Source: Roseibacillus persicicus
GTDB lineage: Bacteria; Verrucomicrobiota; Verrucomicrobiia; Verrucomicrobiales; Akkermansiaceae
Direction of reading: 5' to 3'
Assembly: GCF_014651675.1 (NCBI RefSeq)
Contig: NZ_BMXI01000003.1
Coordinates: 133,604 to 197,603 of the forward strand
DNA: 64,000 nt
Both the position numbers and the translations under genes were made by a program. The notes under the pieces were generated by a model, which was not told the origin of the DNA, searched no databases, and saw nothing but the letters and a program-made list of their open reading frames with translations. This document shows, piece after piece, positions 1 to 64,000 of this stretch (its first letter is position 1; every line of letters begins with the position of its first letter).

Positions 1-368
1 TCGGCTGAACCGCTAATGTGATCAATGCTCCCCCCGTCCAAGATCAGATCGTCTACCGTCAGAATGGCGGTATTGCCTGTTCCTTTATAAGAAAGACCAA
101 TGACCTCTGCCGGAGCGCCTCCGTCGGAGATCGTCAGACTGTCTCCCGCGAAGGTGTAGCTATTCCCATCCGGGGGAGTACGCAACCGGTGACCGGCAGC
201 CACCGTATAATCATTGCCAGCGGCCGGGGCTAGCCCGCCCGTCCAGATGCCAGCACTCGCGAAAGAGGAGGTTCCGCCCCCATCGGAGCCGTTACTAACA
301 ATAGGTGCAGCTAAGGACGACGAGACTGCGAGTCCGTAGACTCCTAAAAAACAAATTGGTGTTTTCAT
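1..368 (-). CDS. Secreted PEP-CTERM-type protein, N-terminal part (runs off window edge)
   Basis: Only the first ~122 codons are present; the rest lies left of base 1. The ATG at 368 begins a hydrophobic signal-like stretch (MKTPICFLGVYGLAVSS) followed by a small-residue region typical of secreted proteins. The visible part is a clear paralogue of the next gene (455-1360). Shared blocks include GNDY-V-AGHR-RTP, YTFAGDSLTISD, GLSYKGTG and LILD-GSI-HISG, in the same order and spacing. I infer that the missing C-terminus carries a PEP-CTERM anchor like the neighbour's. The repeated short beta-strand pattern suggests a beta-helix-like secreted domain. The start was chosen because the paralogue starts at the equivalent point. 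Confidence 0.75.
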   Translation of the reverse strand, partial: MKTPICFLGVYGLAVSSSLAAPIVSNGSDGGGTSSFASAGIWTGGLAPAAGNDYTVAAGHRLRTPPDGNSYTFAGDSLTISDGGAPAEVIGLSYKGTGNTAILTVDDLILDGGSIDHISGSA

Positions 369-399
369 AATTTTAAAATCGGAAAGAGGCAGGGAAATA

Positions 400-423
400 C
401 CCGGCGGCCCTCAAGCCGCCGGG
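400..423 (-). terminator. Hairpin terminator between the two PEP-CTERM paralogues
   Basis: A perfect 9-bp stem (CCCGGCGGC / GCCGCCGGG, loop of 6 bases) sits 31 bases past the stop codon of the 455-1360 gene on the minus strand. It is followed on that strand by a moderately T-rich stretch. It probably ends that transcript before the next paralogue, which starts at 368. The T-tract is weak, so factor-independent termination is likely but not certain. Confidence 0.55.
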
Positions 424-454
424 CAGAAGAATAGTGGTGGCAAAGGGAAAGGCT

Positions 455-1360
455 CTAGCGACTCCGGCGACGGAGCAGGGTAAGAAGGCCAAGCCCCCCC
501 AAGAGAGCAGCGGAAGGTTCCGGAACCACGGTCAACAATCCGGTGGACTCGTCAAAACTGTAGAGCCCTGAGGACCAGGTATCGTCGCCATTGTCAGCAA
601 AACCGCTCACGGTGAAAGTGCTGCCGAAGCTGGCACCACTGGCGAGGTCCCAGGAATCTCCCGGGCTCGAAGAGGCTCCGCCAAGGTCGAGAATGAAGTC
701 CCCATCAACTACGGTGGAACCACTTCCGCTCATGGAATTGTTGATACCAGATGCGCCGATGAGAAAGTTGAAAACGGCATCATCGGAGAGCAAAAAGTTG
801 CCATTGTTGACCAAGCTGCCGCTGAAAGTACTGGAAGTCGAAGAGAAGGACAGGATGCGCCCAGCTCCGTCAGCACCAGGGTTGGTGATGGTTGCACTGC
901 CTGAAATGTCCGCAAGGATATTGATGGAGCCTTGCTTGGCATACATAAGGGAGTCTGAAGCAACAGTAATGCTGCCATCCAGATTCATCACATCACCTGC
1001 ACCACTGATGTGATTGATCGAACCATTGTCGAGGATGAGATTATTAACCGTAATGATTCCAGTGGTCCCGGTTCCTTTGTAGGAAAGACCGACCAAGTCT
1101 CCTGAAGGCGAGGCATCAGAAATCGTCAGGCTGTCACCAGCAAAGGTGTAGCTTCCGCCATCGGAGGGAGTGCGCATGCGGTGACCGGCCCCGACGACAT
1201 AGTCATTTCCGGCAGTTGGAGCGGTGCCACCCCAGATTCCTCCCGAGTTGAACGATGAGACACCGAACCCATCGGATCCTGTGCTATTGATCGTCGCCCC
1301 CGATAGGCTGCCGCAGGTGAGAAAAGTGGCTGGAATAAGTAGTTTGGAAGTAAGTTTCAT
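455..1360 (-). CDS. Secreted PEP-CTERM sorting-domain protein
   Basis: A 301-residue protein with signal peptide MKLTSKLLIPATFLTCGSLSGA. A glycine/serine/asparagine-rich beta-strand body of the 'autotransporter-associated repeat' kind follows. The C-terminus VPEPSAALLGGLGLLTLLRRRSR is a textbook PEP-CTERM signal: a VPEP motif, a hydrophobic segment, then an arginine cluster. In this family the tail is recognised by exosortase and the protein is exported to the surface or matrix. No exosortase gene lies in this window. The open frame extends upstream to 1501, but the signal peptide starts at the ATG at 1360, so that start is chosen. The neighbouring partial gene at 1-368 is a tandem paralogue. 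Confidence 0.85.
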   Translation of the reverse strand: MKLTSKLLIPATFLTCGSLSGATINSTGSDGFGVSSFNSGGIWGGTAPTAGNDYVVGAGHRMRTPSDGGSYTFAGDSLTISDASPSGDLVGLSYKGTGTTGIITVNNLILDNGSINHISGAGDVMNLDGSITVASDSLMYAKQGSINILADISGSATITNPGADGAGRILSFSSTSSTFSGSLVNNGNFLLSDDAVFNFLIGASGINNSMSGSGSTVVDGDFILDLGGASSSPGDSWDLASGASFGSTFTVSGFADNGDDTWSSGLYSFDESTGLLTVVPEPSAALLGGLGLLTLLRRRSR

Positions 1361-1475
1361 TATTTTGAGTTCTTTTCCGACACCCGCCACAACTGGATCG
1401 CAGGCCTCGTATTGAAGAATGAGCCGAGATCGAAAAACCTTAGCGAAAGAGCTCAAAAAAAATTCAGAAGCAGCG

Positions 1476-1491
1476 CTTTTCGGTCGAAAAG
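1476..1491. promoter_or_regulatory. Inverted repeat in divergent intergenic region
   Basis: CTTTTCG-GT-CGAAAAG is a perfect 7-bp inverted repeat lying between the divergently transcribed PEP-CTERM gene and the ECF sigma gene. It could be an operator for either side. No protein is known to me that binds this sequence; the assignment is positional only. Confidence 0.25.
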
Positions 1492-1556
1492 GAGCTTTCA
1501 CCGCCTTTTTTCAATTTGGTTGCTAAGGTTTTCACCCCTTTTCATCATTACCACTG

Positions 1557-2087
1557 TTGAAGCCCTCATTCCAAAGCAACGAAGAAGCGGTCACTCATGT
1601 GCAGGAGCTCTTTCTCAAGCACATCGACGAGATTCGGGGGTTCATCCGAGCCTTTGCCCGCAACAGGCCGCTGGCAGACGATGTACTGCAGGAAACTTTT
1701 CTCACCATCACCGCCAAGGCCGACTCCTTCGAGCCCGGCACCAAGTTTCCCCAATGGGCCCGCGCCATTGCTCGCTTCAAGATTCTCGAACTCAGTCGTC
1801 GCGACACCGGTCGCCTCAGCTTCCTAACCGAAGAAGCCATCGAAGTCCTCGCCGGAGAAAACGAACAACCCGAGTGGGACGAAAATTTCGAGCCCTTGGA
1901 AGAATGCGTGGAGGAGCTCCCCGCCAGCATGCGAAAAATGATCGACCTTCGTTATCAGGCCGGCCGCAAACCCGCCGCCATCGCCGAACAAGTTGGCTGG
2001 AAAGTCGAGGCCGTTTATGTCTGTCTATCCCGCGCCCGCAACGTCCTCAAGGATTGCATCGAAGGAAAAACCACCAAAAAGGCATGA
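1557..2087 (+). CDS. ECF-family RNA polymerase sigma factor
   Basis: A 176-residue ECF sigma factor of the kind common in Planctomycetes and Verrucomicrobia. Region 2 is visible around residues 15-85 (DIRGF-like EIRGFIRAFARN, then LADDVLQETFLTI and FPQWARAIARFKILE). Region 4 is around residues 115-170 (LPASMRKMIDLRYQAGRKPAAIAEQVG, then VEAVYVCLSRARNVLKDC). It should direct polymerase to a small regulon when released by its partner. No ATG fits the start of region 2, so a TTG at 1557 is used; no clear ribosome binding site precedes it. It overlaps the next gene (ATGA), the FecR-LamG protein, which is the probable regulator of its activity. Confidence 0.85.
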   Translation: MKPSFQSNEEAVTHVQELFLKHIDEIRGFIRAFARNRPLADDVLQETFLTITAKADSFEPGTKFPQWARAIARFKILELSRRDTGRLSFLTEEAIEVLAGENEQPEWDENFEPLEECVEELPASMRKMIDLRYQAGRKPAAIAEQVGWKVEAVYVCLSRARNVLKDCIEGKTTKKA

Positions 2088-3745
2088 ACGACGACCAAAA
2101 ACGATCTCTGGAAGATTTGCTCGATGGCTATTTTGGAGAAGAACTCGACGACGCGGGGCACCTGCAACTGAGCGAGGTTTTGCAAAACTCGCCAGAAGCT
2201 CGCGCTCTCTTCTGGGAACGGTCGCAACTGGAGTCCCAGCTGGAGAACTGGGGCCAGCGCCAACATGGCGAGGTCATCGCCTTTCCGCAAACTCCGCGCA
2301 ATCAATCCAATCGTTGGCGCCCCTGGCTCACGGCCAGCGGATGGGCTGCGGCGGTGGCCATGGGCATTGGCTTTTGGGCCAATCAAAGCGCTCCCAAGGA
2401 ACAATCCGTTGCGAAGACGGAATCGAACGAGCCGAAATCCGAAGAGAATTCCACCTCAACCAATCCACGTTCGGGCAACAATCATGCGGTGGCTTATCTT
2501 TCCCAGCTCGTCGATCTGGAATCCGAAGAGGACTTCCTGGCCGGCCAGCTGTTAGAAGTCGGACGGGAGGTAGTCATTTCCAAGGGCCTCATGGAATTGG
2601 TCTTTTTCAGCGGAGCACAGATCACCATCGAGGGGCCCGCCCGATTCACCCCGACCAGTGATATGGAAATTGCCTTTGCCGAAGGCGGGGCCCAGGCCGT
2701 CGTTCCGGAAAGCGCCATCGGCTTCAAGATGGTTCTGCCCGATGGTCTCGTGACCGATTACGGCACCAGTTTCGACGTGCGCGTCATCGACGGCAAGACC
2801 GAGCGCATCCAGGTGATCGAAGGCGAAATTGAAGTCAGCTCCGAGGTCCGCAAGGACGAAGCCCGCCGCCTCCTGATTGGGGACGCGATCTCCATCGAGG
2901 ACACTGGCTCGCTGGCCAATACGGAATACAAGCCCGTCGGCTTCACCGAATCGATCGAGGTCCTCGCCAAGCGTTCGGCCCGAGCGAGGCAAGCCGCTTG
3001 GCTGGAGTATTGCCGCAAGCTCGATCAGGACGAAAGCCTCGCGGTCCACCTGAGCTTCCTCCCCCAGGAATCGGGGCAAAAGGTCATCAAGAACCACTCC
3101 CAAACCGCGACCGCACCGCAGAGTGCCTCCGTGATTTCGGCCAAGTGGTCGGAGGGACGCTGGCCTGGCAAGCCCGCACTCTCGTTCCACCGTCCTTCGG
3201 ACCGCGTTCGTATCGAGATCCCCGGCGAGTTCCCCCAAGCCACTCTGGCGGCGTGGGTCCGCGTCGATGGCCTTCCGCGCAAATACAATGGACTCTTTTT
3301 CAGCGAATACTTTAGCGAGGGGGAAACCCATTGGCAGCTCTCCAGCGCGGGCGAATACATGTTCGGCATCCGACCCAAGGATTCCCCGCCCATCAGCAAG
3401 TTCCACCGCGCCTTCAGCGGACCGGTGCTCTCACCCTGGGCCTTTGGCAGCTGGCGCTTCTTGGCCACCAGCTTCGACTCTACCACCCGGGAAGTCGTCC
3501 ACTATGTCGATGGCCGAGAAGTGGGCCGCATCACGATGGAGGAAGCCATCCCTCTGCGATTCGGACGAGCCACCTTGGGGAACTTTCACGACCCCTATTA
3601 CAGCAATCACGACGAATCCCCGGGCCTGACCGAGGAGTGGAGCTTCCGCAACTGGACAGGAGCCATCGACGAATTCCTGCTCTTTTCGCGCGCGCTGGGT
3701 TCCGATGAAATCGCGGAAATTTTCGAGGCGGGCAAAGTGAACTGA
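2084..3745 (+). CDS. FecR-domain membrane protein with C-terminal LamG domain
   Basis: A 553-residue protein translationally coupled to the sigma gene. The cytoplasmic N-terminus (residues 1-75) has a short helical segment with ELDDAGHLQLSEVL, resembling the anti-sigma part of this family. One transmembrane helix lies at about 80-99 (WLTASGWAAAVAMGIGFW). A FecR domain follows at about 135-225 (GQLLEVGREVVISKGLMELV, TDYGTSFDVRV, IQVIEGEIEV). The C-terminal ~170 residues form a LamG/concanavalin-like fold (AATLAAWVRVDG-like and GAIDEFLLFSRAL motifs). In this family it is thought to sense an extracytoplasmic, possibly glycan, ligand and control the paired sigma factor. The open frame extends to 1412, but the ATG at 2084 fits the family and the overlap. 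Confidence 0.85.
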   Translation: MNDDQKRSLEDLLDGYFGEELDDAGHLQLSEVLQNSPEARALFWERSQLESQLENWGQRQHGEVIAFPQTPRNQSNRWRPWLTASGWAAAVAMGIGFWANQSAPKEQSVAKTESNEPKSEENSTSTNPRSGNNHAVAYLSQLVDLESEEDFLAGQLLEVGREVVISKGLMELVFFSGAQITIEGPARFTPTSDMEIAFAEGGAQAVVPESAIGFKMVLPDGLVTDYGTSFDVRVIDGKTERIQVIEGEIEVSSEVRKDEARRLLIGDAISIEDTGSLANTEYKPVGFTESIEVLAKRSARARQAAWLEYCRKLDQDESLAVHLSFLPQESGQKVIKNHSQTATAPQSASVISAKWSEGRWPGKPALSFHRPSDRVRIEIPGEFPQATLAAWVRVDGLPRKYNGLFFSEYFSEGETHWQLSSAGEYMFGIRPKDSPPISKFHRAFSGPVLSPWAFGSWRFLATSFDSTTREVVHYVDGREVGRITMEEAIPLRFGRATLGNFHDPYYSNHDESPGLTEEWSFRNWTGAIDEFLLFSRALGSDEIAEIFEAGKVN

Positions 3746-3848
3746 GCCATGGGCCACAAAGGCTTGCAAGAAGGACCAGCAAGGCCCTCAGTGCCCCCAC
3801 TCTGGCGAAGTTGAGCCCACTTTCCACGGATTCGACAAACGTTCATTT

Positions 3849-3871
3849 GCAGCCTTCGGAGGCAAGGCTGC
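3849..3871 (+). other. Hairpin upstream of thrB
   Basis: GCAGCCTT and AAGGCTGC form a perfect 8-bp stem around a 7-base loop, ending 37 bases before the thrB start codon. No T-tract follows, so it is not an obvious terminator. It may be an mRNA structure or an operator. No threonine- or isoleucine-rich leader reading frame was found nearby. Confidence 0.3.
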
Positions 3872-3908
3872 TATTGTCCAATTCTCGACTTCCTGCTACC
3901 GAGCGGTC

Positions 3909-4877
3909 ATGCCAACGGCAAAAGATTCCTCCGAAGTCATCGTTTTCGCCCCCGCCACCGTCGCCAACGTGGCGTGCGGTTACGACGTATTGGGTTTCGC
4001 GATTGACGAGCCCGGCGACTACATTGTGGCCCGCCATGCCGACAAGCCCGGCCTCCGCATCACCGCCATCACGGGCGATGACGGCAAGCTGCCTCTCGAT
4101 CCAGAAAAGAACACCGCGACGGTAGCGGCCCTCGACCTGCTCCATCACCTGGGCATGACCGACCGTGGCATCGAGATCGAGATCCACAAGCGCATGCCCT
4201 TCGGCTCCGGTTTGGGTTCGTCCGCTGCCTCGGCAGTGGCGGGTGCCTATGCCGTCAACAAGCTCATTGGCGAACCTCTTTCCAAGATGCAGCTCCTCCC
4301 CTTCGCCATGACGGGGGAAGCCTCCGCCGATGGCGCCTGGCACGCCGACAACGTGGGTCCCTGTCTGTTAGGAGGCATCGTCTTTATCCGCGACAATGAC
4401 GAGCTCGACGTCGCGCAACTACCCGTGCCGAAAAATCTCTGGGCCGCGGTGGTGCATCCCGACATTGAGATTCTGACCAAGGTTGCCCGTGAAATTCTGC
4501 CCAAGGACATTCCCCTCGCCAACGCGACCCAGCAAATCGGCAACTTGGGAGGTCTTCTTTGCGGGCTCATTCAGTCCGACTACGGCCTCATCAGCCGCAG
4601 CATTCACGACGTGATCGCGGAGCCCCGCCGCCAGAAGCTCATCCCCGATTTCTACAAAGCCAAGCGCGCGGCGATGGCTGCGGGAGCCCTCGGCTTCTCG
4701 ATCAGTGGCGCGGGCCCCTCGGTCTTTGCCCTGTGTGAAGGGAAGGAAATTGCGGAGGAAGCCGGCGAGGCCATCGCCAAGGTCTTCAACGCCATCCCGC
4801 TCAGTAATCAAGTCCACATCTCCCCCGTCAATCAGAAGGGTGTGCAGGTCGTCGACAAAATCCCGGAACTCAAATAG
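3909..4877 (+). CDS. thrB: Homoserine kinase
   Basis: A 322-residue GHMP kinase that phosphorylates L-homoserine with ATP, the penultimate step to threonine. The GHMP ATP-binding loop is clear (MPFGSGLGSSAASAVAGAYA, about residues 98-117). The N-terminal PATVANVACGYDVLGFA is diagnostic for ThrB, and the C-terminal GFSISGAGPSVFAL is the third GHMP motif. Length matches the family. thrC follows 24 bases downstream on the same strand, so the two very likely form an operon for threonine synthesis from homoserine. Confidence 0.93.
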   Translation: MPTAKDSSEVIVFAPATVANVACGYDVLGFAIDEPGDYIVARHADKPGLRITAITGDDGKLPLDPEKNTATVAALDLLHHLGMTDRGIEIEIHKRMPFGSGLGSSAASAVAGAYAVNKLIGEPLSKMQLLPFAMTGEASADGAWHADNVGPCLLGGIVFIRDNDELDVAQLPVPKNLWAAVVHPDIEILTKVAREILPKDIPLANATQQIGNLGGLLCGLIQSDYGLISRSIHDVIAEPRRQKLIPDFYKAKRAAMAAGALGFSISGAGPSVFALCEGKEIAEEAGEAIAKVFNAIPLSNQVHISPVNQKGVQVVDKIPELK

Positions 4878-4901
4878 CGCCCCAACCCGACTCCTTCTGC
4901 G

Positions 4902-6230
4902 ATGCCCACTCAGTTCTATTCCACCAACGACCGCTCCAACGTTCAGCCGCTCAAGGAAGCCGTGCTCCGGTCTCTCCCTGCCGATCGCGGTCTTTATATG
5001 CCGGAGGAAATCACGCCCTTGCCGGCGTCTTTTTGGGAAAGCTGGCGGGACTTGAGTCTGGGCGAATTGGGTTTTCAAGTCACCCGGCATCTCCTCGGCG
5101 ATGCCATTCCCGACGAGGATTTGCGTCCTTTGGTGGAGGAGGCGATCAACTTTCCCGCCCCTCTCTATCAGCTCACCGACAAGCTCTCGGTGCTGGAGCT
5201 TTTCCACGGTCCCACCCTCGCCTTCAAGGATTTTGGCGCGCGCTTCATGGCTCGGCTGATGGGATATTTGACCAAAGACGACGGCCGCGAACTCACCGTG
5301 CTGGTCGCCACCTCGGGCGACACCGGCGGAGCCGTTGCCAGCGCCTTTCACAACGTGCCGGGCACGAAAGTGGTCATCCTTTATCCCAAGGGCGGAGTCT
5401 CCGACCTGCAGGAAAAGCAACTCACCACCCTCGGCGGCAACATCACCGCCCTGGAAGTCAGTGGCACCTTCGATGACTGCCAGCGTCTGGTGAAGGCCGC
5501 CTTCTCGGACCGCGAACTCTCCGAGCGACTGAACCTCACCTCGGCGAATTCCATCAACATCTCGCGCCTCATCCCGCAGTCCTTCTACTACTTCGAGGCC
5601 GCCCGCCAATTGCCCGAAGGGATCAAGCCCACCTTCATCGTTCCTTCTGGAAACTTCGGCAACCTCACCGCCGGACTCCTCGCGCAGCGTCTCGGTCTGC
5701 CCATTGAAAAGTTCGTCGCCGCCACCAATACCAACGACGTCGTTCCCCGCTATCTGTTAGGCGGAACCTATGAGCCCCGCCCCAGCGTAGCCACCATCTC
5801 CAACGCCATGGACGTGGGAGCGCCTTCCAACTTTGCCCGCATGGTGGACCTCTTCGCCCGCCCCGCCAATCCCGCGGCGGAAAAGCTCACCGAAGCCGAC
5901 GCCTTGGACGAGATGTCGGCCCACCTGCAAGGTCTGGCCTACACCGACACCGCAACCCGCCACGCCATCCGCGAGGTTTGGGAAAACCACCGCTACGCCC
6001 TCTGCCCCCACACCGCAGTCGCCTATCTCGCGGCCAAAGACATCGAGACCCCGGGCCACAAAATCATTCTCTCCACCGCCCATCCCGCCAAGTTTCTTCC
6101 CACCATGGAAGAAGAACTCGGCCCCGGCACCGTCCCCATCCCCGAACGCCTGGCTTGCCTCACAGACATCCCCAAGGTCGCGGAGAGCATGGAACCGGAC
6201 GAAGCGGTCTTCCTCACTTGGCTCGGTTAG
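4902..6230 (+). CDS. thrC: Threonine synthase
   Basis: A 442-residue PLP enzyme that converts O-phosphohomoserine to threonine. The start MPTQFYSTNDRS, then LPADRGLYMPEEI, is typical of the longer ThrC class. The PLP lysine lies in GPTLAFKDFGARFM, the phosphate-binding region in VATSGDTGGAVASAF, and PSGNFGNLTAGLLA is another conserved block. It follows thrB directly, so the substrate made by one enzyme feeds the next. The stop is followed after ~90 bases by an aminopeptidase gene on the same strand, with no obvious terminator between them. Confidence 0.93.
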   Translation: MPTQFYSTNDRSNVQPLKEAVLRSLPADRGLYMPEEITPLPASFWESWRDLSLGELGFQVTRHLLGDAIPDEDLRPLVEEAINFPAPLYQLTDKLSVLELFHGPTLAFKDFGARFMARLMGYLTKDDGRELTVLVATSGDTGGAVASAFHNVPGTKVVILYPKGGVSDLQEKQLTTLGGNITALEVSGTFDDCQRLVKAAFSDRELSERLNLTSANSINISRLIPQSFYYFEAARQLPEGIKPTFIVPSGNFGNLTAGLLAQRLGLPIEKFVAATNTNDVVPRYLLGGTYEPRPSVATISNAMDVGAPSNFARMVDLFARPANPAAEKLTEADALDEMSAHLQGLAYTDTATRHAIREVWENHRYALCPHTAVAYLAAKDIETPGHKIILSTAHPAKFLPTMEEELGPGTVPIPERLACLTDIPKVAESMEPDEAVFLTWLG

Positions 6231-6321
6231 CTTTTTCACAGAGTCCGCCGCCACACTTCGCCAGCCAGCCGTCCGGAAAGAAAGGCTTGCGTCGGGGCCG
6301 AGTTTGCCGTGTCTCTTTTCC

Positions 6322-7398
6322 ATGACAAAAACTGAGCACGACTTCCTCTTCAAACTCCTCGAAACCCCCAGCCCCGTTGGTTGGGAAATGCCGGGCCAGC
6401 GCGTGTGGGCCAAGTATGTGGGCAAGTATGCCGACAGCGTGGAGTGCGATACCTATGGCTCCACTTGGGCAACCGTGAAGGGGAGCAGCAAGAACGTTCT
6501 CATGCTGGAGTCGCACGCCGACGAGATTGGTTACATCGTGAAGCAGGTGACCAAGGACGGCTTCCTGCGACTCGATCGTCTGGGAGGCTCCGACGCCGCC
6601 ACCGCGCGCGGGCGACGCATCACCATCTTTGGCGACAAGGGCGAAATTACCGGCATCATCGGAAACACCGCCATCCACCTGCGTCGCGATTCCCTCGGAA
6701 CGGAAAAGGCCCCCAAGGTCAACGAGCTGTGGGTCGATGTGGGTGCTTCCAATCCCAAGGAAGTGGAAGCCCTCGGCCTGCGGGTCGGGCATCCCGCGGT
6801 CTATCAGGATGGTCCCATGGACCTGGGCAAAGACCTCATCGTCTCGCGCGCCATCGACAACCGCATCGGGGGCTACATCCACGCCCAAGTTCTCAAGGCG
6901 GTGAAAGCCTCCAAGAAAAAGCCCGTCTGGACCATCGTGGCCCTCAATGCGGTGCAGGAGGAAATTGGCGGCATGGGAGCAAGAATGGCTACCAACCGCT
7001 TGAATCCCAGTGCCTGCATCTGCCTCGACGTGACTCATGCCACTGACACTCCCGGCATCGACAACAGCCAGCACGGCAGCGTCAAGCTCGGCGGAGGCCC
7101 CAGCCTGACCCACGGCGCGGCCAACCACCCCCTCCTGGTCAAGCGCCTCATCGAGGTCGCGGACGAGGCCGACATCAAGGTCCAACACGAGGCCGCCGGA
7201 CGCTTCACTGGAACCGACACCGACAAGATCTACGACGTCCACACCGGGATTCCTTCCGCGCTGGTTTCCCTCCCCCTGCGTTGCATGCACTCGGTGGTGG
7301 AAACCGCCCACCGTCGCGATATCCAGGAGACCATCGATCTGCTGACCGCCCTCGTCCTCGGCCTCAAGGCCAAGGACTCTTTCGCGCAGGCTCTCTAA
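6322..7398 (+). CDS. M42-family metallo-aminopeptidase
   Basis: A 358-residue M42 (glutamyl aminopeptidase/endoglucanase-like) peptidase that trims N-terminal residues from peptides in the cytoplasm using two divalent metals. The metal-binding and catalytic blocks of the family are in place: LESHADEIGYIV, SRAIDNRIGGY, AVQEEIGGMGA, CLDVTHATDTPG and PLRCMHS. The ATG at 6322 gives the usual family length; the frame stays open upstream to 5833, inside thrC in another frame. The stop codon is part of a TCTAACAG word and a terminator follows at 7451. Confidence 0.9.
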   Translation: MTKTEHDFLFKLLETPSPVGWEMPGQRVWAKYVGKYADSVECDTYGSTWATVKGSSKNVLMLESHADEIGYIVKQVTKDGFLRLDRLGGSDAATARGRRITIFGDKGEITGIIGNTAIHLRRDSLGTEKAPKVNELWVDVGASNPKEVEALGLRVGHPAVYQDGPMDLGKDLIVSRAIDNRIGGYIHAQVLKAVKASKKKPVWTIVALNAVQEEIGGMGARMATNRLNPSACICLDVTHATDTPGIDNSQHGSVKLGGGPSLTHGAANHPLLVKRLIEVADEADIKVQHEAAGRFTGTDTDKIYDVHTGIPSALVSLPLRCMHSVVETAHRRDIQETIDLLTALVLGLKAKDSFAQAL

Positions 7399-7450
7399 CA
7401 GAAGCCTGAGTCAACCGCGCCCACCCTGGCCGGACCACGATTTCCCATGC

Positions 7451-7484
7451 TGCCGCCGTTTGAAAAAACGGTGGCACTTTTTTG
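7451..7484 (+). terminator. Rho-independent terminator after the M42 peptidase gene
   Basis: TGCCGCCGTTT and AAACGGTGGCA pair over 11 positions (one G-T wobble) around a short A-rich loop and are followed by CTTTTTTG. The stem plus T-tract lies about 50 bases after the peptidase stop codon and before the next, separately transcribed gene. Confidence 0.85.
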
Positions 7485-7565
7485 TCCATCAGTTTGAAAA
7501 TCCTCACAATCCATTGCGGTTAGGGAGGCTACCCTTTACCTCTTGAATCCATCACGTCGCTTCTC

Positions 7566-8468
7566 ATGATGCCTTTCCTCCGCTCGTTTCCCGCTATTCT
7601 TCTCTCGACTCTGGCTCTGGCCCCGTCCGTCCACAGCGAGGTTCATTCGCTCAGCCTCTTGGGAAAAGTCACCACTCTCCAGTCCATCAACGGGGCGCTG
7701 GAAAATCGCATCCGTCTGAACGACCCCTACGTCCTGACCTTGAGCTATGATCCGGATGCAGAAGTCGATCACGACAGCAACTCGGGCGACGCTCGGAACA
7801 ACATCGATCTCAGTATCACCCTCGATCCCGTTCACATTGATTCTCCGATCTGGATTGCCAGCATGCTCAATCAGCCGGAAGGCGCCCTTATCATCGAAAA
7901 CAATTCGATCGCGACAACCGGCACCGCCCTCGACTCCCTTCGCGCCCTCGTCACTCTCGAGGACTTCAGCTCCACCTTTCCCGCCGACACAGAATCCGCC
8001 GACCCACAGTTTGGGACCATCGAAGTCGAAGTCGGAGGTCGGTTTGTTTCCGAAGTCGACCGGCTCCCCACCACTCTGGAGATGATTCAGTTCCTGGAGT
8101 CAGCGGTGGCTGAAGTGAGCTTGAATGGGGACTATTTGGTCGGCTTCACTTTCGACCGCCTCACTGCCAATAGCAAAGTCGAGGGACAATCCGACGAGCT
8201 TGATGTGCCAAACGTTGTCCTCAACCAAGTCTTCAAATCGGGGACCACCTACTATGCCAGCTTAGGAACCAGCGACTCGTTAGCCGGGGCGGGTTATCGT
8301 CTGGAGTCATCCCTGAATTTGGAAGACTGGACTCCACGCTATCTCTTTGTCGGCACGGGCTCCCCCTTGACTTCCCGATTCAGCTACGGGGGCGGAAACT
8401 TTTTCCGCATTGTGAGTAACGGAGCTGAACTCGCTCTTTTGGCAGATGAAGACCGCCCTCGAGACTAA
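7566..8468 (+). CDS. Secreted protein of unknown function with 'FFRI' end module
   Basis: A 300-residue protein I cannot assign to a named family. It has a signal peptide (MMPFLRSFPAILLSTLALAPSVHS). The body is mostly beta-strand, with a YDPDAEVDHDSNSGDARNNI stretch resembling dependent-on-anchor secreted proteins. The C-terminal ~70 residues fit a pattern common in Verrucomicrobia: GYRLESSLNLEDWTPRYLF, then GGNFFRIV. A similar module ends the 10328-14182 protein. No PEP-CTERM tail is present. It stands alone between a terminator and the convergent mazG gene, whose stop codon overlaps its own by two bases. Confidence 0.75.
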   Translation: MMPFLRSFPAILLSTLALAPSVHSEVHSLSLLGKVTTLQSINGALENRIRLNDPYVLTLSYDPDAEVDHDSNSGDARNNIDLSITLDPVHIDSPIWIASMLNQPEGALIIENNSIATTGTALDSLRALVTLEDFSSTFPADTESADPQFGTIEVEVGGRFVSEVDRLPTTLEMIQFLESAVAEVSLNGDYLVGFTFDRLTANSKVEGQSDELDVPNVVLNQVFKSGTTYYASLGTSDSLAGAGYRLESSLNLEDWTPRYLFVGTGSPLTSRFSYGGGNFFRIVSNGAELALLADEDRPRD

Positions 8469-9292
8469 CTACGAGCCTCGGTCTTGGCTATCTCCCAGAG
8501 CACGTTCATCTCATCGATGGTGGCCTCGTCGAGGCTGGTGCCGCGCTCTTTGAGAATCTTTTCCAAATAGGCAAAGCGTCGCTCGAATTTCACGTTGGTC
8601 CCCTCGAGCGCGACCTCGGGATCGATCTTCAACTTGCGAGCCAGGTTGACCGTCACAAAGAGAAGATCTCCGATTTCCTGCTCCAACTCTTTGCGTGCAT
8701 CCTCGCCTTTCTCAACCCGTTCGAGCTCTTCTTTCACTTCGCCCAACTCCTCCTCGATCTTGCGAACGATGCCCTGCGACTCCGCCCAATCGAACCCGAC
8801 CTTGGCCGCCTTTTTCTGCAGTTTGTAACCGCGCAAAGTGGCGGGCAGACCTTTCCCCACTCCATGGAGATAGGGCTTCTCTTCATCACCCTTTTCCGCC
8901 CGCTTGATTTCCTCCCACTGCTTCAGGACAGCCGAGCTATCCCCAGCCGCGCTCTCGCCATAGACATGGGGATGGCGTCGAACGAGCTTTTCGCAAATTC
9001 CACGCGCGACTTCATCGAGGTCAAAGGCCTCGCGCTCGGAGGCAATCTCGGAATGAAAAACGACCTGCAGCAAGAGGTCGCCCAATTCCTCTTGTAAATT
9101 CTCGCCATCACCGGACCGGATCGCGGCCACCACCTCGTAGGCTTCCTCCAGCAAATTGGAGACTAGGGACTCGTGCGACTGCTCGGCATCCCACGGACAC
9201 CCACCCGGCGCACGCAGGCGATGCATAATTGCCCGCAGTCGCTCGACCTGCCGCCCCTTGTCGTCGCAGGTCATCATCTCCTCGTCAGTCAT
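8465..9292 (-). CDS. mazG: Nucleoside triphosphate pyrophosphohydrolase MazG
   Basis: A 275-residue all-alpha NTP pyrophosphohydrolase that hydrolyses NTPs to NMP and PPi, commonly seen as nucleotide-pool housecleaning. The N-terminal MazG domain has the family blocks LRAPGGCPWDAEQSHESL, NLLEEAYEVVAAI and LQEELGDLLLQVVFH; the EExxE and ExxD acidic residues that bind Mg are present. A second MazG-like domain follows (EEELGEVKEELE, LEQEIGDLLFVTVNLARKL). The length fits the two-domain E. coli type. Its stop codon overlaps that of the convergent secreted-protein gene. Confidence 0.93.
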   Translation of the reverse strand: MTDEEMMTCDDKGRQVERLRAIMHRLRAPGGCPWDAEQSHESLVSNLLEEAYEVVAAIRSGDGENLQEELGDLLLQVVFHSEIASEREAFDLDEVARGICEKLVRRHPHVYGESAAGDSSAVLKQWEEIKRAEKGDEEKPYLHGVGKGLPATLRGYKLQKKAAKVGFDWAESQGIVRKIEEELGEVKEELERVEKGEDARKELEQEIGDLLFVTVNLARKLKIDPEVALEGTNVKFERRFAYLEKILKERGTSLDEATIDEMNVLWEIAKTEARS

Positions 9293-9340
9293 AGCGCTAG
9301 TGATAGCGGAAAAGTCCGCGGGAACAATCCTTACTCCCGA

Positions 9341-10216
9341 CTACGAGCGCTTGCTTTCCTTTTGCAAAGTCTGGCGCTCTTCCTCTGTCAGGGAATGCAG
9401 GCCATGCTCGTTGATCTTATCGAGGATGCGATCGATGTCCTTGCGATTGGAGGAAGCCACTTTGGCCCTTGGCTTGAGCTTCTTTTCGTAGACCGGCTTT
9501 TTTTTCTTGGAAGCCTTCTTTCGGGAGGGCCGCTTACGCTTCGAGCGAGGCCCCATGACGTCCTCGACCACTCCCCATTGACTGACGTGCCCCGCCTGCC
9601 GCATCCACCACATGGCGATGTAGGCGACCGCAATGAGAGCGAGAAAGGCCCCCCAATTGCGCATCATCGCAAACTGCAAAAGACTGATTCCCACAAAGGC
9701 GACTGCGAGCCACTTGATCGGAAAGCCAAAGAACGCCATCGGAGCATTGGGCATCATCGCGATCGCCGCAACAAAGACCGCAAGATGGGGCAAATGGGAT
9801 CCAACTAGAATTCCAGGCAAGCCCAGGAGACTGGCAATCGTCACCACCACCGCAGGAGTCAGGCTGACAGCCAGCAACAGCCGGACATAACGACCGCGCC
9901 CCAAGGCGTTCTCGACCATGCCGCCGAAGCTATAGAAAAAGAACAAGCCGAGTAAGAGCCACACCGAAGGAGCCTCGAAGAAGGGATAGCTCACGACCTG
10001 CCAAAAGGACCCGGAGAGAAATTCCCCGGGAGCAAACACGGCCAGACTCTGGGTATTCTCCGGAGCGATTACCACCGCCAGCATGCCGATCACTTCCAAC
10101 AGAATGACCAGCCCCGTCACATTGATGGGGAGCTTGCCAATCCGAAAAAGTGGCGGCTGCCAGTTCTCGCCACGCGAGCCATAGCCGTACGAGCCACCGC
10201 CGTATCCAAAATTCAT
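9341..10216 (-). CDS. Rhomboid-like membrane protein, probably proteolytically inactive
   Basis: A 291-residue polytopic membrane protein with a glycine/tyrosine-rich N-terminus and about six hydrophobic segments between residues 25 and 200. The loop FWQVVSYPFFE and the segment FGGMVENALGRGRYVRLLL match the L1 loop and TM regions of rhomboid proteases. However, the catalytic GxSG expected in TM4 is replaced by LVGSHLPHLAVF, so a pseudo-rhomboid is likely. A basic linker (KRKRPSRKKASKKKKP) leads to a C-terminal DIDRILDKINEHGLHSLTEEE, the DUF6576 motif found at the end of bacterial rhomboid-like proteins. The frame opens further upstream to 10249; the ATG at 10216 is preferred but uncertain. 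Confidence 0.75.
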   Translation of the reverse strand: MNFGYGGGSYGYGSRGENWQPPLFRIGKLPINVTGLVILLEVIGMLAVVIAPENTQSLAVFAPGEFLSGSFWQVVSYPFFEAPSVWLLLGLFFFYSFGGMVENALGRGRYVRLLLAVSLTPAVVVTIASLLGLPGILVGSHLPHLAVFVAAIAMMPNAPMAFFGFPIKWLAVAFVGISLLQFAMMRNWGAFLALIAVAYIAMWWMRQAGHVSQWGVVEDVMGPRSKRKRPSRKKASKKKKPVYEKKLKPRAKVASSNRKDIDRILDKINEHGLHSLTEEERQTLQKESKRS

Positions 10217-10327
10217 GCAGAACTCATAGCACCTCCCTGCATATCCCACAAGAGGAGCAACCAGCTGTATTGTCCGGAATTCCTAAGTGGGATTGCACTG
10301 CCTCCCATATTCCTATTCATTAACCTC

Positions 10328-13300
10328 ATGGCCACTAGCACAATGGGGACGCGTCGTTTATTTTCAATATTGTTGGCAACCGGAAGTTTACTCCATGGGG
10401 CCAACTTGGTTGAGAGCGGAGACTTCCCAAATAGCGCGCCAGGCACGCTCTTCGTACTGGAGGCCGGCGACAATACCGTCAGTGGCAATATTTCTAGCGG
10501 AGGCAACTCTCCAGATTTCGTCAACGCGAGAGTGCCAACCGGACATCGCCTCATCGCAGCCAGTGGCACAATCAACGGAGGCTCCAATCCCTTAATTTTC
10601 TTCAACGGCAATCAAATTTATGGAGCGGTCTTTGATCCCAATACCAATACCACCACAACGACCTCGACCCCACTCCCTCAGACCTTTTTGGCGGGTGACT
10701 ACGCACTCCGAGCCTCAGTCGACTTTTCAGTGGGAACCTCATGGAGCACCACCCTCGTGGTCGCAGAACTTCCCGATTATGAGATTACAGTAAGCGGAAG
10801 CTCTCTTTCCATTACCGACATCAGCGGCAACGGAGACACCCTGACTATGGCTGCCGCAGCAACCAATCCCACGGAACTCGTCTTTTCGGCACCGGGACGC
10901 ACTTTCTCTTTTGATGGACAAGCCAATACCAGTGGTTCTTCGGAAAATATCGATCTCACCTCGATTTCCTTGGTCACGGTTCGAACCAACGACGGGAGCG
11001 ACACGATCAATGTGGGCACTCTTCCCGATGATTTTCCTGAGCTCAGTATCAACGCAGGTGAAGGGGACGACTTGCTCCAATTTTCTGGCACCATCAACTT
11101 CGCCTCCAACGACTCATTGAACGTCAATCTGACCAATGAAGGGTTCGACGTAGCCGACCAGATCAACGTGGGTTCAGGAGCCGCGATCACCACCACCGGA
11201 GAGGGCAACATCACCCTCCGTTGCGATCAACAGGTCCGAGTCCACAACGGTGCGACGCTGACCAGCGCCAATGGCAGGATTCATATCGAAGGCAATGCTG
11301 GCTTGACGGCAAACCCCGGTTCCTTCACGGGAGTATTGCTCCAAGGGAACGGGACCCTAATTACAAGCACTGGCACGGGAGACATCGACATCAAAGGACG
11401 AGGTGGAAATGCGGGAGATTTTCAGGTTGGCGTGCAAATGGACTCGGGAGCTCAGATCATCGGGGGCTCGGGACGGGTAACCGTCGAGGGGACAGGTGGT
11501 TCTTCCCCGAATCGCGTCAATCGCGGAATCACCCTCTTTTCGACAGACACTAAAATCTCAAGCACCGGTGGAGACGTGGTTGTCACTGGGTTCGGAGGAG
11601 ACTCGGGACAGGATTTTGGAATTGGAGTCTCCCTCTTCTCTGACACCGAAATTTCATCCGTAGCTGGCGGAATGGTTACTGTGACCGGAATTGGGCGCGG
11701 TCCGCTGGGCTCCGATGCAAACTTCGGCATTGAGCTGACTGGAGACGACGCCCGCATCAAGACAGGAGGCGGCGACATGCTGATCACCGCCATCGATGGA
11801 ATTCAAGAAGAGCGAGGTTTGGTCATGAATGGAGGCGCGTTCATGGAGACCCCGACTGCGGCTGGCAGCATCCGAATCGAAACGACCGGACTTGAATTTG
11901 ATGAGACCGTTATCATCCACACAGGCTCACCCAACGGCTCGGTGACAGTGGCTCCCGCCAATGATACCGATGACCTTTTTCTCGGAAACTCCAACATCTT
12001 CGGGCGACTGGATTTAACCGACGCCGAGCTCGATCGATTTTCCACGAGCCACCTGATTTGCGAAAGCGAAAGCGGCACCATCATCCTTGATGGCGAAGTT
12101 TCCCCCGCCCAAGTTGAAAGCTTCACAGTTTCGCCAATTAACGGAGTCTTCACTCAAACTCCGTTGGGAGGCACCATTTCCCTGCCGAATGGAGTCTTTG
12201 CGATCAAAGGCACCTTTCAACAAATCCTCGACGACCCACTCACCCATCAGCCACTAGTCGCAAATAGCAGACTCGACTTGAACGAAGCCAGCCTGCAAAG
12301 CTTCGGCTTTTGGACTCCTCGCGCGGGGGAAACAATGACTCTGATCGAAAGCAATGCCAGTGAGGCCGTGGCCGGCACTTTCTTCGATCTCGCAGAAGGC
12401 GAGATCCTCTTTTTTGGTAGCAGTCTCTCCCAACTTGCCGCCGTCAGTTATCTTGGAGGGAGCGGAAACGATGTCACTCTCACCGCCCCAAACTTTGTGC
12501 AAGTCACCAACAACAATGACTCCGGGCCTGGCAGCCTCCGGCAGGCACTAGCGGATGCCACCTCACCAGCCTACATCGATTTCGATCCCAACTCCTTCAC
12601 CGGCGGCGGCAACAATACCATCACTCTAACAGAGCAGCTGACGATGCCCAACAAGACTCTCATTCTTGACGCCCAATCCGCCGGCGGGATCACCCTCGAT
12701 GGAAATCAAGCGGGAAGGGTAGTGAACTCGACGAGCGGAGGAACCATTACTCTTGATGCCTTCTCCATTACAGGGGGAAACGCAGACCAAGGCGGCGGAA
12801 TCAATAATTTGGGTTCCGGCACCAGGATGACTCTACTGAATTGCTCCATTTTTGGAAACACCGTCACCAATGCAGGAGGAGGCATTCTCAACTTCAGCGG
12901 AGGCATTCTCGACGCAACCAATTGCACCATTTACAACAATCATGCCGACGTCTTTGGAGGCGGGATTGAGAACAACAGCTCTGGCTCAGAGATGACTTTG
13001 ACCAACTGCACAATCGTTAAAAACAACGCGGTATCTCAAAATGGAGGGCTCAGCAACAATGGAGCCTTCACCCTTATTGGTAACACCCTCGTCGCTCACA
13101 ACACGGCTCCGGCCCTCCCTGATATTGCGGGGCCTCACACCTCAACGGCACCTAATCTTATTCGAGATAATACGGGCTCATCGACGGAGTTCCCTATCGG
13201 CTCTCCCAACGAAGACGGCAACTACGTCGGCGATAGCACCACTCCTCTCGAACCTCTCCTCGTGGGCGACATCGGCGACCGGGGACCAGCGGTAATCAAC

Positions 13301-14182
13301 AACGGCGGTCCCACGCCCACGATCCTCCCTTTGCCCGGCTCTCCTGCCATTGGGAATGGAAGCTACACTCCGGACACTCCCGCCCTCGACCAACGGGGCG
13401 AGTCTCGCTTCGACAATCCCGATATCGGCGCAACCCAGCCGCACTGGGGCGGACTCGTTTCAGTGGTGACTCCCCCCTCTAACTTCGCGGACCTGACAGA
13501 CCCATCCAGCTCAGTTCAACCCTTCCCTTCCTTGGATAGTCCAATCGGTGAATTTGCCTCCGAGGCGATCGACGACACCAGCGACAAGCACTTCAGCTTC
13601 ATCAATGTGAATCCTGGACTCGACATCACTCCTCGCCTCGGAGCGACCTCGATTGAAGCTGTCAGCTTCCAAGTTTCTAGTGAGCCTTTCTTCAATCACG
13701 ATCCCAAGACCTTTCTTCTTCTCGGATCCAACGACCAATGGAACTACACCCCAGTTCTCTCTGGAGAAATCCCAGATTTCAGCACCCGCGGAAGCACCCA
13801 ATTTTTTTACCGCGCAACTCCTTCCGCGGCTTATCAGCATTATCGCTTGGTCTTCCCCAGCTTACGCTTTGGCGAAGACAATAGTCAGATTTCTACCGAA
13901 GGCCTCGCCATCGCCGAAATCCAGCTCCTCGGCACCCCCGTAAGCAGTGGGTTGGAGCTTCTGGACTCGACGACGACTGGAACCCCGGGCGACTTGCAAA
14001 CCAAGCTCACCTACAAAATCGATCCGCAGAAAAATTATCTCATTCACTACGGACCCACTTTGGAGTTTGGCAATACCTTCTCTCCACCCGCCAACTTCGA
14101 CTCCTTCATCAACGTCAGCACGATCCCGACAATGGCACCCACGGCATTCTTTCAAATCGAAGAATTGGGTCCCCTTCCGTAA
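10328..14182 (+). CDS. Large secreted beta-helix protein with choice-of-anchor Q-type region
   Basis: A 1284-residue surface or secreted protein with an N-terminal signal-like segment (RRLFSILLATGSLLHGA). Residues ~150-640 are a long series of short G/D/N-rich strands. At about 740 the block VTNNNDSGPGSLRQAL begins a right-handed beta-helix with POMP-type repeats (GGGINNLGSG, NCSIFGN, GGGILNFSGG, NCTIYNN, GGGIENNSSG, NCTIVKNN). Then comes a choice-of-anchor Q-like segment (NNGGPTPTILPLPGSPAIGNG, DQRGESRFDNPDIGATQ). The C-terminus (KNYLIHYGPTLEFGNTF, then AFFQIEEL) is the 'xFFR'-type module also seen in the 7566-8468 protein. No PEP-CTERM tail is seen. Its role is unknown; adhesion or polysaccharide binding is a guess. 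Confidence 0.8.
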   Translation: MATSTMGTRRLFSILLATGSLLHGANLVESGDFPNSAPGTLFVLEAGDNTVSGNISSGGNSPDFVNARVPTGHRLIAASGTINGGSNPLIFFNGNQIYGAVFDPNTNTTTTTSTPLPQTFLAGDYALRASVDFSVGTSWSTTLVVAELPDYEITVSGSSLSITDISGNGDTLTMAAAATNPTELVFSAPGRTFSFDGQANTSGSSENIDLTSISLVTVRTNDGSDTINVGTLPDDFPELSINAGEGDDLLQFSGTINFASNDSLNVNLTNEGFDVADQINVGSGAAITTTGEGNITLRCDQQVRVHNGATLTSANGRIHIEGNAGLTANPGSFTGVLLQGNGTLITSTGTGDIDIKGRGGNAGDFQVGVQMDSGAQIIGGSGRVTVEGTGGSSPNRVNRGITLFSTDTKISSTGGDVVVTGFGGDSGQDFGIGVSLFSDTEISSVAGGMVTVTGIGRGPLGSDANFGIELTGDDARIKTGGGDMLITAIDGIQEERGLVMNGGAFMETPTAAGSIRIETTGLEFDETVIIHTGSPNGSVTVAPANDTDDLFLGNSNIFGRLDLTDAELDRFSTSHLICESESGTIILDGEVSPAQVESFTVSPINGVFTQTPLGGTISLPNGVFAIKGTFQQILDDPLTHQPLVANSRLDLNEASLQSFGFWTPRAGETMTLIESNASEAVAGTFFDLAEGEILFFGSSLSQLAAVSYLGGSGNDVTLTAPNFVQVTNNNDSGPGSLRQALADATSPAYIDFDPNSFTGGGNNTITLTEQLTMPNKTLILDAQSAGGITLDGNQAGRVVNSTSGGTITLDAFSITGGNADQGGGINNLGSGTRMTLLNCSIFGNTVTNAGGGILNFSGGILDATNCTIYNNHADVFGGGIENNSSGSEMTLTNCTIVKNNAVSQNGGLSNNGAFTLIGNTLVAHNTAPALPDIAGPHTSTAPNLIRDNTGSSTEFPIGSPNEDGNYVGDSTTPLEPLLVGDIGDRGPAVINNGGPTPTILPLPGSPAIGNGSYTPDTPALDQRGESRFDNPDIGATQPHWGGLVSVVTPPSNFADLTDPSSSVQPFPSLDSPIGEFASEAIDDTSDKHFSFINVNPGLDITPRLGATSIEAVSFQVSSEPFFNHDPKTFLLLGSNDQWNYTPVLSGEIPDFSTRGSTQFFYRATPSAAYQHYRLVFPSLRFGEDNSQISTEGLAIAEIQLLGTPVSSGLELLDSTTTGTPGDLQTKLTYKIDPQKNYLIHYGPTLEFGNTFSPPANFDSFINVSTIPTMAPTAFFQIEELGPLP

Positions 14183-14187
14183 GGGGA
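14170..14187. terminator. Hairpin between convergent genes
   Basis: TCCCCTT-CCGT-AAGGGGA is a perfect 7-bp stem with a 4-base loop overlapping the stop codon of the beta-helix gene and lying just past the leuA stop. No T-tract is seen on either strand, so a terminator role is only suggested by position. Confidence 0.35.
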
Positions 14188-14194
14188 TAAGCTG

Positions 14195-15868
14195 CTAACG
14201 CAGGAGATTCCAGGCGCAGACCAAGGCCTTCACGCCCGCCATCTCGATGGAAGAATCCACCCCGGCTCCCCAGACGATTTCGCCCGAGTCTTTGCGCAGC
14301 TGGACATAGGCCGCCGCATCCGCTCCCGAGCCTCCCCGGACGGCGTGCGAGCGATAGTCGGTGAGCACGAAGTCTTTCCAACCGACCTGCTTCATGGCGT
14401 GCACGAAGGCGTTGATGGGACCGTTGCCGATGCCCTTCAGCTCGTGCTCTTCGCCCCGCAGCGTGACCTTGGCCACACAACCCACTTCCCCGCGTTCACC
14501 CACATGGTGATCGAGTTCGTAATCGTTCAACACCAAATCAGTCTGCACGTTCAGGAACTCGCGGCGAAAGGCTTCGCCCACTTCCTCGACGGAGAGCTCG
14601 CGACCTTCCTCGTCGGCCAAGTCGTAAATGCGCTTGCCGACCTGGGGATGCATGGTCTTGGGCAAATCGAAGCCGTGATCTTTGTCCAAGATATAAGCCA
14701 CCCCACCCTTCCCGCTCTGGGAGTTGATGCGCACGATGGACTCGTAGCTGCGGCCGATATCAACCGGGTCGATGGTCAGATAGGGGACGCCCCACTTGAC
14801 CTCGTCACCATCCTTGGCGCGACGGTCGAAGCCTTTTTTGATGGCATCCTGATGACTGCCGGAGAAAGCGGTGAAGACCAACTCGCCGGCGTAGGGCTGG
14901 CGGTCGGGCACCGTCATGCGGGTGGTGCGCTCGTAGATTTCGCGCAGCTGCGACAGGTTGGAAAAGTCCAGCCCCGTCGCGATGCCATGTGAGTTCATAT
15001 TCAAAGCCACAATCACGATATCCAGGTTACCGGTGCGCTCGCCGTTGCCGAACAAAGTGCCCTCCACCCGATCCGCGCCCGCCATCAGGCCCAGTTCGGT
15101 CGCGGCCACGCCGGTGCCGCGATCGTTGTGAGTATGCAGGGAAATCAGCGCCGCCTCACGATTTTTCAAATTGCGGCACATCCACTCGATCTGGTCCGCA
15201 TGCACATTTGGCGTCGACCATTCCACGGTGGCGGGCAGGTTCAGGATAATGGGCTCTTCCTGGGTCGGCTGCCAAATTTCCATCACCCCCTCGCAGACCT
15301 CCAGGGCGAAGTCCAACTCGGTATCAGAGAAGGACTCGGGCGAATACTGCAGGCGCACCTTGGTCTCCGGCACGGTCGGCACCAGATCCTTGACCCACTG
15401 GGTGCCGTCGAGCGCGATCTGCTTGATCGACTCTTGGCTGGCATCGGAAAAGGTGACCCGACGCTGCAGGGTGCTCGTCGAGTTATAGATATGCACAATC
15501 ACATTCTTGGCGCCCTTGAAGGCCTCAAAGGTGCGCTCGATGAGATGCTGGCGCGTCTGGACCAGAACCTGCAAAGTGACATCGTCCGGCACGCGGTTTT
15601 CCTCAATCAAGCGGCGCAGGAACTGGAACTCGGTTTCGCTCGCACTAGGGAAGCCCACTTCGATTTCCTTGAAGCCCACCCCGACCAGCATGTCGAACAT
15701 CTCCAGCTTTTCCTCCACCGACATCGGGACCGGGAGCGCCTGATTGCCATCACGGAGATCCACCGAACACCAGAGAGGTGCCGTGGTGATTTCGCGGTCC
15801 GGCCAGGTTCGATCTGGCAGGTCCACCTTGGGAAAGGCGCGGTATTTGGCAATCGATTCAGTTTTCAT
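14195..15868 (-). CDS. leuA: 2-isopropylmalate synthase (LeuA type 2)
   Basis: A 557-residue enzyme condensing acetyl-CoA with 2-oxoisovalerate, the committed step of leucine synthesis. It starts MKTESIAKYRAFPKVDLPDRTWPD, typical of the longer class related to the actinobacterial enzyme. Catalytic and metal-binding blocks are visible: CSVDLRDGNQAL, VGFKEIEVGFPSASETEF, ISLHTHNDRGTGVAA, and GNGERTGN with its neighbours. The C-terminal ~130 residues (VLNDYELDHHVGERGEVG, GIGNGPINAFVHA, RSHAVRGGSGADAAAYVQL) form the leucine-binding regulatory domain, so feedback inhibition is expected. Upstream, on the same strand, lies a leucine-rich leader frame and a terminator-like hairpin (15945-16050), suggesting attenuation as well. 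Confidence 0.93.
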   Translation of the reverse strand: MKTESIAKYRAFPKVDLPDRTWPDREITTAPLWCSVDLRDGNQALPVPMSVEEKLEMFDMLVGVGFKEIEVGFPSASETEFQFLRRLIEENRVPDDVTLQVLVQTRQHLIERTFEAFKGAKNVIVHIYNSTSTLQRRVTFSDASQESIKQIALDGTQWVKDLVPTVPETKVRLQYSPESFSDTELDFALEVCEGVMEIWQPTQEEPIILNLPATVEWSTPNVHADQIEWMCRNLKNREAALISLHTHNDRGTGVAATELGLMAGADRVEGTLFGNGERTGNLDIVIVALNMNSHGIATGLDFSNLSQLREIYERTTRMTVPDRQPYAGELVFTAFSGSHQDAIKKGFDRRAKDGDEVKWGVPYLTIDPVDIGRSYESIVRINSQSGKGGVAYILDKDHGFDLPKTMHPQVGKRIYDLADEEGRELSVEEVGEAFRREFLNVQTDLVLNDYELDHHVGERGEVGCVAKVTLRGEEHELKGIGNGPINAFVHAMKQVGWKDFVLTDYRSHAVRGGSGADAAAYVQLRKDSGEIVWGAGVDSSIEMAGVKALVCAWNLLR

Positions 15869-15944
15869 GCTGCTTGATTAGTTATGAGTCAGTTCTTGGT
15901 GAACCCATTCCCTTTGCCAAGCGCCAAAGCCGTCGTTTTCTTCG

Positions 15945-16050
15945 AAAAAGAAGAAGAAAAAGACCGTGACGCTGAACAAAAGAAATCTCAACTCCCGGCC
16001 ACTAGGCTAGGAGGAGAAGGAGCGAAAGGAGCTCGTGGTTCAACGTCACG
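15945..16050 (-). promoter_or_regulatory. Putative leucine attenuator (terminator hairpin with U-tract) upstream of leuA
   Basis: On the minus strand, bases 16050-16038 (CGTGACGTTGAAC) can pair with bases 15977-15965 (GTTCAGCGTCACG) over 13 positions, with one G-U wobble. Immediately after the second arm comes a T-rich run (GTCTTTTTCTTCTTCTTTTT, 15964-15945), as in an intrinsic terminator. The first arm is exactly codons 1-4 of a 15-residue leucine-rich leader frame. A smaller hairpin (GCC-TAGT-GGC, flanked by CTCC/GGAG) fits in the loop. Inference: a ribosome stalled at the leucine codons covers the first arm and prevents termination, turning leuA on when leucyl-tRNA is scarce. This arrangement is not the classical 1:2/3:4 pattern. 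It rests on sequence only. Confidence 0.65.
16002..16049 (-). CDS. Putative leu leader peptide (8 Leu in 15 residues)
   Basis: A 15-codon frame starting GTG at 16049 reads V/M-T-L-N-H-E-L-L-S-L-L-L-L-L-A then TAG. Eight of 15 codons are leucine (TTG, CTC, CTT, CTC, CTT, CTC, CTC, CTA). It lies 133 bases upstream of leuA on the same strand, and its first four codons form one arm of the putative terminator at 15945-16050. Leucine-rich leader peptides ahead of leu genes are known from Proteobacteria and Actinobacteria. No ribosome binding site is seen before the GTG. If the promoter at 16056-16085 is right, the message would start at or next to the GTG (leaderless). Confidence 0.65.
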   Translation of the reverse strand: MTLNHELLSLLLLLA

Positions 16051-16055
16051 CGGGG

Positions 16056-16085
16056 ACTATTGGGAAAAAGAGGGCCCGTTGTCGA
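16056..16085 (-). promoter_or_regulatory. Possible promoter for the leu leader and leuA
   Basis: On the minus strand, TCGACA (16085-16080, 5 of 6 matches to the -35 consensus) and AATAGT (16061-16056, 4 of 6 to the -10) are separated by 18 bases. A start about 7 bases downstream falls at the GTG of the leader frame. By-eye prediction only; it lies about 20 bases from the first BIME repeat. Confidence 0.35.
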
Positions 16086-16102
16086 GAATTTAAAGAAACA
16101 GC

Positions 16103-16454
16103 CCGGTAGGTCAGGATTTGCCAAAGCTGACCCCTGTGATCCTCGGACTCGCCCTTGCATCCTCCCGAATTCAGACCACAGCAGAATCCTCGTCCCATTT
16201 CGTCCATCAATGAGCCCACCCTGAACTCTCCTCATCAAGAGGGGGCGGTTTCGGCGAAACCCCGCCCTACCGACTCTGACACACCGGTAGGTCAGGCTTT
16301 GCCAAAGCTGACCCCTGTGATCTTCGGACTCGCCCTTGCATCCGCTCAAATCCAATCCACCGCAAAACCCTCGTCCCATTTCGTCCATCAATGAGCCCAC
16401 CCTCAACTTTCCCCATCAGGAGGGGGCGGTTTCGGCGAAACCCCGCCCTACCGA
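16103..16454. repeat. BIME-like tandem repeats, left block (two ~181-bp units)
   Basis: Each unit has a GTAG-led hairpin GTAG-GTCAG(g)CTTT-gcc-AAAGCTGACC, a spacer of about 105 bases, and an inverted hairpin GGGCGGTTTC-GGC-GAAACCCCGCCC ending CTACCG, that is, GTAG on the other strand. The GTAG tetranucleotide 5' of an imperfect hairpin is the hallmark of REP sequences, and two REPs in opposite orientation make a BIME. The two GTAG marks here are at 16106 and 16287, 181 bases apart. The RAYT gene follows directly and its last codons abut the repeat. The first unit has one change in the hairpin (GGATTTG instead of GGCTTTG). Confidence 0.85.
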
Positions 16455-16927
16455 TCTCTCATAGGTAATCCATCCCTTTTCCAGAAATAAGGCCACTTTT
16501 CTGCCCCATTCACTAAACCACCACGAACAGGGTTCAGATAGATATATCGGGCCTTACCCGCTGCCGACTCAAAGCTCCGAAGCCGATGATCGAAGAAGTC
16601 TCTTTGCCAGCGCACATCCGTATTGTGTGCGATCCATCGCTTCCATTGGGTGATCACGAAACCCATCTTTTCCGGCCCATCGAAGCTAGCCAGCAAATGA
16701 ACATGATCTGGCATCGCGACAAACACGGAGCAGTTCCAGAGTTCTCTTCGATTGCGATCCTCAATAGATTCTAGGATCACCTTCCAAACCTCGGGTTTTG
16801 CCAACTGATTTGGACCACGTTCTTTCGTGCAGATCGTGAGAAAGTAGACTTCACGAAGACTGCCTGATGCGAATGTGAACGGGGATTCATGGCAAAGCCT
16901 TTTCCGGCGGTGTATTTCTTCGCTCAC
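16448..16927 (-). CDS. REP-associated tyrosine transposase (RAYT, Y1_Tnp)
   Basis: A 159-residue single-strand DNA transposase-like protein of the IS200/IS605 TnpA fold. The HUH metal site is visible as MPDHVHLL (His75 and His77), and the catalytic tyrosine lies in ARYIYLNPVRGGLV (probably Tyr128). The N-terminal TICTKERGPN and the central WKRWIAHNT block fit the RAYT group. RAYTs are single-copy domesticated transposases thought to spread REP/BIME repeats. This copy sits inside a tandem BIME array, the arrangement expected for a cognate pair. It looks intact. Start MSEEIHRRKR at 16927 is the only good candidate. Confidence 0.9.
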   Translation of the reverse strand: MSEEIHRRKRLCHESPFTFASGSLREVYFLTICTKERGPNQLAKPEVWKVILESIEDRNRRELWNCSVFVAMPDHVHLLASFDGPEKMGFVITQWKRWIAHNTDVRWQRDFFDHRLRSFESAAGKARYIYLNPVRGGLVNGAEKWPYFWKRDGLPMRDR

Positions 16928-16991
16928 GCGGGAGCGTTGCTCAAAAGAACACCTTTTGGAAATATTTTATTTAAAGAAAGAGGACCACAGC

Positions 16992-17556
16992 CCGGTAGGT
17001 CAGGCTTTGCCAAAGCTGACCCCTGTGATCTTCGGACTCGCCCTTGCAGCCTCCCGAATCCAATCCACCGCAAAACCCTCGTCCTATTTCGTCCATCAAT
17101 GAGCCCACCCTCAACTCTCCCCATCAAGAGGGGGCGGTTTCGGCAAAACCCCGCCCTACCGACTCTGACACGCCGGTAGGTCAGGCTTTGCCAAAGCTGA
17201 CCCCGGTGATCTTCGGACTCGCCCTTGCATCCGCTCAAATCCAATCCACTGCAAAACCTTCGTCCCATTTCGCCCATCAATGAGCCCACCCTGAACTCTC
17301 CCCATCAAGAGGGGGCGGTTTCGGCGAAACCCCGCCCTACCGACTCTGACACGCCGGTAGGTCAGGCTTTGCCAAAGCTGACCCCTGTGATCTTCGGACT
17401 CGCCCTTGCAGCCTCCCGAATCCAATCCACCGCAAAACCCTCGCCCTATTTCGTCTACTAATGAGCCCACCCTGAACTCTCCTCATCGAGAGGGGGCGGT
17501 TTCGGCGAAACCCCGCCCTACCGACTCTGACACGCCGGTAGGTCAGGCTTTGTTTG
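16992..17556. repeat. BIME-like tandem repeats, right block (three full units and a truncated one)
   Basis: GTAG marks of the first hairpin are at 16995, 17176, 17357 and 17538, each 181 bases apart. The GGGCGG-type inverted hairpins are at about 17130, 17311 and 17491. Adjacent units are joined by CCGACTCTGACACGCCGG. The last unit stops inside its first hairpin: after GGTCAGGCTTTG the sequence diverges (17550 on), so the array ends abruptly. The first unit of this block and the first unit of the left block share the same left flank (ACAGCCCGGTAGG). The rest of the gap to 17710 shows nothing recognisable. Confidence 0.85.
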
Positions 17557-17709
17557 TCTGGCGTTCTTGTTTCGCACCACTAGGTGCGCCTTAGCCATTG
17601 AAGGAGCACTGCGAAAGCTTGCAAAGCTCTAGAACAATATGGTGTTCCATCCCTCGCTGCCACCAGCTGAGAGAGGACTCACCATTAGTTCTTGCGACCC
17701 AGCCAGCAC

Positions 17710-18495
17710 CTAGGCGGCTTTTCTCTGGCGTCGCAGGAGGACTCCACCGGCCCCCAGAGCAAGGAGGGCAATACTGGATGGCTCGGGAACCACGTCCGAG
17801 GCTTCCGCATAAGCAGGATCCCTGCAATCTACGTCGGGACGCACGCTGGGGTTCTCGGTATCGAAGATCACCCGGTCCAAGGTGATGCCCACACCCCCTC
17901 TTTGACTCACTTGAAGCCAACCATTCACCTGCCCATAAACTGGGTCATTGAAGGAGATTTCGATGGTTTCACAAGAATTCGAAAACTGAGCATTCTGGTC
18001 GGCCACTCCACCATAATTGTTTCCATAGGTGATACCGGGTGAAAAAATCACTCCACAAGTCCTGTAGGTCGTTTGAGTTGCCACAGAACCGTTACAGGTA
18101 ACTTCTCCGGGACGGAATGTTTTGAGGGTCGTAAAGCTTCCCGCAAACTGGGTCGTGCAAAAGGACCCACCTCCTACATAAGAAGTCCCCACCCCGGCTA
18201 CGTTGCGGACGCCGTTGATTTTCATTCCTAACCAGCGAATCGAATAGTTGGGACTGGAAGAGGTCGTCCCAGAGAGCGAGGACCAGAGCCCCGTATCGGT
18301 AATTGAGATATCATCCACCCCATCACCCGTCAGGTCTGCTGACAGATTGTCGGCGAATGTGTATTCGCCTGCTCCGGGAGTGGACGGGCCCATCAACAAA
18401 GAATTGCCGGTTTGGGTAATCTGAACGACGGCCGCTTCTGAGGAAACTGCGGCGGTGACACTTGTAACAACAGCGTGCTTTTTATTTAACTTCAT
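17710..18495 (-). CDS. Secreted PEP-CTERM protein
   Basis: A 261-residue secreted protein with a weak signal-like start (MKLNKKHAVVTSVTAAVSSEAAV). Its body is Thr/Ser/Gly-rich with the calcium-loop-like LTGDGVDDISI. Six cysteines are spread through the middle (FCTTQF, VTCNGS, RTCGV, SCETIE, DCRDP), suggesting disulfides. The tail VVPEPSSIALLALGAGGVLLRRQRKAA is a PEP-CTERM signal for exosortase-dependent sorting. It is a single gene between the repeat array and the PDE-TPR-sulfotransferase gene. Its precise function is unknown. Confidence 0.85.
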   Translation of the reverse strand: MKLNKKHAVVTSVTAAVSSEAAVVQITQTGNSLLMGPSTPGAGEYTFADNLSADLTGDGVDDISITDTGLWSSLSGTTSSSPNYSIRWLGMKINGVRNVAGVGTSYVGGGSFCTTQFAGSFTTLKTFRPGEVTCNGSVATQTTYRTCGVIFSPGITYGNNYGGVADQNAQFSNSCETIEISFNDPVYGQVNGWLQVSQRGGVGITLDRVIFDTENPSVRPDVDCRDPAYAEASDVVPEPSSIALLALGAGGVLLRRQRKAA

Positions 18496-18707
18496 AGCAA
18501 TGGGGATTGACGGAACGTGAGTTCATCTGGGGCAAATTGCCTAGGTCATTTGAGCAACCTAACAATAAACATTCAAGCCTATTTTAAATCTCTAAAGCAT
18601 CAGCAGATTTTGTTCCACCATTCAGCTCTTATGCTAACTTAATTTCTTCTCAGGTTTTCTTTTCGAAAGCTTCGCCAAGACGGATTGCAGACGACGAGAC
18701 AGGAGGA

Positions 18708-21611
18708 CTACTTTTCCTCTGTTGCGCTCTGCTCGCGCATCGTGAGAAGTCTCTGGTCGACCACCTTTTTCAAGTCAGGTGCAGAAATTGACCGCTGAAG
18801 AAGAGCGCTAAACTTTGCCAACTCTTCGGGTGAACCGTCCACAAAATTATACAAGGACAAACCCACGGCTGGGATGCCACTTCGTTGGCACCACTTCCGC
18901 GCGCGATTTTCATATGCTCTCAGGTTCTGCGCCAGCTTCTTCTGGTCTTGGACTTGGGGACCGGAAGCTAGACGGGCAATCATCTTCGACTGACTTTCTA
19001 TGATGTCTTCAATGGGACGTTCCATAAACAGGATACGATAATGTAGGGTTACCAGATTGCCGGATGAGTTCTTTACCTGGGATGGAAGCATCGGGATGAG
19101 CGGGGCAACGACTTTAATGGATTTGCCGCGGGCATCGAGGAGCCAAGCCTTCGGGGTTCTTTTATCGAGCTCAAGAATCTTCTGGTGTTCGTAATAGCCT
19201 CGCTGGTTCGACTCGTCGGGAGTCCGGAGTTTGTCGGAAAAAGGCTCAATCCCTGCAAACTCCAGAACTTGCATCATGAGCGAAGTGCCCGATCGGGGCA
19301 GTCCGGAAACGACCGTGATCACTTCCTTTGAGGAAACGGATTCGGCATCCGTGAGCAAAGAGCGATTCAAAGGGATGCGAGGCTGCAATGCGGACTTGTT
19401 GACATCGGTGGGACCTTGAATCCGGGACCGCCTGGCTTTGCCTAACAGCGATTGCTTCTTGAGGGACTTTGCCAGAGCGATTAATCGTGTCGCCTGAATG
19501 TAATCGCGATCGACCCGCTTGAGAATGAGCGCCAGCAGCCGATAAGCGGACGGTGACCCTGGTGCGAGTTTGATCGCAACCTTGAGCGCCTCCTTGGCTT
19601 CTTCCGGCTTGTTGAGTGAGAGAAGGATATAACCTCTCAAGTAGTGGGCGCGACCACGCTGAAAGTTGAGCGCAATCGACCTGTCGATATACTCGAGCGC
19701 CACCTGCGGCTTCTTCGCTCGCAAATACTGCCGCGCAAGACCCAGTGAATTGGCTGCGGATTCAGGCTCAATACTTGCCGCCAAGTCGAGAACCTCGATC
19801 GCTTCCTCGTAGCGCTTCAAACGGCTGAAAGCAAAGGCCCGCAAGCGCAGGGAAGACGACTTGGCGGAAAGGTCCCTATCGAGATTTTCGGTCTTGGCCA
19901 GGACCTCCTCATAGCGGCCTTCCGCGAAGTCCACCACCGCCATCAAATGCTGGAAGGAGTAGAGATTTGGGCGTAACTTTTGATACAATTGACGAAGGTT
20001 CTGGTGGTAGGCACGCTTCTCTTGGTCCGACTTGCCTTCGAGTGGATCCTTCTTTTCCTTTAAGAGTTCTTCTTCCCTGGCCTTGATTTTTTCGACTTCC
20101 TCCTCGGCTTCTTTTTTCTCCTGAAGGCGTCTTTCAAGCATCTGGGGAACGAGCGCTTTGAGCTTATGGATTCGCTTGGTTTTCTGGTAGCAGCTCGCCA
20201 GCTTGAAGCCGAGCTGATGCTCTTGTGGAAACTCGTGATACAGGGGCTCCAAGATATCGATGGCCGCTCCGAAAAGGCCTCCATCCATGTAACTAGTCGC
20301 TAGATTTTGCTGATGCTCGGCACGGGTTTGCGCAGCCGCCTTTTCCTTCCCTCCCACTGGCTTTTCGATGTAACCCAGCGCGACCAATTGCTCGAGAGCT
20401 TCCTCGTCGGCAGCTTCATCCAGTTTGGTATCGGCAGTGTGGCAGCCGTCATCTCCCTCGACTTGATCCCAGCTTGGGATGGAGGAGATTCCACGCGAGT
20501 CAGCCATAATCTCGTGCAGGACACGGCCATCCATATCTTCCCCAACCGCGAGTCCGTTGAGATGAAGAATCGTTGGGCAGACATCCAGCAGCGATGCTCC
20601 CACAACCTGTTGACCCGCACGGATCTCCGGTCCTCGTGCCACAAAGATGCCATACTCCCGATGCTCTCGTGCTGGTCCCGCGTGTTCGCGCGGAATGTAT
20701 TTGAGCCTGGCCTCATCGGGATGGAAGCCGTGGTCGGAGATGAGTATCACATTGCAATCGTCTCCGGCCTGCCGCAGCAGAGTGCCCAGCATCATATCAT
20801 GGTATTCGTAGCCCGCCGCATTGACTCGGGAGAAGAGCTTGAAGTCTGCTTCTCTCACATGGTCCAGCTTGGGGGGATGATACTTCATAAAGCCATGGCC
20901 AAAGTGGTCGATGGCGTCGAAGTAGACACACATCAGATCCCAGGGCTCGTTCTGCATGAGTCCGGTGGCAGCACTGTTGATGGAGGTGCAGTCGCCGATA
21001 ATCTTCATCAGGCTTTGCATCTCCCCGCGGTTGATGAGTTCCTTTTTTTCCTCAAGGGTCATCTCGTCCAGAGCAGGAACAAAATGGCTCAAATCGCCGG
21101 GACTCAACTCGGAAGGGTGAAAATGAAGTTCTTCCAAAATCGGGGCAAGACGCTCGGGATGAACACAAGCCTCCGGCATTTCCCAATCGTCTTTCTTCGC
21201 AGAGCCCTCCGAACGTTGATAGCGATTGGAAACCATGACGCCTCGACTGAGTGGCTCGGGCGGATGGGAAGGCCACCAGCCAACCGTAATGGTGTTCTTT
21301 CCCTCTTGGTTGAAGATATTCCAGACCGCTTTGGTCTTCCGGGAAAGGTTGGAAATCGGTCGTACGAAACCACTCGTGGGATCGATTTCGGTGAACCCGA
21401 GAATGCCGTGTTTGTGAGCTCGCTTTCCAGTCGCGATTGACGTCCAGAGCATCGGGCTGAAACAAGGTTGCAGAGTCGCGAGATTGCCCGAACTTCCCTC
21501 CTCGATCATCTTCGCCAGATGAGGCATCCGGCCAGCCTCTATCAGGGGCGTAATCATCTTCCAATCTGCCGCATCCCAACCGACTAGAAGTGTTTTTCTT
21601 CTCATTTGCAT
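18708..21611 (-). CDS. Phosphodiesterase / TPR / sulfotransferase fusion protein
   Basis: A 967-residue protein with three parts. Residues 1-400 are an alkaline-phosphatase-superfamily (type I phosphodiesterase/nucleotide pyrophosphatase) domain: LLVGWDAADWKMITPLIEAG, the nucleophile region SPMLWTSIATGKRAHKHGI, FDAIDHFGHGF, and VILISDHGFHPDE with metal-binding Asp/His. Residues ~420-740 are TPR repeats interrupted by a charged coiled coil (about 490-545). Residues ~765-955 are a P-loop sulfotransferase domain with the PAPS loop SGLPRSGTSLMM and the downstream ESNQRGYYEH and IEDIIESQSKMI blocks. No signal peptide is evident, so a cytoplasmic location is likely. The substrate is unknown; joining phosphoester cleavage and sulfation suggests glycan or lipid modification (inference). 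Confidence 0.85.
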   Translation of the reverse strand: MQMRRKTLLVGWDAADWKMITPLIEAGRMPHLAKMIEEGSSGNLATLQPCFSPMLWTSIATGKRAHKHGILGFTEIDPTSGFVRPISNLSRKTKAVWNIFNQEGKNTITVGWWPSHPPEPLSRGVMVSNRYQRSEGSAKKDDWEMPEACVHPERLAPILEELHFHPSELSPGDLSHFVPALDEMTLEEKKELINRGEMQSLMKIIGDCTSINSAATGLMQNEPWDLMCVYFDAIDHFGHGFMKYHPPKLDHVREADFKLFSRVNAAGYEYHDMMLGTLLRQAGDDCNVILISDHGFHPDEARLKYIPREHAGPAREHREYGIFVARGPEIRAGQQVVGASLLDVCPTILHLNGLAVGEDMDGRVLHEIMADSRGISSIPSWDQVEGDDGCHTADTKLDEAADEEALEQLVALGYIEKPVGGKEKAAAQTRAEHQQNLATSYMDGGLFGAAIDILEPLYHEFPQEHQLGFKLASCYQKTKRIHKLKALVPQMLERRLQEKKEAEEEVEKIKAREEELLKEKKDPLEGKSDQEKRAYHQNLRQLYQKLRPNLYSFQHLMAVVDFAEGRYEEVLAKTENLDRDLSAKSSSLRLRAFAFSRLKRYEEAIEVLDLAASIEPESAANSLGLARQYLRAKKPQVALEYIDRSIALNFQRGRAHYLRGYILLSLNKPEEAKEALKVAIKLAPGSPSAYRLLALILKRVDRDYIQATRLIALAKSLKKQSLLGKARRSRIQGPTDVNKSALQPRIPLNRSLLTDAESVSSKEVITVVSGLPRSGTSLMMQVLEFAGIEPFSDKLRTPDESNQRGYYEHQKILELDKRTPKAWLLDARGKSIKVVAPLIPMLPSQVKNSSGNLVTLHYRILFMERPIEDIIESQSKMIARLASGPQVQDQKKLAQNLRAYENRARKWCQRSGIPAVGLSLYNFVDGSPEELAKFSALLQRSISAPDLKKVVDQRLLTMREQSATEEK

Positions 21612-22016
21612 CTGGATATCATTCAGGTCTCCTTGTTCAACCGCTGACTGCGCATACTTCTACACAGCCTCAGATGCTGAAAAGGAGTGGACAGTCACAA
21701 GAAAAGCCATTGGAAGGAGAAGAGAAAAACAGTCTCAGCAAAATACGATCCAATCCCCCGCGCGCCCGACAAGGTCTGCCGCAGACTTGGAAGAACTGGC
21801 TTTGTCCCCATATCTTTTTCATAGTGAACAAATTGACCCCGAAGGGCAACGGGGCAGCTTGGTAGAACCGCCACCCGCATGGCCTCGCCGGCTAGCGACG
21901 AGCACATATGAGGCATCGGTGACGGAACCTCGTGCTGAAATGCAGCAGCAGTCATTTTAGAATCATTCCTATTCTTTCTTGAGATTGCGCAACGAGGCGG
22001 TAGGTTGCCCCTGCCG
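21612..22016. other. Intergenic region between divergent genes, no gene seen
   Basis: About 400 bases between the divergent fusion gene and the Fur-like regulator. Small open frames here have no recognisable domain and no good start signals. It must hold both promoters. No clear Fur box or terminator was identified by eye. Confidence 0.5.
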
Positions 22017-22451
22017 ATGGGAATTCAGCCAGTCAACTTACCCAGCCGCTCCGACGAGATTCCGTCGGAGCTGGGAGGCTTGCGCATGACCAAGCAGCGC
22101 AAGGAAGTCTACGGAGTCCTCCTCGACCAGCGCGATCACCCGACCGCGCAGGATGTCTTTCTGCGCGCCAAGGAACGGATGCCCTCCATCTCGCTCGCCA
22201 CAGTCTACAACTGTCTGGAAGCCCTCGTCGGCCACGAGTTGGTGAAGCAGGTCAACTTTGACCGCTCGCCCTCGCGCTATTGCCCGAATCTCGAAGAACA
22301 CGTCCACTTCCAGGATGAGGCCACGGGCCAAATTCACGATGTGGTCTTTAAAGAGGGAGTTAGGCTTGAAGATTTTCTCGATTTGCCGCAAGGCGTCGAG
22401 GTCAGGGAGCTGGAGCTGACCCTGAAAGGCATTATGCCTGGCTCCAACTAG
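22017..22451 (+). CDS. Fur-family transcriptional regulator linked to suf genes
   Basis: A 144-residue Fur/PerR-type regulator. The winged-helix part is clear: [54 protein letters not shown]. The metal region [19 protein letters not shown] keeps His and acidic residues but lacks the CxxC pairs of the structural zinc site. It starts 20 bases before sufC on the same strand, so it probably regulates, and is co-transcribed with, the Fe-S assembly genes in response to iron or oxidants. The ATG at 22017 is preferred over a TTG at 22005. Whether it senses Fe or peroxide cannot be told from sequence. Confidence 0.85.
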
Positions 22452-22470
22452 TAAACAGAACGAACGAAAG

Positions 22471-23220
22471 ATGAGTCTCCTTATTGAAAATTTGCACGCG
22501 AATGTGGACGGAACCGAAATCCTCAAGGGCCTTTCCTTGGAGATTCCCAAAGGCGAAGTCCACGCCATTATGGGACCCAATGGTTCGGGGAAATCGACTC
22601 TTTCCAAAGTGTTGGCCGGTCATGATGACTACGAGGTGACTGCGGGTTCCGCGACCATGGATGGCGAAAATCTCTTTGACCTGGAGGTCGACGAGCGTTC
22701 CCGCGCCGGTCTCTTCCTCGCTTTCCAATACCCTGCGGAAGTCCCCGGGGTATCGAACGCCAACTTCCTGCGCGCCGCCCGTCAGGCCCGCCTCCCCAAA
22801 GGTGAGGAAATCGACGCGGTGAAGTTCTACCACGAGATGTATGAGAAGATGGATGTGCTGGAGATGGACCGCAAGTTCACTGCCCGCGCCGTCAACGAAG
22901 GCTTCTCCGGTGGTGAAAAGAAGCGCAACGAGATTCTCCAGATGATGATGCTGGCCCCCAAGTATTGCCTCCTCGACGAGACCGACTCTGGCCTCGACAT
23001 CGATGCTCTCAAGGTGGTTGCCAAGGGGGTCAACGCGATGCGCTCCCCCGACCGTGGCTTCCTCGTCATCACCCACTACCAGCGCCTGCTGGACTACATC
23101 GAGCCCGACTATGTGCACGTGATGTCCGACGGTAAAATCGTGAAGAGCGGCGACAAGAGCCTCGCCCTGGAGCTGGAAGAAAACGGCTATGACTTTTTGA
23201 AAGAGGAGGTTGCAGCATGA
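22471..23220 (+). CDS. sufC: Fe-S cluster assembly ATPase SufC
   Basis: A 249-residue ABC-type ATPase that powers the SufBC2D scaffold. Walker A is [10 protein letters not shown] (about residues 34-43), the signature is [10 protein letters not shown], and Walker B is [12 protein letters not shown]. The SufC-specific [12 protein letters not shown] and the C-terminal [26 protein letters not shown] are present. Its stop overlaps the sufB start (ATGA), so the subunits are translationally coupled. It lies directly after the Fur-like gene. Confidence 0.96.
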
Positions 23221-24656
23221 GTTACGACGCTGAAGTCATCGAAACCGACGCGGATACCGCGGAAGCGATCGACATCGATCGCTCCAAGGGCGATTTCACC
23301 TTTCCCGAGAACCACAAGTTCGATGCGGGAGTTGGTCTGAACAAAGGCACCATCGACTACATCTGCGACGTCAAGAAAGACGCGGACTGGATTCGTGAGT
23401 TCCGCCATCGCGCCTTGGAAGTCTTCGAGAGCAAGCCCATGCCCACCAACTGGGCGACGCACGATCTCGACAACATTGATTTCGACAAAATCCGCTACTA
23501 CCTCTCTGATGGACAAGCGCCCAAGCGCAGCTGGGACGATGTTCCTCCCGAGGTCCTCGAAACCTTCGAGCGTCTCGGCGTTCCGCAATCGGAGCGCGCG
23601 TTCCTTGCGGGAGTGGAAGCTCAGTACGACTCCGAGGCCGCTTACTCCAACATGAAGGAAGGCCTCGAGAAAGAGGGCGTGATCTTCGTGAACTCCAAGG
23701 AGGGCCTCAACGAACACGAGGAGATTTTCCGCCCTTGGTTTGGCAAAGTCATTCCGACCGGCGACAACAAGTTCTCGGCTCTCAATAGCGCGGTCTTTTC
23801 CGGCGGTTCCTTCATCTACGTGCCCAAAGGCGTGAAGCTGAAGCAGCCCTTGCAGGCCTACTTCCGCATCAACTCCGAGAACTTCGGCCAGTTCGAGCGC
23901 ACCCTCATCATCGTCGATGAAGACGCGGAACTGACCTACATGGAGGGCTGCACCGCTCCCAAGTTCGAGACCGCAACCCTGCACTCCGCCGTGGTGGAAA
24001 TCGTGGCTTTGAAGAACGCCAAGGTGCAATACATCACGGTGCAAAACTGGTCTTCCAACGTCTTCAACCTCGTCACCAAGCGGGGCATGGCTCACGAAGG
24101 CGCGGAGATTCGCTGGATCGATTGCAACATCGGCAGCCGTCTCACCATGAAGTATCCCGGTGTGGTCATGAAGGGTGAAGGCGCTCGCGGCGAAGTGATT
24201 TCCATCGCTTTGGCCAACGACGGCCAGCACCAGGACACCGGCGCGAAGATGATTCACGCCGCCAACAACACCACCTCCAACGTGGTCTCCAAGTCCATCT
24301 CGGTGGGCGAAGGACGCTCCACCTATCGGGGCCAAGTGCACATCCCCAAGCACCTAAAGGGCTGCAAGAACAACACCGAGTGTGACGCCTTGCTCATCAA
24401 CTCAAAGAGCCGGACCGACACCTACCCCGCCATCACCGTGCGCGGCAACGACCATGTGACCCAGCATGAGGCCAGCGTCAGTCAGGTGAGTGAAGAGATG
24501 CTCTTCTACATGCAGCAGCGTGGCATCGGTGAAGCAGAGGCCATGAGCTTGGCCGTGAACGGATTTATCAATGACCTCGTGCGCGAGTTTCCGATGGAAT
24601 ACTCGGTCGAACTGAAGCGACTCATTGAATTGGAGATGGAAGGAAGCGTGGGCTAG
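23217..24656 (+). CDS. sufB: Fe-S cluster assembly scaffold SufB
   Basis: A 479-residue SufB, the scaffold on which Fe-S clusters are built with SufC and SufD. Hallmark blocks include [68 protein letters not shown], and the C-terminal [17 protein letters not shown] with [20 protein letters not shown]. The conserved cysteine in NNTECD is present. Length is normal. Overlaps sufC by four bases; sufD follows after 38 bases. Confidence 0.96.
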
Positions 24657-24694
24657 TCCCAACGACTAGAAACCTAGTAGTAAACAATTTTTTG

Positions 24695-25957
24695 ATGAGT
24701 GCTGTTTTAGCAGAAGAGAAAGCGCAAGTGAGTGTGAATTTCCCCGATTGGTATGAAAAGCTCCGCAGCGAAGCGGAAGCAAAGTATGCGGAGTTGGCGT
24801 GGCCGACCCGCAAAGATGAGAACTGGCGCTTCGGCTCCTACAAGAATGCCAATCTGGCGGAGGCTAACATCGTTCACGGCGGTGAAGCCAACGGACTTCC
24901 CGAGCCGGCATTGGAAAACGCGATTCGCTTCGTCTTTTGCAACAACGAGCTCGTGGCTACCGAAGGCACCATTCCCGAAGGAGTGGTCGCCGGACCATTT
25001 GCCGACATCCTGCGCGACCACGGCGATTGCATCGAAAGCCTTCTCCCTCCGCTGCAGGGCCGACTGGGTTCTCCCAAATTGGCGGCTCTCCATCGCGCGA
25101 AGAGCCAAGGTGGTTTCGCGATCAATATCGGTATCGATTGCCAGCAGCCCATTGAGATCGTGCATCTCGCTTCTGGCAACGAGGTCACCACCCTCCCCTA
25201 CATCCTGATTGTCGGCATGCCCGGCAGCAAAGGCATTGTCTTGGAGCGCTTCGTGAGCGCCAATGAGACCGACGTCGCCACCGTGGTCTCGGTGAGCGAT
25301 TTGGTTGCCATGGACGATTGCGAATTGCGCTACCTTGTCTCCCAGGAGCTCAACGAGAAAAGCCACTTCATCCGTCTTGCTGATTCCAAGTTGGGCAAGA
25401 ACACCCGCACCAAGACCGGTTCCATCCACACCGGTTCCGCCTGGGCTCGCGAGGAAACCTATTCCACCGTCGATGGCGCAGAGAGTAATTCCGAGATTCT
25501 CTCGGTGGCGATTCCCGACACCGGCCAGGAATACGACCAACGCACCTTTCAGCACCACGGCGCGCCCCACACCGGCAGTGACCTGCTCTTCAAGAACACC
25601 CTCTTTGGCAAAGGAAAGACCGTCTTCTCGGGCCTCATCTTCGTGGATGAAGGCGCTCACTACACTGACGCCTACCAGACCTGCCGCAACCTCTTCATGA
25701 GCGACGAGGCGGAAGCGAACTCCATGCCCGGCTTGGAAATCAACGCCGACCAAGTGAAGTGCTCTCACGGCAGCACCTCCTCCCGCGTGAGCGACGAAGA
25801 GATCTACTACCTTTGCAGCCGAGGCATCGATCCCCGCAGCGCCCGCCGCATGATCGCGCAAGGCTTCTCCGCCGATGTCGTCGAAAAGTTCGAAGACGAA
25901 GCCCTCGAAGCCTTCGCCCTCACCCGCATCGACGCCAAGTTCGCGAAAGTGGACTAA
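24695..25957 (+). CDS. sufD: Fe-S cluster assembly protein SufD
   Basis: A 420-residue SufD, partner of SufB in the SufBC2D complex. The diagnostic C-terminal region is complete: KTVFSGLIFVDEGAHYTDAY, ADQVKCSHGSTSSRVSDEEI, YLCSRGIDPRSARRMIAQGF. The N-terminal part, PTRKDENWRFGSYKNANL, also fits. The ATG at 24695 is taken rather than the adjacent TTG. It ends the suf operon; a strong terminator follows. No sufS, sufE or sufU lies in the window, so the sulfur donor must be encoded elsewhere. Confidence 0.95.
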   Translation: MSAVLAEEKAQVSVNFPDWYEKLRSEAEAKYAELAWPTRKDENWRFGSYKNANLAEANIVHGGEANGLPEPALENAIRFVFCNNELVATEGTIPEGVVAGPFADILRDHGDCIESLLPPLQGRLGSPKLAALHRAKSQGGFAINIGIDCQQPIEIVHLASGNEVTTLPYILIVGMPGSKGIVLERFVSANETDVATVVSVSDLVAMDDCELRYLVSQELNEKSHFIRLADSKLGKNTRTKTGSIHTGSAWAREETYSTVDGAESNSEILSVAIPDTGQEYDQRTFQHHGAPHTGSDLLFKNTLFGKGKTVFSGLIFVDEGAHYTDAYQTCRNLFMSDEAEANSMPGLEINADQVKCSHGSTSSRVSDEEIYYLCSRGIDPRSARRMIAQGFSADVVEKFEDEALEAFALTRIDAKFAKVD

Positions 25958-25986
25958 GGCAGAAAAATCTTCCTTAAACTCTCAAG

Positions 25987-26016
25987 ACCTCGACCCATTC
26001 GGTCGGGGTTTTTTGT
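25987..26016 (+). terminator. Rho-independent terminator after sufD
   Basis: CCTCGACC and GGTCGGGG pair over 8 positions (one wobble) around a short loop and are followed by TTTTTTG. It lies 30 bases past the sufD stop codon and closes the suf operon. Confidence 0.9.
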
Positions 26017-26068
26017 TAGCCGGAAGAGCTCACAACCGAGCTGAAGGTCTGAAACTTTTTCGACCTTC

Positions 26069-27169
26069 CTATCTCACTTCCCAATTCTCCTTAGTTTTCA
26101 AGCCCTCTAACTTCCCACCTCCCTTCACCCAAAATGCGGCACCTTGGAGCCAATCGATCTTCTGCACACCAAAATGATGGGTATCGAGACTAAGGGTAGG
26201 ATCGACATGAAGAGTGAGAAAATCTCCGGGGTCGTCACCGAAGAATTTCAGCCTCTCAGACGAGAGATCATAGCTCACCGCCAAAGAGAGATCTACCGGA
26301 ACCCAGCCAACTCCCTGCGCGAAAAACTCGGCCTTAACATGGCTCTGGTAGTAGGCAATGCCATGCAAGCTCTCACCAGGCTCAGCCGATTGGGCCCATC
26401 GTCCAGACAGACAACGCGCAGGAATTCCTTGTGAGCGCATGATCGCCACAAAGAGCACCGAGAGCCCTCCGCAGTCCGACTTCCCCAGCCTGCATACCCT
26501 CGTTGCCTGCCGCTCCATTTGCTCCGAATACTCGTAGGAAAAGCTGCCAGCGAGACTCTGAAAGACACGACGCGCAAAGCCTATCTCGCCTTCCGCCTTC
26601 GCTCGCACATATCCCTTTTCTTTCAGCCAAACCACAAATGGCGGAGCAGGATAATCGAACATTTCGCTAGGACGCAAAGCCACCCGCTTCTCCGGCTCGG
26701 AAAGAGTCGGAGCCTTTTCCTGAGACTTCCCCTGAATCAATTTCCGAGAAAAAAGCTGAGCCCCGGTAAAAACACGAAGGTCCACCGCGTGCTGAGCCCC
26801 GCCCTCCCCGGGCACTCGAATCAACAGGAGTTTTCTCTGCAATACGCTGGAACTAAAGGCCAGTTGACCATGCGGATTACTCTTCACATGACTCACCTCT
26901 TGGGATGGAAGGCTGGGGGCGTGAGCGGCATAGAAAATCCACTCATCCGCTACCAAACTAGGAGCGCTCACTTGGTAGCTCAACTTGCAATCGACCTTCT
27001 CGGAAGGCCGCCTCTCGATAGCATACCCCGAATTGAGGCCAACCGGCACCTTCGGCAACTCCGAAAGAATCTTCTCCTCTTCGTCCGAGAAGCCTGATGC
27101 GCCCAACCGCTCGGTGCAACCCATCGCCAAGAAACAGCTCAGAAGAATAAGCAAAGACGGAATATTCAT
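26069..27169 (-). CDS. Transglutaminase-like lipoprotein
   Basis: A 366-residue protein with a lipoprotein signal (MNIPSLLILLSCFLAMGC, lipidated Cys18). The transglutaminase-like catalytic triad is visible in the C-terminal half: Cys in GKSDCGGLSVLF, His in QSHVKAEFF and Asp in WVPVDLS. GIPARCLSGRW is the usual strand between the Cys and the His. Proteins of this fold may be peptidases or amide-processing enzymes; the substrate is unknown. It begins 26 bases after the stop of the ABC-2 permease gene and is probably the last gene of that operon (30751 to 26069). Confidence 0.8.
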   Translation of the reverse strand: MNIPSLLILLSCFLAMGCTERLGASGFSDEEEKILSELPKVPVGLNSGYAIERRPSEKVDCKLSYQVSAPSLVADEWIFYAAHAPSLPSQEVSHVKSNPHGQLAFSSSVLQRKLLLIRVPGEGGAQHAVDLRVFTGAQLFSRKLIQGKSQEKAPTLSEPEKRVALRPSEMFDYPAPPFVVWLKEKGYVRAKAEGEIGFARRVFQSLAGSFSYEYSEQMERQATRVCRLGKSDCGGLSVLFVAIMRSQGIPARCLSGRWAQSAEPGESLHGIAYYQSHVKAEFFAQGVGWVPVDLSLAVSYDLSSERLKFFGDDPGDFLTLHVDPTLSLDTHHFGVQKIDWLQGAAFWVKGGGKLEGLKTKENWEVR

Positions 27170-27195
27170 CCCAGCAGCTTACCTCACTCGCTTTC

Positions 27196-28851
27196 CTATT
27201 GCACGCTTACCTCTCGTAACGCTTTCTTCTGTTGACGACTGGCGGCAATCAACCGAACTGCCCCAAAAAGAAGAAGACACTGCCAAAACCAAAACGCGGG
27301 AGGTGCGGCTCGTTCGACGTCACGGGGGAAGTCGGCAATGGAGACTTCGTTGATTGCCGCTAGCACGGGACCGGCTAGGGGCGAAATCGATCCGATCCAA
27401 ATCGCGGGAACCCGGAGAGCTTCGTTGCTAACCGCCATAACCACCCCAATCAAAATTGGCACCACTCCTAACAAGATGAAAACCAGCGTCCCCGCGCGAC
27501 GCCCTTTCCATTCTAGAATCGCCTGCCAGCCGAAACCGGCAGTAACCAGAGAGAGTGCAAAGGCGACGGCTGAAAAGACCTTCACTTCACCAAAGAACCA
27601 ATGGGACTCAATGATGTTCTTCGTGAAGACGAACCAGCCAATCGTCCCCAAAAGAATCATCACCCCTGCCCACCAGAAGCTGGACGACGAGTCCCCGAAG
27701 AACGGCAGCCGCTTTTGCCCTAGCTTGTGAACCCGTCGCCAGCCGCGCACCTGAGTATCATACTCCGGAGTGATGACCACCAACAGGATGAGCAAGAGGG
27801 TCAGAGTCACTACCCCATAGACCCCGGCCATCAGCACCGCCTCCATCGCTTCCGGCTCCCAAATGGGATCCACGAAGCGATTGAACATGCCTCCCAAATT
27901 GCGCGAAGGAAAAAGGTCGCCCCCCGCAATCAAAGGAAGAGCATTCCCCAGCAACAGAATCTGAATCCAGGCAAACAAGGCAACGGACCAAACTTTCCCC
28001 AGAAGGTGAGACTCCGACAACTTCCACCTCCGCCAGACCATCACCACCGCCGCGAGTGAGAAAACGCCCTGCGACAAAAGGGTGAACACCGCCTGAGGCA
28101 AATTGAGGTTGAAGAAGCGGGCAGGCGGGAGGAGTCGCTGCGCGGTCTCCACCACCGCCCCCGCGTCCTGCGGAACGAGGTAGGGAAGACTCTCTTCGAA
28201 AATGGGATAGAGGGTGAGATACTTGAAGTAGACGAGACCGAACTTCGCAATCTGCGGGACGACCGTGTAGAGAAAGAAGATTGCGCCCATCGACACGAGA
28301 AAGGCCCAGCGGCGATTCTTCAACACCGTTCCCGCGACCAGGCCGGTGAGATGATAGAGAATCACGGAGGACAAGACGCCACCATAAAGCTGCCCCGCGA
28401 CAAAGAGCGGAATCTGCCCCTCCCAGAACGACCAAATGGTAAAGGGCAGAGTCGACAGAAAAAGAACGTATTCGCGAATGGGCAAACCGAAGAGATAGCC
28501 AAAGGTTTTTGCCAAAGGAGACATCGGAGCAAGCCGCTGGTAATCAATCACGCCCTCATCCCCTTCCGCAGTCATCCCTCCCGCCACTTGTCCGGTACCG
28601 AGAAAGAACAGAATGATGCCCTGAATCACCAGGATGGGAATCACCGGAATACGGGCGGCATCGATGGGGTCCAGTTCGTGCAACGCGATTGCCCGGGCCA
28701 AGGCAAAGGCGAATCCTGTGACAATCAAGGTCATCATCAACATCACTCCCAAGCCCTTGGGTCGCAACCGGGACTTGCAATAGCGGCGAAAAATCGGGTT
28801 CGCCCAGAGGGCCCAAACGGGCTTTTGTTTTCGGTCAGCTGCTGCTCTCAT
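27196..28851 (-). CDS. ABC-2 type transporter permease
   Basis: A 551-residue integral membrane protein with about twelve hydrophobic segments, including LMMTLIVTGFAFALARAIAL, IPVIPILVIQGIILFFLGTG, SALAVVMVWRR-like stretches and WAGVMILLGTIGWFVFT. A conserved element in this group, AEGDEGVIDYQRLAPMSPLAKTFGYLFGLP, is characteristic of ABC-2 permeases related to those of gliding/export systems. Its start overlaps the end of the ATPase gene (ATGA), so the two form one transporter. Substrate unknown. Confidence 0.8.
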   Translation of the reverse strand: MRAAADRKQKPVWALWANPIFRRYCKSRLRPKGLGVMLMMTLIVTGFAFALARAIALHELDPIDAARIPVIPILVIQGIILFFLGTGQVAGGMTAEGDEGVIDYQRLAPMSPLAKTFGYLFGLPIREYVLFLSTLPFTIWSFWEGQIPLFVAGQLYGGVLSSVILYHLTGLVAGTVLKNRRWAFLVSMGAIFFLYTVVPQIAKFGLVYFKYLTLYPIFEESLPYLVPQDAGAVVETAQRLLPPARFFNLNLPQAVFTLLSQGVFSLAAVVMVWRRWKLSESHLLGKVWSVALFAWIQILLLGNALPLIAGGDLFPSRNLGGMFNRFVDPIWEPEAMEAVLMAGVYGVVTLTLLLILLVVITPEYDTQVRGWRRVHKLGQKRLPFFGDSSSSFWWAGVMILLGTIGWFVFTKNIIESHWFFGEVKVFSAVAFALSLVTAGFGWQAILEWKGRRAGTLVFILLGVVPILIGVVMAVSNEALRVPAIWIGSISPLAGPVLAAINEVSIADFPRDVERAAPPAFWFWQCLLLFGAVRLIAASRQQKKALREVSVQ

Positions 28852-29804
28852 TCCTCCAGAGGGGTTTCGTTTCCTTCCGCCACTTCCACGAGGATTTCCT
28901 CAAAGGACGCTCGTTTCTCTTCCAAAGTTTTCACCGCAAAGCCCGCCCGAACACAGTCCGCCAACAGCTGGACCTGCGCTTCATCGTCGCCGACGAAGTC
29001 GAACTTCACCGCGCCTTCTTCTTGGACCAACTCGCTCACTCCTTCGCGAGCTGTCAGCCAAGAGAACAACTCCCCGGTGGTTCCCAAAACCTTCATCGTC
29101 ATCTCGCGACGATCGCTACCCAGTTCGGATCGGACTTCTTCCGCTGTGCCGGAAGCCAAGAGCTTTCCTTGATTCATCACGATGATGGAGCTGCACATCT
29201 CCGCCAACTCGCTGAGAATATGCGAGCTCACCAAAACCGTCACTCCTTCCCTCGCGAGACTTTGCAAAGTCAGCCGCAGCTCGCGGCGCGAAAGCGGATC
29301 GAGGCCGCTCGCAGGCTCGTCGAGAATCATCACTTGCGGCTCGTGGAGAAGCGTCTTGGCCAGTACCAGTCGCTGCGTTTGCCCGCGCGAAAGCTTGCGA
29401 CACCAGGCATTGCGCTTGGCGGTGAGATTGACCCGGGCGAGGCATTCATCCACCCGCGCCCTCCTCTGTGCTTTGTTGCCCAGGGCGTGGGTGTCGGCAT
29501 GAAACTCCAGAAACTCCCCCAGCTTCAGATCCGAGGGCACGGGTGCCAAATCCGGCATGTATCCTAACAGCTTGCGCACCTTGGCGGTCTCCTCAAGAAC
29601 ATCGAGTCCACACATCGAGACCTCGCCGTAGGTGGGCTCCATCAGGGTGGCGAGCACTTTGAAGGTGCTGGTCTTACCCGCGCCATTCGGCCCCACCAGA
29701 CCCACTACTTTCCCGCGCGGAATCTTCAGGCTCAACCCGTCGACCGCGACAAAGTCACCGTAGTCCACCCTCAGGTCGTGGACCTCTAAAGCGTAATCAG
29801 ACAT
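28848..29804 (-). CDS. ABC transporter ATP-binding protein
   Basis: A 318-residue ATPase of the ABC-2 export group. Walker A is GPNGAGKTSTFKVLA, the Q-loop region GYMPDLAPVPSDLKLGEFLEF, the signature KLSRGQTQRLVLAK and Walker B VMILDEPASGLDPLSRREL. A C-terminal extension of about 80 residues follows the nucleotide-binding domain. It overlaps the upstream hypothetical gene by the base pattern TGATG and the downstream permease by ATGA, so all three are translationally coupled. Confidence 0.9.
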   Translation of the reverse strand: MSDYALEVHDLRVDYGDFVAVDGLSLKIPRGKVVGLVGPNGAGKTSTFKVLATLMEPTYGEVSMCGLDVLEETAKVRKLLGYMPDLAPVPSDLKLGEFLEFHADTHALGNKAQRRARVDECLARVNLTAKRNAWCRKLSRGQTQRLVLAKTLLHEPQVMILDEPASGLDPLSRRELRLTLQSLAREGVTVLVSSHILSELAEMCSSIIVMNQGKLLASGTAEEVRSELGSDRREMTMKVLGTTGELFSWLTAREGVSELVQEEGAVKFDFVGDDEAQVQLLADCVRAGFAVKTLEEKRASFEEILVEVAEGNETPLEE

Positions 29805-30751
29805 CAGTCAAAAAGGTCGTCTTCGAAGAGGTCCCAGTCCGCAGGCAGCTTCAGCCCCACCTCCTGCAATTCGCGATTAGCTTCTTCCCGTTGTTCGGCC
29901 TGATAGGATTGATACTGCGCCTGCTGCTCCGGCCGGAGGAGGGACATCACTTCAGCATTGCGTTGCGCCACACTGAGCCCTCCTTGGGTGCCCTGCATCC
30001 CATCAACCACCATTCCCTCCTCGTAGTCGCCTGAGCCTCTGGCAAAAAGCAAGAAGGCCGCATCCTGCTGGGAAACATCCAAGTCCACCACCTCGTGCAA
30101 GCGATGCAACTTTCGATTGGCCTCGCTGGTCACATTTTCGGAGCGCTCCACCAATCGCTCGGCTTTGTATTCGGCCAACTTTTCCCCCGACAACTCGCTT
30201 TCCATGAAGTCATCCAAATCCCCAAACTCGGCATTCTCCTCAGTGGCCCGGATGAAGTCCTCAAAATCACTTTCCTCGTCCTCCAGCACCATGCGAAATT
30301 TCTCTGCATTGACTTGCGACTCTGCCGCCATCCAGTCCTCCAAGCGCGCTTGCTGAATCTTAGTGAGGTCATATTTACGCGCCATCTCTCCGGCGATCTC
30401 CTCCGAACGACGCTTTTCCTCCTTCAATCTCATCCGTTCCATCAAGGGCGAAATATCAGCGAGGTAAGGCTTGGTCAGCGCGAAGACATCATCCAGATCC
30501 ACCTCGCGCCCAGCTCGGATATCGGCCGCAATGTCGCGCGCAGCTTGTCCAGAGGCCAAATCGCCACGCCGCCGCTCCGCCTCCAGCACCGCCAAGCGGT
30601 TGCGGGCGGACTTCAGCTCATGCCGTTGAATCTCCAGTTGCTCCGCCGCGGAGTCCTTTTCCGGAGGCAGGCTCGACTTGAAGAGCATCCCTCCCACCAG
30701 GCCAATCACGACCCCTATGACTATTCCGGCAACTTGCTTAATCGAACTCAC
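29804..30751 (-). CDS. Membrane-anchored coiled-coil protein of unknown function
   Basis: A 315-residue protein with one N-terminal transmembrane helix (VAGIVIGVVIGLVGGMLF). A coiled coil lies at residues ~35-65 (AAEQLEIQRHELKSARNRLAVLEAERRR). A long, acidic, helical body follows. The C-terminal region with LRPEQQAQYQSYQAEQREEA resembles the 'Spy/LTXXQ-like' helical sensors only loosely. It is the first gene of an operon with an ABC-2 ATPase, permease and transglutaminase lipoprotein. An accessory or sensing role for that transporter is an inference; no family was recognised. Confidence 0.7.
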   Translation of the reverse strand: MSSIKQVAGIVIGVVIGLVGGMLFKSSLPPEKDSAAEQLEIQRHELKSARNRLAVLEAERRRGDLASGQAARDIAADIRAGREVDLDDVFALTKPYLADISPLMERMRLKEEKRRSEEIAGEMARKYDLTKIQQARLEDWMAAESQVNAEKFRMVLEDEESDFEDFIRATEENAEFGDLDDFMESELSGEKLAEYKAERLVERSENVTSEANRKLHRLHEVVDLDVSQQDAAFLLFARGSGDYEEGMVVDGMQGTQGGLSVAQRNAEVMSLLRPEQQAQYQSYQAEQREEANRELQEVGLKLPADWDLFEDDLFD

Positions 30752-30815
30752 AACGTCTTATCAACGAAGCATCGACTTTCTTTCGTGCGGAAAAAGGAAA
30801 AAGCACCGCCCCTCC

Positions 30816-32405
30816 CTAATCGGGGACCGGAAGCCCACTCGGCACCGCTGTCGGCTCCTCCGCGCTCAAGTCCAAAGTATCCGGATCGGTGAGGGCGTGC
30901 AGAAAAGCGATCACTTGCGCAATCTCGCTTTCCGAAAGCTCCACCGGCATCAACTCGTTGGCCTCCGCAATCGCCTGACGGGAGGGCGCATAGTTCATCA
31001 CCGCCAAGTCGATGGCATCGAGGTCCACCCGCGAGGCCAGCACCAGCTGTGAAGCATCATAATTGGCCAAGGACTTTTCTGGATTCAGATGATGGCGCAC
31101 CACCGCCTCCAAGGTCGCGTAGGCTCCCGCGTGACCGTAGGGCCCTGTCAGCGCGACATTGCGCAAGGTCGGCGTACGAAAGCGAAATTTGTCCTCCACA
31201 TTTCCCGTCACGCCCCAGCGTCCCCAGTCTTCCAGACCACTGACCCCGTGACCTTTTCCGGGTCCCACCTGCGGCATCGCAATGGCATGAAAACTCTGAT
31301 CGGTCTGCATCACTCCGCTATGGCATTGCGCGCATCCCGCCTTGCCATAGAACAACTTCATCCCCGCCATTTCCTCTGCATCGAGAGCATCACTATCACC
31401 TCGCAAGAAGCGGTCGAAGGGACTGTTATCTGATCGAAAGACCGCCGCCTCATACGCGCCAATCGCTTTGGCCGCATGGACAAAGGTGATGTCGTCGGCG
31501 TCGATCACATCGGGGATCACCGCTTGGAACTGGCTCACATAGGCCGGAATCGCCTGCAGCCGCGCGGCCAAGGCGTTCCACAACGCGGTCCAATCTTCCT
31601 CTGCGGCAAAGTCCGCAATCTCATTCTCGCCTGCCTGCCCCGCCATCTCGGTCGGAGAGGTCACCGGAAACATCGCCTGCACAGCAAGGGCACTGTCCAA
31701 ACCCGATGGCAAGCTCGCCCCTGCCGGATTCTGGTAACCACTCGGCTCGGCGGGGTCCACGCTGATGCGACCATCATGAAACATCACCGTCATCTCCCTG
31801 GCTCCCATCGTGAAGATATGGGGAGCATTACGCGGAACACGCTCATGAATGGCATCGCCGGCCACGCCCGTATTCCGCAAGAGCCCCAGCCCCGTTGCGC
31901 CCTCCCCAACCGGCAGCGAAAGCGCATCGCCAGTCGCCAGGTCGGTGTGATGGCAGGTCGCACAAGAAATGTTGCGATTGCCGCTCAACTCTTTGTCCCA
32001 GAACAAATCACGGCCCAAGTCGATCAGCTCGGGATCCGGCGCTCCCGCATCGGGAAAAGAAGTGTCTCGCAACGCGAAGCCGGAACCCTCCGCCCCCACT
32101 CCTCCCGGAGTCTGAACAACCCGATGCATCCGATAGAACTCCCGCGGCTTCCTCGACCCGGGCAAGAGAACCTCGGTGAGAGGACCCTCCTGGTAGCAAA
32201 AATTGGCCAACGACCATTTCTCCAAAGCCTCCGAACGCCAGATCTCGTAGAGACTACTAGCCGTCCCGGTCTCGTCCGTGAATTCCAACCTCGTTTGCTC
32301 ACTCCCGGTGATCGCCAGGCTCTCTATGCGAACATCCTGAGCCTGAAGCAACCCAGCAAAGACCATCCCTAAGACGAACAGTCCACTCTCTCGCAATCGA
32401 CTCAT
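30816..32405 (-). CDS. Di-haem cytochrome c peroxidase (MauG/CcpA family) with N-terminal module
   Basis: A 529-residue periplasmic protein with signal peptide (GLFVLGMVFAGLLQAQ). Two haem c sites are visible: ISCATCHHTDLATGD and AGCAQCHSGVMQTD. The DTSFPDAGAPDPELIDLGRDLFWDKELSGN lead-in and FRTPTLRNVALTGPYGHAGA are standard for bacterial di-haem peroxidases. Residues ~25-95 are an extra beta module (SSLYEIWRSEALEKWSLANF, then REFYRMHRVV) resembling the 'FFR' modules of secreted proteins elsewhere in the window. It should reduce peroxide or oxidise a partner protein using electrons from small cytochromes. It stands alone. Confidence 0.88.
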   Translation of the reverse strand: MSRLRESGLFVLGMVFAGLLQAQDVRIESLAITGSEQTRLEFTDETGTASSLYEIWRSEALEKWSLANFCYQEGPLTEVLLPGSRKPREFYRMHRVVQTPGGVGAEGSGFALRDTSFPDAGAPDPELIDLGRDLFWDKELSGNRNISCATCHHTDLATGDALSLPVGEGATGLGLLRNTGVAGDAIHERVPRNAPHIFTMGAREMTVMFHDGRISVDPAEPSGYQNPAGASLPSGLDSALAVQAMFPVTSPTEMAGQAGENEIADFAAEEDWTALWNALAARLQAIPAYVSQFQAVIPDVIDADDITFVHAAKAIGAYEAAVFRSDNSPFDRFLRGDSDALDAEEMAGMKLFYGKAGCAQCHSGVMQTDQSFHAIAMPQVGPGKGHGVSGLEDWGRWGVTGNVEDKFRFRTPTLRNVALTGPYGHAGAYATLEAVVRHHLNPEKSLANYDASQLVLASRVDLDAIDLAVMNYAPSRQAIAEANELMPVELSESEIAQVIAFLHALTDPDTLDLSAEEPTAVPSGLPVPD

Positions 32406-32620
32406 CTCCGCAAAGCACCAACTCTACCCTCTTTACCGAGAAAGAACTGCGCAGTTTTTATCAGAAACTACGTGTATCGTGAGGTCTGAGCGAACCTTAC
32501 GAAAATGATAAAATCCCGAAATAGTCCGCGACCGAACCGCCTCTTGCGAAGAGAAAATCCCTACTCAAGAGGACAAAACCACCCGCACTTTTTCACGAAA
32601 ATCGAGAGAGCAAGAAGCAC

Positions 32621-33388
32621 CTACCGGATGGCTTCAACCAAGGCGGACTGCGCCTCAGCTTGCTTCATCGCAAACTCATCGAAGAGAGCCATCTCCGCAT
32701 TGAACAACTCGATATCATCATCATTTTCGAAAAGAATCTGATCGTTCTCCGTATCCCATTCCCAAGTGCCCTTGGACTCTTCAAGCATATTCAAGACCCG
32801 CACGGAGGAATCACAAATTTCGATATCACACTGTCGAATGGTGGCAAACGGAGTGAAAATTTTGGCGAGCTTTCTGCGAACTCCAGTCTCGAAGTCACGC
32901 CGCTCATCGCCCTCATAATTGATCTGATCGAGGGCCTTCTTGACCTCCGCTGGACGATTCTTCTGTTCTGCGATCATTTGCTCATTGAACTCCTTATACT
33001 CCTCCAAAAGAGCGCGCCGTTCGTCGTAGTCATCAGCCTCTTCCAAAGTGCTCCAGTCGATAGCTTCGACAAACTTCTCAACGAACTCATCCAGTTTGGC
33101 CAAATCTTCGCCAGAGTCATCTTCGAGGGCGGAAACAGCTCGAATCGCCTCACCCAACTTTCCGCCCATCTTGTCTGCGGCTGCATTTACCGAGTCCCGA
33201 TGCGCCTCCAAGTCCTCCGCAGTGACCCCCGGACCGTCTTCATTGCTCAAGGAGGCCTCCAATTTACTGGCAAACTCACTCTGTGCCTCCTCCATCTCCT
33301 GCAAAGCCTCACGGTCAACTTGACGATCATTTTCCTCACAAGAAGCAAGAGCGAAAAGAGGTAATAGAAAGAGGAGCGTTGGTTTCAT
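32621..33388 (-). CDS. Acidic helical lipoprotein of unknown function
   Basis: A 255-residue protein with lipoprotein signal MKPTLLFLLPLFALASC (Cys17). The mature part is highly acidic and helical, with heptad-like stretches (EALQEMEEAQSEFASKLEASL, DEFVEKFVEAIDW), and contains two internal cysteines in QCDIEICDS. No family was recognised. It faces the divergent GntR/ABC operon across a short promoter region but has no obvious functional link to it. Confidence 0.7.
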   Translation of the reverse strand: MKPTLLFLLPLFALASCEENDRQVDREALQEMEEAQSEFASKLEASLSNEDGPGVTAEDLEAHRDSVNAAADKMGGKLGEAIRAVSALEDDSGEDLAKLDEFVEKFVEAIDWSTLEEADDYDERRALLEEYKEFNEQMIAEQKNRPAEVKKALDQINYEGDERRDFETGVRRKLAKIFTPFATIRQCDIEICDSSVRVLNMLEESKGTWEWDTENDQILFENDDDIELFNAEMALFDEFAMKQAEAQSALVEAIR

Positions 33389-33458
33389 GAATTTTCAGGC
33401 GAAAGCTATCAAAGAATAAGTGAAAGGCGAGCCCTGTTGGGGAAAAAGATATTTTAAA

Positions 33459-33496
33459 TTGACGCGTTCTAGGTGTTACACTATTCGTGTTACACC
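33459..33496 (+). promoter_or_regulatory. Promoter with overlapping dyad operator for the GntR-ABC operon
   Basis: TTGACG (33459-33464) and TATTCG (33482-33487) are 17 bases apart and fit a sigma-70-like promoter. The spacer and -10 are covered by GGTGTTACAC-TATTC-GTGTTACACC (33472-33496), two copies of GTGT-T-ACAC related by dyad symmetry. The regulator gene starts 13 bases downstream. The layout is what is expected for autorepression by the encoded YtrA-type GntR protein (inference). Confidence 0.7.
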
Positions 33497-33508
33497 TCAA
33501 TTTTCGGC

Positions 33509-33886
33509 ATGCTTCCTTTCTCCCTCCAGCTCAAAGATGGCTTCCCCGTCTCAGAACAAATTCTGAGCGCGGTGCGCAAAGCGGTCCTCACTGGACAGTT
33601 GAAGGAAGGCGATCTCTTTCCCTCCGTCCGTTCTCTTAGCCAGGAACTCACCATTAGCCCCACCACCGCCCACAAGGTCGTGAGCCAGCTCAAGTCTGCT
33701 GGTTATCTGGTGGCCCGCCCCGGAATCGGCATGGTGGTCGGGGTGCCTGACCTCCCGAACAAGTCGGAACGCATCAATCTCCTCTCTCCCGCCTGCCAAG
33801 ACCTCTTGGCGCAAGCCCAAGAACTGGGACTCGACCTTGACGACGTCCTCACTGCCCTTCGCAACAACCATCGCAAATCATCATGA
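33509..33886 (+). CDS. GntR-family regulator, YtrA subfamily
   Basis: A 125-residue protein with a GntR winged helix (PVSEQILSAVRKAVLTGQLKEGDLFPSVRSLSQELTISPTTAHKVVSQLKSAGYLVARPG) and only a short C-terminal dimerisation tail, the hallmark of the YtrA group. Such regulators repress an operon containing themselves and ABC transporter genes, which is exactly the context: the ATPase gene overlaps by ATGA. The frame extends to 33473, but that would place the start inside the promoter/operator, so the ATG at 33509 is used. Confidence 0.9.
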   Translation: MLPFSLQLKDGFPVSEQILSAVRKAVLTGQLKEGDLFPSVRSLSQELTISPTTAHKVVSQLKSAGYLVARPGIGMVVGVPDLPNKSERINLLSPACQDLLAQAQELGLDLDDVLTALRNNHRKSS

Positions 33887-34806
33887 GCTCAATCATTGAA
33901 CTGGAAAATCTGACGAAGAACTTCCGCAAGTCTCCTGCGGTCAACGACCTTTCGCTCTCCATTCCAGAGGGAGCAGTCACGGCCTTTCTCGGGCCTAATG
34001 GCGCAGGAAAGACCACGACCATCAAGTGCCTACTCAACCTTCAAGTTCCGGACTCCGGCCAGGCAAAAATCCTCGGCTGTGATTCGCGCAAGCTCGGCCC
34101 GAAACAGCTCCAACGCATCGGCTACGTTTCGGAGAATCAGCAACTGCCCAGCTGGATGAACGTGACCCAGCTCCTCGACTATCTCCGGCCGATGTATCCC
34201 GATTGGGACCGGGAGTTCGAAAAGAAACTGCTGCGCGAGTTCAACATCCCGCTCAAAACCAAACTCCGCTCTCTCTCGCGTGGACAAAGAATGAAGGCGG
34301 CCCTCCTCTCCAGCCTCGCCTATCGCCCCCAGGTGGTTGTTCTCGACGAACCCTTCTCGGGACTCGATCCCTTGGTCCGCGACGAGTTTCTTCATGGCCT
34401 GTTAGAGCTCACCGAGGTGGAAGGCTGGTCCGTCCTCATCTCCTCCCATGACATTGAGGAGGTGCAACGACTCTGTGACCGCGTCACCATTCTCAATCGC
34501 GGTCATCTCGAGCTCAACGAATCAACCGATGAACTGTTAGAACGCTTTCGCAAAGTCACCGTCAATTTCCCCGATAGCAAAAACCTTCCCGCAGGCCTTC
34601 CCGCCACCTGGAGCGACTTCCAGGTCTCGGGCCGCACCATTCGCTTCATCGACCATCGCTTTCACACCACCACTCTACCCGAGCAGATCGGGAAGCACTT
34701 TCCCGATGCCCTCACCCACGAGGTCCAGCCCCTCACCCTGCGGGAAATCTTCGTGGTCTTCGCCAAGTCCTTTCGCCTACCCAACAACCCGCCTAGCCAA
34801 TCATGA
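33883..34806 (+). CDS. ABC transporter ATP-binding protein
   Basis: A 307-residue ABC-2 ATPase. Walker A is GPNGAGKTTTIKCLL, the signature LSRGQRMKAALLSSLA, Walker B VVVLDEPFSGLDPLVRDEF, and the switch His is in ISSHDIEEV. The residues after the ATPase core (about 215-305) form the usual small C-terminal extension. Coupled by ATGA overlaps to the GntR gene before it and the permease gene after it. Two large permeases downstream probably pair with it. Confidence 0.92.
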   Translation: MSSIIELENLTKNFRKSPAVNDLSLSIPEGAVTAFLGPNGAGKTTTIKCLLNLQVPDSGQAKILGCDSRKLGPKQLQRIGYVSENQQLPSWMNVTQLLDYLRPMYPDWDREFEKKLLREFNIPLKTKLRSLSRGQRMKAALLSSLAYRPQVVVLDEPFSGLDPLVRDEFLHGLLELTEVEGWSVLISSHDIEEVQRLCDRVTILNRGHLELNESTDELLERFRKVTVNFPDSKNLPAGLPATWSDFQVSGRTIRFIDHRFHTTTLPEQIGKHFPDALTHEVQPLTLREIFVVFAKSFRLPNNPPSQS

Positions 34807-35819
34807 AACTTCTCATTCATCAATGCGCCCACGAGTTTCGAAAGCACTGGGTCCTCGTCATTTGCTTCGTCGCTTTGTTCGCCCTGGGACAACAGCAAGT
34901 GATCTCTAACTCCTCGCAGGATTGGTCCATCGCGGAATCGCTCGCTTACTTCCTGAATGCCGCTACCTTTCTACTCTTTTCCTTTCTTGTGGCGGCACCC
35001 TTTCTCGCCGACTCGCTTGCCAAGCACGACCGCCATCTCACCACCCGTCCGCTCTCCCGGACATCCCTGTATGGAGGAAAGGCTCTCTTCATCTTCGCGG
35101 GAGTCATCCTTCCCGTCCTTGTCACCAATGCGCTGGTCTCGCTCTATTTCGGCGAGATCTCTACCATTCTCCGAACTCTCACCGCCGACTGGCTACTCGT
35201 TCTCACTGCACTCGCGCTGCTTATTGCCTCCTTCACCGTGCATCAACGTTCGGCACTCACTTGCGTCCTCTCCGCTCTCCTTACCCTCTTCTTTCTAACA
35301 GGGCTCTGGGGGCTTTTTGATTGGCTTCAAAGACGCACCTTCTTCTTCCGAACCACTTGGTTCGACCTTCCCCCCACTCCCACCGCACTTTTCCTCGGCT
35401 CACTCATTTTCTCTCTAGGTCTTCTCGCGCTGGCAGCCAAGGCCATCCGCACCCCTATCAGATGGCCACACCTTTTTCTTCTTCAGTTCGGTCTTTGTCT
35501 CGTCACCCTCTTCGCGGTCAACCAACTCTCTCGACACGATTTTCGACCCCCACTCCCCCATCAGAAGGAAGTCGCTCACATTCTCCTGCAGTCGGAACAG
35601 CCCATTGAAGTTCAAACCCGCTTCGGTGAATTCGTCCCGCCTATCAATCGACAACCGGTGGCGATATCACTGCCTCCTACGATTCAAGAAAAGCTCGCCA
35701 GTCGCTTTCCCTTTGCGGACTTCACCTACTTCGCCCTGTATTCGACCCGATCGACTCTGCGTCGCTTGAGCTATCTCCCGGTTTCACCCGCCTCATCCAA
35801 AAGGATTTCCCCCAAGTAA
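34803..35819 (+). CDS. ABC permease, N-terminal part of a probably frameshifted gene
   Basis: 338 residues with about six transmembrane segments (residues ~15-240: HWVLVICFVALFALG, FLLFSFLVAAPFLADSLA, FIFAGVILPVLVTNALV, LLVLTALALLIAS, and two more), then the start of a soluble region. The frame ends LPVSPASSKRISPK-stop. However, from about 35735 onward the -1 frame reads protein-like sequence (RPVFDPIDSASLELSPGFTR, LIQKDFPQVKTLVPISEM) that runs straight into the next ORF at 35843. The paralogue at 37291-39660 has the membrane and soluble parts in one 789-residue chain. So this and the next ORF were most likely one gene, broken by a one-base change at ~35700-35745 or joined by frameshifting. 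Confidence 0.8.
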   Translation: MKLLIHQCAHEFRKHWVLVICFVALFALGQQQVISNSSQDWSIAESLAYFLNAATFLLFSFLVAAPFLADSLAKHDRHLTTRPLSRTSLYGGKALFIFAGVILPVLVTNALVSLYFGEISTILRTLTADWLLVLTALALLIASFTVHQRSALTCVLSALLTLFFLTGLWGLFDWLQRRTFFFRTTWFDLPPTPTALFLGSLIFSLGLLALAAKAIRTPIRWPHLFLLQFGLCLVTLFAVNQLSRHDFRPPLPHQKEVAHILLQSEQPIEVQTRFGEFVPPINRQPVAISLPPTIQEKLASRFPFADFTYFALYSTRSTLRRLSYLPVSPASSKRISPK

Positions 35820-35842
35820 AAACCCTTGTCCCAATTTCCGAA

Positions 35843-37291
35843 ATGACAAAAGGAAAGTGGCACAACAGCAGGTCCTTCTTCGACCCCTTCCCAACCCGAG
35901 AAACAGTCACCGATACGGGGTTCGATCTCCCGGTGGGAAATTGGACAACGAAGGCCATCATCCCCTTGGGTTCCGACTCTCCCAATCGGAGAAGTGCTCT
36001 GCGTCTCCTCAACTACGAATGGAGGGAGGACAGACACTTCGAGGTAACCCTCCAACAGAGCCATGTCCCGACCCTCCTTCTCAATCCCGAAAGAGTCATC
36101 GCAGCCTCCCCCGACTACCTTTGTGGAGTCTATCTCCCCGAGCACCAGCTCATTCAGTTCGGGCGAATCATAAGGGACAATCTCGCGATTCATTCCAATC
36201 TTTTCTATCGCAATCAACTTCGCATCTACTTCGACGATCTCCCCAAAGGTTCCTTCCAGGCCAAGGAAGCCCAACTCGTTATCTTCCACTCAACTGAAAT
36301 CGGAGCCGTTTCGATTCCCTTTCAAAAAGTTTTCCCCGCCTTTGTTCCGAGTGGACGAAATCACCGCAAGCAGTGGACTAAACCTGACGAAAAACTCTAC
36401 CACAGTGGCGAACTGGCACTTTGGATTCGCAAGCACCGTCCCTCGCCCGAGGCCTCGCCAAGTGAGGTCACCCGCTTTCTCGAGGATTACGCACGATTGG
36501 ATTTCTTTTCTCACCAGCAGTTTTTCTGGGAGATAGAGAGGATCGCGCCCTTGTTCGCCCCCCTAGTAGAAAATCACTTGCCACTGTTTCTCAACCAGAT
36601 TGCTGTCTTCGATCATCACTCGGGCCACAATCGGGTCTTCGCGCGCGCGATCTCCTTGGGGGCGACTCCCGAGCAAAAACAAGCAGTCGTCGAGGCTGCC
36701 TGGAAGACCCCCTTGCTGATGAACTGCTTGCTCGAGCGCGGATGGTATCAGGAAGGTGAAAAGGTCTTCCGAAAGCATCTCCTCAAGATGAATAGCGGTT
36801 CCGAATATCAACTCGCTGCATTGAGAGGCTTGCTCGCTGGGAAAAATCCGTCGAATGACCGCCTTCTCCTCGAACTGGTCGCAGAATACCCGTCCTCTCA
36901 TTTCCTTCATCACATTGTTCGCACCCCTCACCTAAATGATGCGCTTCAGAAGTCCTCTCTTTCGACCTGGCAGCCCCCTCTCTTCGCCCTCCCTCCCTCC
37001 CGAACCTCAGAGAGTCTGCCTCCCAAGCTCACCCTCGCGCTCACGCTCGGCGACGAAAACGCCCTCCCCGACCTCTTCGCAATTCTTCGCTTTGCGCGGA
37101 AGACTGATCGTAGTGCGAGTATCGAGAATCATCTGCAAGGCTTATTCCTACCTCCCAACAACCTCCCTGACCTTCTCGATAACCAAGAATTGATAGGCTG
37201 GATCCTAAAACATGATCCTGCCGACTTCCAGTTCGATCCCGTCCTCCGACGTTTCATCCTCCGCTCTAACAACTCTAAGAATTCAAACTGA
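35843..37291 (+). CDS. C-terminal part of the frameshifted ABC permease (helical-repeat region)
   Basis: 482 residues from the first ATG, but the same frame is open and protein-like upstream to at least 35735, so the ATG is probably an internal Met. The first ~170 residues are beta-rich (FEVTLQQSHVPTLLLN, LRIYFDDLPKGSF). The rest is helical and contains HEAT-like units (EYQLAALRGLLAGKNPSNDRLLLE and neighbours). The C-terminal residues DFQFDPVLRRFIL parallel RLQFDSQRQRFVL of the 789-residue paralogue. It has no transmembrane segment of its own. The last base of its stop codon is the first base of the next start codon (TGATG), so all genes of the operon are coupled. Confidence 0.75.
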   Translation: MTKGKWHNSRSFFDPFPTRETVTDTGFDLPVGNWTTKAIIPLGSDSPNRRSALRLLNYEWREDRHFEVTLQQSHVPTLLLNPERVIAASPDYLCGVYLPEHQLIQFGRIIRDNLAIHSNLFYRNQLRIYFDDLPKGSFQAKEAQLVIFHSTEIGAVSIPFQKVFPAFVPSGRNHRKQWTKPDEKLYHSGELALWIRKHRPSPEASPSEVTRFLEDYARLDFFSHQQFFWEIERIAPLFAPLVENHLPLFLNQIAVFDHHSGHNRVFARAISLGATPEQKQAVVEAAWKTPLLMNCLLERGWYQEGEKVFRKHLLKMNSGSEYQLAALRGLLAGKNPSNDRLLLELVAEYPSSHFLHHIVRTPHLNDALQKSSLSTWQPPLFALPPSRTSESLPPKLTLALTLGDENALPDLFAILRFARKTDRSASIENHLQGLFLPPNNLPDLLDNQELIGWILKHDPADFQFDPVLRRFILRSNNSKNSN

Positions 37292-39660
37292 TGACGACTT
37301 TCTTCAATCAATGGAAATGGGATTTCCGGAGAATTTTCCCCCTTTGGGGCCCGTGGATACTCTCACTCCTTCTCATCGGGGTAGGTAGATATATGGCGCT
37401 GGACGATGATACAAACTACTCCTCTTTACAGATTCTGTGGCTCAGGTCGCTCGACTCATTCGTCACCTTGATCGGCGCCCTCTTGACTTTCCTGGCTCTC
37501 TTCACCACGCCCTTCGGCGAGGAGTGTCACCATTGGCGAACCTTGCCAATTTACTCGTCTAAGCTCGTTTGGGAAAAGGCGACCTTCCTCATTCTCCTGA
37601 TCATCCTCCCCCTCATCGCCTTCTTCACTCTTCCCTTAGCCTTCTTCATTCCCAGTTGGGTCTTCGTTCAACAGTCCTCTCTTCTCGTTACCGCATTCAG
37701 TTTCTATCTCATTTCCTGGGTCGCTCTTCTGTGTGGAATCTCCCCCCGACCGGTCGTCGTCTTGTTTTGGGCTTTTGGAGCCATCGTCACCTTCATTGCC
37801 ATTCAGACCGGGCTCGGCCTCCTTCTCAACCCCGGACCTCCCCGTTTGCGAATCTCTGAATCTCCCTTGCGCCCCCTGCTGCTATCGAGCGCTTTGCTTT
37901 TGATCGCCTGGATTGCGACAGCCCGTTACCGAAAGCCAAAGTTTGCCACCTACTTGGCAGTCCTCGCCCTCATGGTCTACTCCACCAGTGGACTGCTGTG
38001 GAATTTTCGCTACTTTAAGCCCCGCGAACCCAATGAGATCGCGCCTCAGAAACTCGACCTCAGGGTGCTTGCCGAGAACGAGCAGCCAAGTCCGGAGGAA
38101 GTGCGAATCGCACCCCAGTTCGCGGCCAAGGTTCCGTTTGGGCAAATGCTCATGCCCTACCGTGTCGACTGCTCCACCGATGGCTCCCGAATCTCCAAGA
38201 GCATCAAGAATCGGCTCCAGCTTTCTCCCCAACTGGCGCGCATCCTTCCTGCCCAGTTGAATACCGATCACCTGATTGCCGACGACTGCATCCTCCCCAG
38301 CGAATGGACCAACCAAATCCCTGTCCCCATCGATCTCAAGGGTTCCTACCTCGGCATCTTAATCAAACCAGAGCTAGTGGCAACTCTCCCTTTGCAAAGA
38401 CAAGTAACCCGTCTCATTGACGACAGCACCCGATTGAAAGTGATCTCAATCGACGAAGATGAAGGCAACTTGAGGCTTCACTTATCAGGTCTCCTCACCT
38501 CCTTGGAACGCCACCAATACGACGAATTTCCTGATTCCAACTCGCTATCAATTACCCAGAATCCCCTCGGTCTTTTGCTAAAGGACTCCGCCACCGGCAC
38601 CCTATATCAATGCCCTTATCAATTCGTAGGCATGAACCACAGCTCGAGCCCGATTCGAAAAGCCAAGTTCTCCTGCACACTCAGCGAAGAGGACCTGCGC
38701 TCTCTTCAAGCGCAGTATCCCTCTCAAAACCTCTTCTCTCAGTTAGAGCTTCTTGTGTTCACCTACCAACAGGTGGGGTCAGTGCAAGGCAACTTTGCGC
38801 GTGAAAACTGGCGTCCTTTCGGCACTAGCCCAGAGAAGCCACAGGAAACCGATAACGATGAAAAAATCAGATGGTCCATTGCGGAGCTGCCTCAGCAAGC
38901 ATCCCAAAGCGAAGTCGCAGACTACCTCGACAGCATTCTCTATGACTTGCCGGATCGCCCTGACAAATCGGAACTCTTCTTGGCTAAACAAAAATACGCC
39001 GCGGTCGGAGAAGAGCACCTTGCCAGCTTGATCAATCACCTTCCAGTCTTCCCACCAGCGCAACAACTCGCACATCAAACGGTCAAGCGGCATGCCAATG
39101 AAACCCACCTCCCAGCCCTTCTAACAGCCCTCCAGCGCGACCCGTCTCTAGCCAATCTCTTCTCGGAGAAAGGATGGTCCCAAGAAGCGGCGCCCGTTCT
39201 AACTGAACTGATTCGAAACCGAGTCCCCATCCCCGACGACTCCATCGCAGAGGTCATTGTCATCGTGGCTTCCCAAGAAGATCCCGCAACCTATCCGGAC
39301 CTCGCCTGGCTCTTTACGCAAGCGGGATACAAGCACGCCGAGTTGGCAAAAGTGCTCGAGGAGCTCCCCGGCTTCCCCCTCGCAGAGACCATTGAGCAAG
39401 CCTGGCTCGTCCACCTCCATGCCCGAAAGGCCAATCCTGAAGAATTGGGATACCTCGCGGCCAAGCAGGGAAATCGCGAGGCCCTTCGCCGCCTCATCAC
39501 CTCCGTGGTGCTCGAAGAATCCGCCTCACACTCGGGCCGCTACAAGTGGCTGGAGAAAGTCATCGACGAGAATTATGGTGAAGACCTCGCAGACTGGAGC
39601 CACCAGAACTTCGAACGACTCCAGTTCGACTCCCAGCGCCAACGCTTCGTCCTCCCCTAG
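37291..39660 (+). CDS. ABC permease with large soluble C-terminal region
   Basis: A 789-residue protein with about seven transmembrane segments in residues 15-235 (PLWGPWILSLLLIGVGRYMA, LDSFVTLIGALLTFLALFTT, ATFLILLIILPLIAFFTLPL, and others). A beta-rich region follows (about 250-500). A C-terminal helical-repeat region of ~280 residues (LPALLTALQRDPSLANLFSE, YPDLAWLFTQAGYKHAELAK) has HEAT/TPR-like periodicity. It is the last gene of the GntR-ABC operon and a paralogue of the split permease before it; the two probably form a heterodimeric channel with the 33883 ATPase. Substrate unknown. The very large soluble part is unusual for ABC-2 permeases. Confidence 0.78.
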   Translation: MTTFFNQWKWDFRRIFPLWGPWILSLLLIGVGRYMALDDDTNYSSLQILWLRSLDSFVTLIGALLTFLALFTTPFGEECHHWRTLPIYSSKLVWEKATFLILLIILPLIAFFTLPLAFFIPSWVFVQQSSLLVTAFSFYLISWVALLCGISPRPVVVLFWAFGAIVTFIAIQTGLGLLLNPGPPRLRISESPLRPLLLSSALLLIAWIATARYRKPKFATYLAVLALMVYSTSGLLWNFRYFKPREPNEIAPQKLDLRVLAENEQPSPEEVRIAPQFAAKVPFGQMLMPYRVDCSTDGSRISKSIKNRLQLSPQLARILPAQLNTDHLIADDCILPSEWTNQIPVPIDLKGSYLGILIKPELVATLPLQRQVTRLIDDSTRLKVISIDEDEGNLRLHLSGLLTSLERHQYDEFPDSNSLSITQNPLGLLLKDSATGTLYQCPYQFVGMNHSSSPIRKAKFSCTLSEEDLRSLQAQYPSQNLFSQLELLVFTYQQVGSVQGNFARENWRPFGTSPEKPQETDNDEKIRWSIAELPQQASQSEVADYLDSILYDLPDRPDKSELFLAKQKYAAVGEEHLASLINHLPVFPPAQQLAHQTVKRHANETHLPALLTALQRDPSLANLFSEKGWSQEAAPVLTELIRNRVPIPDDSIAEVIVIVASQEDPATYPDLAWLFTQAGYKHAELAKVLEELPGFPLAETIEQAWLVHLHARKANPEELGYLAAKQGNREALRRLITSVVLEESASHSGRYKWLEKVIDENYGEDLADWSHQNFERLQFDSQRQRFVLP

Positions 39661-39661
39661 C

Positions 39662-40048
39662 CTACGACTGTTCTTCGGGCAGAGAAGGGAAGCGGGAGAG
39701 GAGGAAGGAGGTGGTTTTGCGGGCGGTGTTTTGCAGGGCAACCGCTTCTTTCTCCAAAGGAGTTTGGCGAAAGACTTTCTGGGGAGAGATGGTGGGAACC
39801 GATAATGAGGCGTTCGCTTCGACCGTCTGCCGTGCGCCGGATTCACTCGGCAGGGATGGGCTCGAAATTTTCCACATCACCGCAACAACGATCACATGGA
39901 CCGCAACCGTCGCGCAAGAAAGCCAAGCGGCAAAGGGACGCTTCTTACCCTGAGGCAGGTTGGCTTGAATTCGGGTATCCAGTCCCGGGCGGGGCACTTC
40001 CTGAGGGTGCTCTTGGCGAAGGTGATTCTCGAGGTCTGACAGATTCAT
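39662..40048 (-). CDS. Small single-pass membrane protein, probable anti-sigma partner
   Basis: A 128-residue protein with a short cytoplasmic N-terminus (MNLSDLENHLRQEHPQEV), one transmembrane helix (AWLSCATVAVHVIVVAVMW, about residues 41-59) and a disordered extracytoplasmic tail. Its start overlaps the end of the ECF sigma gene (ATGA), the usual position of an anti-sigma factor. It lacks a clear zinc-binding (ZAS) motif, so the role is inferred from position. Convergent with the permease gene, two bases apart. Confidence 0.65.
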   Translation of the reverse strand: MNLSDLENHLRQEHPQEVPRPGLDTRIQANLPQGKKRPFAAWLSCATVAVHVIVVAVMWKISSPSLPSESGARQTVEANASLSVPTISPQKVFRQTPLEKEAVALQNTARKTTSFLLSRFPSLPEEQS

Positions 40049-40611
40049 GGGCTAATGGATTCGGGGTGAAGCTGGGTTTGGGGAATGAGTTCGGCGGGGT
40101 CTATTTTTTCCCGCAAGGTGGCGCGGGCACGGTGGAGGAGAACCTTGGTGGCGGATTCTGACTTCTGAATCGAACAAGCGATTTCACCTAAAGGCAGATC
40201 CTCTCTGTATTGCAACCAAAGGGCAGTGAAAGCGACGGGCTTGAGGTGGAGTCGGGCGAGATGCCAGAGGTGGGGACCCAAGTGCCGGTCCCCTTCAGCA
40301 TCGACCAAACTTTCGGCTGGCGGAAGAGGCTCGGCGGGCTTCTTTTTCCTCCAGGCCCGAATCGCCTCGCGCCGTGCAATGGTGTAGAGCCAGGGAAGAA
40401 AACACTGCGAGGAATCATAACGAGCAATGGACTTAAAAACGCGCAGAAAAGTTTCCTGGGTATAGTCCTCGGCATCCTGGGTCGCATTCCCCGAGCTGCG
40501 ATGAAAGGCGAAGATGCGCTTGTGATGCCGGGTCACGAGTACGTTGAAAGCCGCGCGGTCTCCTTTTTGAGCACGCGCGGCGAGTTCTTCGTCTGATTCC
40601 GGATTCGACAA
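40045..40611 (-). CDS. ECF-family RNA polymerase sigma factor
   Basis: A 188-residue ECF sigma factor. Region 2: DEELAARAQKGDRAAFNVLVTRHHKRIFAFHRSSGNATQDAEDYTQETFLRVFKSIARYD, then FLPWLYTIARREAIRAWRKKK. Region 4: LKPVAFTALWLQYREDLPLGEIACSIQKSESATKVLLHRARATLREKI. It is preceded 10 bases upstream by a secreted-protein gene and followed by an overlapping membrane-protein gene, so the three are likely one operon and the sigma factor may be controlled by the membrane protein. Confidence 0.9.
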   Translation of the reverse strand: MSNPESDEELAARAQKGDRAAFNVLVTRHHKRIFAFHRSSGNATQDAEDYTQETFLRVFKSIARYDSSQCFLPWLYTIARREAIRAWRKKKPAEPLPPAESLVDAEGDRHLGPHLWHLARLHLKPVAFTALWLQYREDLPLGEIACSIQKSESATKVLLHRARATLREKIDPAELIPQTQLHPESISP

Positions 40612-40620
40612 GTCTGCGGA

Positions 40621-41487
40621 CTACTCTTTCAAGGTCTGGAGGTATTCCAAGAGGCCGACCAGATGCTTGGAAGGCATCTTGACGGTAGCAACGACCTTGG
40701 TCTTGTCGTCGCCTTGCGCAACCTCACTCTCGAGGCCGTAGTCATCGATGGCAGGAATGCTCCCTTCGACCATAGCCAGCAAACCATCGACCATTCGGCT
40801 CATTCGTTTGGCGAGCTTGGCGTCATCAGTCGAAATCTTGAGCGTGGCGATCATGGCTTCTTCCGCTTCGTCCATTCGCATGGTCACCGACTTGGCCTCT
40901 TTGAAGATCTCCATGTCTTCATCTTCAATCTCCATCTTCGAGAGATTGGCGAGACCGAACATCAGAGGAGCACCCTCCGCGTCTCCCTTGCCCATGGGCT
41001 CCTTGACCCCTGCGAAAACGTCCAAGGCATGCTTGAGGTGCTTGGTTTTTTCCGAAATGGCCAAAAGGTCGGCCTTCACGAAGACACCATGCTGGGTTTT
41101 GCCTTTGTCGTCCCAGCTATGAACCTGAAAGCCCTGATAGTCGCTCACTTCATGCTCATCCGCTCCACCTATCACATCCACCAAATGCGCCCGATCGAAC
41201 TCGCCATGAATGAGTACCACCGCATTGTCACCCTCACCAAACAGCGTCACGGCAGCCAGGTCTTCCATGGGATCGAAGGCAAAGATTCGGGTCATCGCCT
41301 TCAACTCTTTCCCGGCTTCTTGCTCCACCAGTGCTTTCAGCTCTTCGCCGATTTCGGTCGTGCGCACGGCATCGACATCAGCGTGAAGATACCATTGGGC
41401 GGCAGCGGGAATCTGGTCGAAGTCAATAGGGGAAGCGAAGTTGCTGGCGGTGAGGGCCGCGAGAGTGAGCAGTGTCTTTTTCATCAT
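40621..41487 (-). CDS. Secreted protein of unknown function upstream of an ECF sigma gene
   Basis: About 288 residues with signal peptide (MKKTLLTLAALTASNFASP). The mature part alternates beta and helix (AQWYLHADVDAVRTTEIGEEL, DNAVVLIHGEFDRAHL, GFQVHSWDD) and resembles uncharacterised periplasmic proteins found with ECF sigma genes in this phylum; I do not know a named function. It is first in a three-gene operon with the sigma factor and its membrane partner. The frame has two adjacent ATG codons (41487, 41484); either gives the same signal peptide. Confidence 0.75.
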   Translation of the reverse strand: MMKKTLLTLAALTASNFASPIDFDQIPAAAQWYLHADVDAVRTTEIGEELKALVEQEAGKELKAMTRIFAFDPMEDLAAVTLFGEGDNAVVLIHGEFDRAHLVDVIGGADEHEVSDYQGFQVHSWDDKGKTQHGVFVKADLLAISEKTKHLKHALDVFAGVKEPMGKGDAEGAPLMFGLANLSKMEIEDEDMEIFKEAKSVTMRMDEAEEAMIATLKISTDDAKLAKRMSRMVDGLLAMVEGSIPAIDDYGLESEVAQGDDKTKVVATVKMPSKHLVGLLEYLQTLKE

Positions 41488-41644
41488 AACAACCAAGACT
41501 AACCTTCCCCGCCGGACGAGGTTACATTTGCGGAATCATTTTTTCCTAAAGGAAGAACCATCGCTGCACCCGATGAGCGATTTCGGGCTTTAGAACTTGA
41601 TCTTTCACTCGTTTGAACAACTATTCAGAGTAACACTTCTCTCT

Positions 41645-42958
41645 GTGGACCTCAAAAACAAACTCTCAATTCTCGCCGATGCGGCGAAGTATGATGCTTC
41701 CTGCGCGAGTAGCGGTACTGACAAGCGGGATTCTTCGGGAAAGAATTCCAAAGCCTTGGGCTCATCAGGCGGAGCGGGGATTTGTCACAGCTACGCTCCG
41801 GACGGACGTTGTATTTCTTTGCTGAAAATCCTGCTTACCAATGCCTGCATCTACGATTGCCACTACTGCATCAACCGGCGTTCCAGCGATACTCCCCGTG
41901 CCCGTTTCACTCCCCAAGAGGTGGTGAAATTGACCTTGGACTTTTATAAACGAAACTACATCGAAGGGCTTTTTCTCAGCTCGGGAATCATTCGCAATCC
42001 CGACTACACGATGGAGCAGGTGGTGGAGATCGCCCGCAGTCTGCGGGTGGACCACCAGTTTCGCGGTTACATTCATCTCAAGACCATCCCCGAGGCTTCG
42101 CAGGAATTGATCGAGGCGGCGGGCAAATACGCGGATCGCATCAGCATCAATATTGAACTGCCAACCCAAAAGAGTCTTGAGACCTTGGCCCCGGAAAAAA
42201 ATTTGCGCCGCACGCGCCAAGCCATGGGAGGCATTCGATTGCGGATTGAGGAAAACAAAGAGGCCCGCCGTGACAAGACGGTCTCCCGCGCCAGCAAGCC
42301 CGCCGCCTTTTCCCCGGCAGGCCAGTCGACGCAAATGATCATCGGAGCCGATGAGGCCAACGACCACGAGATTCTTCACCGAAGTAACGACCTGTATAGT
42401 AGTTACAAGCTACGGCGGGTCTACTACTCGGCCTACAGCCCGATTCCTGACTCCTCACCGATTCTCCCCGCCAAATCGCCGCCTCTCATTCGCGAACATC
42501 GACTCTATCAGGCCGACTGGTTGTTGCGGTTCTATGGATACTCGGTCGGCGAGATTGCCAATGCGGAACATCCCACGCTCGACCTCGAGATGGACCCCAA
42601 GCTCTCTTGGGCCTTGCGCAATCGCACCTTGTTTCCAGTCGATATCAACCGGGCCCCCAAGGACACTCTGCTCCGTATTCCCGGAATCGGGGTGAGGTCG
42701 GTCCAGCGGATTCTGACCAGCCGCAGGCATCACGCTCTCCGCTTGCAAGACCTGCAAACGCTCGGAGTTTCGCTCAAGAAGTGTCGACCGTTTCTCACCA
42801 CCCTCGATTATCACCCCGCGCCGAGCCTGTTAGAGGGAGATCAGTTGAGGCGACTCTTTCTTCCCCCACCCGCCCAGCTGGAGTTGGACTTCGCCAGCAA
42901 GACAGAGCCCAAAACAACTCCAGAGATCGCAAAAAGCGCAGCTACCGGCGAACTTTAA
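41645..42958 (+). CDS. Putative DNA modification/repair radical SAM protein
   Basis: A 437-residue radical SAM protein of the group linked to UdgX (TIGR03916). The family start DLKNKLSILADAAKYDASCASSG is exact. The 4Fe-4S motif is TNACIYDCHYCINRRSSDTP (CxxxCxxC). A central QSTQMIIGADEANDHEIL is also conserved. A C-terminal helix-hairpin-helix (INRAPKDTLLRIPGIGVRSVQRIL) suggests DNA binding. Its reaction is unknown. Its usual partners, DUF4130 and UdgX, are encoded as a fusion 5.7 kb downstream at 48630. The open frame begins at a TTG at 41597, but the GTG at 41645 matches the family's N-terminus. Confidence 0.9.
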   Translation: MDLKNKLSILADAAKYDASCASSGTDKRDSSGKNSKALGSSGGAGICHSYAPDGRCISLLKILLTNACIYDCHYCINRRSSDTPRARFTPQEVVKLTLDFYKRNYIEGLFLSSGIIRNPDYTMEQVVEIARSLRVDHQFRGYIHLKTIPEASQELIEAAGKYADRISINIELPTQKSLETLAPEKNLRRTRQAMGGIRLRIEENKEARRDKTVSRASKPAAFSPAGQSTQMIIGADEANDHEILHRSNDLYSSYKLRRVYYSAYSPIPDSSPILPAKSPPLIREHRLYQADWLLRFYGYSVGEIANAEHPTLDLEMDPKLSWALRNRTLFPVDINRAPKDTLLRIPGIGVRSVQRILTSRRHHALRLQDLQTLGVSLKKCRPFLTTLDYHPAPSLLEGDQLRRLFLPPPAQLELDFASKTEPKTTPEIAKSAATGEL

Positions 42959-42969
42959 GGGAGCCTGCA

Positions 42970-43342
42970 CATTCCGCTCCTTGGGCAGAGCCTTGGGGTC
43001 TCATAGCCTTCGTCGGAAAAGGTTCGTGGCTGACGGTTCGGCTTGAACGAACCGTCCCAGGGACAGGCATGTCCCTGCTCCATCGTTAGGGCTGTTTTGA
43101 TAAAACAGCCGCGAAGGTTCGGGGAAGGTCCCCAGGCCTCCAGCCGTCGTCCGTGAGATGGTGAGGCGAACGGCCCTCAACTCTCGCGGTCCTTTTGCAA
43201 AAAGGACCCTACCGGAGCAGGGACATTTCGGTCTTTGGGCAGAGCCTTGGGGTCTCAGAGCCTTCGTCGGAAAGGGGTCGTGGCTGACGGTTCGGCTTGG
43301 ACGAACCGTCCCAGGGACAGGAATGTCCCTGCTCCATTGTTA
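42970..43342. repeat. Palindrome-rich direct repeats between the radical SAM gene and the hydroxyproline operon
   Basis: Two ~117-bp direct repeats (42972-43087 and 43226-43342, offset 254) are over 90% alike by eye. Each holds a perfect 9-bp hairpin (GACGGTTCG / CGAACCGTC) and, in the first copy, a perfect 8-bp hairpin (CAGGGACA / TGTCCCTG; one mismatch change in the second). Between them lie two 21-base hairpins of the same geometry: GGCTGTTTT-GAT-AAAACAGCC (43090-43110) and GGTCCTTTT-GCA-AAAAGGACC (43188-43208). GGAGCAGGGACAT at 43214 is an inverted copy of the end of the direct repeat. No gene is seen. It looks like a REP- or MITE-like family, and the second repeat overlaps the end of the next gene. 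Confidence 0.8.
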
Positions 43343-44596
43343 TCCGAAACGGGTTGGTTCGAGAGCAGTCAGATCGATGGGAGAGGCTTCTCCCGAGACG
43401 AGCTTTTCCACCAGCCAACCAGTCACTGGAGCGAGACTCAGCCCCATCATGGAATGCCCAGTCGCTACGATGACCCGCTCTTGATTCGAAAGCCTCCCAA
43501 GATAAGGAAGTCCATCAGGCGAACATGGGCGCAGCCCCACCCACGGCTCGATCCCTTCAAAATCAGCCGGCGAGAAATCGGGATAAAAGCGGCAGAAGGA
43601 TTCGATGATACCCTGTAGGCGAGCCGGGCTCAGTGACGTATCCGAACCACAGATCTCCATCGTCCCCGCTACACGCAAAGTCTTCCCCATCGGAGTCACC
43701 GCCACGCGCCCTTCTTTGAGAAGACTACAGAGTTGCAACGCTTTTTTGGGCTCCTTGAGCGTCAAGCTATAGCCCTTTCCTCCCTGCATGGGAATCTTGA
43801 GACCCAGTTTCCGAGCAAGCTCGAGCGAAGCCATTCCCCCAGCCAGAACCACTTTTCCGCCTTCGACGAGAGTCCCTGTAGCGGTCTTGACTCCGATCAC
43901 TTGTTCGCCTTCATAGGCAAAACCGACGACTTCTTCCTCAAGAAAGGTTCCTCCATTCGCGACAATGGCTTTTCGCAAAGCCTCTACAAAATCCAGGGGA
44001 GAAAGATGACAGTCCTGCTTGAACCACACGCCCCCGAGGGCCTCGACACTGGCACCCGGTTCGAAATCCTTGAGCCGGTCCTTGCCAAAAATTTCGACAT
44101 CCAAACCCAAGCGGATCGCATCCTTGGCAACTTCCGCTTCCTCATCGAGACCCTTCTCCGACTGACAGAGCATGAGAAGACCTCGCTCTTCCAAGTGAAA
44201 ACCTCTCTCCCTTGCCAATTCCACGTGAAGACGACGGCTCTCCAGTCCGATGTCCCGCAAGAGGTGCTCGCTACGCTGCACGTGGCCGGCATTGGCATGG
44301 CGAAAGAAAAGCCACACCCAACGGGCCAGGTCGAAATCCAAACGCGGACGCAGGAAGAAGGGACTCTTGGGATCGAGCATCCACTTCATCCCCTGACTGA
44401 TCACGCCCGGAGCGGCGAGCGGAATGAAGTGACTGGGCACGATCATGCCCGCATTGCCCTCCGAACAACCGGAGAGCAAGGTCGAATCCCTCTCGACCAC
44501 GGTCACCTGGCGACCAGCCTTAGCCAAGTAGTAGGCGCTGGCCAAGCCGACCACGCCACCACCGACCACCACGACCGAATTTGCGTCCTTTGCCAT
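43340..44596 (-). CDS. FAD-dependent D-amino acid dehydrogenase, probably cis-4-hydroxy-D-proline dehydrogenase
   Basis: A 418-residue DadA-family flavoprotein. The FAD dinucleotide fold is VVVVGGGVVGLASAYYLAKAG with the ERDSTLLSGCSEGNAG block next to it; the C-terminal GIEPWVGLRPCSPDGLPYLG and ATGHSMMGLSLAPVTG are typical. Placed last in a four-gene hydroxyproline operon, it should oxidise cis-4-hydroxy-D-proline to 1-pyrroline-4-hydroxy-2-carboxylate. The specific substrate is inferred from context. The ATG at 44596 gives the standard N-terminus; the frame continues upstream to 44608. It lies 12 bases after the aldehyde dehydrogenase stop. Confidence 0.85.
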   Translation of the reverse strand: MAKDANSVVVVGGGVVGLASAYYLAKAGRQVTVVERDSTLLSGCSEGNAGMIVPSHFIPLAAPGVISQGMKWMLDPKSPFFLRPRLDFDLARWVWLFFRHANAGHVQRSEHLLRDIGLESRRLHVELARERGFHLEERGLLMLCQSEKGLDEEAEVAKDAIRLGLDVEIFGKDRLKDFEPGASVEALGGVWFKQDCHLSPLDFVEALRKAIVANGGTFLEEEVVGFAYEGEQVIGVKTATGTLVEGGKVVLAGGMASLELARKLGLKIPMQGGKGYSLTLKEPKKALQLCSLLKEGRVAVTPMGKTLRVAGTMEICGSDTSLSPARLQGIIESFCRFYPDFSPADFEGIEPWVGLRPCSPDGLPYLGRLSNQERVIVATGHSMMGLSLAPVTGWLVEKLVSGEASPIDLTALEPTRFG

Positions 44597-44608
44597 GTTC
44601 GGAATCAA

Positions 44609-46186
44609 TCAGACCGGTTCTTTGCTCAACTGCCCGTCCACCAGACGCCAGATCCCCAGCGGATTGGAGGATTGCAACTCGGCCGGGAGGAGATGCTCCG
44701 GCATGCCCTGCCAAGAAACAGAGCGGGTAAAGCGACCGATGGCACGAGTCCCGACCGAACTACTCGAGCCGTCGGAAGTGGCCGGATAGGGTCCCCCGTG
44801 AACCATCGACGGACACACGTCCACCCCAGTGGGAAAACCGTTCACGATGAGACGGCCAGCACGACGTGATAAGAGCGAAAGAAGCGGTCCTGCTGCCTTC
44901 AAGTCCTCCTCGGTGCCATGAACGCTGGCGGTGAGCTGGCCTTCAAGCGACTCCGCAGCCGCAAGGTAGTCGACATCACTATCGCAATTTACTAACAAGG
45001 TGGCGGGCCCAAAAACCTCGGCACTCAAATTTTCATTACTCAGGAACTCGGAAACCTTTGTTTGGAAAACTGCAGGTCCCGCCTGACAGCCACTGGAATC
45101 CACCGACGCAATCTGCTCAACCCCTTCCTGGGAGCTCATCTTGCTCACCCCATTACAATAATTCTTCGCAATGCCTTCGTGCAACATGGTCGCCGGAGCC
45201 ACCGCTCCAAGTCCTTCCGCCACCTTGGCGGCAAAGTCATCAGACCCCTCACCCGTGGTGAAAACCAATCCCGGACTGGTGCAGAATTGACCAACCCCGA
45301 GGCTCACTGAACCCACGAGTCCTTCCGCAATCTGAGCTCCACGCTCAGCCATCGCTCCCGGCAGAACGAAAATCGGGTTGATTGAACTCATCTCCGCATA
45401 AACCGGAATCGGCACTTCGCGAGCAGCCGCCACATCCATGAGCGCGCGGCCTCCGGCGCGGGAACCAGTGAAACCGATGGCCTTGATGCCCGGATGCTTG
45501 GCGAGAGCGGTTCCAAGCTCAATGCCATCATCAAAAATCAAGGAGAAGACTCCCTCGGGCAGCCCACACTTGGCTACTGCAGCTTGAACCGCCTTGCCCA
45601 CAATCTCGGCTGTGCCCGGGTGAGCGGAATGAGCCCGCACTATGACCGGACAACCTGCTGCCAACGCGCTGGCGGTATCGCCACCCGCAACCGAAAAGGC
45701 CAAGGGAAAGTTACTCGCACAAAAGACCGCCACCGGTCCAATCGAACGCTGCATGGAGCGCAAGTCCGGCTTGGGGATCGGTGCCCGATCCGGTTGCGCC
45801 AAATCGATGCGCGCATCCACCCACGAGCCCTCTTCGACGAGGTCCGCAAACATCCGCAACTGGCCCACAGTTCTGCCCTTTTCCCCCCGGCAACGGGGCT
45901 CGGGCAAGGCGCTCTCCGCCATCATGCGGGGCACAATCTCTTCCTCCACGGCATCGATCTCCTCCGCAATCGCACGCAGTAATTCGGCCCGCACTTTTCC
46001 CTCGGCTTCGCCAAAAGTCGCGAAAGCTTCCTCGGCCAGAGCCACGGCCTGATTGACTCCTTCCTCGTTTTCACCATGGAAGACCGTTTCTAATTCTTCT
46101 CCCGTAGCGGGGTTCTTGGCCTGCCATGTCCCGCCCGCACCCGCGCCGCGTTGACTTCCGATGATTGAGTATCCTTCCAGTTTCAT
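44609..46186 (-). CDS. Alpha-ketoglutarate semialdehyde dehydrogenase
   Basis: A 525-residue NAD(P)-dependent aldehyde dehydrogenase of the 2,5-dioxopentanoate dehydrogenase group. Catalytic Cys is in SVSLGVGQFCTSPG; the Asn-bearing ASNFPLAFSVAGGDTASALA, the GFTGSRAGGRALMD region and the EMSSINPIFVLPGA segment are characteristic of this subgroup. It converts 2,5-dioxopentanoate to 2-oxoglutarate, the last step of hydroxyproline breakdown. It sits between the dehydrogenase and epimerase genes with short gaps, in one operon. Confidence 0.9.
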   Translation of the reverse strand: MKLEGYSIIGSQRGAGAGGTWQAKNPATGEELETVFHGENEEGVNQAVALAEEAFATFGEAEGKVRAELLRAIAEEIDAVEEEIVPRMMAESALPEPRCRGEKGRTVGQLRMFADLVEEGSWVDARIDLAQPDRAPIPKPDLRSMQRSIGPVAVFCASNFPLAFSVAGGDTASALAAGCPVIVRAHSAHPGTAEIVGKAVQAAVAKCGLPEGVFSLIFDDGIELGTALAKHPGIKAIGFTGSRAGGRALMDVAAAREVPIPVYAEMSSINPIFVLPGAMAERGAQIAEGLVGSVSLGVGQFCTSPGLVFTTGEGSDDFAAKVAEGLGAVAPATMLHEGIAKNYCNGVSKMSSQEGVEQIASVDSSGCQAGPAVFQTKVSEFLSNENLSAEVFGPATLLVNCDSDVDYLAAAESLEGQLTASVHGTEEDLKAAGPLLSLLSRRAGRLIVNGFPTGVDVCPSMVHGGPYPATSDGSSSSVGTRAIGRFTRSVSWQGMPEHLLPAELQSSNPLGIWRLVDGQLSKEPV

Positions 46187-46207
46187 AAATTTAGATTTTT
46201 AGGGTTG

Positions 46208-47182
46208 TTAGGCTGTATATTCCACGCCGTAGCGATAGGGGTCGTCCTCCCGCAGGATGAATTCGCTTTCAGCCGTGATGTATGCCTGCCCCGTCACGAT
46301 GGGGGTGATTGTCTCGGGGTCAAGCCGTTGGTAACGACCTTCGAAAGAAGTCCCCAGGATTCCAGCCTGCCGAAAGACCTCTCCTTCTGCCAACTTGCCC
46401 TCAGCAGCAAGGCAGGCCAGCTTCGCGCTCGTCCCCGTGCCGCAGGGCGAACGGTCATAAGCTTTGCCCGGGCACATCACGAAGTTCTGGCTATCAGCAT
46501 CCACTCCCGACTGGGGATAGGCGAAGACTTCCACGTGGTCGATAAGCCCCCCGTCCTTTCCCCGCAGGACTGAAGCATCGAGGGCTTGCCGAACGGCCCA
46601 AGTGAAATTCGTAAGCTCTTCGATCTGGCTCTGCCGAACGCTCGGCCCCTGCCCCTCGATTAGGAAAAACCAGTTGCCGCCCCAAGCGACATCCCCAGTC
46701 ACTTCACCGTAGCCGGGAACGTCCACGGCTGCCTTCGCCAGATAGCGGTAGCTGGGCACATTGCTCACCGTCACCCGACCATCTTCCGCCAGCTCGGCAG
46801 TAATGACGCCCACGGTGGATTCCAGCTTGTGGGAACCCGGGCCGATGCGTCCCAAATGAGCAAGAGTCTCGACAACTCCAATGGTCCCATGAAGGCAGCC
46901 ATTGAGGTATCCCGCATTGTTAAAAAAGACCACCCCAGCGACACAGCTCTCGTCCGCTGGTTCGCAGAGAAAGGCCCCAACCACGGCGTCGAAGCCACGG
47001 GGCTCATGGAGAAGAGCACACCGCATCCAGTCGGCATGGTCGCGCAGATATTCTTTGGCCAGGGCTGCTCCCGCCTGTGGAATCTTCGGCCCACCATCAA
47101 CCACCACGCGGGTAGGCTCTCCCGCGGTGTGCGAATCCACTACCCGGATTCTTTGGGGACGATTGGTTTGTTCGGCGGACAT
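46208..47182 (-). CDS. 4-hydroxyproline 2-epimerase (proline racemase family)
   Basis: A 324-residue proline racemase-family enzyme. The two catalytic cysteines are present, Cys96 in NGCLHGTIG and Cys247 in DRSPCGTGTSA; having both marks an epimerase rather than a dehydratase. The N-terminal RIRVVDSHTAGEPTRVV is conserved. It interconverts trans-4-hydroxy-L-proline and cis-4-hydroxy-D-proline, opening the catabolic route. The ATG at 47182 is used although the frame extends to 47236, because it gives the family N-terminus and is close after the upstream gene's stop. Confidence 0.9.
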   Translation of the reverse strand: MSAEQTNRPQRIRVVDSHTAGEPTRVVVDGGPKIPQAGAALAKEYLRDHADWMRCALLHEPRGFDAVVGAFLCEPADESCVAGVVFFNNAGYLNGCLHGTIGVVETLAHLGRIGPGSHKLESTVGVITAELAEDGRVTVSNVPSYRYLAKAAVDVPGYGEVTGDVAWGGNWFFLIEGQGPSVRQSQIEELTNFTWAVRQALDASVLRGKDGGLIDHVEVFAYPQSGVDADSQNFVMCPGKAYDRSPCGTGTSAKLACLAAEGKLAEGEVFRQAGILGTSFEGRYQRLDPETITPIVTGQAYITAESEFILREDDPYRYGVEYTA

Positions 47183-47184
47183 GG

Positions 47185-48126
47185 CTAGTTGCCTTTTCCA
47201 TCCCACTGGCTCCACCAATTGCGGAAGAGTTGCCACTGGGTGTGCAAATACTCACGCTGGCTATCACTCAGCTGATCAGTGCCATAGATTTGGTGGCGGT
47301 ATTCTTCGTGACCCTCAAGCACCATCAGTTCCTTGTAATGAAGAACGAGGTCGGGCTGTTCGTCAAAAGTCGAAAGCACGGTGAGCGCTTCCGAAAGCTC
47401 CTGGGCCCACTTGCGCGCCTGCCCGTCGCCTTTGGCGGCCGCTTCGCAAAGCGCGACAAAACGAAGAATCTCTTTGGGCAAAGCGTTGCCGACCCCGGTG
47501 ATCGCTCCTTTGGCCCCGCAATTGACGAACCCGTGATAGACCTGAGTATCAACCCCAGCCATCAGCGTGAGTTCAGGATCACCGCTGGTGATGAACTCAG
47601 CCGCATAACTCAGTGACTTTGCTCCGCCAAACTCCTTGAATCCAACCAGGCTCGGGAACTCCGCCCGCAAGGCGAAAAAGAGGTCAGCCTTGGTCTCGAA
47701 ACCATAGTAGGGGCTATTATAGATGACCGCCGGCAAATCGCCTCCCGCCTGCAGAATCGCGCGGAAGTGCTCTTTCTGCGCAGCGGGTGAAGCTCCTCGG
47801 GAAAGAACCCGGGGAATGACCATCAGGCCGTGGGCCCCCACTTCCTTGGCGTGGGCCGCGTGCTCGGCAGCCAGCTTGGAGTTCTGCGCTCCCGTTCCAA
47901 CCACCACGGGAACACCCGCTTCCACCAAGCGACGAACCCCTTCCTGACGCTGCGCATCAGTCAACAAAGGCCAGTCCCCCATCGATCCACAATAGACCAC
48001 CGCCCGCATTCCCTGGGCGATGAGGTCCTTGGCAGTCGCCACGAGGGCGTCGTAGTTGATTTCGCCAGCCTCGTTGCAAGGCGTCATTAGGGCTGGAATA
48101 CATCCTTGGAAAATGGGGTCACTCAT
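47185..48126 (-). CDS. 1-pyrroline-4-hydroxy-2-carboxylate deaminase (DapA/NAL family)
   Basis: A 313-residue class I aldolase-fold protein of the dihydrodipicolinate synthase/N-acetylneuraminate lyase superfamily. It has FQGCIPALMTPCNEAGEI at the start, the GSMGDWPLLTDAQR substrate loop, the Tyr of IYNSPYYG and the Schiff-base Lys of LVGFKEFGG. In this operon it should deaminate 1-pyrroline-4-hydroxy-2-carboxylate to 2,5-dioxopentanoate. It is the first gene of the hydroxyproline operon; the epimerase gene starts two bases after its stop. The exact function is from family plus context. Confidence 0.88.
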   Translation of the reverse strand: MSDPIFQGCIPALMTPCNEAGEINYDALVATAKDLIAQGMRAVVYCGSMGDWPLLTDAQRQEGVRRLVEAGVPVVVGTGAQNSKLAAEHAAHAKEVGAHGLMVIPRVLSRGASPAAQKEHFRAILQAGGDLPAVIYNSPYYGFETKADLFFALRAEFPSLVGFKEFGGAKSLSYAAEFITSGDPELTLMAGVDTQVYHGFVNCGAKGAITGVGNALPKEILRFVALCEAAAKGDGQARKWAQELSEALTVLSTFDEQPDLVLHYKELMVLEGHEEYRHQIYGTDQLSDSQREYLHTQWQLFRNWWSQWDGKGN

Positions 48127-48201
48127 ATGTTCTACTCTGAGAGTTACCAGAGCCCCGCTTTCACGTCTTGTCGGAAAACCGAGTGCTTTCTCCCTTTTTT
48201 G

Positions 48202-48474
48202 TCAAAAGTGCTTCTCAGGCTCGTCGAAGAGATACAATCGGCAGCGGGGACAATGATGGGCCTGATAGCGGCAGCTGATGCTCGAGCGGGCTTTTGCGAT
48301 ATCCTTTCCGCCCAGCACCAGCATTCGCCAGCGCTCAACCTTCTCGGAGGCCCAACGAATGCGGGAGAAGGAACGGAACTCTCCAGATTCCATTTGAGCC
48401 GAACATTTCGGACAAGAAGGTCGACCTTCATCGAGATCGGGGACGGGAGGCAAATAGGGATTCTCTTCGTTCAT
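48202..48474 (-). CDS. Small zinc-ribbon protein (DUF6487-like)
   Basis: A 90-residue protein with two CxxC pairs, SCPKCSAQMESGEF and HCPRCRLYLF, likely binding one zinc, and the central IRWASEKVERWRML. This matches the pattern of the DUF6487 family (CPxC...M..G....IRW). The frame continues upstream to 48591, but the ATG at 48474 gives the compact family-like protein. It is upstream of, and co-directional with, the hydroxyproline operon (75 bases away); a link is not evident. Confidence 0.7.
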   Translation of the reverse strand: MNEENPYLPPVPDLDEGRPSCPKCSAQMESGEFRSFSRIRWASEKVERWRMLVLGGKDIAKARSSISCRYQAHHCPRCRLYLFDEPEKHF

Positions 48475-48629
48475 TGCGACCGGGTTTCCCGTGAAACGCG
48501 TGAGAGGCTGATGATTGTCTCCTCGATGATGGGAATTTACCCTGATAGCAGGCGCGGGATTGCTCAAAGCTCCTCCTTGCGAAAGTGGCAAAGTGAAGGA
48601 ACCTTGGGGCGGCTTTCCACCAATCCCAC

Positions 48630-50150
48630 ATGCAGACCATCACCATCTCCCCCACCCTCGCCAGTTGGCGGGAGGCTGCGCGGGAATTGCTGCTGAAGGG
48701 AATTTCCCCCGCCGAGATACTCTTTGAAGACGGCTCACAGTCTCCCTCCCTTTTCCTAACAGACGATGTGAAAGCCACTCCCGCTCCGACAGCAAAGGGC
48801 GAGGAACTCAGCCACTACGACCCCCGCATCCTTCCCCAGCTAAACATTCCCAAGTCCTTTTTGGATCTGGCGGAAATGGTGGCCTGCAATCGCGATCCGG
48901 AACGTTGGTCCCTCCTCTATCAAGCCGTACATCGCATCACCTTGGACCGCGAACGGCAGCTGCTGCGGGTCTCGACCGACCCCCTGACCCGGCGTCTAAC
49001 AGAACTATCCAAAGCAGTGAGTCGCGACCGTCACAAGATGAAGGCCTTCGTCCGCTTTCGCAAAATTGGGGAGCTGGAGGAGAATGGCCGGGAACAGTTC
49101 GTGGCTTGGTTCGAGCCCGAGCACTTCATTGTCGAGTTGACCGCACCCTTCTTTGCCAAGCGCTTTGCCTCCTTCGACTGGTCCATCCTCACCCCCGACC
49201 GTTGCGCCCATTGGGATGGTGAGAGACTGGAGTTTACGCAAGGCGTTGAAGCCTCGCAGGCTCCTCAGGACGATGAGCTGGAGGACTATTGGCGGACCTA
49301 CTATGCCAGCATCTTCAATCCTGCGCGGCTCAAGCTAAAGGCCATGCAGAGCGAAATGCCAAAAAAGTATTGGAAGAATTTGCCCGAAGCTCCCCTCATC
49401 GCCGACCTGACCTCGTCGGCCTCTCAACGGGCAATGAAGATGGTTGAAGATGGACCGAACACGACACGCAAGCATGTATCGGCGAAGGTACCGACCGGAG
49501 CCCAACACCCCGACACCGACGAGCTGGGCTTGGCTCCTGAAGAGGCTTTGGCCAAAGTCGCGGAACTCTCGATGGCTCAGCTGGATGCCGAGGCTACCGC
49601 TTGTCGTTATTGCCCGCTCTATGAAGCCGCTACCCAAACGGTTTTCGGAGAAGGCCCTCCCAGTGCACGAGTCATGCTGATTGGTGAGCAGCCGGGCGAT
49701 CAGGAAGATATTGCCGGACGGCCCTTCGTTGGTCCTGCCGGACAACTCTTGGATCAGGCCTTACTCCAGGCCGGTTTGAAGCGCGAGGACCTCTACCTCA
49801 CGAACACCGTGAAGCATTTCAAATTCAAGTCGCAGGGCCGCCGCCTCCACGAGCGCGCCAGTGCGGAAGAGATTCATCGCTGCAAGCCTTGGGTGCTGGC
49901 GGAGATCCTCAAGGTCCAACCAGAAGTGATCGTTCTCCTTGGCTCCACCGCGGCCCAAGCCTTGATCGACCCTAGCTTTCAAATTCTAAAGCAGCGCGGC
50001 TTGGTGAAAGAACTCACCCCTCTGGCTCCCACCGTTGTCGCGACCGTCCATCCCAGTTATCTCCTAAGACTCAAAGACAAGACCCAAACCGAAGAGGAAA
50101 TGGCCCGTTTCGTCGCCGACTTGAAACTCGCGACCAAGAGTCGTTCCTAG
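48630..50150 (+). CDS. DUF4130 - UdgX uracil-DNA binding fusion protein
   Basis: A 506-residue fusion. Residues 1 to ~265 match the 'probable DNA metabolism protein' family (TIGR03915/DUF4130): DPERWSLLYQAVHRI, SRDRHKMKAFVRFRKI, FVAWFEPEHFIVE and APFFAKRFASFDWSIL. Residues ~310-500 are a family 4-like uracil-DNA glycosylase fold of the UdgX type: four cysteine Fe-S ligands including ACRYCPLY, GEQPGDQED (about residue 352), and the UdgX-specific insert with GRRLHERAS (His at ~407), which in UdgX forms a covalent bond to uracil-derived abasic DNA; VATVHPSYLLR is the final motif. Partner of the radical SAM gene at 41645. Confidence 0.9.
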   Translation: MQTITISPTLASWREAARELLLKGISPAEILFEDGSQSPSLFLTDDVKATPAPTAKGEELSHYDPRILPQLNIPKSFLDLAEMVACNRDPERWSLLYQAVHRITLDRERQLLRVSTDPLTRRLTELSKAVSRDRHKMKAFVRFRKIGELEENGREQFVAWFEPEHFIVELTAPFFAKRFASFDWSILTPDRCAHWDGERLEFTQGVEASQAPQDDELEDYWRTYYASIFNPARLKLKAMQSEMPKKYWKNLPEAPLIADLTSSASQRAMKMVEDGPNTTRKHVSAKVPTGAQHPDTDELGLAPEEALAKVAELSMAQLDAEATACRYCPLYEAATQTVFGEGPPSARVMLIGEQPGDQEDIAGRPFVGPAGQLLDQALLQAGLKREDLYLTNTVKHFKFKSQGRRLHERASAEEIHRCKPWVLAEILKVQPEVIVLLGSTAAQALIDPSFQILKQRGLVKELTPLAPTVVATVHPSYLLRLKDKTQTEEEMARFVADLKLATKSRS

Positions 50151-50243
50151 CGCTTTCCAAAGCCGAACCGAGTGCAGGTTTACAACCCACAAGGTGCAAT
50201 CTGAGCACTCGCTAAAGGCTACCCGCAATGCTACCTTATCCCA

Positions 50244-50912
50244 ATGAAAGCGCCTTCGAACTGCACCATTTCATCCTGGGATCGCCGCCGTTTCTTGACT
50301 GGCATTGGGCTGGGGGCCAGCGCCTTTCTCACTCCGGGCGCCTTCGCGGAAGCTTTGCAACTAACCCCACGTCAGACCGAGGGCCCCTTTTTTCCGGACA
50401 AGCTGCCCCTGGATACCGACAACGATCTGATCATCATCAACGATTCTCTGACGCCAGCGGTGGGACAAGTGACCCATCTTTCGGGCGTCGTTTGCGACGT
50501 GAAGGGAAACCCTGTTAGAAATGCCTTGGTGGAGATTTGGCAAGTCGATGGCAACGGAGTCTACCTCCACAGCCAGGCTCCCAAGGAGAACCAGGACAAG
50601 CAGTTCCAAGGTTACGGTCGCTTTCTAACAGACTCGCAGGGACGCTACTATTTCCGCACCGTCAAGCCCGTGCCCTACCCCGGCCGCACCCCGCATATTC
50701 ATGTCGCCGTCAGCCAGAAGGGCAAGCGAGTCCTCACCTCGCAAGCCTACATTATGGGCGAAAAACAGAATGAGAAGGACGGCATCTATCGTCGTCTCGG
50801 CGAAGCGGGACAGAAGCTGGTGACCGTCGACTTTCAAGCGCTACCCAAAAGCGAAACCAACGAACTGGTCGCCCAGTGGGATCTGGTGGTGGGCTTGACT
50901 CCGGAAGGTTAA
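50244..50912 (+). CDS. Intradiol ring-cleavage dioxygenase-like protein with Tat signal
   Basis: A 222-residue protein with a twin-arginine signal ([20 protein letters not shown]), so exported folded. The body fits the intradiol dioxygenase fold: [42 protein letters not shown] and [23 protein letters not shown]. The four Fe(III) ligands, two Tyr and two His, can be placed in [17 protein letters not shown]. Exported members of this family act on protocatechuate- or catechol-like compounds or are of unknown role. No catechol pathway genes are nearby. It converges on the PEP-CTERM VIT gene, overlapping by four bases. Confidence 0.87.
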
Positions 50913-53539
50913 CTTCCGGACCGGCGACGGCGGGTTGCGGCCATGGTTCCGCCGATTAGGAGAAGCAGCCACGTTCCGGGTTCCGGGGTGCTGGGCACCT
51001 TGGGGGTGGTGCTGGGATCAACTGGTTCGAGCCCGTGGTCTTCAAACTGCTGAGCGGTCTCGAGGACGACAGCTCCCGAATAAGCGGTGACCAATTGATA
51101 TTCGGCGGCGAAGGCGATGGAGTCGCGATCAGCCGTCTGCTGGCGGGAACCCGTGCGGACTTTTTCGGCCGCCCAATAGCGGGCCAGCTGATCCCACACC
51201 TTGACCCCGGCGATGTTCTCGGGGTTCGAATTGATCGCTTCACGGCTCCATTCGGCAGTGGTCCTAGGACCGCCTTTCACCAACTGGGTCAACCAAGATT
51301 GCAGATCGTCCAAGCCACCGGACAAGCGTGGTCCGGTCTGCACACACCGGAAGCGATGAAGCTTTTCCAAAAGACGATTTCCCCCGGGCCGAAGCGCCAC
51401 GGAATAGAGCGGAACTTCCTCCCACCCTCTCTCTAACAGCTGAGCAAAAGATTCCTCGGAGGCGCTGCTCATAGGCTGGGGCCCATGCAGCCAGACCACC
51501 GCGCTCTCTTCCGCCTCGCGCGCCTTGCGCAGAGCCCATTCCAATGCCGGCCCATTGTCGCGGCCACCTCGGAAGCGATACTTGGCCAGCCCGTCGAGAT
51601 TGACCCCATCGTCAGCAATGACGGTGGTGACTCCCTCCCCCAGACTCTCAAGCAGCGCCGTGAGCTTTTCCGCAAAAGGTCCCACACTGACCGAGCCATC
51701 CACCACCACGATGCATTGCTTCAAAGCCGGCTCCTGATCCTCCACCCATTGCCGAGTGAGCTGCTCCTCCCCTTGCAAGGCAAACGGGTCGCGACACCAG
51801 ACTACGGGAGCGGGAGACTTCGCGGTCGTGAGAAAGGCTCCTTCCTTGAGAAAGGAATCAGAAGTCAGACGCAGCTGGAGACTCTGCCCCGGTCCATCGC
51901 GATGGGAGGCGGTCTTTCCTTGATAAGAAAATGGATCAGGCGCTTGCACCCAAACCGCGGTCTCGAGGTCGGGCTCGATTCCAAAGTTCCGCTCTAACAG
52001 CATGGGCATAGCCACTTTGCCCTGGTGCAAGGGTGCCGTCATTCCGATGCGAATCTTGATCTCACCTCCGTTGGGCGGGACGGGAAAACATTGCACCAAC
52101 ACCCGGCCCGGTCCGCTGGCAGTCACCAGAACGGGATCGCGTTGCTGCACCACAGCCACCGATTGATAAGCGGCACGCACTTGGGACTTGCTGGCAAAGG
52201 CGGCCTCCCGAGGTTCGCCATTGACCCAAAGTGTGACCCGCGAAACCACCCCCTCCTCGGGAAGAAGCACTTGCATGCGGGCCTCTTGGGCATTGCGATT
52301 TTTATTGCGGAAAACCAAGGTCCACTCCTGATAGGCCAGCGCGGAATTGCCATCGAGGTGGCCGTCCATTCGCGAGTCCACGAGGTCCAGCCCGCTGATC
52401 CGCACCGCGACCTCTTCCCCTCCGAGGTGCTCATCCCATTGGAACTCGCTCCAGTCGCCCCGATCGGCTCCCATGAAGGAGGCCTTGGCCACAAACTTAG
52501 GAGGCGGGACCGCATTGAACTGCTTTCCCGTCACCCGATAAAAGACCGAACGAACCTCGCCACTGTCGAAATCCCGGAACGGCTCCTGCCATAGAAAAGG
52601 GAGCATCAACTGCCAGCCATCCATCAGCCAACCGGAGATATCGGTCGACATCGTCGTGCCGCGATTGCCCTCGTAACACGCGCGCAGCAAGGTTTTTTCG
52701 CTATGCCAAAGACGCAGTTGCGACACTCCACTTTGGGACACTGATTCCTTCTGACTCAGCGAGCGCTCCAAGGCCACCCGGGTCCAGAGGGAGGGAACCT
52801 CGAGAATCAGTATCATCGCAATCGCTCCGAACAACCCCCGCTTCCACCAGGTCTTCCATTCCGCAGTTCCCCATCCGCTCTGCCGGCGAGTGATTCGCCG
52901 AGTTGCCATGAAACTGAGAACGGGAGTGAGCGAAATCAGCCCCATTCCAAAAGCTAACAAGGCCATGAAGGAAATAGGAACCAAAGGAACAAAAAGAAGG
53001 GCGTAAAAGGCACTAATCCCCAGGGAAGCCCCCGCCGACAACGCCCGCCATCTGGGCTCCACCTCACGCGAACGCTTGGACATGAGCCACCAATTGGAGG
53101 CGACGACGAACGCGACCAAAAGAACATGCCACCAAGTCCCGAGGGGGTCGAAAAAGACGGAACCACAGAACCCGGTCAAGAGCTCCAACCCGAAAACACC
53201 CAATGGGAAGACCACTCCAAAAAGAACCGTGAAAGCCGAGAGCGCACCGTGGGCCAGGGCTCTGGACTTTTTCGGATAGGATGCGAAGTCCTCTGTCGAA
53301 TCGGTCTCCGGCATTCCCCCCAATCGAGCAATCGCCAAATCTACGCGCGAATGCGTGACCATGCGGCTACCTTCTCCAGCCAACTCTTCTAACAAATGGA
53401 GGGTGAGGTCCTCGCGCAAATCGGTGCCTCCTTCTTCACCCAAACAGTCGGCCTTTACGCGTGCGTTCAAGAACCGGTCCCAACGCTCGCGCGCAGTCGC
53501 GGTCCACTCCAAGCCACTCCATTTCAGTTCCTCTCTCAT
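50909..53539 (-). CDS. HAAS-like / multi-TM / VIT / vWA protein with PEP-CTERM tail
   Basis: An 876-residue protein. The N-terminus (residues 1-85, [21 protein letters not shown] and [11 protein letters not shown]) resembles the helical HAAS-type domain found next to PadR regulators. About seven transmembrane segments follow (100-265). A VIT domain lies at about 410-515 ([40 protein letters not shown]), then a vWA-like domain at about 600-760 with the DxSxS form of MIDAS ([11 protein letters not shown]). The end, [27 protein letters not shown], is a PEP-CTERM tail. Inference: a membrane VIT/vWA protein of an exosortase-linked system. Its start overlaps the stop of the PadR gene. Confidence 0.85.
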
Positions 53540-53880
53540 TGCTTATCTCCTTCTTCCAAAAGTTCCAATCCCGCCACCAAGCCGTCGAAGTAGACGCGCA
53601 TCGCCTGGGCCTTTTTCCGGCCTGGTTCAGTGAGGGCATAATATTTGCGCGCCGGCCCGGACTCGCTTTCCACCAATCTGGTCTCCACGAACCCCTGTCG
53701 CTTGAGCCGGGAAAGCAAGGGATAGATGGAGCCCTCCGCCACATCGACACCCGGCACGGCAACCAAGCCTTTGACCAACTCATAGCCATAGCGCTCGCGA
53801 CTCTGCAACGCGGTCAGGATGAACAGCTCCAGTACGCCCTTGCGCACCTGCACCGTCCAATTGTCAAAGAAATCTTCCAT
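53536..53880 (-). CDS. PadR-family transcriptional regulator
   Basis: A 114-residue PadR regulator: RKGVLELFILTALQSRERYGYELVKGL, EGSIYPLLSRLKRQGFVETRLVESESGPARKYYALTEPGRKKA. It overlaps the downstream HAAS/VIT gene by four bases (ATGA), the standard PadR-HAAS pairing, and presumably represses this two-gene operon. A good ribosome binding site (AAGGA, about 8 bases before ATG) is visible on the minus strand. Direct GATACC repeats upstream may be its operator. Confidence 0.93.
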   Translation of the reverse strand: MEDFFDNWTVQVRKGVLELFILTALQSRERYGYELVKGLVAVPGVDVAEGSIYPLLSRLKRQGFVETRLVESESGPARKYYALTEPGRKKAQAMRVYFDGLVAGLELLEEGDKQ

Positions 53881-53908
53881 TGCCTGTTCCTTCTACTCTT
53901 TACCGGAC

Positions 53909-53931
53909 GGTATCTTTCAATGCAAGGTATC
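53909..53931 (-). promoter_or_regulatory. Possible PadR operator: two GATACC direct repeats
   Basis: On the minus strand GATACC occurs twice, 17 bases apart (53931-53926 and 53914-53909), 30-50 bases before the PadR start codon. TTGCAT between them and TAAAGA downstream form a weak promoter with 17-base spacing. Autorepression would fit. Prediction by eye; the rest of the 53881-54199 gap shows nothing else clear. Confidence 0.35.
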
Positions 53932-54199
53932 GTTTTAAAGCAGAAATTTTTTCACAAAGAGGCTCCAGACCTTTATATTTCGCCTTCTCTTAATGAAACT
54001 GGTTCATTTTTCCATTGCCAAGAGGCGGAATTCTTCGTCCCCTGTTAGGTAGAAAATGAATTAATTTGGTTCGTTTTCGCTGAAAAACCCATTTCCGCAG
54101 GCAATCTTCCGGCGTCATCATTTGGTCGTGGTGGCGTCGGGAGATTCCATTTTTTACAGAGAGAAAGGTTTTGACCCTGGCACGCGTTTTCTAGCCGAC

Positions 54200-55081
54200 A
54201 TGCGCAGCCTCTTTCTCAGTTTCCTTCTTTTCGGAGTTTCGGATTCCTTCGCCGAACCGGTGAAGGTCTATCTTTTGGGCGGTCAGTCCAACATGCAAGG
54301 TTCCGGAACTCTCGGGACCATTGAGGGTGAGTACCCTAACGAGATTCCAGGCTGCCAATTCCACTCGAAAAAAGGCTTGGTTCCATATCAACCGGGAAAA
54401 ATCGCGACAGCTGGAAATGTGAAACGCTTTGGACCGGAGCTCGGCATGGCGCTCCAGCTGACTGAGAGCGAAAAGCCCGCGGTCTTCATCAAATACGCAC
54501 TTGGCGGCATGCCTTTGCACCCCGGCTGGGATGGGAACAAATGGCTGGGCGAACCAGTACAAGGGGGGCGACGTAATTTTTTTCCCGGACTCACCGCCGA
54601 GGATCCGAAGCAAGGGGCTCTCTACCAGAATATGCTTCAGGAATTTCGTGACGGACTCGCTGCGGTGAAGGCGGCGGGAGACGAACCTGTGGTAGCAGGG
54701 TTCTTTTGGATGCAAGGCGAACAAGATAGCAAGCACGAGACATCAGCAACCAGCTATGCCCAGAATCTCGCACTCTTGCGTGATCGTCTGCAAGCAGACC
54801 TCGGCTTGACGGACAAGCTGCCCCTCGTCTTTGGACAGGTTCTCCCGCATGAACCTGCCTTGGCTCGCTTTACCCATCGCGATGAAGTTCGCCAGCAAAT
54901 GGCCCATTCCGATCAGAATTCCGGAACGCCCGAGGCCATCCCGATGGCACGCATGGTCTCCACCGACGGTTTTTCCCTCCTCAAAGACACCGTCCACTAC
55001 GATAGCAAGGGGCAGATGCAGTTGGGAAAGGCCTTTCTAACAGGTCTGCGTTCGCTGGACTCAGACCAAGTCGCCGATTGA
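54200..55081 (+). CDS. SASA-domain carbohydrate esterase (sialate O-acetylesterase-like)
   Basis: A 293-residue secreted esterase. Signal peptide MRSLFLSFLLFGVSDSFAE; then the SASA/SGNH block KVYLLGGQSNMQGSG with the nucleophile Ser; FGPELGMALQLTESEKPAVFIKYALGG; WMQGEQDSKH; and the C-terminal DTVHYDSKGQMQLGKAF carrying the catalytic His. Such enzymes remove acetyl groups from glycans; in this phylum they often act with sulfatases. The frame extends back to 54122, but the signal peptide marks the start at 54200. Convergent with the dGTPase gene, overlapping it by 21 bases. Confidence 0.88.
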   Translation: MRSLFLSFLLFGVSDSFAEPVKVYLLGGQSNMQGSGTLGTIEGEYPNEIPGCQFHSKKGLVPYQPGKIATAGNVKRFGPELGMALQLTESEKPAVFIKYALGGMPLHPGWDGNKWLGEPVQGGRRNFFPGLTAEDPKQGALYQNMLQEFRDGLAAVKAAGDEPVVAGFFWMQGEQDSKHETSATSYAQNLALLRDRLQADLGLTDKLPLVFGQVLPHEPALARFTHRDEVRQQMAHSDQNSGTPEAIPMARMVSTDGFSLLKDTVHYDSKGQMQLGKAFLTGLRSLDSDQVAD

Positions 55082-56407
55082 CCCAAAGCCAGGCTCGAAC
55101 AAGCGACGATACATCCGCACGGTTGAGCCATCCGTCATCCCCGCCAGGAAATCGCAGATCAGTCGCGCGCGGGCGGCTTCATTGGGAGCGGCCGCGATCT
55201 CAGCTTCGTCCGCTTCGCGCAAAATTGGGAAGGCTTGCCCATCGATACTCTCGCCACGCACGTAGCGCGTCTCTAACAGCTCCCATAATTTCCGCAGGAC
55301 GTAGCTCCCCTTGTGCTCGAGTTGCTTGAGCTCGGGAGAGAGGAAGACGACCTCGAAGGCGAGCTTCTTGAAGAGAGCGCTCTCCGCCCGCACCTCCTCG
55401 GTGGTGGCCACCCCGAAACGATACCGGTTGGACTCCGCGCTCATGAAGTTGGTGGTCTCGATGAGACTCGCGGACTTGATATAAGTCCCGATGCGAGCTC
55501 CCGCAAAGGAGTCCACCCGGCCACGTCGCATCGCATTCTTGAGGTCCCCAAGCGGGGTGTTGTCCGAGGTTTCCAGACTGTTCTTGTCCGCCCAAGCTTC
55601 GAGTTTTTCCACCGTCAGAAAACCGGCGCGAGTCGCGTCCGCGAGGTCGTTGAGTGAGTAGGCAGTGTCGTCGGCCCAGTCCATGATGGCGCATTCGACG
55701 GACTTAAACCCGTTACGCTCTTTGCCAACGGTTAGCTCGACGGGAAAGTCGCGCCCCCCCATCACGAAATCGAGATAGTGGCTTTGCTGGTCGTAGACAA
55801 AGTGATGCTCGGGCCGCTCGTCGCCTTGAGAAAGCTCGCTCCAGAGCGATTTGTATTTGAGCACTCCATCCAAGAATGCCCGCGAAGGATCCATCCCCAT
55901 GCGCTTTTCGCTAAAGATGCGCTCGGTCAGCAAGCGCAGGGTCTGGGCATTGCCCTCGAAGCCGCCATAGTCGCGCATGAAGTGATTGAGCGAACGCTCA
56001 CCCGCATGGCCAAAGGGAGGATGACCCAAGTCGTGGGACAAACAAACCGCTTCAACTAAATCGGCATCAATATAAAAGTCATCCGAGAGAGCCTCGCTGG
56101 ACTTCTGCAACCAGTCGCAAATCCCCCGTCCAATCTGCGCTACCTCCAGCGAGTGAGTCAGCCGGGTGCGGTAGAAATCATACTCCCCGCTCCAGAACAC
56201 CTGGGTCTTGCTCTGCAACGAGCGAAAGGCCGGAGTGTGCAGCACGCGGTCGCGGTCGATCTGGAACGTGCTGCGATAATCCTCCCCCGAGGACTTCCCC
56301 GACAGGCGTTCCCGGTCAAACTCGCGATAGAACTGGTTCTTCAAGCCCCCAACTTGCCCCGCCAGAGCCCATCTGAAAACCCCATATTCCGTCGGAAACT
56401 GCCGCAT
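55061..56407 (-). CDS. dgt: dGTP triphosphohydrolase-like protein
   Basis: A 448-residue HD-superfamily dNTP triphosphohydrolase. The metal site is visible: RLTHSLEVAQIGRG, CLSHDLGHPPFGHAGE and IMDWADDTAYSLNDLADA. DYRSTFQIDRDRVLHTPAFRSLQSKTQV is the usual N-terminal block. The family cleaves dNTPs to nucleoside and tripolyphosphate and controls the dNTP pool. Length fits the group. Single gene; its end overlaps the end of the esterase gene on the other strand. Confidence 0.9.
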   Translation of the reverse strand: MRQFPTEYGVFRWALAGQVGGLKNQFYREFDRERLSGKSSGEDYRSTFQIDRDRVLHTPAFRSLQSKTQVFWSGEYDFYRTRLTHSLEVAQIGRGICDWLQKSSEALSDDFYIDADLVEAVCLSHDLGHPPFGHAGERSLNHFMRDYGGFEGNAQTLRLLTERIFSEKRMGMDPSRAFLDGVLKYKSLWSELSQGDERPEHHFVYDQQSHYLDFVMGGRDFPVELTVGKERNGFKSVECAIMDWADDTAYSLNDLADATRAGFLTVEKLEAWADKNSLETSDNTPLGDLKNAMRRGRVDSFAGARIGTYIKSASLIETTNFMSAESNRYRFGVATTEEVRAESALFKKLAFEVVFLSPELKQLEHKGSYVLRKLWELLETRYVRGESIDGQAFPILREADEAEIAAAPNEAARARLICDFLAGMTDGSTVRMYRRLFEPGFGSIGDLV

Positions 56408-56500
56408 TCAATGTAGCCAAACGCCCACATCCCCCACAAAGAGGCCAATCGACCACTTTTTACCCTTTGTGTTCAATCGCCAACATGTTATTCTCTTTTC

Positions 56501-56743
56501 ATGAGAATTCGAACTTCCGAGCAAATCGGGCAACTCATCCACCGCGAAAGGCGTCAGCGACAGTGGACTCAACAACAATTGGCGGACAAGGCGATGGTCG
56601 GGCGCGAGTGGATCATCGCAGTCGAGAAGGGCAAAAACAATCCCCAGCTAGACCTCCTTCTAAGGACGCTGACCGCGCTCAATCTTGGGGTCCAGATTAC
56701 CTCTCTTCCTAAAAATCCTCTCGATGAGGTTCTCTCACCATGA
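56501..56743 (+). CDS. HipB-like antitoxin (XRE family)
   Basis: An 80-residue helix-turn-helix protein: EQIGQLIHRERRQRQWTQQQLADKAMVGREWIIAVEKGKNNPQLDLLLRTLTALNLGV. It matches the HipB pattern, including the conserved GREWI-x-x-E-KGK segment. It overlaps the hipA gene by four bases and should bind HipA and repress the operon. A possible promoter (TTGTGT, then TATTCT 16 bases on) ends only five bases before the ATG, so the message may have almost no leader. Confidence 0.9.
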   Translation: MRIRTSEQIGQLIHRERRQRQWTQQQLADKAMVGREWIIAVEKGKNNPQLDLLLRTLTALNLGVQITSLPKNPLDEVLSP

Positions 56744-58020
56744 AGTCGGAGCTGGTCATTCTTTATCAGGGCGATGAGGTTGCGCGACTGCAATACGAGC
56801 GTCAGAGAGACAAACTCAACTGGGTTTATCAAGACGACTGGTTCCGGTCGGAGCAATTCTTTCCGGCTTCGCTCTCCCTTCAGCAGAGTAGTGATTCGGA
56901 TGAAACCATTCGCCATTTTCTCAAAGGCCTTCTCCCCGACAATCCCGAAATTTTAGCCTCTTGGGGGAAGCGATTTCACGTCTCTCCCCGCAATCCTTTT
57001 GGCTTGTTAGAAAACGTGGGAGAAGATTGCGCCGGAGCCCTTCAATTTGTGCGCCCCGAAAGGACAGAGCTGATTTTAAGCGGCAAATTGGACCAATTGA
57101 TTCCACTCAACGACGAGCAACTCGAGAAACGAATCAGCGACCTCAGGATGCAGGAGCAAGCCATCCCGCTCTTCGACTCCGAAGGCCATTTTAGTTTGGC
57201 TGGGGCTCAAACCAAAGACGCCCTTCACCTCAAGGAGGACCAATGGCACCGCCCGCTGGGAAACATTCCGACCACCCACATCCTCAAGCCTCAACTGCGC
57301 GAATACGAAAACCACTCTCTCAACGAACACACCTGTCTTGCGCTTGCCAAAGGGTCGGGCCTCCCCACCGCAAAGAGTTTTCTAACAACAATCGGCGTGG
57401 AGGAAATCATCTGTGTGGAGCGATATGATCGACAGAGGCTGCGCGATGGAACGGTCACGCGGATTCATCAGGAGGATTTTTGCCAGGCACTCGCGATCGA
57501 TCCGGAGAACAAATACCAGAATCAAGGAGGTCCTACCCCCAATCAAGTCATCTCCCTTCTGAGCACCTATTCCTCGTCTGCGGAGACCGACATCAATCAC
57601 TTTCTCCAAGCCTTGGCCCTGAATTGGGCGATCGCGGGAACGGATGCCCATGCCAAGAATTATTCCATCCTCCATGCCCCGGGCGGATTTCTTCGACTCG
57701 CACCGCTCTACGATTTGGCGAGTTACCTCCCCTACCGCGACCCCAAATCCCGGAAAACGAAAATGGCGATGAAGTATGGGCACACTTACCACTTGCACAA
57801 AATCGACCGCCGTCAATGGGAGACCTTGGCTGCGGAAAGCAAACTGAAACCCAAGCGGGTCCTCCCGCTCGTGAGCGAATATCTGGAAAAGCTTCGCGAG
57901 GAATCCTTGCCTACCACCCACGCTCTGATAGCAGAAAAACACGCCTGCGATTTCCTTGATATCCTGGTGGAGCAAATCACCGCGCACACCAACGAATGCC
58001 TCGATAGCCTTGCCGTATGA
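56740..58020 (+). CDS. hipA: HipA-family serine/threonine kinase toxin
   Basis: A 426-residue HipA-type kinase. N-terminal couple domain (VILYQGDEVARLQYERQRDKLNWVY, PASLSLQQSS, FLKGLLPDNPEIL). The kinase core has FSLAGAQTKDALHL, THILKPQLREYENHSLNEHTCLALAKGSGLP, the catalytic GTDAHAKNYSIL and LAPLYDLASYLPYRD. Known HipA proteins phosphorylate glutamyl-tRNA synthetase; here the target is not known. It overlaps both hipB (upstream) and pdxA (downstream) by four bases, an odd arrangement in which a metabolic gene is coupled to a toxin gene. Confidence 0.92.
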   Translation: MKSELVILYQGDEVARLQYERQRDKLNWVYQDDWFRSEQFFPASLSLQQSSDSDETIRHFLKGLLPDNPEILASWGKRFHVSPRNPFGLLENVGEDCAGALQFVRPERTELILSGKLDQLIPLNDEQLEKRISDLRMQEQAIPLFDSEGHFSLAGAQTKDALHLKEDQWHRPLGNIPTTHILKPQLREYENHSLNEHTCLALAKGSGLPTAKSFLTTIGVEEIICVERYDRQRLRDGTVTRIHQEDFCQALAIDPENKYQNQGGPTPNQVISLLSTYSSSAETDINHFLQALALNWAIAGTDAHAKNYSILHAPGGFLRLAPLYDLASYLPYRDPKSRKTKMAMKYGHTYHLHKIDRRQWETLAAESKLKPKRVLPLVSEYLEKLREESLPTTHALIAEKHACDFLDILVEQITAHTNECLDSLAV

Positions 58021-59021
58021 AACTCGCCCTCACCATCGGAGACCCTGCCGGAGTCGGACCAGAACTCGCGCTCCAAGTCCTTGCCAAACCGCTCGCGGGC
58101 ACAGTTCCCATTCTTGTGGGGAGCGCCGAGCTTTTGCGACGGGTGTCCGCCGCGACGGGCCTTCCCTGCGACGCGCCCGTGGTGAGCAAGGAGGAATTCC
58201 TCGCCAACCCACCCGAGGGGCCGGCCATCCTGGATCTACCGCTCGACGGGCTCTCCGGCTTGCAACCCGGCGCACCTAATTCGCTTTCCGGACAAGCCGC
58301 CTATCACTGGTTCACCGAAGCAATTGATCTGACCTTGGCAGGAAAGTTCGATGCCGTGGTCACCTGTCCACTCTCCAAGGAGGCTCTCCACATGGGCGGA
58401 CACCTTTACGATGGTCACACCGAGATTCTCGTCGAACGCTCGGGCGCGAGCCGTCATGCCATGATGCTGACCGCTCCCGAGGTCACCGCCACTTTGGTCA
58501 CCACCCACATTGCCATTTCGGAAGTCGCGGCCCAACTGACCATCGAACGAATTTGCGAGGTGACCCGCCTCACTGCCGCCGCCTTGCCTCTCTGGCGAGC
58601 GACAGCCAGTCCGCCGCGCATCGCAGTGCTGGGCCTCAATCCCCATGCGGGAGAGAATGGTCTCTTTGGCGATGAAGAAGCCCGCCTCATCGAACCGGCG
58701 ATGGAAATTTTGCGAGCGGAAGGCATCAACCTTGTAGGACCGATGTCCGCCGACACCGCCTTCATCCCCGTCCTGCGCAAGGACATCGACGGCTACATTG
58801 CAATGTATCACGACCAGGGACTCATTCCCCTCAAGACCCTCGCCTTCGACGAGGCCGTCAACGTCACCCTCGGCCTCCCCTTCATCCGCACCTCGGTCGA
58901 CCATGGCACGGCCTATGACCTCGCCTGGCAAGGGACTGCGCAAGTGACCTCTCTCTACGCCGCCTGCGATGCCGCGCTCAGACTCGCTGAAAAGGCCAAG
59001 CTGTCCAAAATTTCGGGCTAG
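58017..59021 (+). CDS. pdxA: 4-hydroxythreonine-4-phosphate dehydrogenase
   Basis: A 334-residue PdxA, which oxidises 4-phosphohydroxy-L-threonine in the DXP-dependent route to pyridoxal phosphate. The start MKLALTIGDPAGVGPELAL is diagnostic. FDAVVTCPLSKEALHMGGHLYDGHTEIL, ALPLWRATASPPRIAVLGLNPHAGENG, ADTAFIP and AMYHDQGLIPLKTLAF with FIRTSVDHGTAYDLA are all present, covering the metal-binding His residues. Normal length. Its start codon overlaps the hipA stop, so it would be co-translated with the toxin gene unless it has its own promoter inside hipA. Confidence 0.95.
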   Translation: MKLALTIGDPAGVGPELALQVLAKPLAGTVPILVGSAELLRRVSAATGLPCDAPVVSKEEFLANPPEGPAILDLPLDGLSGLQPGAPNSLSGQAAYHWFTEAIDLTLAGKFDAVVTCPLSKEALHMGGHLYDGHTEILVERSGASRHAMMLTAPEVTATLVTTHIAISEVAAQLTIERICEVTRLTAAALPLWRATASPPRIAVLGLNPHAGENGLFGDEEARLIEPAMEILRAEGINLVGPMSADTAFIPVLRKDIDGYIAMYHDQGLIPLKTLAFDEAVNVTLGLPFIRTSVDHGTAYDLAWQGTAQVTSLYAACDAALRLAEKAKLSKISG

Positions 59022-59033
59022 AAGTTTCGGCCG

Positions 59034-60701
59034 CTATTCCTTGTGCCCTTCCGGGGCGAGAGAGAGAATTGCGTCTACCATTTGGCTGACCTGCTCCTCG
59101 TTGTATTGAGGGTTGGGCGGCATGGGAACTTCCCCCCAGACTCCCACGCCCCCCTTGATGATCTTTTCGGCGAGAAGCTGGGAGGCGTTTTCATCATCGC
59201 GATAGCGCATGGCAACATCGAGGTAGCGCGGCCCCACGGACTTCACTTCTGTCTGGTGACAGGACAAACAAATCGCCTCACCCAAAAGAGCGTAACCGGG
59301 ATGCTTGGGATCGATCCCCTTCAAACGTGGATCGGCCTCCTCTGTGACGCTGTCCTGGGGCTCGCTTCCGAAGGTCACCTTCTTTAATTTTCCATCAGTG
59401 CCATCATACCAGACCGAGCTGTATTCGAGGACATACATGGCACCGTCCGGCCCCATCTCGACGTCGGAGGGATGGACAAATTTCTTGCTGTGGAGCCAGT
59501 CCTTCTTCCACTCGAGAGAGCCATCGTCGGCCACCTTGCTCAACTGCATGTGACCATTGTTCCAATCATAAGTAATCAAACAACCATCCAGCTCCCGAGG
59601 CAACTTTGCGTCAGACTCGGGATAGTCGTCATAGTGATAGACTGGACCGGCACAATAAGAGGAACGGGGAGCGAACCAGAAGGGCTCGCGCGCGGCGGGG
59701 AGTTCCTTCAGACCGGTATTGAGGCGGGATTCGTTGACTGGTTTTTCCGGATCGAATTTTTCCCCCACCTCTTCGGTGGCAAAGTCGAAACGAGCATAGG
59801 CCTTGTTGTCCGCGACGAAGTAGGGCCAACCATAGTACCCAGCAGTAGCTGCCTGATTGATCTCACAATATCCATTGGGGCCTCTTTTGCCTGCCTTGCG
59901 CGCATCTGGGCCCACATCGCCCCAGTAGAGAGTGTCAGTGCGCTGGTCGACCCCGATCCGCCACGGATTGCGACAACCCATGGCATAGATTTCAGGGCGG
60001 GTTCCTTTTTGCCCTTTGGGGAAGAGGTTGCCCTCGGGTATCGCGTATTTGCCATCAGGAGTAGGACGGATACGCAATACCTTGCCGCGCAAGTCGTTGG
60101 TATTTCCCGCAGTCCGCTGGGAGTTGATCGACTCGTTCCCTTTTCGCTCATCCAAGGGCGCATAGCCGCCGGATTTGAAGGGGTTGGTGTTATCTCCCAG
60201 CGAGAGAAAGAGATTTCCTTTGCTATCAAAAGCCAAGGACCCGCCCTCGTGGCAAACCCCTTCTTCCCGGCTCTGGGGAACCTCCAGCATCATTCTTTCA
60301 TCACTCAATTTCCCTTGCTTGAACGTGAAGCGGGATAGGCGATGCACTTCGGGCTTAACTGGTGAGTAGAAGCAGTAAACCCACCCGTTCTTCATAAAGT
60401 TTGGGTCAGCGGTCACTCCCAGCAAGCCCGTCTCGCGCGACTTGCCTCCTTGCTTCACCGAAACTTCAAACTCTTCCACCACCTTGGTCTCGCCACTCTT
60501 GGGACTATACCACTTCAGCGCGCCTGTTCGCTCTGCAATGAAAACATCCCCCGTCGGCAAGACCGCTATCTCCATTGCATCGACAAAACCTTCCGCCAAA
60601 GTCTCGACCCGGAAGTATTCGTCGGCAGGAACGTCGGCAACAACCAGGGGGGAAGAGAACAAAATTCCCGTCAGGGAAATGTAAGATGACAGCTTGAGCA
60701 T
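59034..60701 (-). CDS. PQQ-type sugar/sorbosone dehydrogenase fused to cytochrome c
   Basis: A 555-residue secreted protein. Signal peptide (MLKLSSYISLTGILFSSPLVVA); a glucose/sorbosone dehydrogenase-like beta-propeller (AIAVLPTG-like MEIAVLPTGDVFIAERTG, GLLGVTADPNF, EGGSLAFDSKGNLFLSLGDNTNPF, GCRNPWRIGVDQRTDTLYWGDVG). The C-terminal ~100 residues are a class I cytochrome c with ICLSCHQTE and the probable axial Met of VPMPPNP. It likely oxidises a sugar or derived alcohol and passes electrons to the haem. Frame extends to 60749; the ATG at 60701 starts the signal peptide. Divergent to the sulfatase, 133 bases away. Confidence 0.87.
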   Translation of the reverse strand: MLKLSSYISLTGILFSSPLVVADVPADEYFRVETLAEGFVDAMEIAVLPTGDVFIAERTGALKWYSPKSGETKVVEEFEVSVKQGGKSRETGLLGVTADPNFMKNGWVYCFYSPVKPEVHRLSRFTFKQGKLSDERMMLEVPQSREEGVCHEGGSLAFDSKGNLFLSLGDNTNPFKSGGYAPLDERKGNESINSQRTAGNTNDLRGKVLRIRPTPDGKYAIPEGNLFPKGQKGTRPEIYAMGCRNPWRIGVDQRTDTLYWGDVGPDARKAGKRGPNGYCEINQAATAGYYGWPYFVADNKAYARFDFATEEVGEKFDPEKPVNESRLNTGLKELPAAREPFWFAPRSSYCAGPVYHYDDYPESDAKLPRELDGCLITYDWNNGHMQLSKVADDGSLEWKKDWLHSKKFVHPSDVEMGPDGAMYVLEYSSVWYDGTDGKLKKVTFGSEPQDSVTEEADPRLKGIDPKHPGYALLGEAICLSCHQTEVKSVGPRYLDVAMRYRDDENASQLLAEKIIKGGVGVWGEVPMPPNPQYNEEQVSQMVDAILSLAPEGHKE

Positions 60702-60834
60702 AAGGACCACAATTTGCGACACCTTGGGTCGAAAAACAAATCCAATCAAACACTTGCCGAAAGACGTATAGCGAATTTAATCAAAACTTCGATAATCCTG
60801 CAAAAGGATGGCCGTAACCACCATTCCCATATCA

Positions 60835-62682
60835 ATGAAAAGTCTCTTCATTCTACTTCTCGCCGCAACCTCAAGCCTATGGGCCGCAGAACGACCAAAC
60901 ATTCTCTGGATCACCTCTGAAGATAACGGGAAGGAATGGTTGGGCTGCTACGGTAACGAACAAGCCAAGACACCCAATCTGGATTCTTTCGCCAAGCGTT
61001 CTGTTCAATTTCAAAACTTTTTCTCCAATGCGCCGGTTTGCGCGGTGGCGCGCTCAACGATTCTCACTGGCGTCTACGCTCCCAGCCAAGGCTCCCAGCA
61101 CATGCGCAGCCGACATGCCATCCCGTCCAACCACAAGCCCTACGTCAGCTATTTGCGCGAGGCGGGTTACTACTGCAGCAACGCTTCCAAAACGGACTTC
61201 AACTTCATCATCAATGACAAGGCCGTGTGGGACGAGTGTGACGGCAAAGCCCACTACCGGAACCGCGCCGAGGGCCAACCGTTCTTCTCCATTTTCAATC
61301 TCACAGACTCTCATGAAAGCTCGCTCTTTCCAGATCGAATCGCAAAGAACCGTGAGAATGGTCATATCCCCCCCACCCCCCGTCTCTCCCCGGAGGAAGT
61401 CGAAGTGCCACCATACCTGCCTGATCTTCCGGAGATTCGCTCCGACTACGCAGTCTACAGCGACACCATCACTCACCTGGACCGCAAGATTGGGAAGATC
61501 CTGAGCGAGCTCGAATCCCAGGGTCTGGCCGACGACACCATCGTCTTTTACTTCTCCGACCACGGCGGCATCCTTCCCCGCGGCAAGCGCTACCTGAAGG
61601 ACACTGGAGTCAACGTTCCCCTGCTGGTTCATGTTCCCGAAAAATGGAAAGCCCTGTCCCCGTTCACCAACGGCTCGGTCACCGAGGAGAAGGCAGCCTT
61701 CATCGACCTTGCTCCCACCTTGTTTTCCATGCTCGGCATCGAGATTCCGGAAATCATGCAAGGCCGCGCGATTCTCGGCGAGAAGCGGAAGCCCGCTCCC
61801 GAATATGTCTTTCTCTACGCCGATCGCTTCGACGAAATTTACGGGATGCGTCGAGGCCTAACAGATGGCCGTTGGAAGTATATCCGCCGTTTCACACCCC
61901 ACCTTCCTGCCGCGCCTTACAGCTATTATCAATTTGGCCAAGACGGTTGGACGGCATGGAAAAAGGCTTGGCAGGAAGGCAATCTGAGCGAAGAGCTTTC
62001 CCGCATCTGGGAACCCAATCAAGAAGTGGAGGAACTATTCGATACTCAAAGCGATCCGTGGGAAGTCAAGAACCTCGCTCAGGATCCCGCTTTTGCCGAA
62101 CAGTTGAAAACGATGCGTGAGGCCCTGGCCGGGCAAATGGCAACCATCGCCGATACCGGCATCATCCCCGAACCCATGTTCCCGGAACTGGCGAAGAGCC
62201 AACCCATCGCCGCCTACGCCCACTCCCGAATTGAAGAGTGGCCCGACCTAATCGAGCTGGCCTTTACCGCCACCAAGCGCGACGAGACCCAGCTTCCGCT
62301 CCTTATTGAGAAACTGGCTTCAAAGGATCCTTTGGAACGCTACTGGGCCTCGCAGGGCTGCCTCATCCTTGGCAAAAAGGCCGCGCCCGCCGAGGAAGCG
62401 CTTCGAGTTCTCCTCGCTGACCCATCATCTGCCAACCGCGTCAGTGCCGCCCAGGCTCTGGTAGTCATGGACAAGCCTGCGGAGGCCTATGAACTTTTGC
62501 TCACGGAGCTCAACAAGGAAGGGAACGAATACGCACAGCAAAATGTCGTCAATGTTCTGACCCAGCTCGATGCCCACGACAGAATCCCCGACGAATGGGT
62601 CATCAAGTTTAGCAAAAAGAAGAAAGCCGGAGCCTACGTCAAACGCCTCGCCGAAATGCTAGCAGAAGAACGCGGGCTCTAA
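60835..62682 (+). CDS. Secreted sulfatase with C-terminal HEAT-like region
   Basis: A 615-residue sulfatase with signal peptide (MKSLFILLLAATSSLWAAE). The formylglycine motif is the Cys type, CAVARSTILTG (Cys69; C-x-A-x-R), with metal ligands in ILWITSEDNG and the VFYFSDHGGILPRGK block. The C-terminal ~140 residues (RDETQLPLLIEKLASKDPLERYWASQGCLILG, NRVSAAQALVVM) are HEAT-like. It resembles arylsulfatase/heparan-type enzymes acting on sulfated polysaccharides; the exact substrate is not known. It needs a formylglycine-generating enzyme, not in this window. Frame extends to 60808; the ATG at 60835 starts the signal peptide. Confidence 0.9.
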   Translation: MKSLFILLLAATSSLWAAERPNILWITSEDNGKEWLGCYGNEQAKTPNLDSFAKRSVQFQNFFSNAPVCAVARSTILTGVYAPSQGSQHMRSRHAIPSNHKPYVSYLREAGYYCSNASKTDFNFIINDKAVWDECDGKAHYRNRAEGQPFFSIFNLTDSHESSLFPDRIAKNRENGHIPPTPRLSPEEVEVPPYLPDLPEIRSDYAVYSDTITHLDRKIGKILSELESQGLADDTIVFYFSDHGGILPRGKRYLKDTGVNVPLLVHVPEKWKALSPFTNGSVTEEKAAFIDLAPTLFSMLGIEIPEIMQGRAILGEKRKPAPEYVFLYADRFDEIYGMRRGLTDGRWKYIRRFTPHLPAAPYSYYQFGQDGWTAWKKAWQEGNLSEELSRIWEPNQEVEELFDTQSDPWEVKNLAQDPAFAEQLKTMREALAGQMATIADTGIIPEPMFPELAKSQPIAAYAHSRIEEWPDLIELAFTATKRDETQLPLLIEKLASKDPLERYWASQGCLILGKKAAPAEEALRVLLADPSSANRVSAAQALVVMDKPAEAYELLLTELNKEGNEYAQQNVVNVLTQLDAHDRIPDEWVIKFSKKKKAGAYVKRLAEMLAEERGL

Positions 62683-62772
62683 GGACCAATCTTTGACCCG
62701 AAGGCAAGGTCGGACTCGGCCCGAGAGAAACTGTCCCTTGCGCGCAGGCAAAACGGGTCGATAATCTGCGCG

Positions 62773-63228
62773 ATGAAAAATCAAGAGGACAGTTTGGCGG
62801 AAATCACAGGAATTGGGACGGATGAAAAGCCCTCTGGAGCTTTTCTCCCCTATCCCACCTCCACTCTTTCACCATCCATCGTCCCGAATGACCTCACGTC
62901 ATTCAAGTCGCGCGGGGTCTCCCAAGTCGAGCGCGACTTGCAGCAAAAGCTGGTAGAGATCCGCGAACAGTATGTCTCGGCCATTACCCACTTCAACTGG
63001 AACAAGTTGGCCTACGAAGCGGACATCAACTTCGAGCCCGTAGTGGGCCAGACCTATTACCTCTACGAAGCCCGAGGACGAAATCTCCTCTCGATGATAT
63101 CCCCTGACCAGTGGTTTCAGAAACACTTGGCTAGCTTGAGACTCAACTACGATCGCCAGTTCATCTTGGAGGAATTGGGCGAAGGAATCGAAGAGCGTGA
63201 GCTCTTTGGCACCACCGACGAGGCCTAG
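62773..63228 (+). CDS. DUF2452 domain protein
   Basis: A 151-residue protein with the DUF2452 block LVEIREQYVSAITHFNWNKLAYEADINFEPVVGQTYYLYEARGRNLLSMISPDQW, highly conserved in that family. N-terminal part is low-complexity and presumably flexible. No function is known. No signal peptide, so cytoplasmic. Standalone; the next gene is on the opposite strand, ending 26 bases past its stop. Confidence 0.85.
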   Translation: MKNQEDSLAEITGIGTDEKPSGAFLPYPTSTLSPSIVPNDLTSFKSRGVSQVERDLQQKLVEIREQYVSAITHFNWNKLAYEADINFEPVVGQTYYLYEARGRNLLSMISPDQWFQKHLASLRLNYDRQFILEELGEGIEERELFGTTDEA

Positions 63229-63253
63229 GCTCCAGCCCCGAGTGGCGCAGCCT

Positions 63254-64000
63254 CTAACAGAGGCGGATCATATCTTTTGCAAACTGCTTCCAGAGGAAAA
63301 AGAGACCTCTGACTGAATAGCGAAAATGTCCGTCGTTGGTTCGCTCGATAATTCCGTGCTGCAGATTGTGCTCAATCTGCACCCGCATCTCCTCTTCGAT
63401 TTCATCTTCCAGATTTTCGGGATCCGGGGTTGTTAGGTCGTCATGGGTGACCTTCATCTTCGCGAGAAAGCTCTGATGGTCCTGGAGCATCAGGTGGAAA
63501 CAATTGCGCTCACAGGGGACGTGCTTGCAGTGGAAGCCGGGAGGATTTTTCAGCGTGGGAGAAAAAGGAAAATTGGTAGTGCGAAAGATGCGCCCGTCTT
63601 CAGCGCGGGACGTGATTGCCAAGAAGGCGAAGGCCACATTGTCTTGCTCACACAGACAAACGGTGGCGACAGCTCTTTCTTCCGGGTTCCAATGCAGGCG
63701 GAAGTACTGCTCCATCCCAGCCCACTTCCAGGCCGAGTCCCCGACATGCTCGAAGTGCGCATCGGACATCGCGGCTAGGGCCCGCGAAGCATTGGGAAAA
63801 AACTCATCCTCCGGTGGATCGCGATGTTGCAATTGATTGTCGATCGGCAATCGCATTTTTCGAACCCGGGTCAGCAACTCAATCCATGGGAGAAAGAACC
63901 AACCCAACACGGCCAGCATCCCCGCCCAGATATTGTGAGTTAGGAAATAAAGCGCCAAAAACGAGGCTACCAGAAAGACCAAGGCCCCCAACTTACGGGT
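63254..64000 (-). CDS. Membrane protein of unknown function (start beyond window edge)
   Basis: At least 248 residues in this window. The frame is open to the edge and no ATG is seen at the visible left end, so the start may lie beyond. Two adjacent hydrophobic segments at the N-terminal side (VFLVASFLALYFLTH, AGMLAVLGWFFLPWIELL), then a soluble part with cysteines (VCLCEQ, CKHVPCERNCFHLM) that may bind metal. No family was recognised. The stop codon TAG forms part of a TCTAACAG word. Confidence 0.65.
   Translation of the reverse strand, partial: TRKLGALVFLVASFLALYFLTHNIWAGMLAVLGWFFLPWIELLTRVRKMRLPIDNQLQHRDPPEDEFFPNASRALAAMSDAHFEHVGDSAWKWAGMEQYFRLHWNPEERAVATVCLCEQDNVAFAFLAITSRAEDGRIFRTTNFPFSPTLKNPPGFHCKHVPCERNCFHLMLQDHQSFLAKMKVTHDDLTTPDPENLEDEIEEEMRVQIEHNLQHGIIERTNDGHFRYSVRGLFFLWKQFAKDMIRLC

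Follow-up and report, generated by a model that had tools for sequence, protein, structure and literature searches.

The window, a stretch of 64,000 nucleotides from Roseibacillus persicicus, carries on its minus strand the gene leuA (14195-15868), assigned to 2-isopropylmalate synthase by a TIGR00970-type profile match. Upstream of it, on the same strand, a frame of 15 codons (16049-16002; GTG ACG TTG AAC CAC GAG CTC CTT TCG CTC CTT CTC CTC CTA GCC TAG) would encode the peptide V(M)TLNHELLSLLLLLA*, with leucine specified by eight of its 15 sense codons. The initial annotation had described a leucine-rich frame of this length upstream of leuA, and both its position and its leucine content hold. 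When the 300 nucleotides upstream of leuA were shuffled with conserved dinucleotides, none of 5000 versions contained a frame with seven leucines in ten codons. The neighbouring DNA is repetitive: four repeat copies (16098-17467, minus strand), arranged in a 300-nucleotide register with successive starts 181, 708 and 181 apart and 65-94% identical to the reference, surround the gene for a REP-associated tyrosine transposase (16448-16927; NF047646, E 1e-22, barely above the cut-off). Some 12 bases separate the end of the array from the -35 box of the leader. A 134-residue open frame (16002-16406, minus strand) enters the leader in the same frame via the repeat, and automatic gene calling might for this reason swallow the leader in a spurious gene; more generally, annotation could miss short leader genes or merge them into larger false open reading frames. 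Upstream of the leuA region, a gene for a small PEP-CTERM protein is located at 17710-18495 (minus strand).

The leader frame is preceded by a promoter-like sequence. The -35-like box TCGACA (16080-16085, minus strand), recognised as a sequence pattern, has its first base 36 nucleotides before the start codon, and the -10-like box AATAGT (16056-16061, minus strand; nine of 12 consensus matches) ends 6 nucleotides before the GTG, so that the transcript probably begins at or beside this codon. A promoter scan of 15000-17500 returned two sites, with 1.0 expected from shuffles. Among the 105 curated leaders, 56 have the pattern T[TC]GAC 46 to 32 nucleotides ahead of the start codon, mostly at -35/-36, and 49 do not; it was found in two of 420 control windows further upstream. 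This spacing places the transcription start at, or a few bases from, the leader start codon, and suggests that the leader is probably leaderless, with its first codon at the 5' end of the RNA. Some relatives that lack a leader frame (e.g. L027, L029 and L101) have, by eye, a TTGACA-type promoter directly before leuA.

Many relatives have a leucine-rich frame in the corresponding position. A leuA match was present in 224 of 288 genomes, part of which were taken to give 160 distinct upstream regions; 158 of these were usable, two being too short for the rule applied, and L157 is without a gene start. The rule asked for an ATG or GTG frame of 8-40 codons with at least four leucines in ten codons and a stop codon 55-200 nucleotides before leuA. 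Such a frame was found in 95 of the 158 regions; their antisense strands gave two, and 3160 shuffles gave 182 (5.8%). This bears out the leucine leader peptide that had been proposed from the window. A curated list of 105 leaders was drawn from the 160 regions, with some starts assigned manually by comparison of similar peptides and with L018 and L045 dropped; 102 of them were placed in groups for structure tests, leaving out L034, L125 and L152. The peptides are alike within clades (VKLTLALLLGLRLGL*, ...PLLLGLATR*, ...ELVLLG* and LQALRLTTAHDL*). Three of four Roseibacillus genomes (the window, L003 and L004) have the leader and L002 is without one; in the two congeners, the leader of the window is conserved from the GTG onward. 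The L003/L109 version is that of R. ishigakijimensis KCTC 12986. The feature in the window is real and its leader is conserved. The sequence TTTGGCGCTTGGCAAAG is present just upstream of leuA in all four Roseibacillus genomes (L001-L004), including L002.

Leucine codon usage in the leaders differs from that in leuA, CTT and CTA being more frequent and CTG less so. Counts were made on 100 leaders, before five more joined the curated list. In Verrucomicrobiales, leaders and leuA have 29 versus 11% CTT, 10.6 versus 2.5% CTA, 19 versus 39% CTG and 32 versus 29% CTC; in Opitutales, CTT is at 48 versus 2.8% and CTC at 28 versus 61%. Beyond the regions of the controlled test, 40 regions in further families of Verrucomicrobiota were scanned more loosely, with TTG starts allowed and without a control; 20 of them gave a leucine-rich frame, with alike peptides in families f27 (4/4) and f34 (3/3). 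A simple scan of the same genome gave no comparable leader ahead of ilvB or trpE, the true start of trpE not being pinned down.

At the end of the leader frame, the RNA is predicted to fold into a hairpin, P2 (15986-16017, minus strand; -15.5 kcal/mol). Its 5' arm (16017-16005) takes in the third base of Leu codon 11, all of Leu codons 12-14 and the Ala codon 15. The UAG stop codon and one further base make up the loop (16004-16001), and the 3' arm spans 16000-15986. Directly 3' of P2 lies U-tract 1, UUUCUUUU (15978-15985, minus strand), making the pair the candidate main terminator; in L003, P2 is directly followed by AUUUUUUU. As good a combination of P2 and U-tract was reached in three of 300 downstream-shuffled versions of the window and in none of 100 for L003, and is absent from L004, the score of which is 0. 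Taken as groups, two of three leaders qualify in g1 (a result matched by 55 of 5000 random draws), 13 of 17 in the sister genus g9 (no draw of 5000 reaching the group mean) and three of six in g8/g16 (117 of 5000 draws as good). In g9, where 16 of the 17 leaders were aligned (L115 was left out of alignment A5), 94% of the cells in P2 are paired, three pairs show double changes and the covariation score was reached by none of 500 shuffles. In f2, nine of 19 leaders qualify, which does not exceed what shuffles give (726 of 5000 draws), and only 0 of 27 in group B, 0 of eight in f3/f4 and two of 22 in Opitutales do so; the readout there must therefore differ. P2 with U-tract 1 is the better-supported candidate terminator near the window, as judged from these folds and shuffles, and is not phylum-wide. 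A simple terminator scan of 15000-17500, which requires loops of 3-8 and apparently unbroken stems, reported no site; on another stretch, the same scan gave 20 sites versus 22.7 in shuffles, thus no excess. The congener L004/L110 has no U-tract behind P1 or P2; about 45-69 nucleotides after the leader stop, it has a separate compact hairpin, ATGACC-TCATC-GGTCAT, followed by TCTTTTG.

P2 is enclosed by an outer stem, P1. Its 5' arm (16038-16050, minus strand; CGTGACGTTGAAC) consists of codons 1-4 and one preceding base, and its 3' arm (15965-15977, minus strand; GTTCAGCGTCACG) directly follows U-tract 1. The pairing of the first four codons over 13 positions, recorded in the initial annotation, is confirmed as 12 Watson-Crick pairs and one G-U pair, as is the U-rich tract behind it (U-tract 2, UCUUUUUCUUCUUCUUUUU; 15945-15963, minus strand), a possible second terminator. 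Inside P1, a small hairpin, GAGC...GCUC (16020-16034, minus strand), has four pairs that are invariant in the three congeners. P1 is followed by TCCTTTCTCTTCCC in L003, where the tract is weaker, and by GCCTTGGAGATGAC in L004, where it is absent; only the window species has a strong U-tract at this position. A third hairpin, P3 (15932-15964, minus strand), appears in the fold with its U-rich 5' arm paired with GAAGAAAACGAC, and the fold of L003 contains a comparable one. The proposal that the leader's own first codons form a terminator is borne out in part. Three of the four Roseibacillus genomes have the stem, but they do not share the U-tract behind it, and better support exists for P2, which, like U-tract 1 and the promoter position, is absent from the initial annotation. 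A role of P1 as main terminator is improbable. The compensatory changes suggested as a check on the stem are no more than suggestive in this set of three sequences, a double change being seen in one of 13 pairs and the whole-structure score being reached by 325 of 500 shuffles.

In the window, L003 and L004, the contiguous helix of P1 exceeds all 102 pairings with arms of leaders from other groups, in both directions; this contiguous-helix test clearly supports P1 in g1 and gave short helices in other groups. In other genera, outer stems with an arm in the early codons are mostly short, of 5-7 base pairs in g9, 3-8 in group B and up to 12 in g8/g16. When the duplex energies of own arms were compared with those of arms from other groups, as good a result was obtained in none of 1000 trials for g1, nine of 1000 for f3 and none of 1000 for Opitutales, and own arms were not better in g9, g8/g16, B, f2 or f4; P1 was rejected as an order-wide feature on this ground. 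A wider duplex test on 69 leaders showed a small difference (own -17.8, cross -16.0). In group B, mid-leader codons can pair with the stop region; this helix was matched by none of 1000 within-group re-pairings and by 460 of 1000 re-pairings with other groups.

The leader region as a whole is unusually stable. For 131 nucleotides around the leader, the predicted energy is -51.2 kcal/mol, compared to a shuffle mean of -30.6 (z -6.4), and none of 200 shuffles was as stable. The window, L003 and L004 share the fold of P1, the GAGC/GCUC hairpin and P2, with z-scores of -5.1, -5.2 and -3.3. Mean z-scores of the leader region are -4.4 for g1, -2.6 for g9, -2.4 for g8/g16, -1.8 for f3, -1.7 for f2 and Opitutales, -0.8 and -1.1 for B and -0.6 for f4, those of B and f4 being close to their own shuffles; the mean for 54 regions that lack a leader is -0.4. 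Scores below -2 were found for 37 of 102 leaders versus six of these 54 controls. The order of the groups by stability resembles their order by P2 and U-tract. RNAalifold on sequence alignments yielded weak structures in several groups (B_gtg, -2.5 kcal/mol), and no antiterminator stands out in folds with ribosome-protected stretches. Rfam gave no match at threshold in the window and only a tRNA at threshold in the loci of 11 relatives; below threshold, where the best E was 0.29, it gave nothing of interest. In f2 loci (e.g. L076, L077, L084, L086, L090 and L096-L098), inspection by eye shows a GGG/CCC hairpin, its loop similar between loci and resembling GAATTGYGT, together with a T-run, some tens of nucleotides before leuA; this hairpin and a CTCCC/GGG hairpin just upstream exclude each other, and the two resemble a terminator/antiterminator pair.

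The Opitutales leaders form an element of their own. They end in a nucleotide-conserved CTNCGACTTA and then a hairpin that in most sequences, by eye, holds the stop codon. In the 21 aligned leaders (L163-L187; L172 and L180 were left out of the alignments), the outer helix of this hairpin is 99.5% paired and its inner, poorly aligned part 73.4%, and the covariation score was reached by none of 500 shuffles. A core CGACTTA (Arg CGA, Leu CTT), about 130-200 nucleotides before leuA, is invariant in these 21 leaders; no conserved downstream complement of CGACUUA was found among 30 leaders. Searched against 387 genomes of the phylum, a covariance model of the element matched in 27. Of these matches, 23 are strong (E at most 1.9e-8), confined to one family and without exception upstream of leuA; four weak ones (E 1.3e-4 to 9.4e-3), at loci without leuA, were taken as chance.

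Ribosome positions were modelled assuming an E. coli-like footprint, with the stated codon in the A site. P2 is disrupted when the ribosome stands at codons 10-14 or at the stop codon, and stays intact when it stands at codons 3, 7 or 8. P1 is disrupted from codons 3, 7 and largely 8, and hardly from codon 10 on, an estimate that holds unless closing of the stem around the ribosome is sterically impossible. The earlier idea that a ribosome stalled anywhere in Leu codons 7-14 would cover the first arm of P1 thus applies in this model to codon 7 and largely to codon 8, but codons 11-14 leave the arm free and codon 10 nearly so. Stalling at the late codons would open P2 and give control the right sign, low leucine leading to read-through.

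By its architecture, the feature would be a leader-peptide attenuator, with the response to leucine as its prediction. We consider it likely, with a probability of about 0.65 judged from sequence, that leuA is governed by a leucine-responsive, ribosome-mediated transcription attenuator in which P2 is the terminator and P1 is auxiliary. A leucine-rich frame together with stop-like hairpins, kept in many relatives, makes it probable that leuA is read only when leucine is short. The transcript would begin at or beside the leader GTG, and ribosomes would load onto its bare 5' end. With ample Leu-tRNA, the ribosome would finish and depart from the leader, P2 would fold beside U-tract 1 and the polymerase would halt before leuA. 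With scarce Leu-tRNA, a ribosome held at codons 10-14 would occupy the 5' arm of P2, allowing the polymerase to continue into leuA. P1, which encloses the whole leader and hides its 5'-terminal start codon, may stop further leader translation and, in the window species alone, may serve as a second terminator. The model has two difficulties: ribosomes stalled at the early Leu codons 3, 7 and 8 would not keep P2 from folding, so that severe starvation should bring termination, and P2 is also blocked while a ribosome occupies the stop codon, so release must precede passage of the polymerase. If P1 can close around the ribosome, stalls at 10-14 still permit P1; were both stems terminators in that case, none of the positions tried would clearly escape both, and P1 is for this reason treated mainly as a lid.

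Of the other readings, one makes P1 and U-tract 2 the terminator, opened by a ribosome on the early codons. The extreme stability of the 13-position stem, the preference for its own arms in each of the three congeners and the length of U-tract 2 in the window favour this; against it, the tract fades in L003 and is gone from L004, the stem encloses about 60 nucleotides, P2 and its own U-tract are transcribed earlier and ribosomes at codons 11-14 leave the first arm uncovered. We regard it as quite unlikely. The leader may instead sense leucine but act through another readout: Rho could terminate transcription in the pyrimidine-rich spacer, or translation could be the regulated step, the hairpins serving to sense where the ribosome stands. 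U-rich spacers behind the stop codon in several groups, the many leaders without a P2 terminator and the S. lividans LeuL1 leader, likewise described without a typical terminator (PMC8079986, as far as excerpted), are in line with this possibility, which is nevertheless unlikely given that P2 and its U-tract outscore shuffled versions both in g9 and, within Roseibacillus, in the window and L003.

A structured RNA element or protein site, with the leucine-rich frame as the by-product of a pyrimidine-rich strand, would fit leaders that by eye are rich in pyrimidines, and the invariant CGACUUA core in Opitutales does suggest constraint at the nucleotide level. The fixed distance of many frames from the -35-like box (56 of 105), the bias in leucine codons, the rarity of such frames in shuffles of the same dinucleotide content and the lack of an Rfam match at threshold make this very improbable. 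That the leucine run is merely the tail of the 134-residue open frame, which exists and could be picked by a gene caller, has a negligible probability: the upstream part of that frame is mostly a repeat copy beside the transposase gene, and a chance origin is judged refuted by conservation from the GTG on in two congeners and by the recurrence of leucine-rich frames at the same place in relatives.

In enteric bacteria, leu genes are subject to known leader-peptide attenuators with a four-segment layout (leuL of Salmonella and E. coli). From leuL, the window leader differs in being probably leaderless, in that an antiterminator was not found and in that the end of the leucine run is itself the first arm of the terminator. 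Shared with leuL are a leucine-rich leader before leu genes and biased control codons, and the shift to CTT and CTA is reminiscent of the CUA control codons described in the Salmonella leu leader (PMC1183508, in the portion consulted).

In the excerpts of a paper on Actinobacteria (PMC1262725), leucine leaders precede leuA, as in the window, with a mode of action termed unknown, and changes of the Leu codons are said not to influence regulation; if the elements are comparable, this insensitivity would count against the attenuator reading. The LEU element described there shares the leucine run ahead of leuA, and is set apart, by description only, as a pseudoknot with a base stem between the Leu codons and the leuA Shine-Dalgarno box; the ilvB leaders are described as overlapping a terminator hairpin, a likeness to P2. 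The TIGR00970 cut-off was passed by one of 14 control genomes, apparently C. glutamicum. In S. lividans, a different phylum, LeuL2 (leuS) and LeuL1 (leuA) are reported to be leaderless, as is probable here, and behind LeuL2 come a hairpin and a U stretch; an outer stem over the start codon is not mentioned in the excerpts of that paper (PMC8079986). The ilv-leu attenuator of S. aureus, for which attenuation is predicted, also combines a Leu-/Ile-rich peptide with branched-chain genes, but has its terminator 52 nucleotides past the stop codon, a putative ribosome binding site and a proposed antiterminator (PMC5794164, parts of the text).

A 2010 survey states, in the part available, that to its authors' knowledge no leader-peptide attenuation had been shown outside Proteobacteria and Actinobacteria before their own case in Firmicutes, the atypical ermC leader excepted (PMC2965389). 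No description of a leucine leader-peptide attenuator in Verrucomicrobiota was found in the open full-text literature, among the matches listed, most subscription journals being outside its scope; this agrees with the initial annotation, which knew of no such case. One listed paper that mentions the phylum speaks of a leader peptide in connection with ErmB. With leader-peptide attenuation described in few phyla, the present set extends over two orders of Verrucomicrobiota in the controlled test and is hinted at beyond. It is possible, but we put it forward only tentatively, that in much of the phylum leuA is under widespread leaderless leucine leaders in which the end of the leucine run is a terminator arm, the stop codon its loop and an antiterminator is lacking, and that in Roseibacillus the outer stem buries the start codon and ends leader translation when it folds. 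Such leaders would be a testable minimal attenuator, with one hairpin, no antiterminator and a leaderless start.

Among plasmid and megaplasmid records, a leucine-rich leader before leuA was recognised by eye in seven of eight: four actinobacterial ones (L190-L193), Sinorhizobium L194, Sphingomonas L195 and Cupriavidus L197. None was seen in Acetoanaerobium L196. The leader of the alphaproteobacterial Sphingomonas leuA, MIAALLLRSLRLIRP* (L195:670, 131 nucleotides before the gene), is followed by what looks by eye like a long hairpin and contains the CTTCGACTTA core also seen in Verrucomicrobiota, so the device may predate the phylum or have travelled with leuA.
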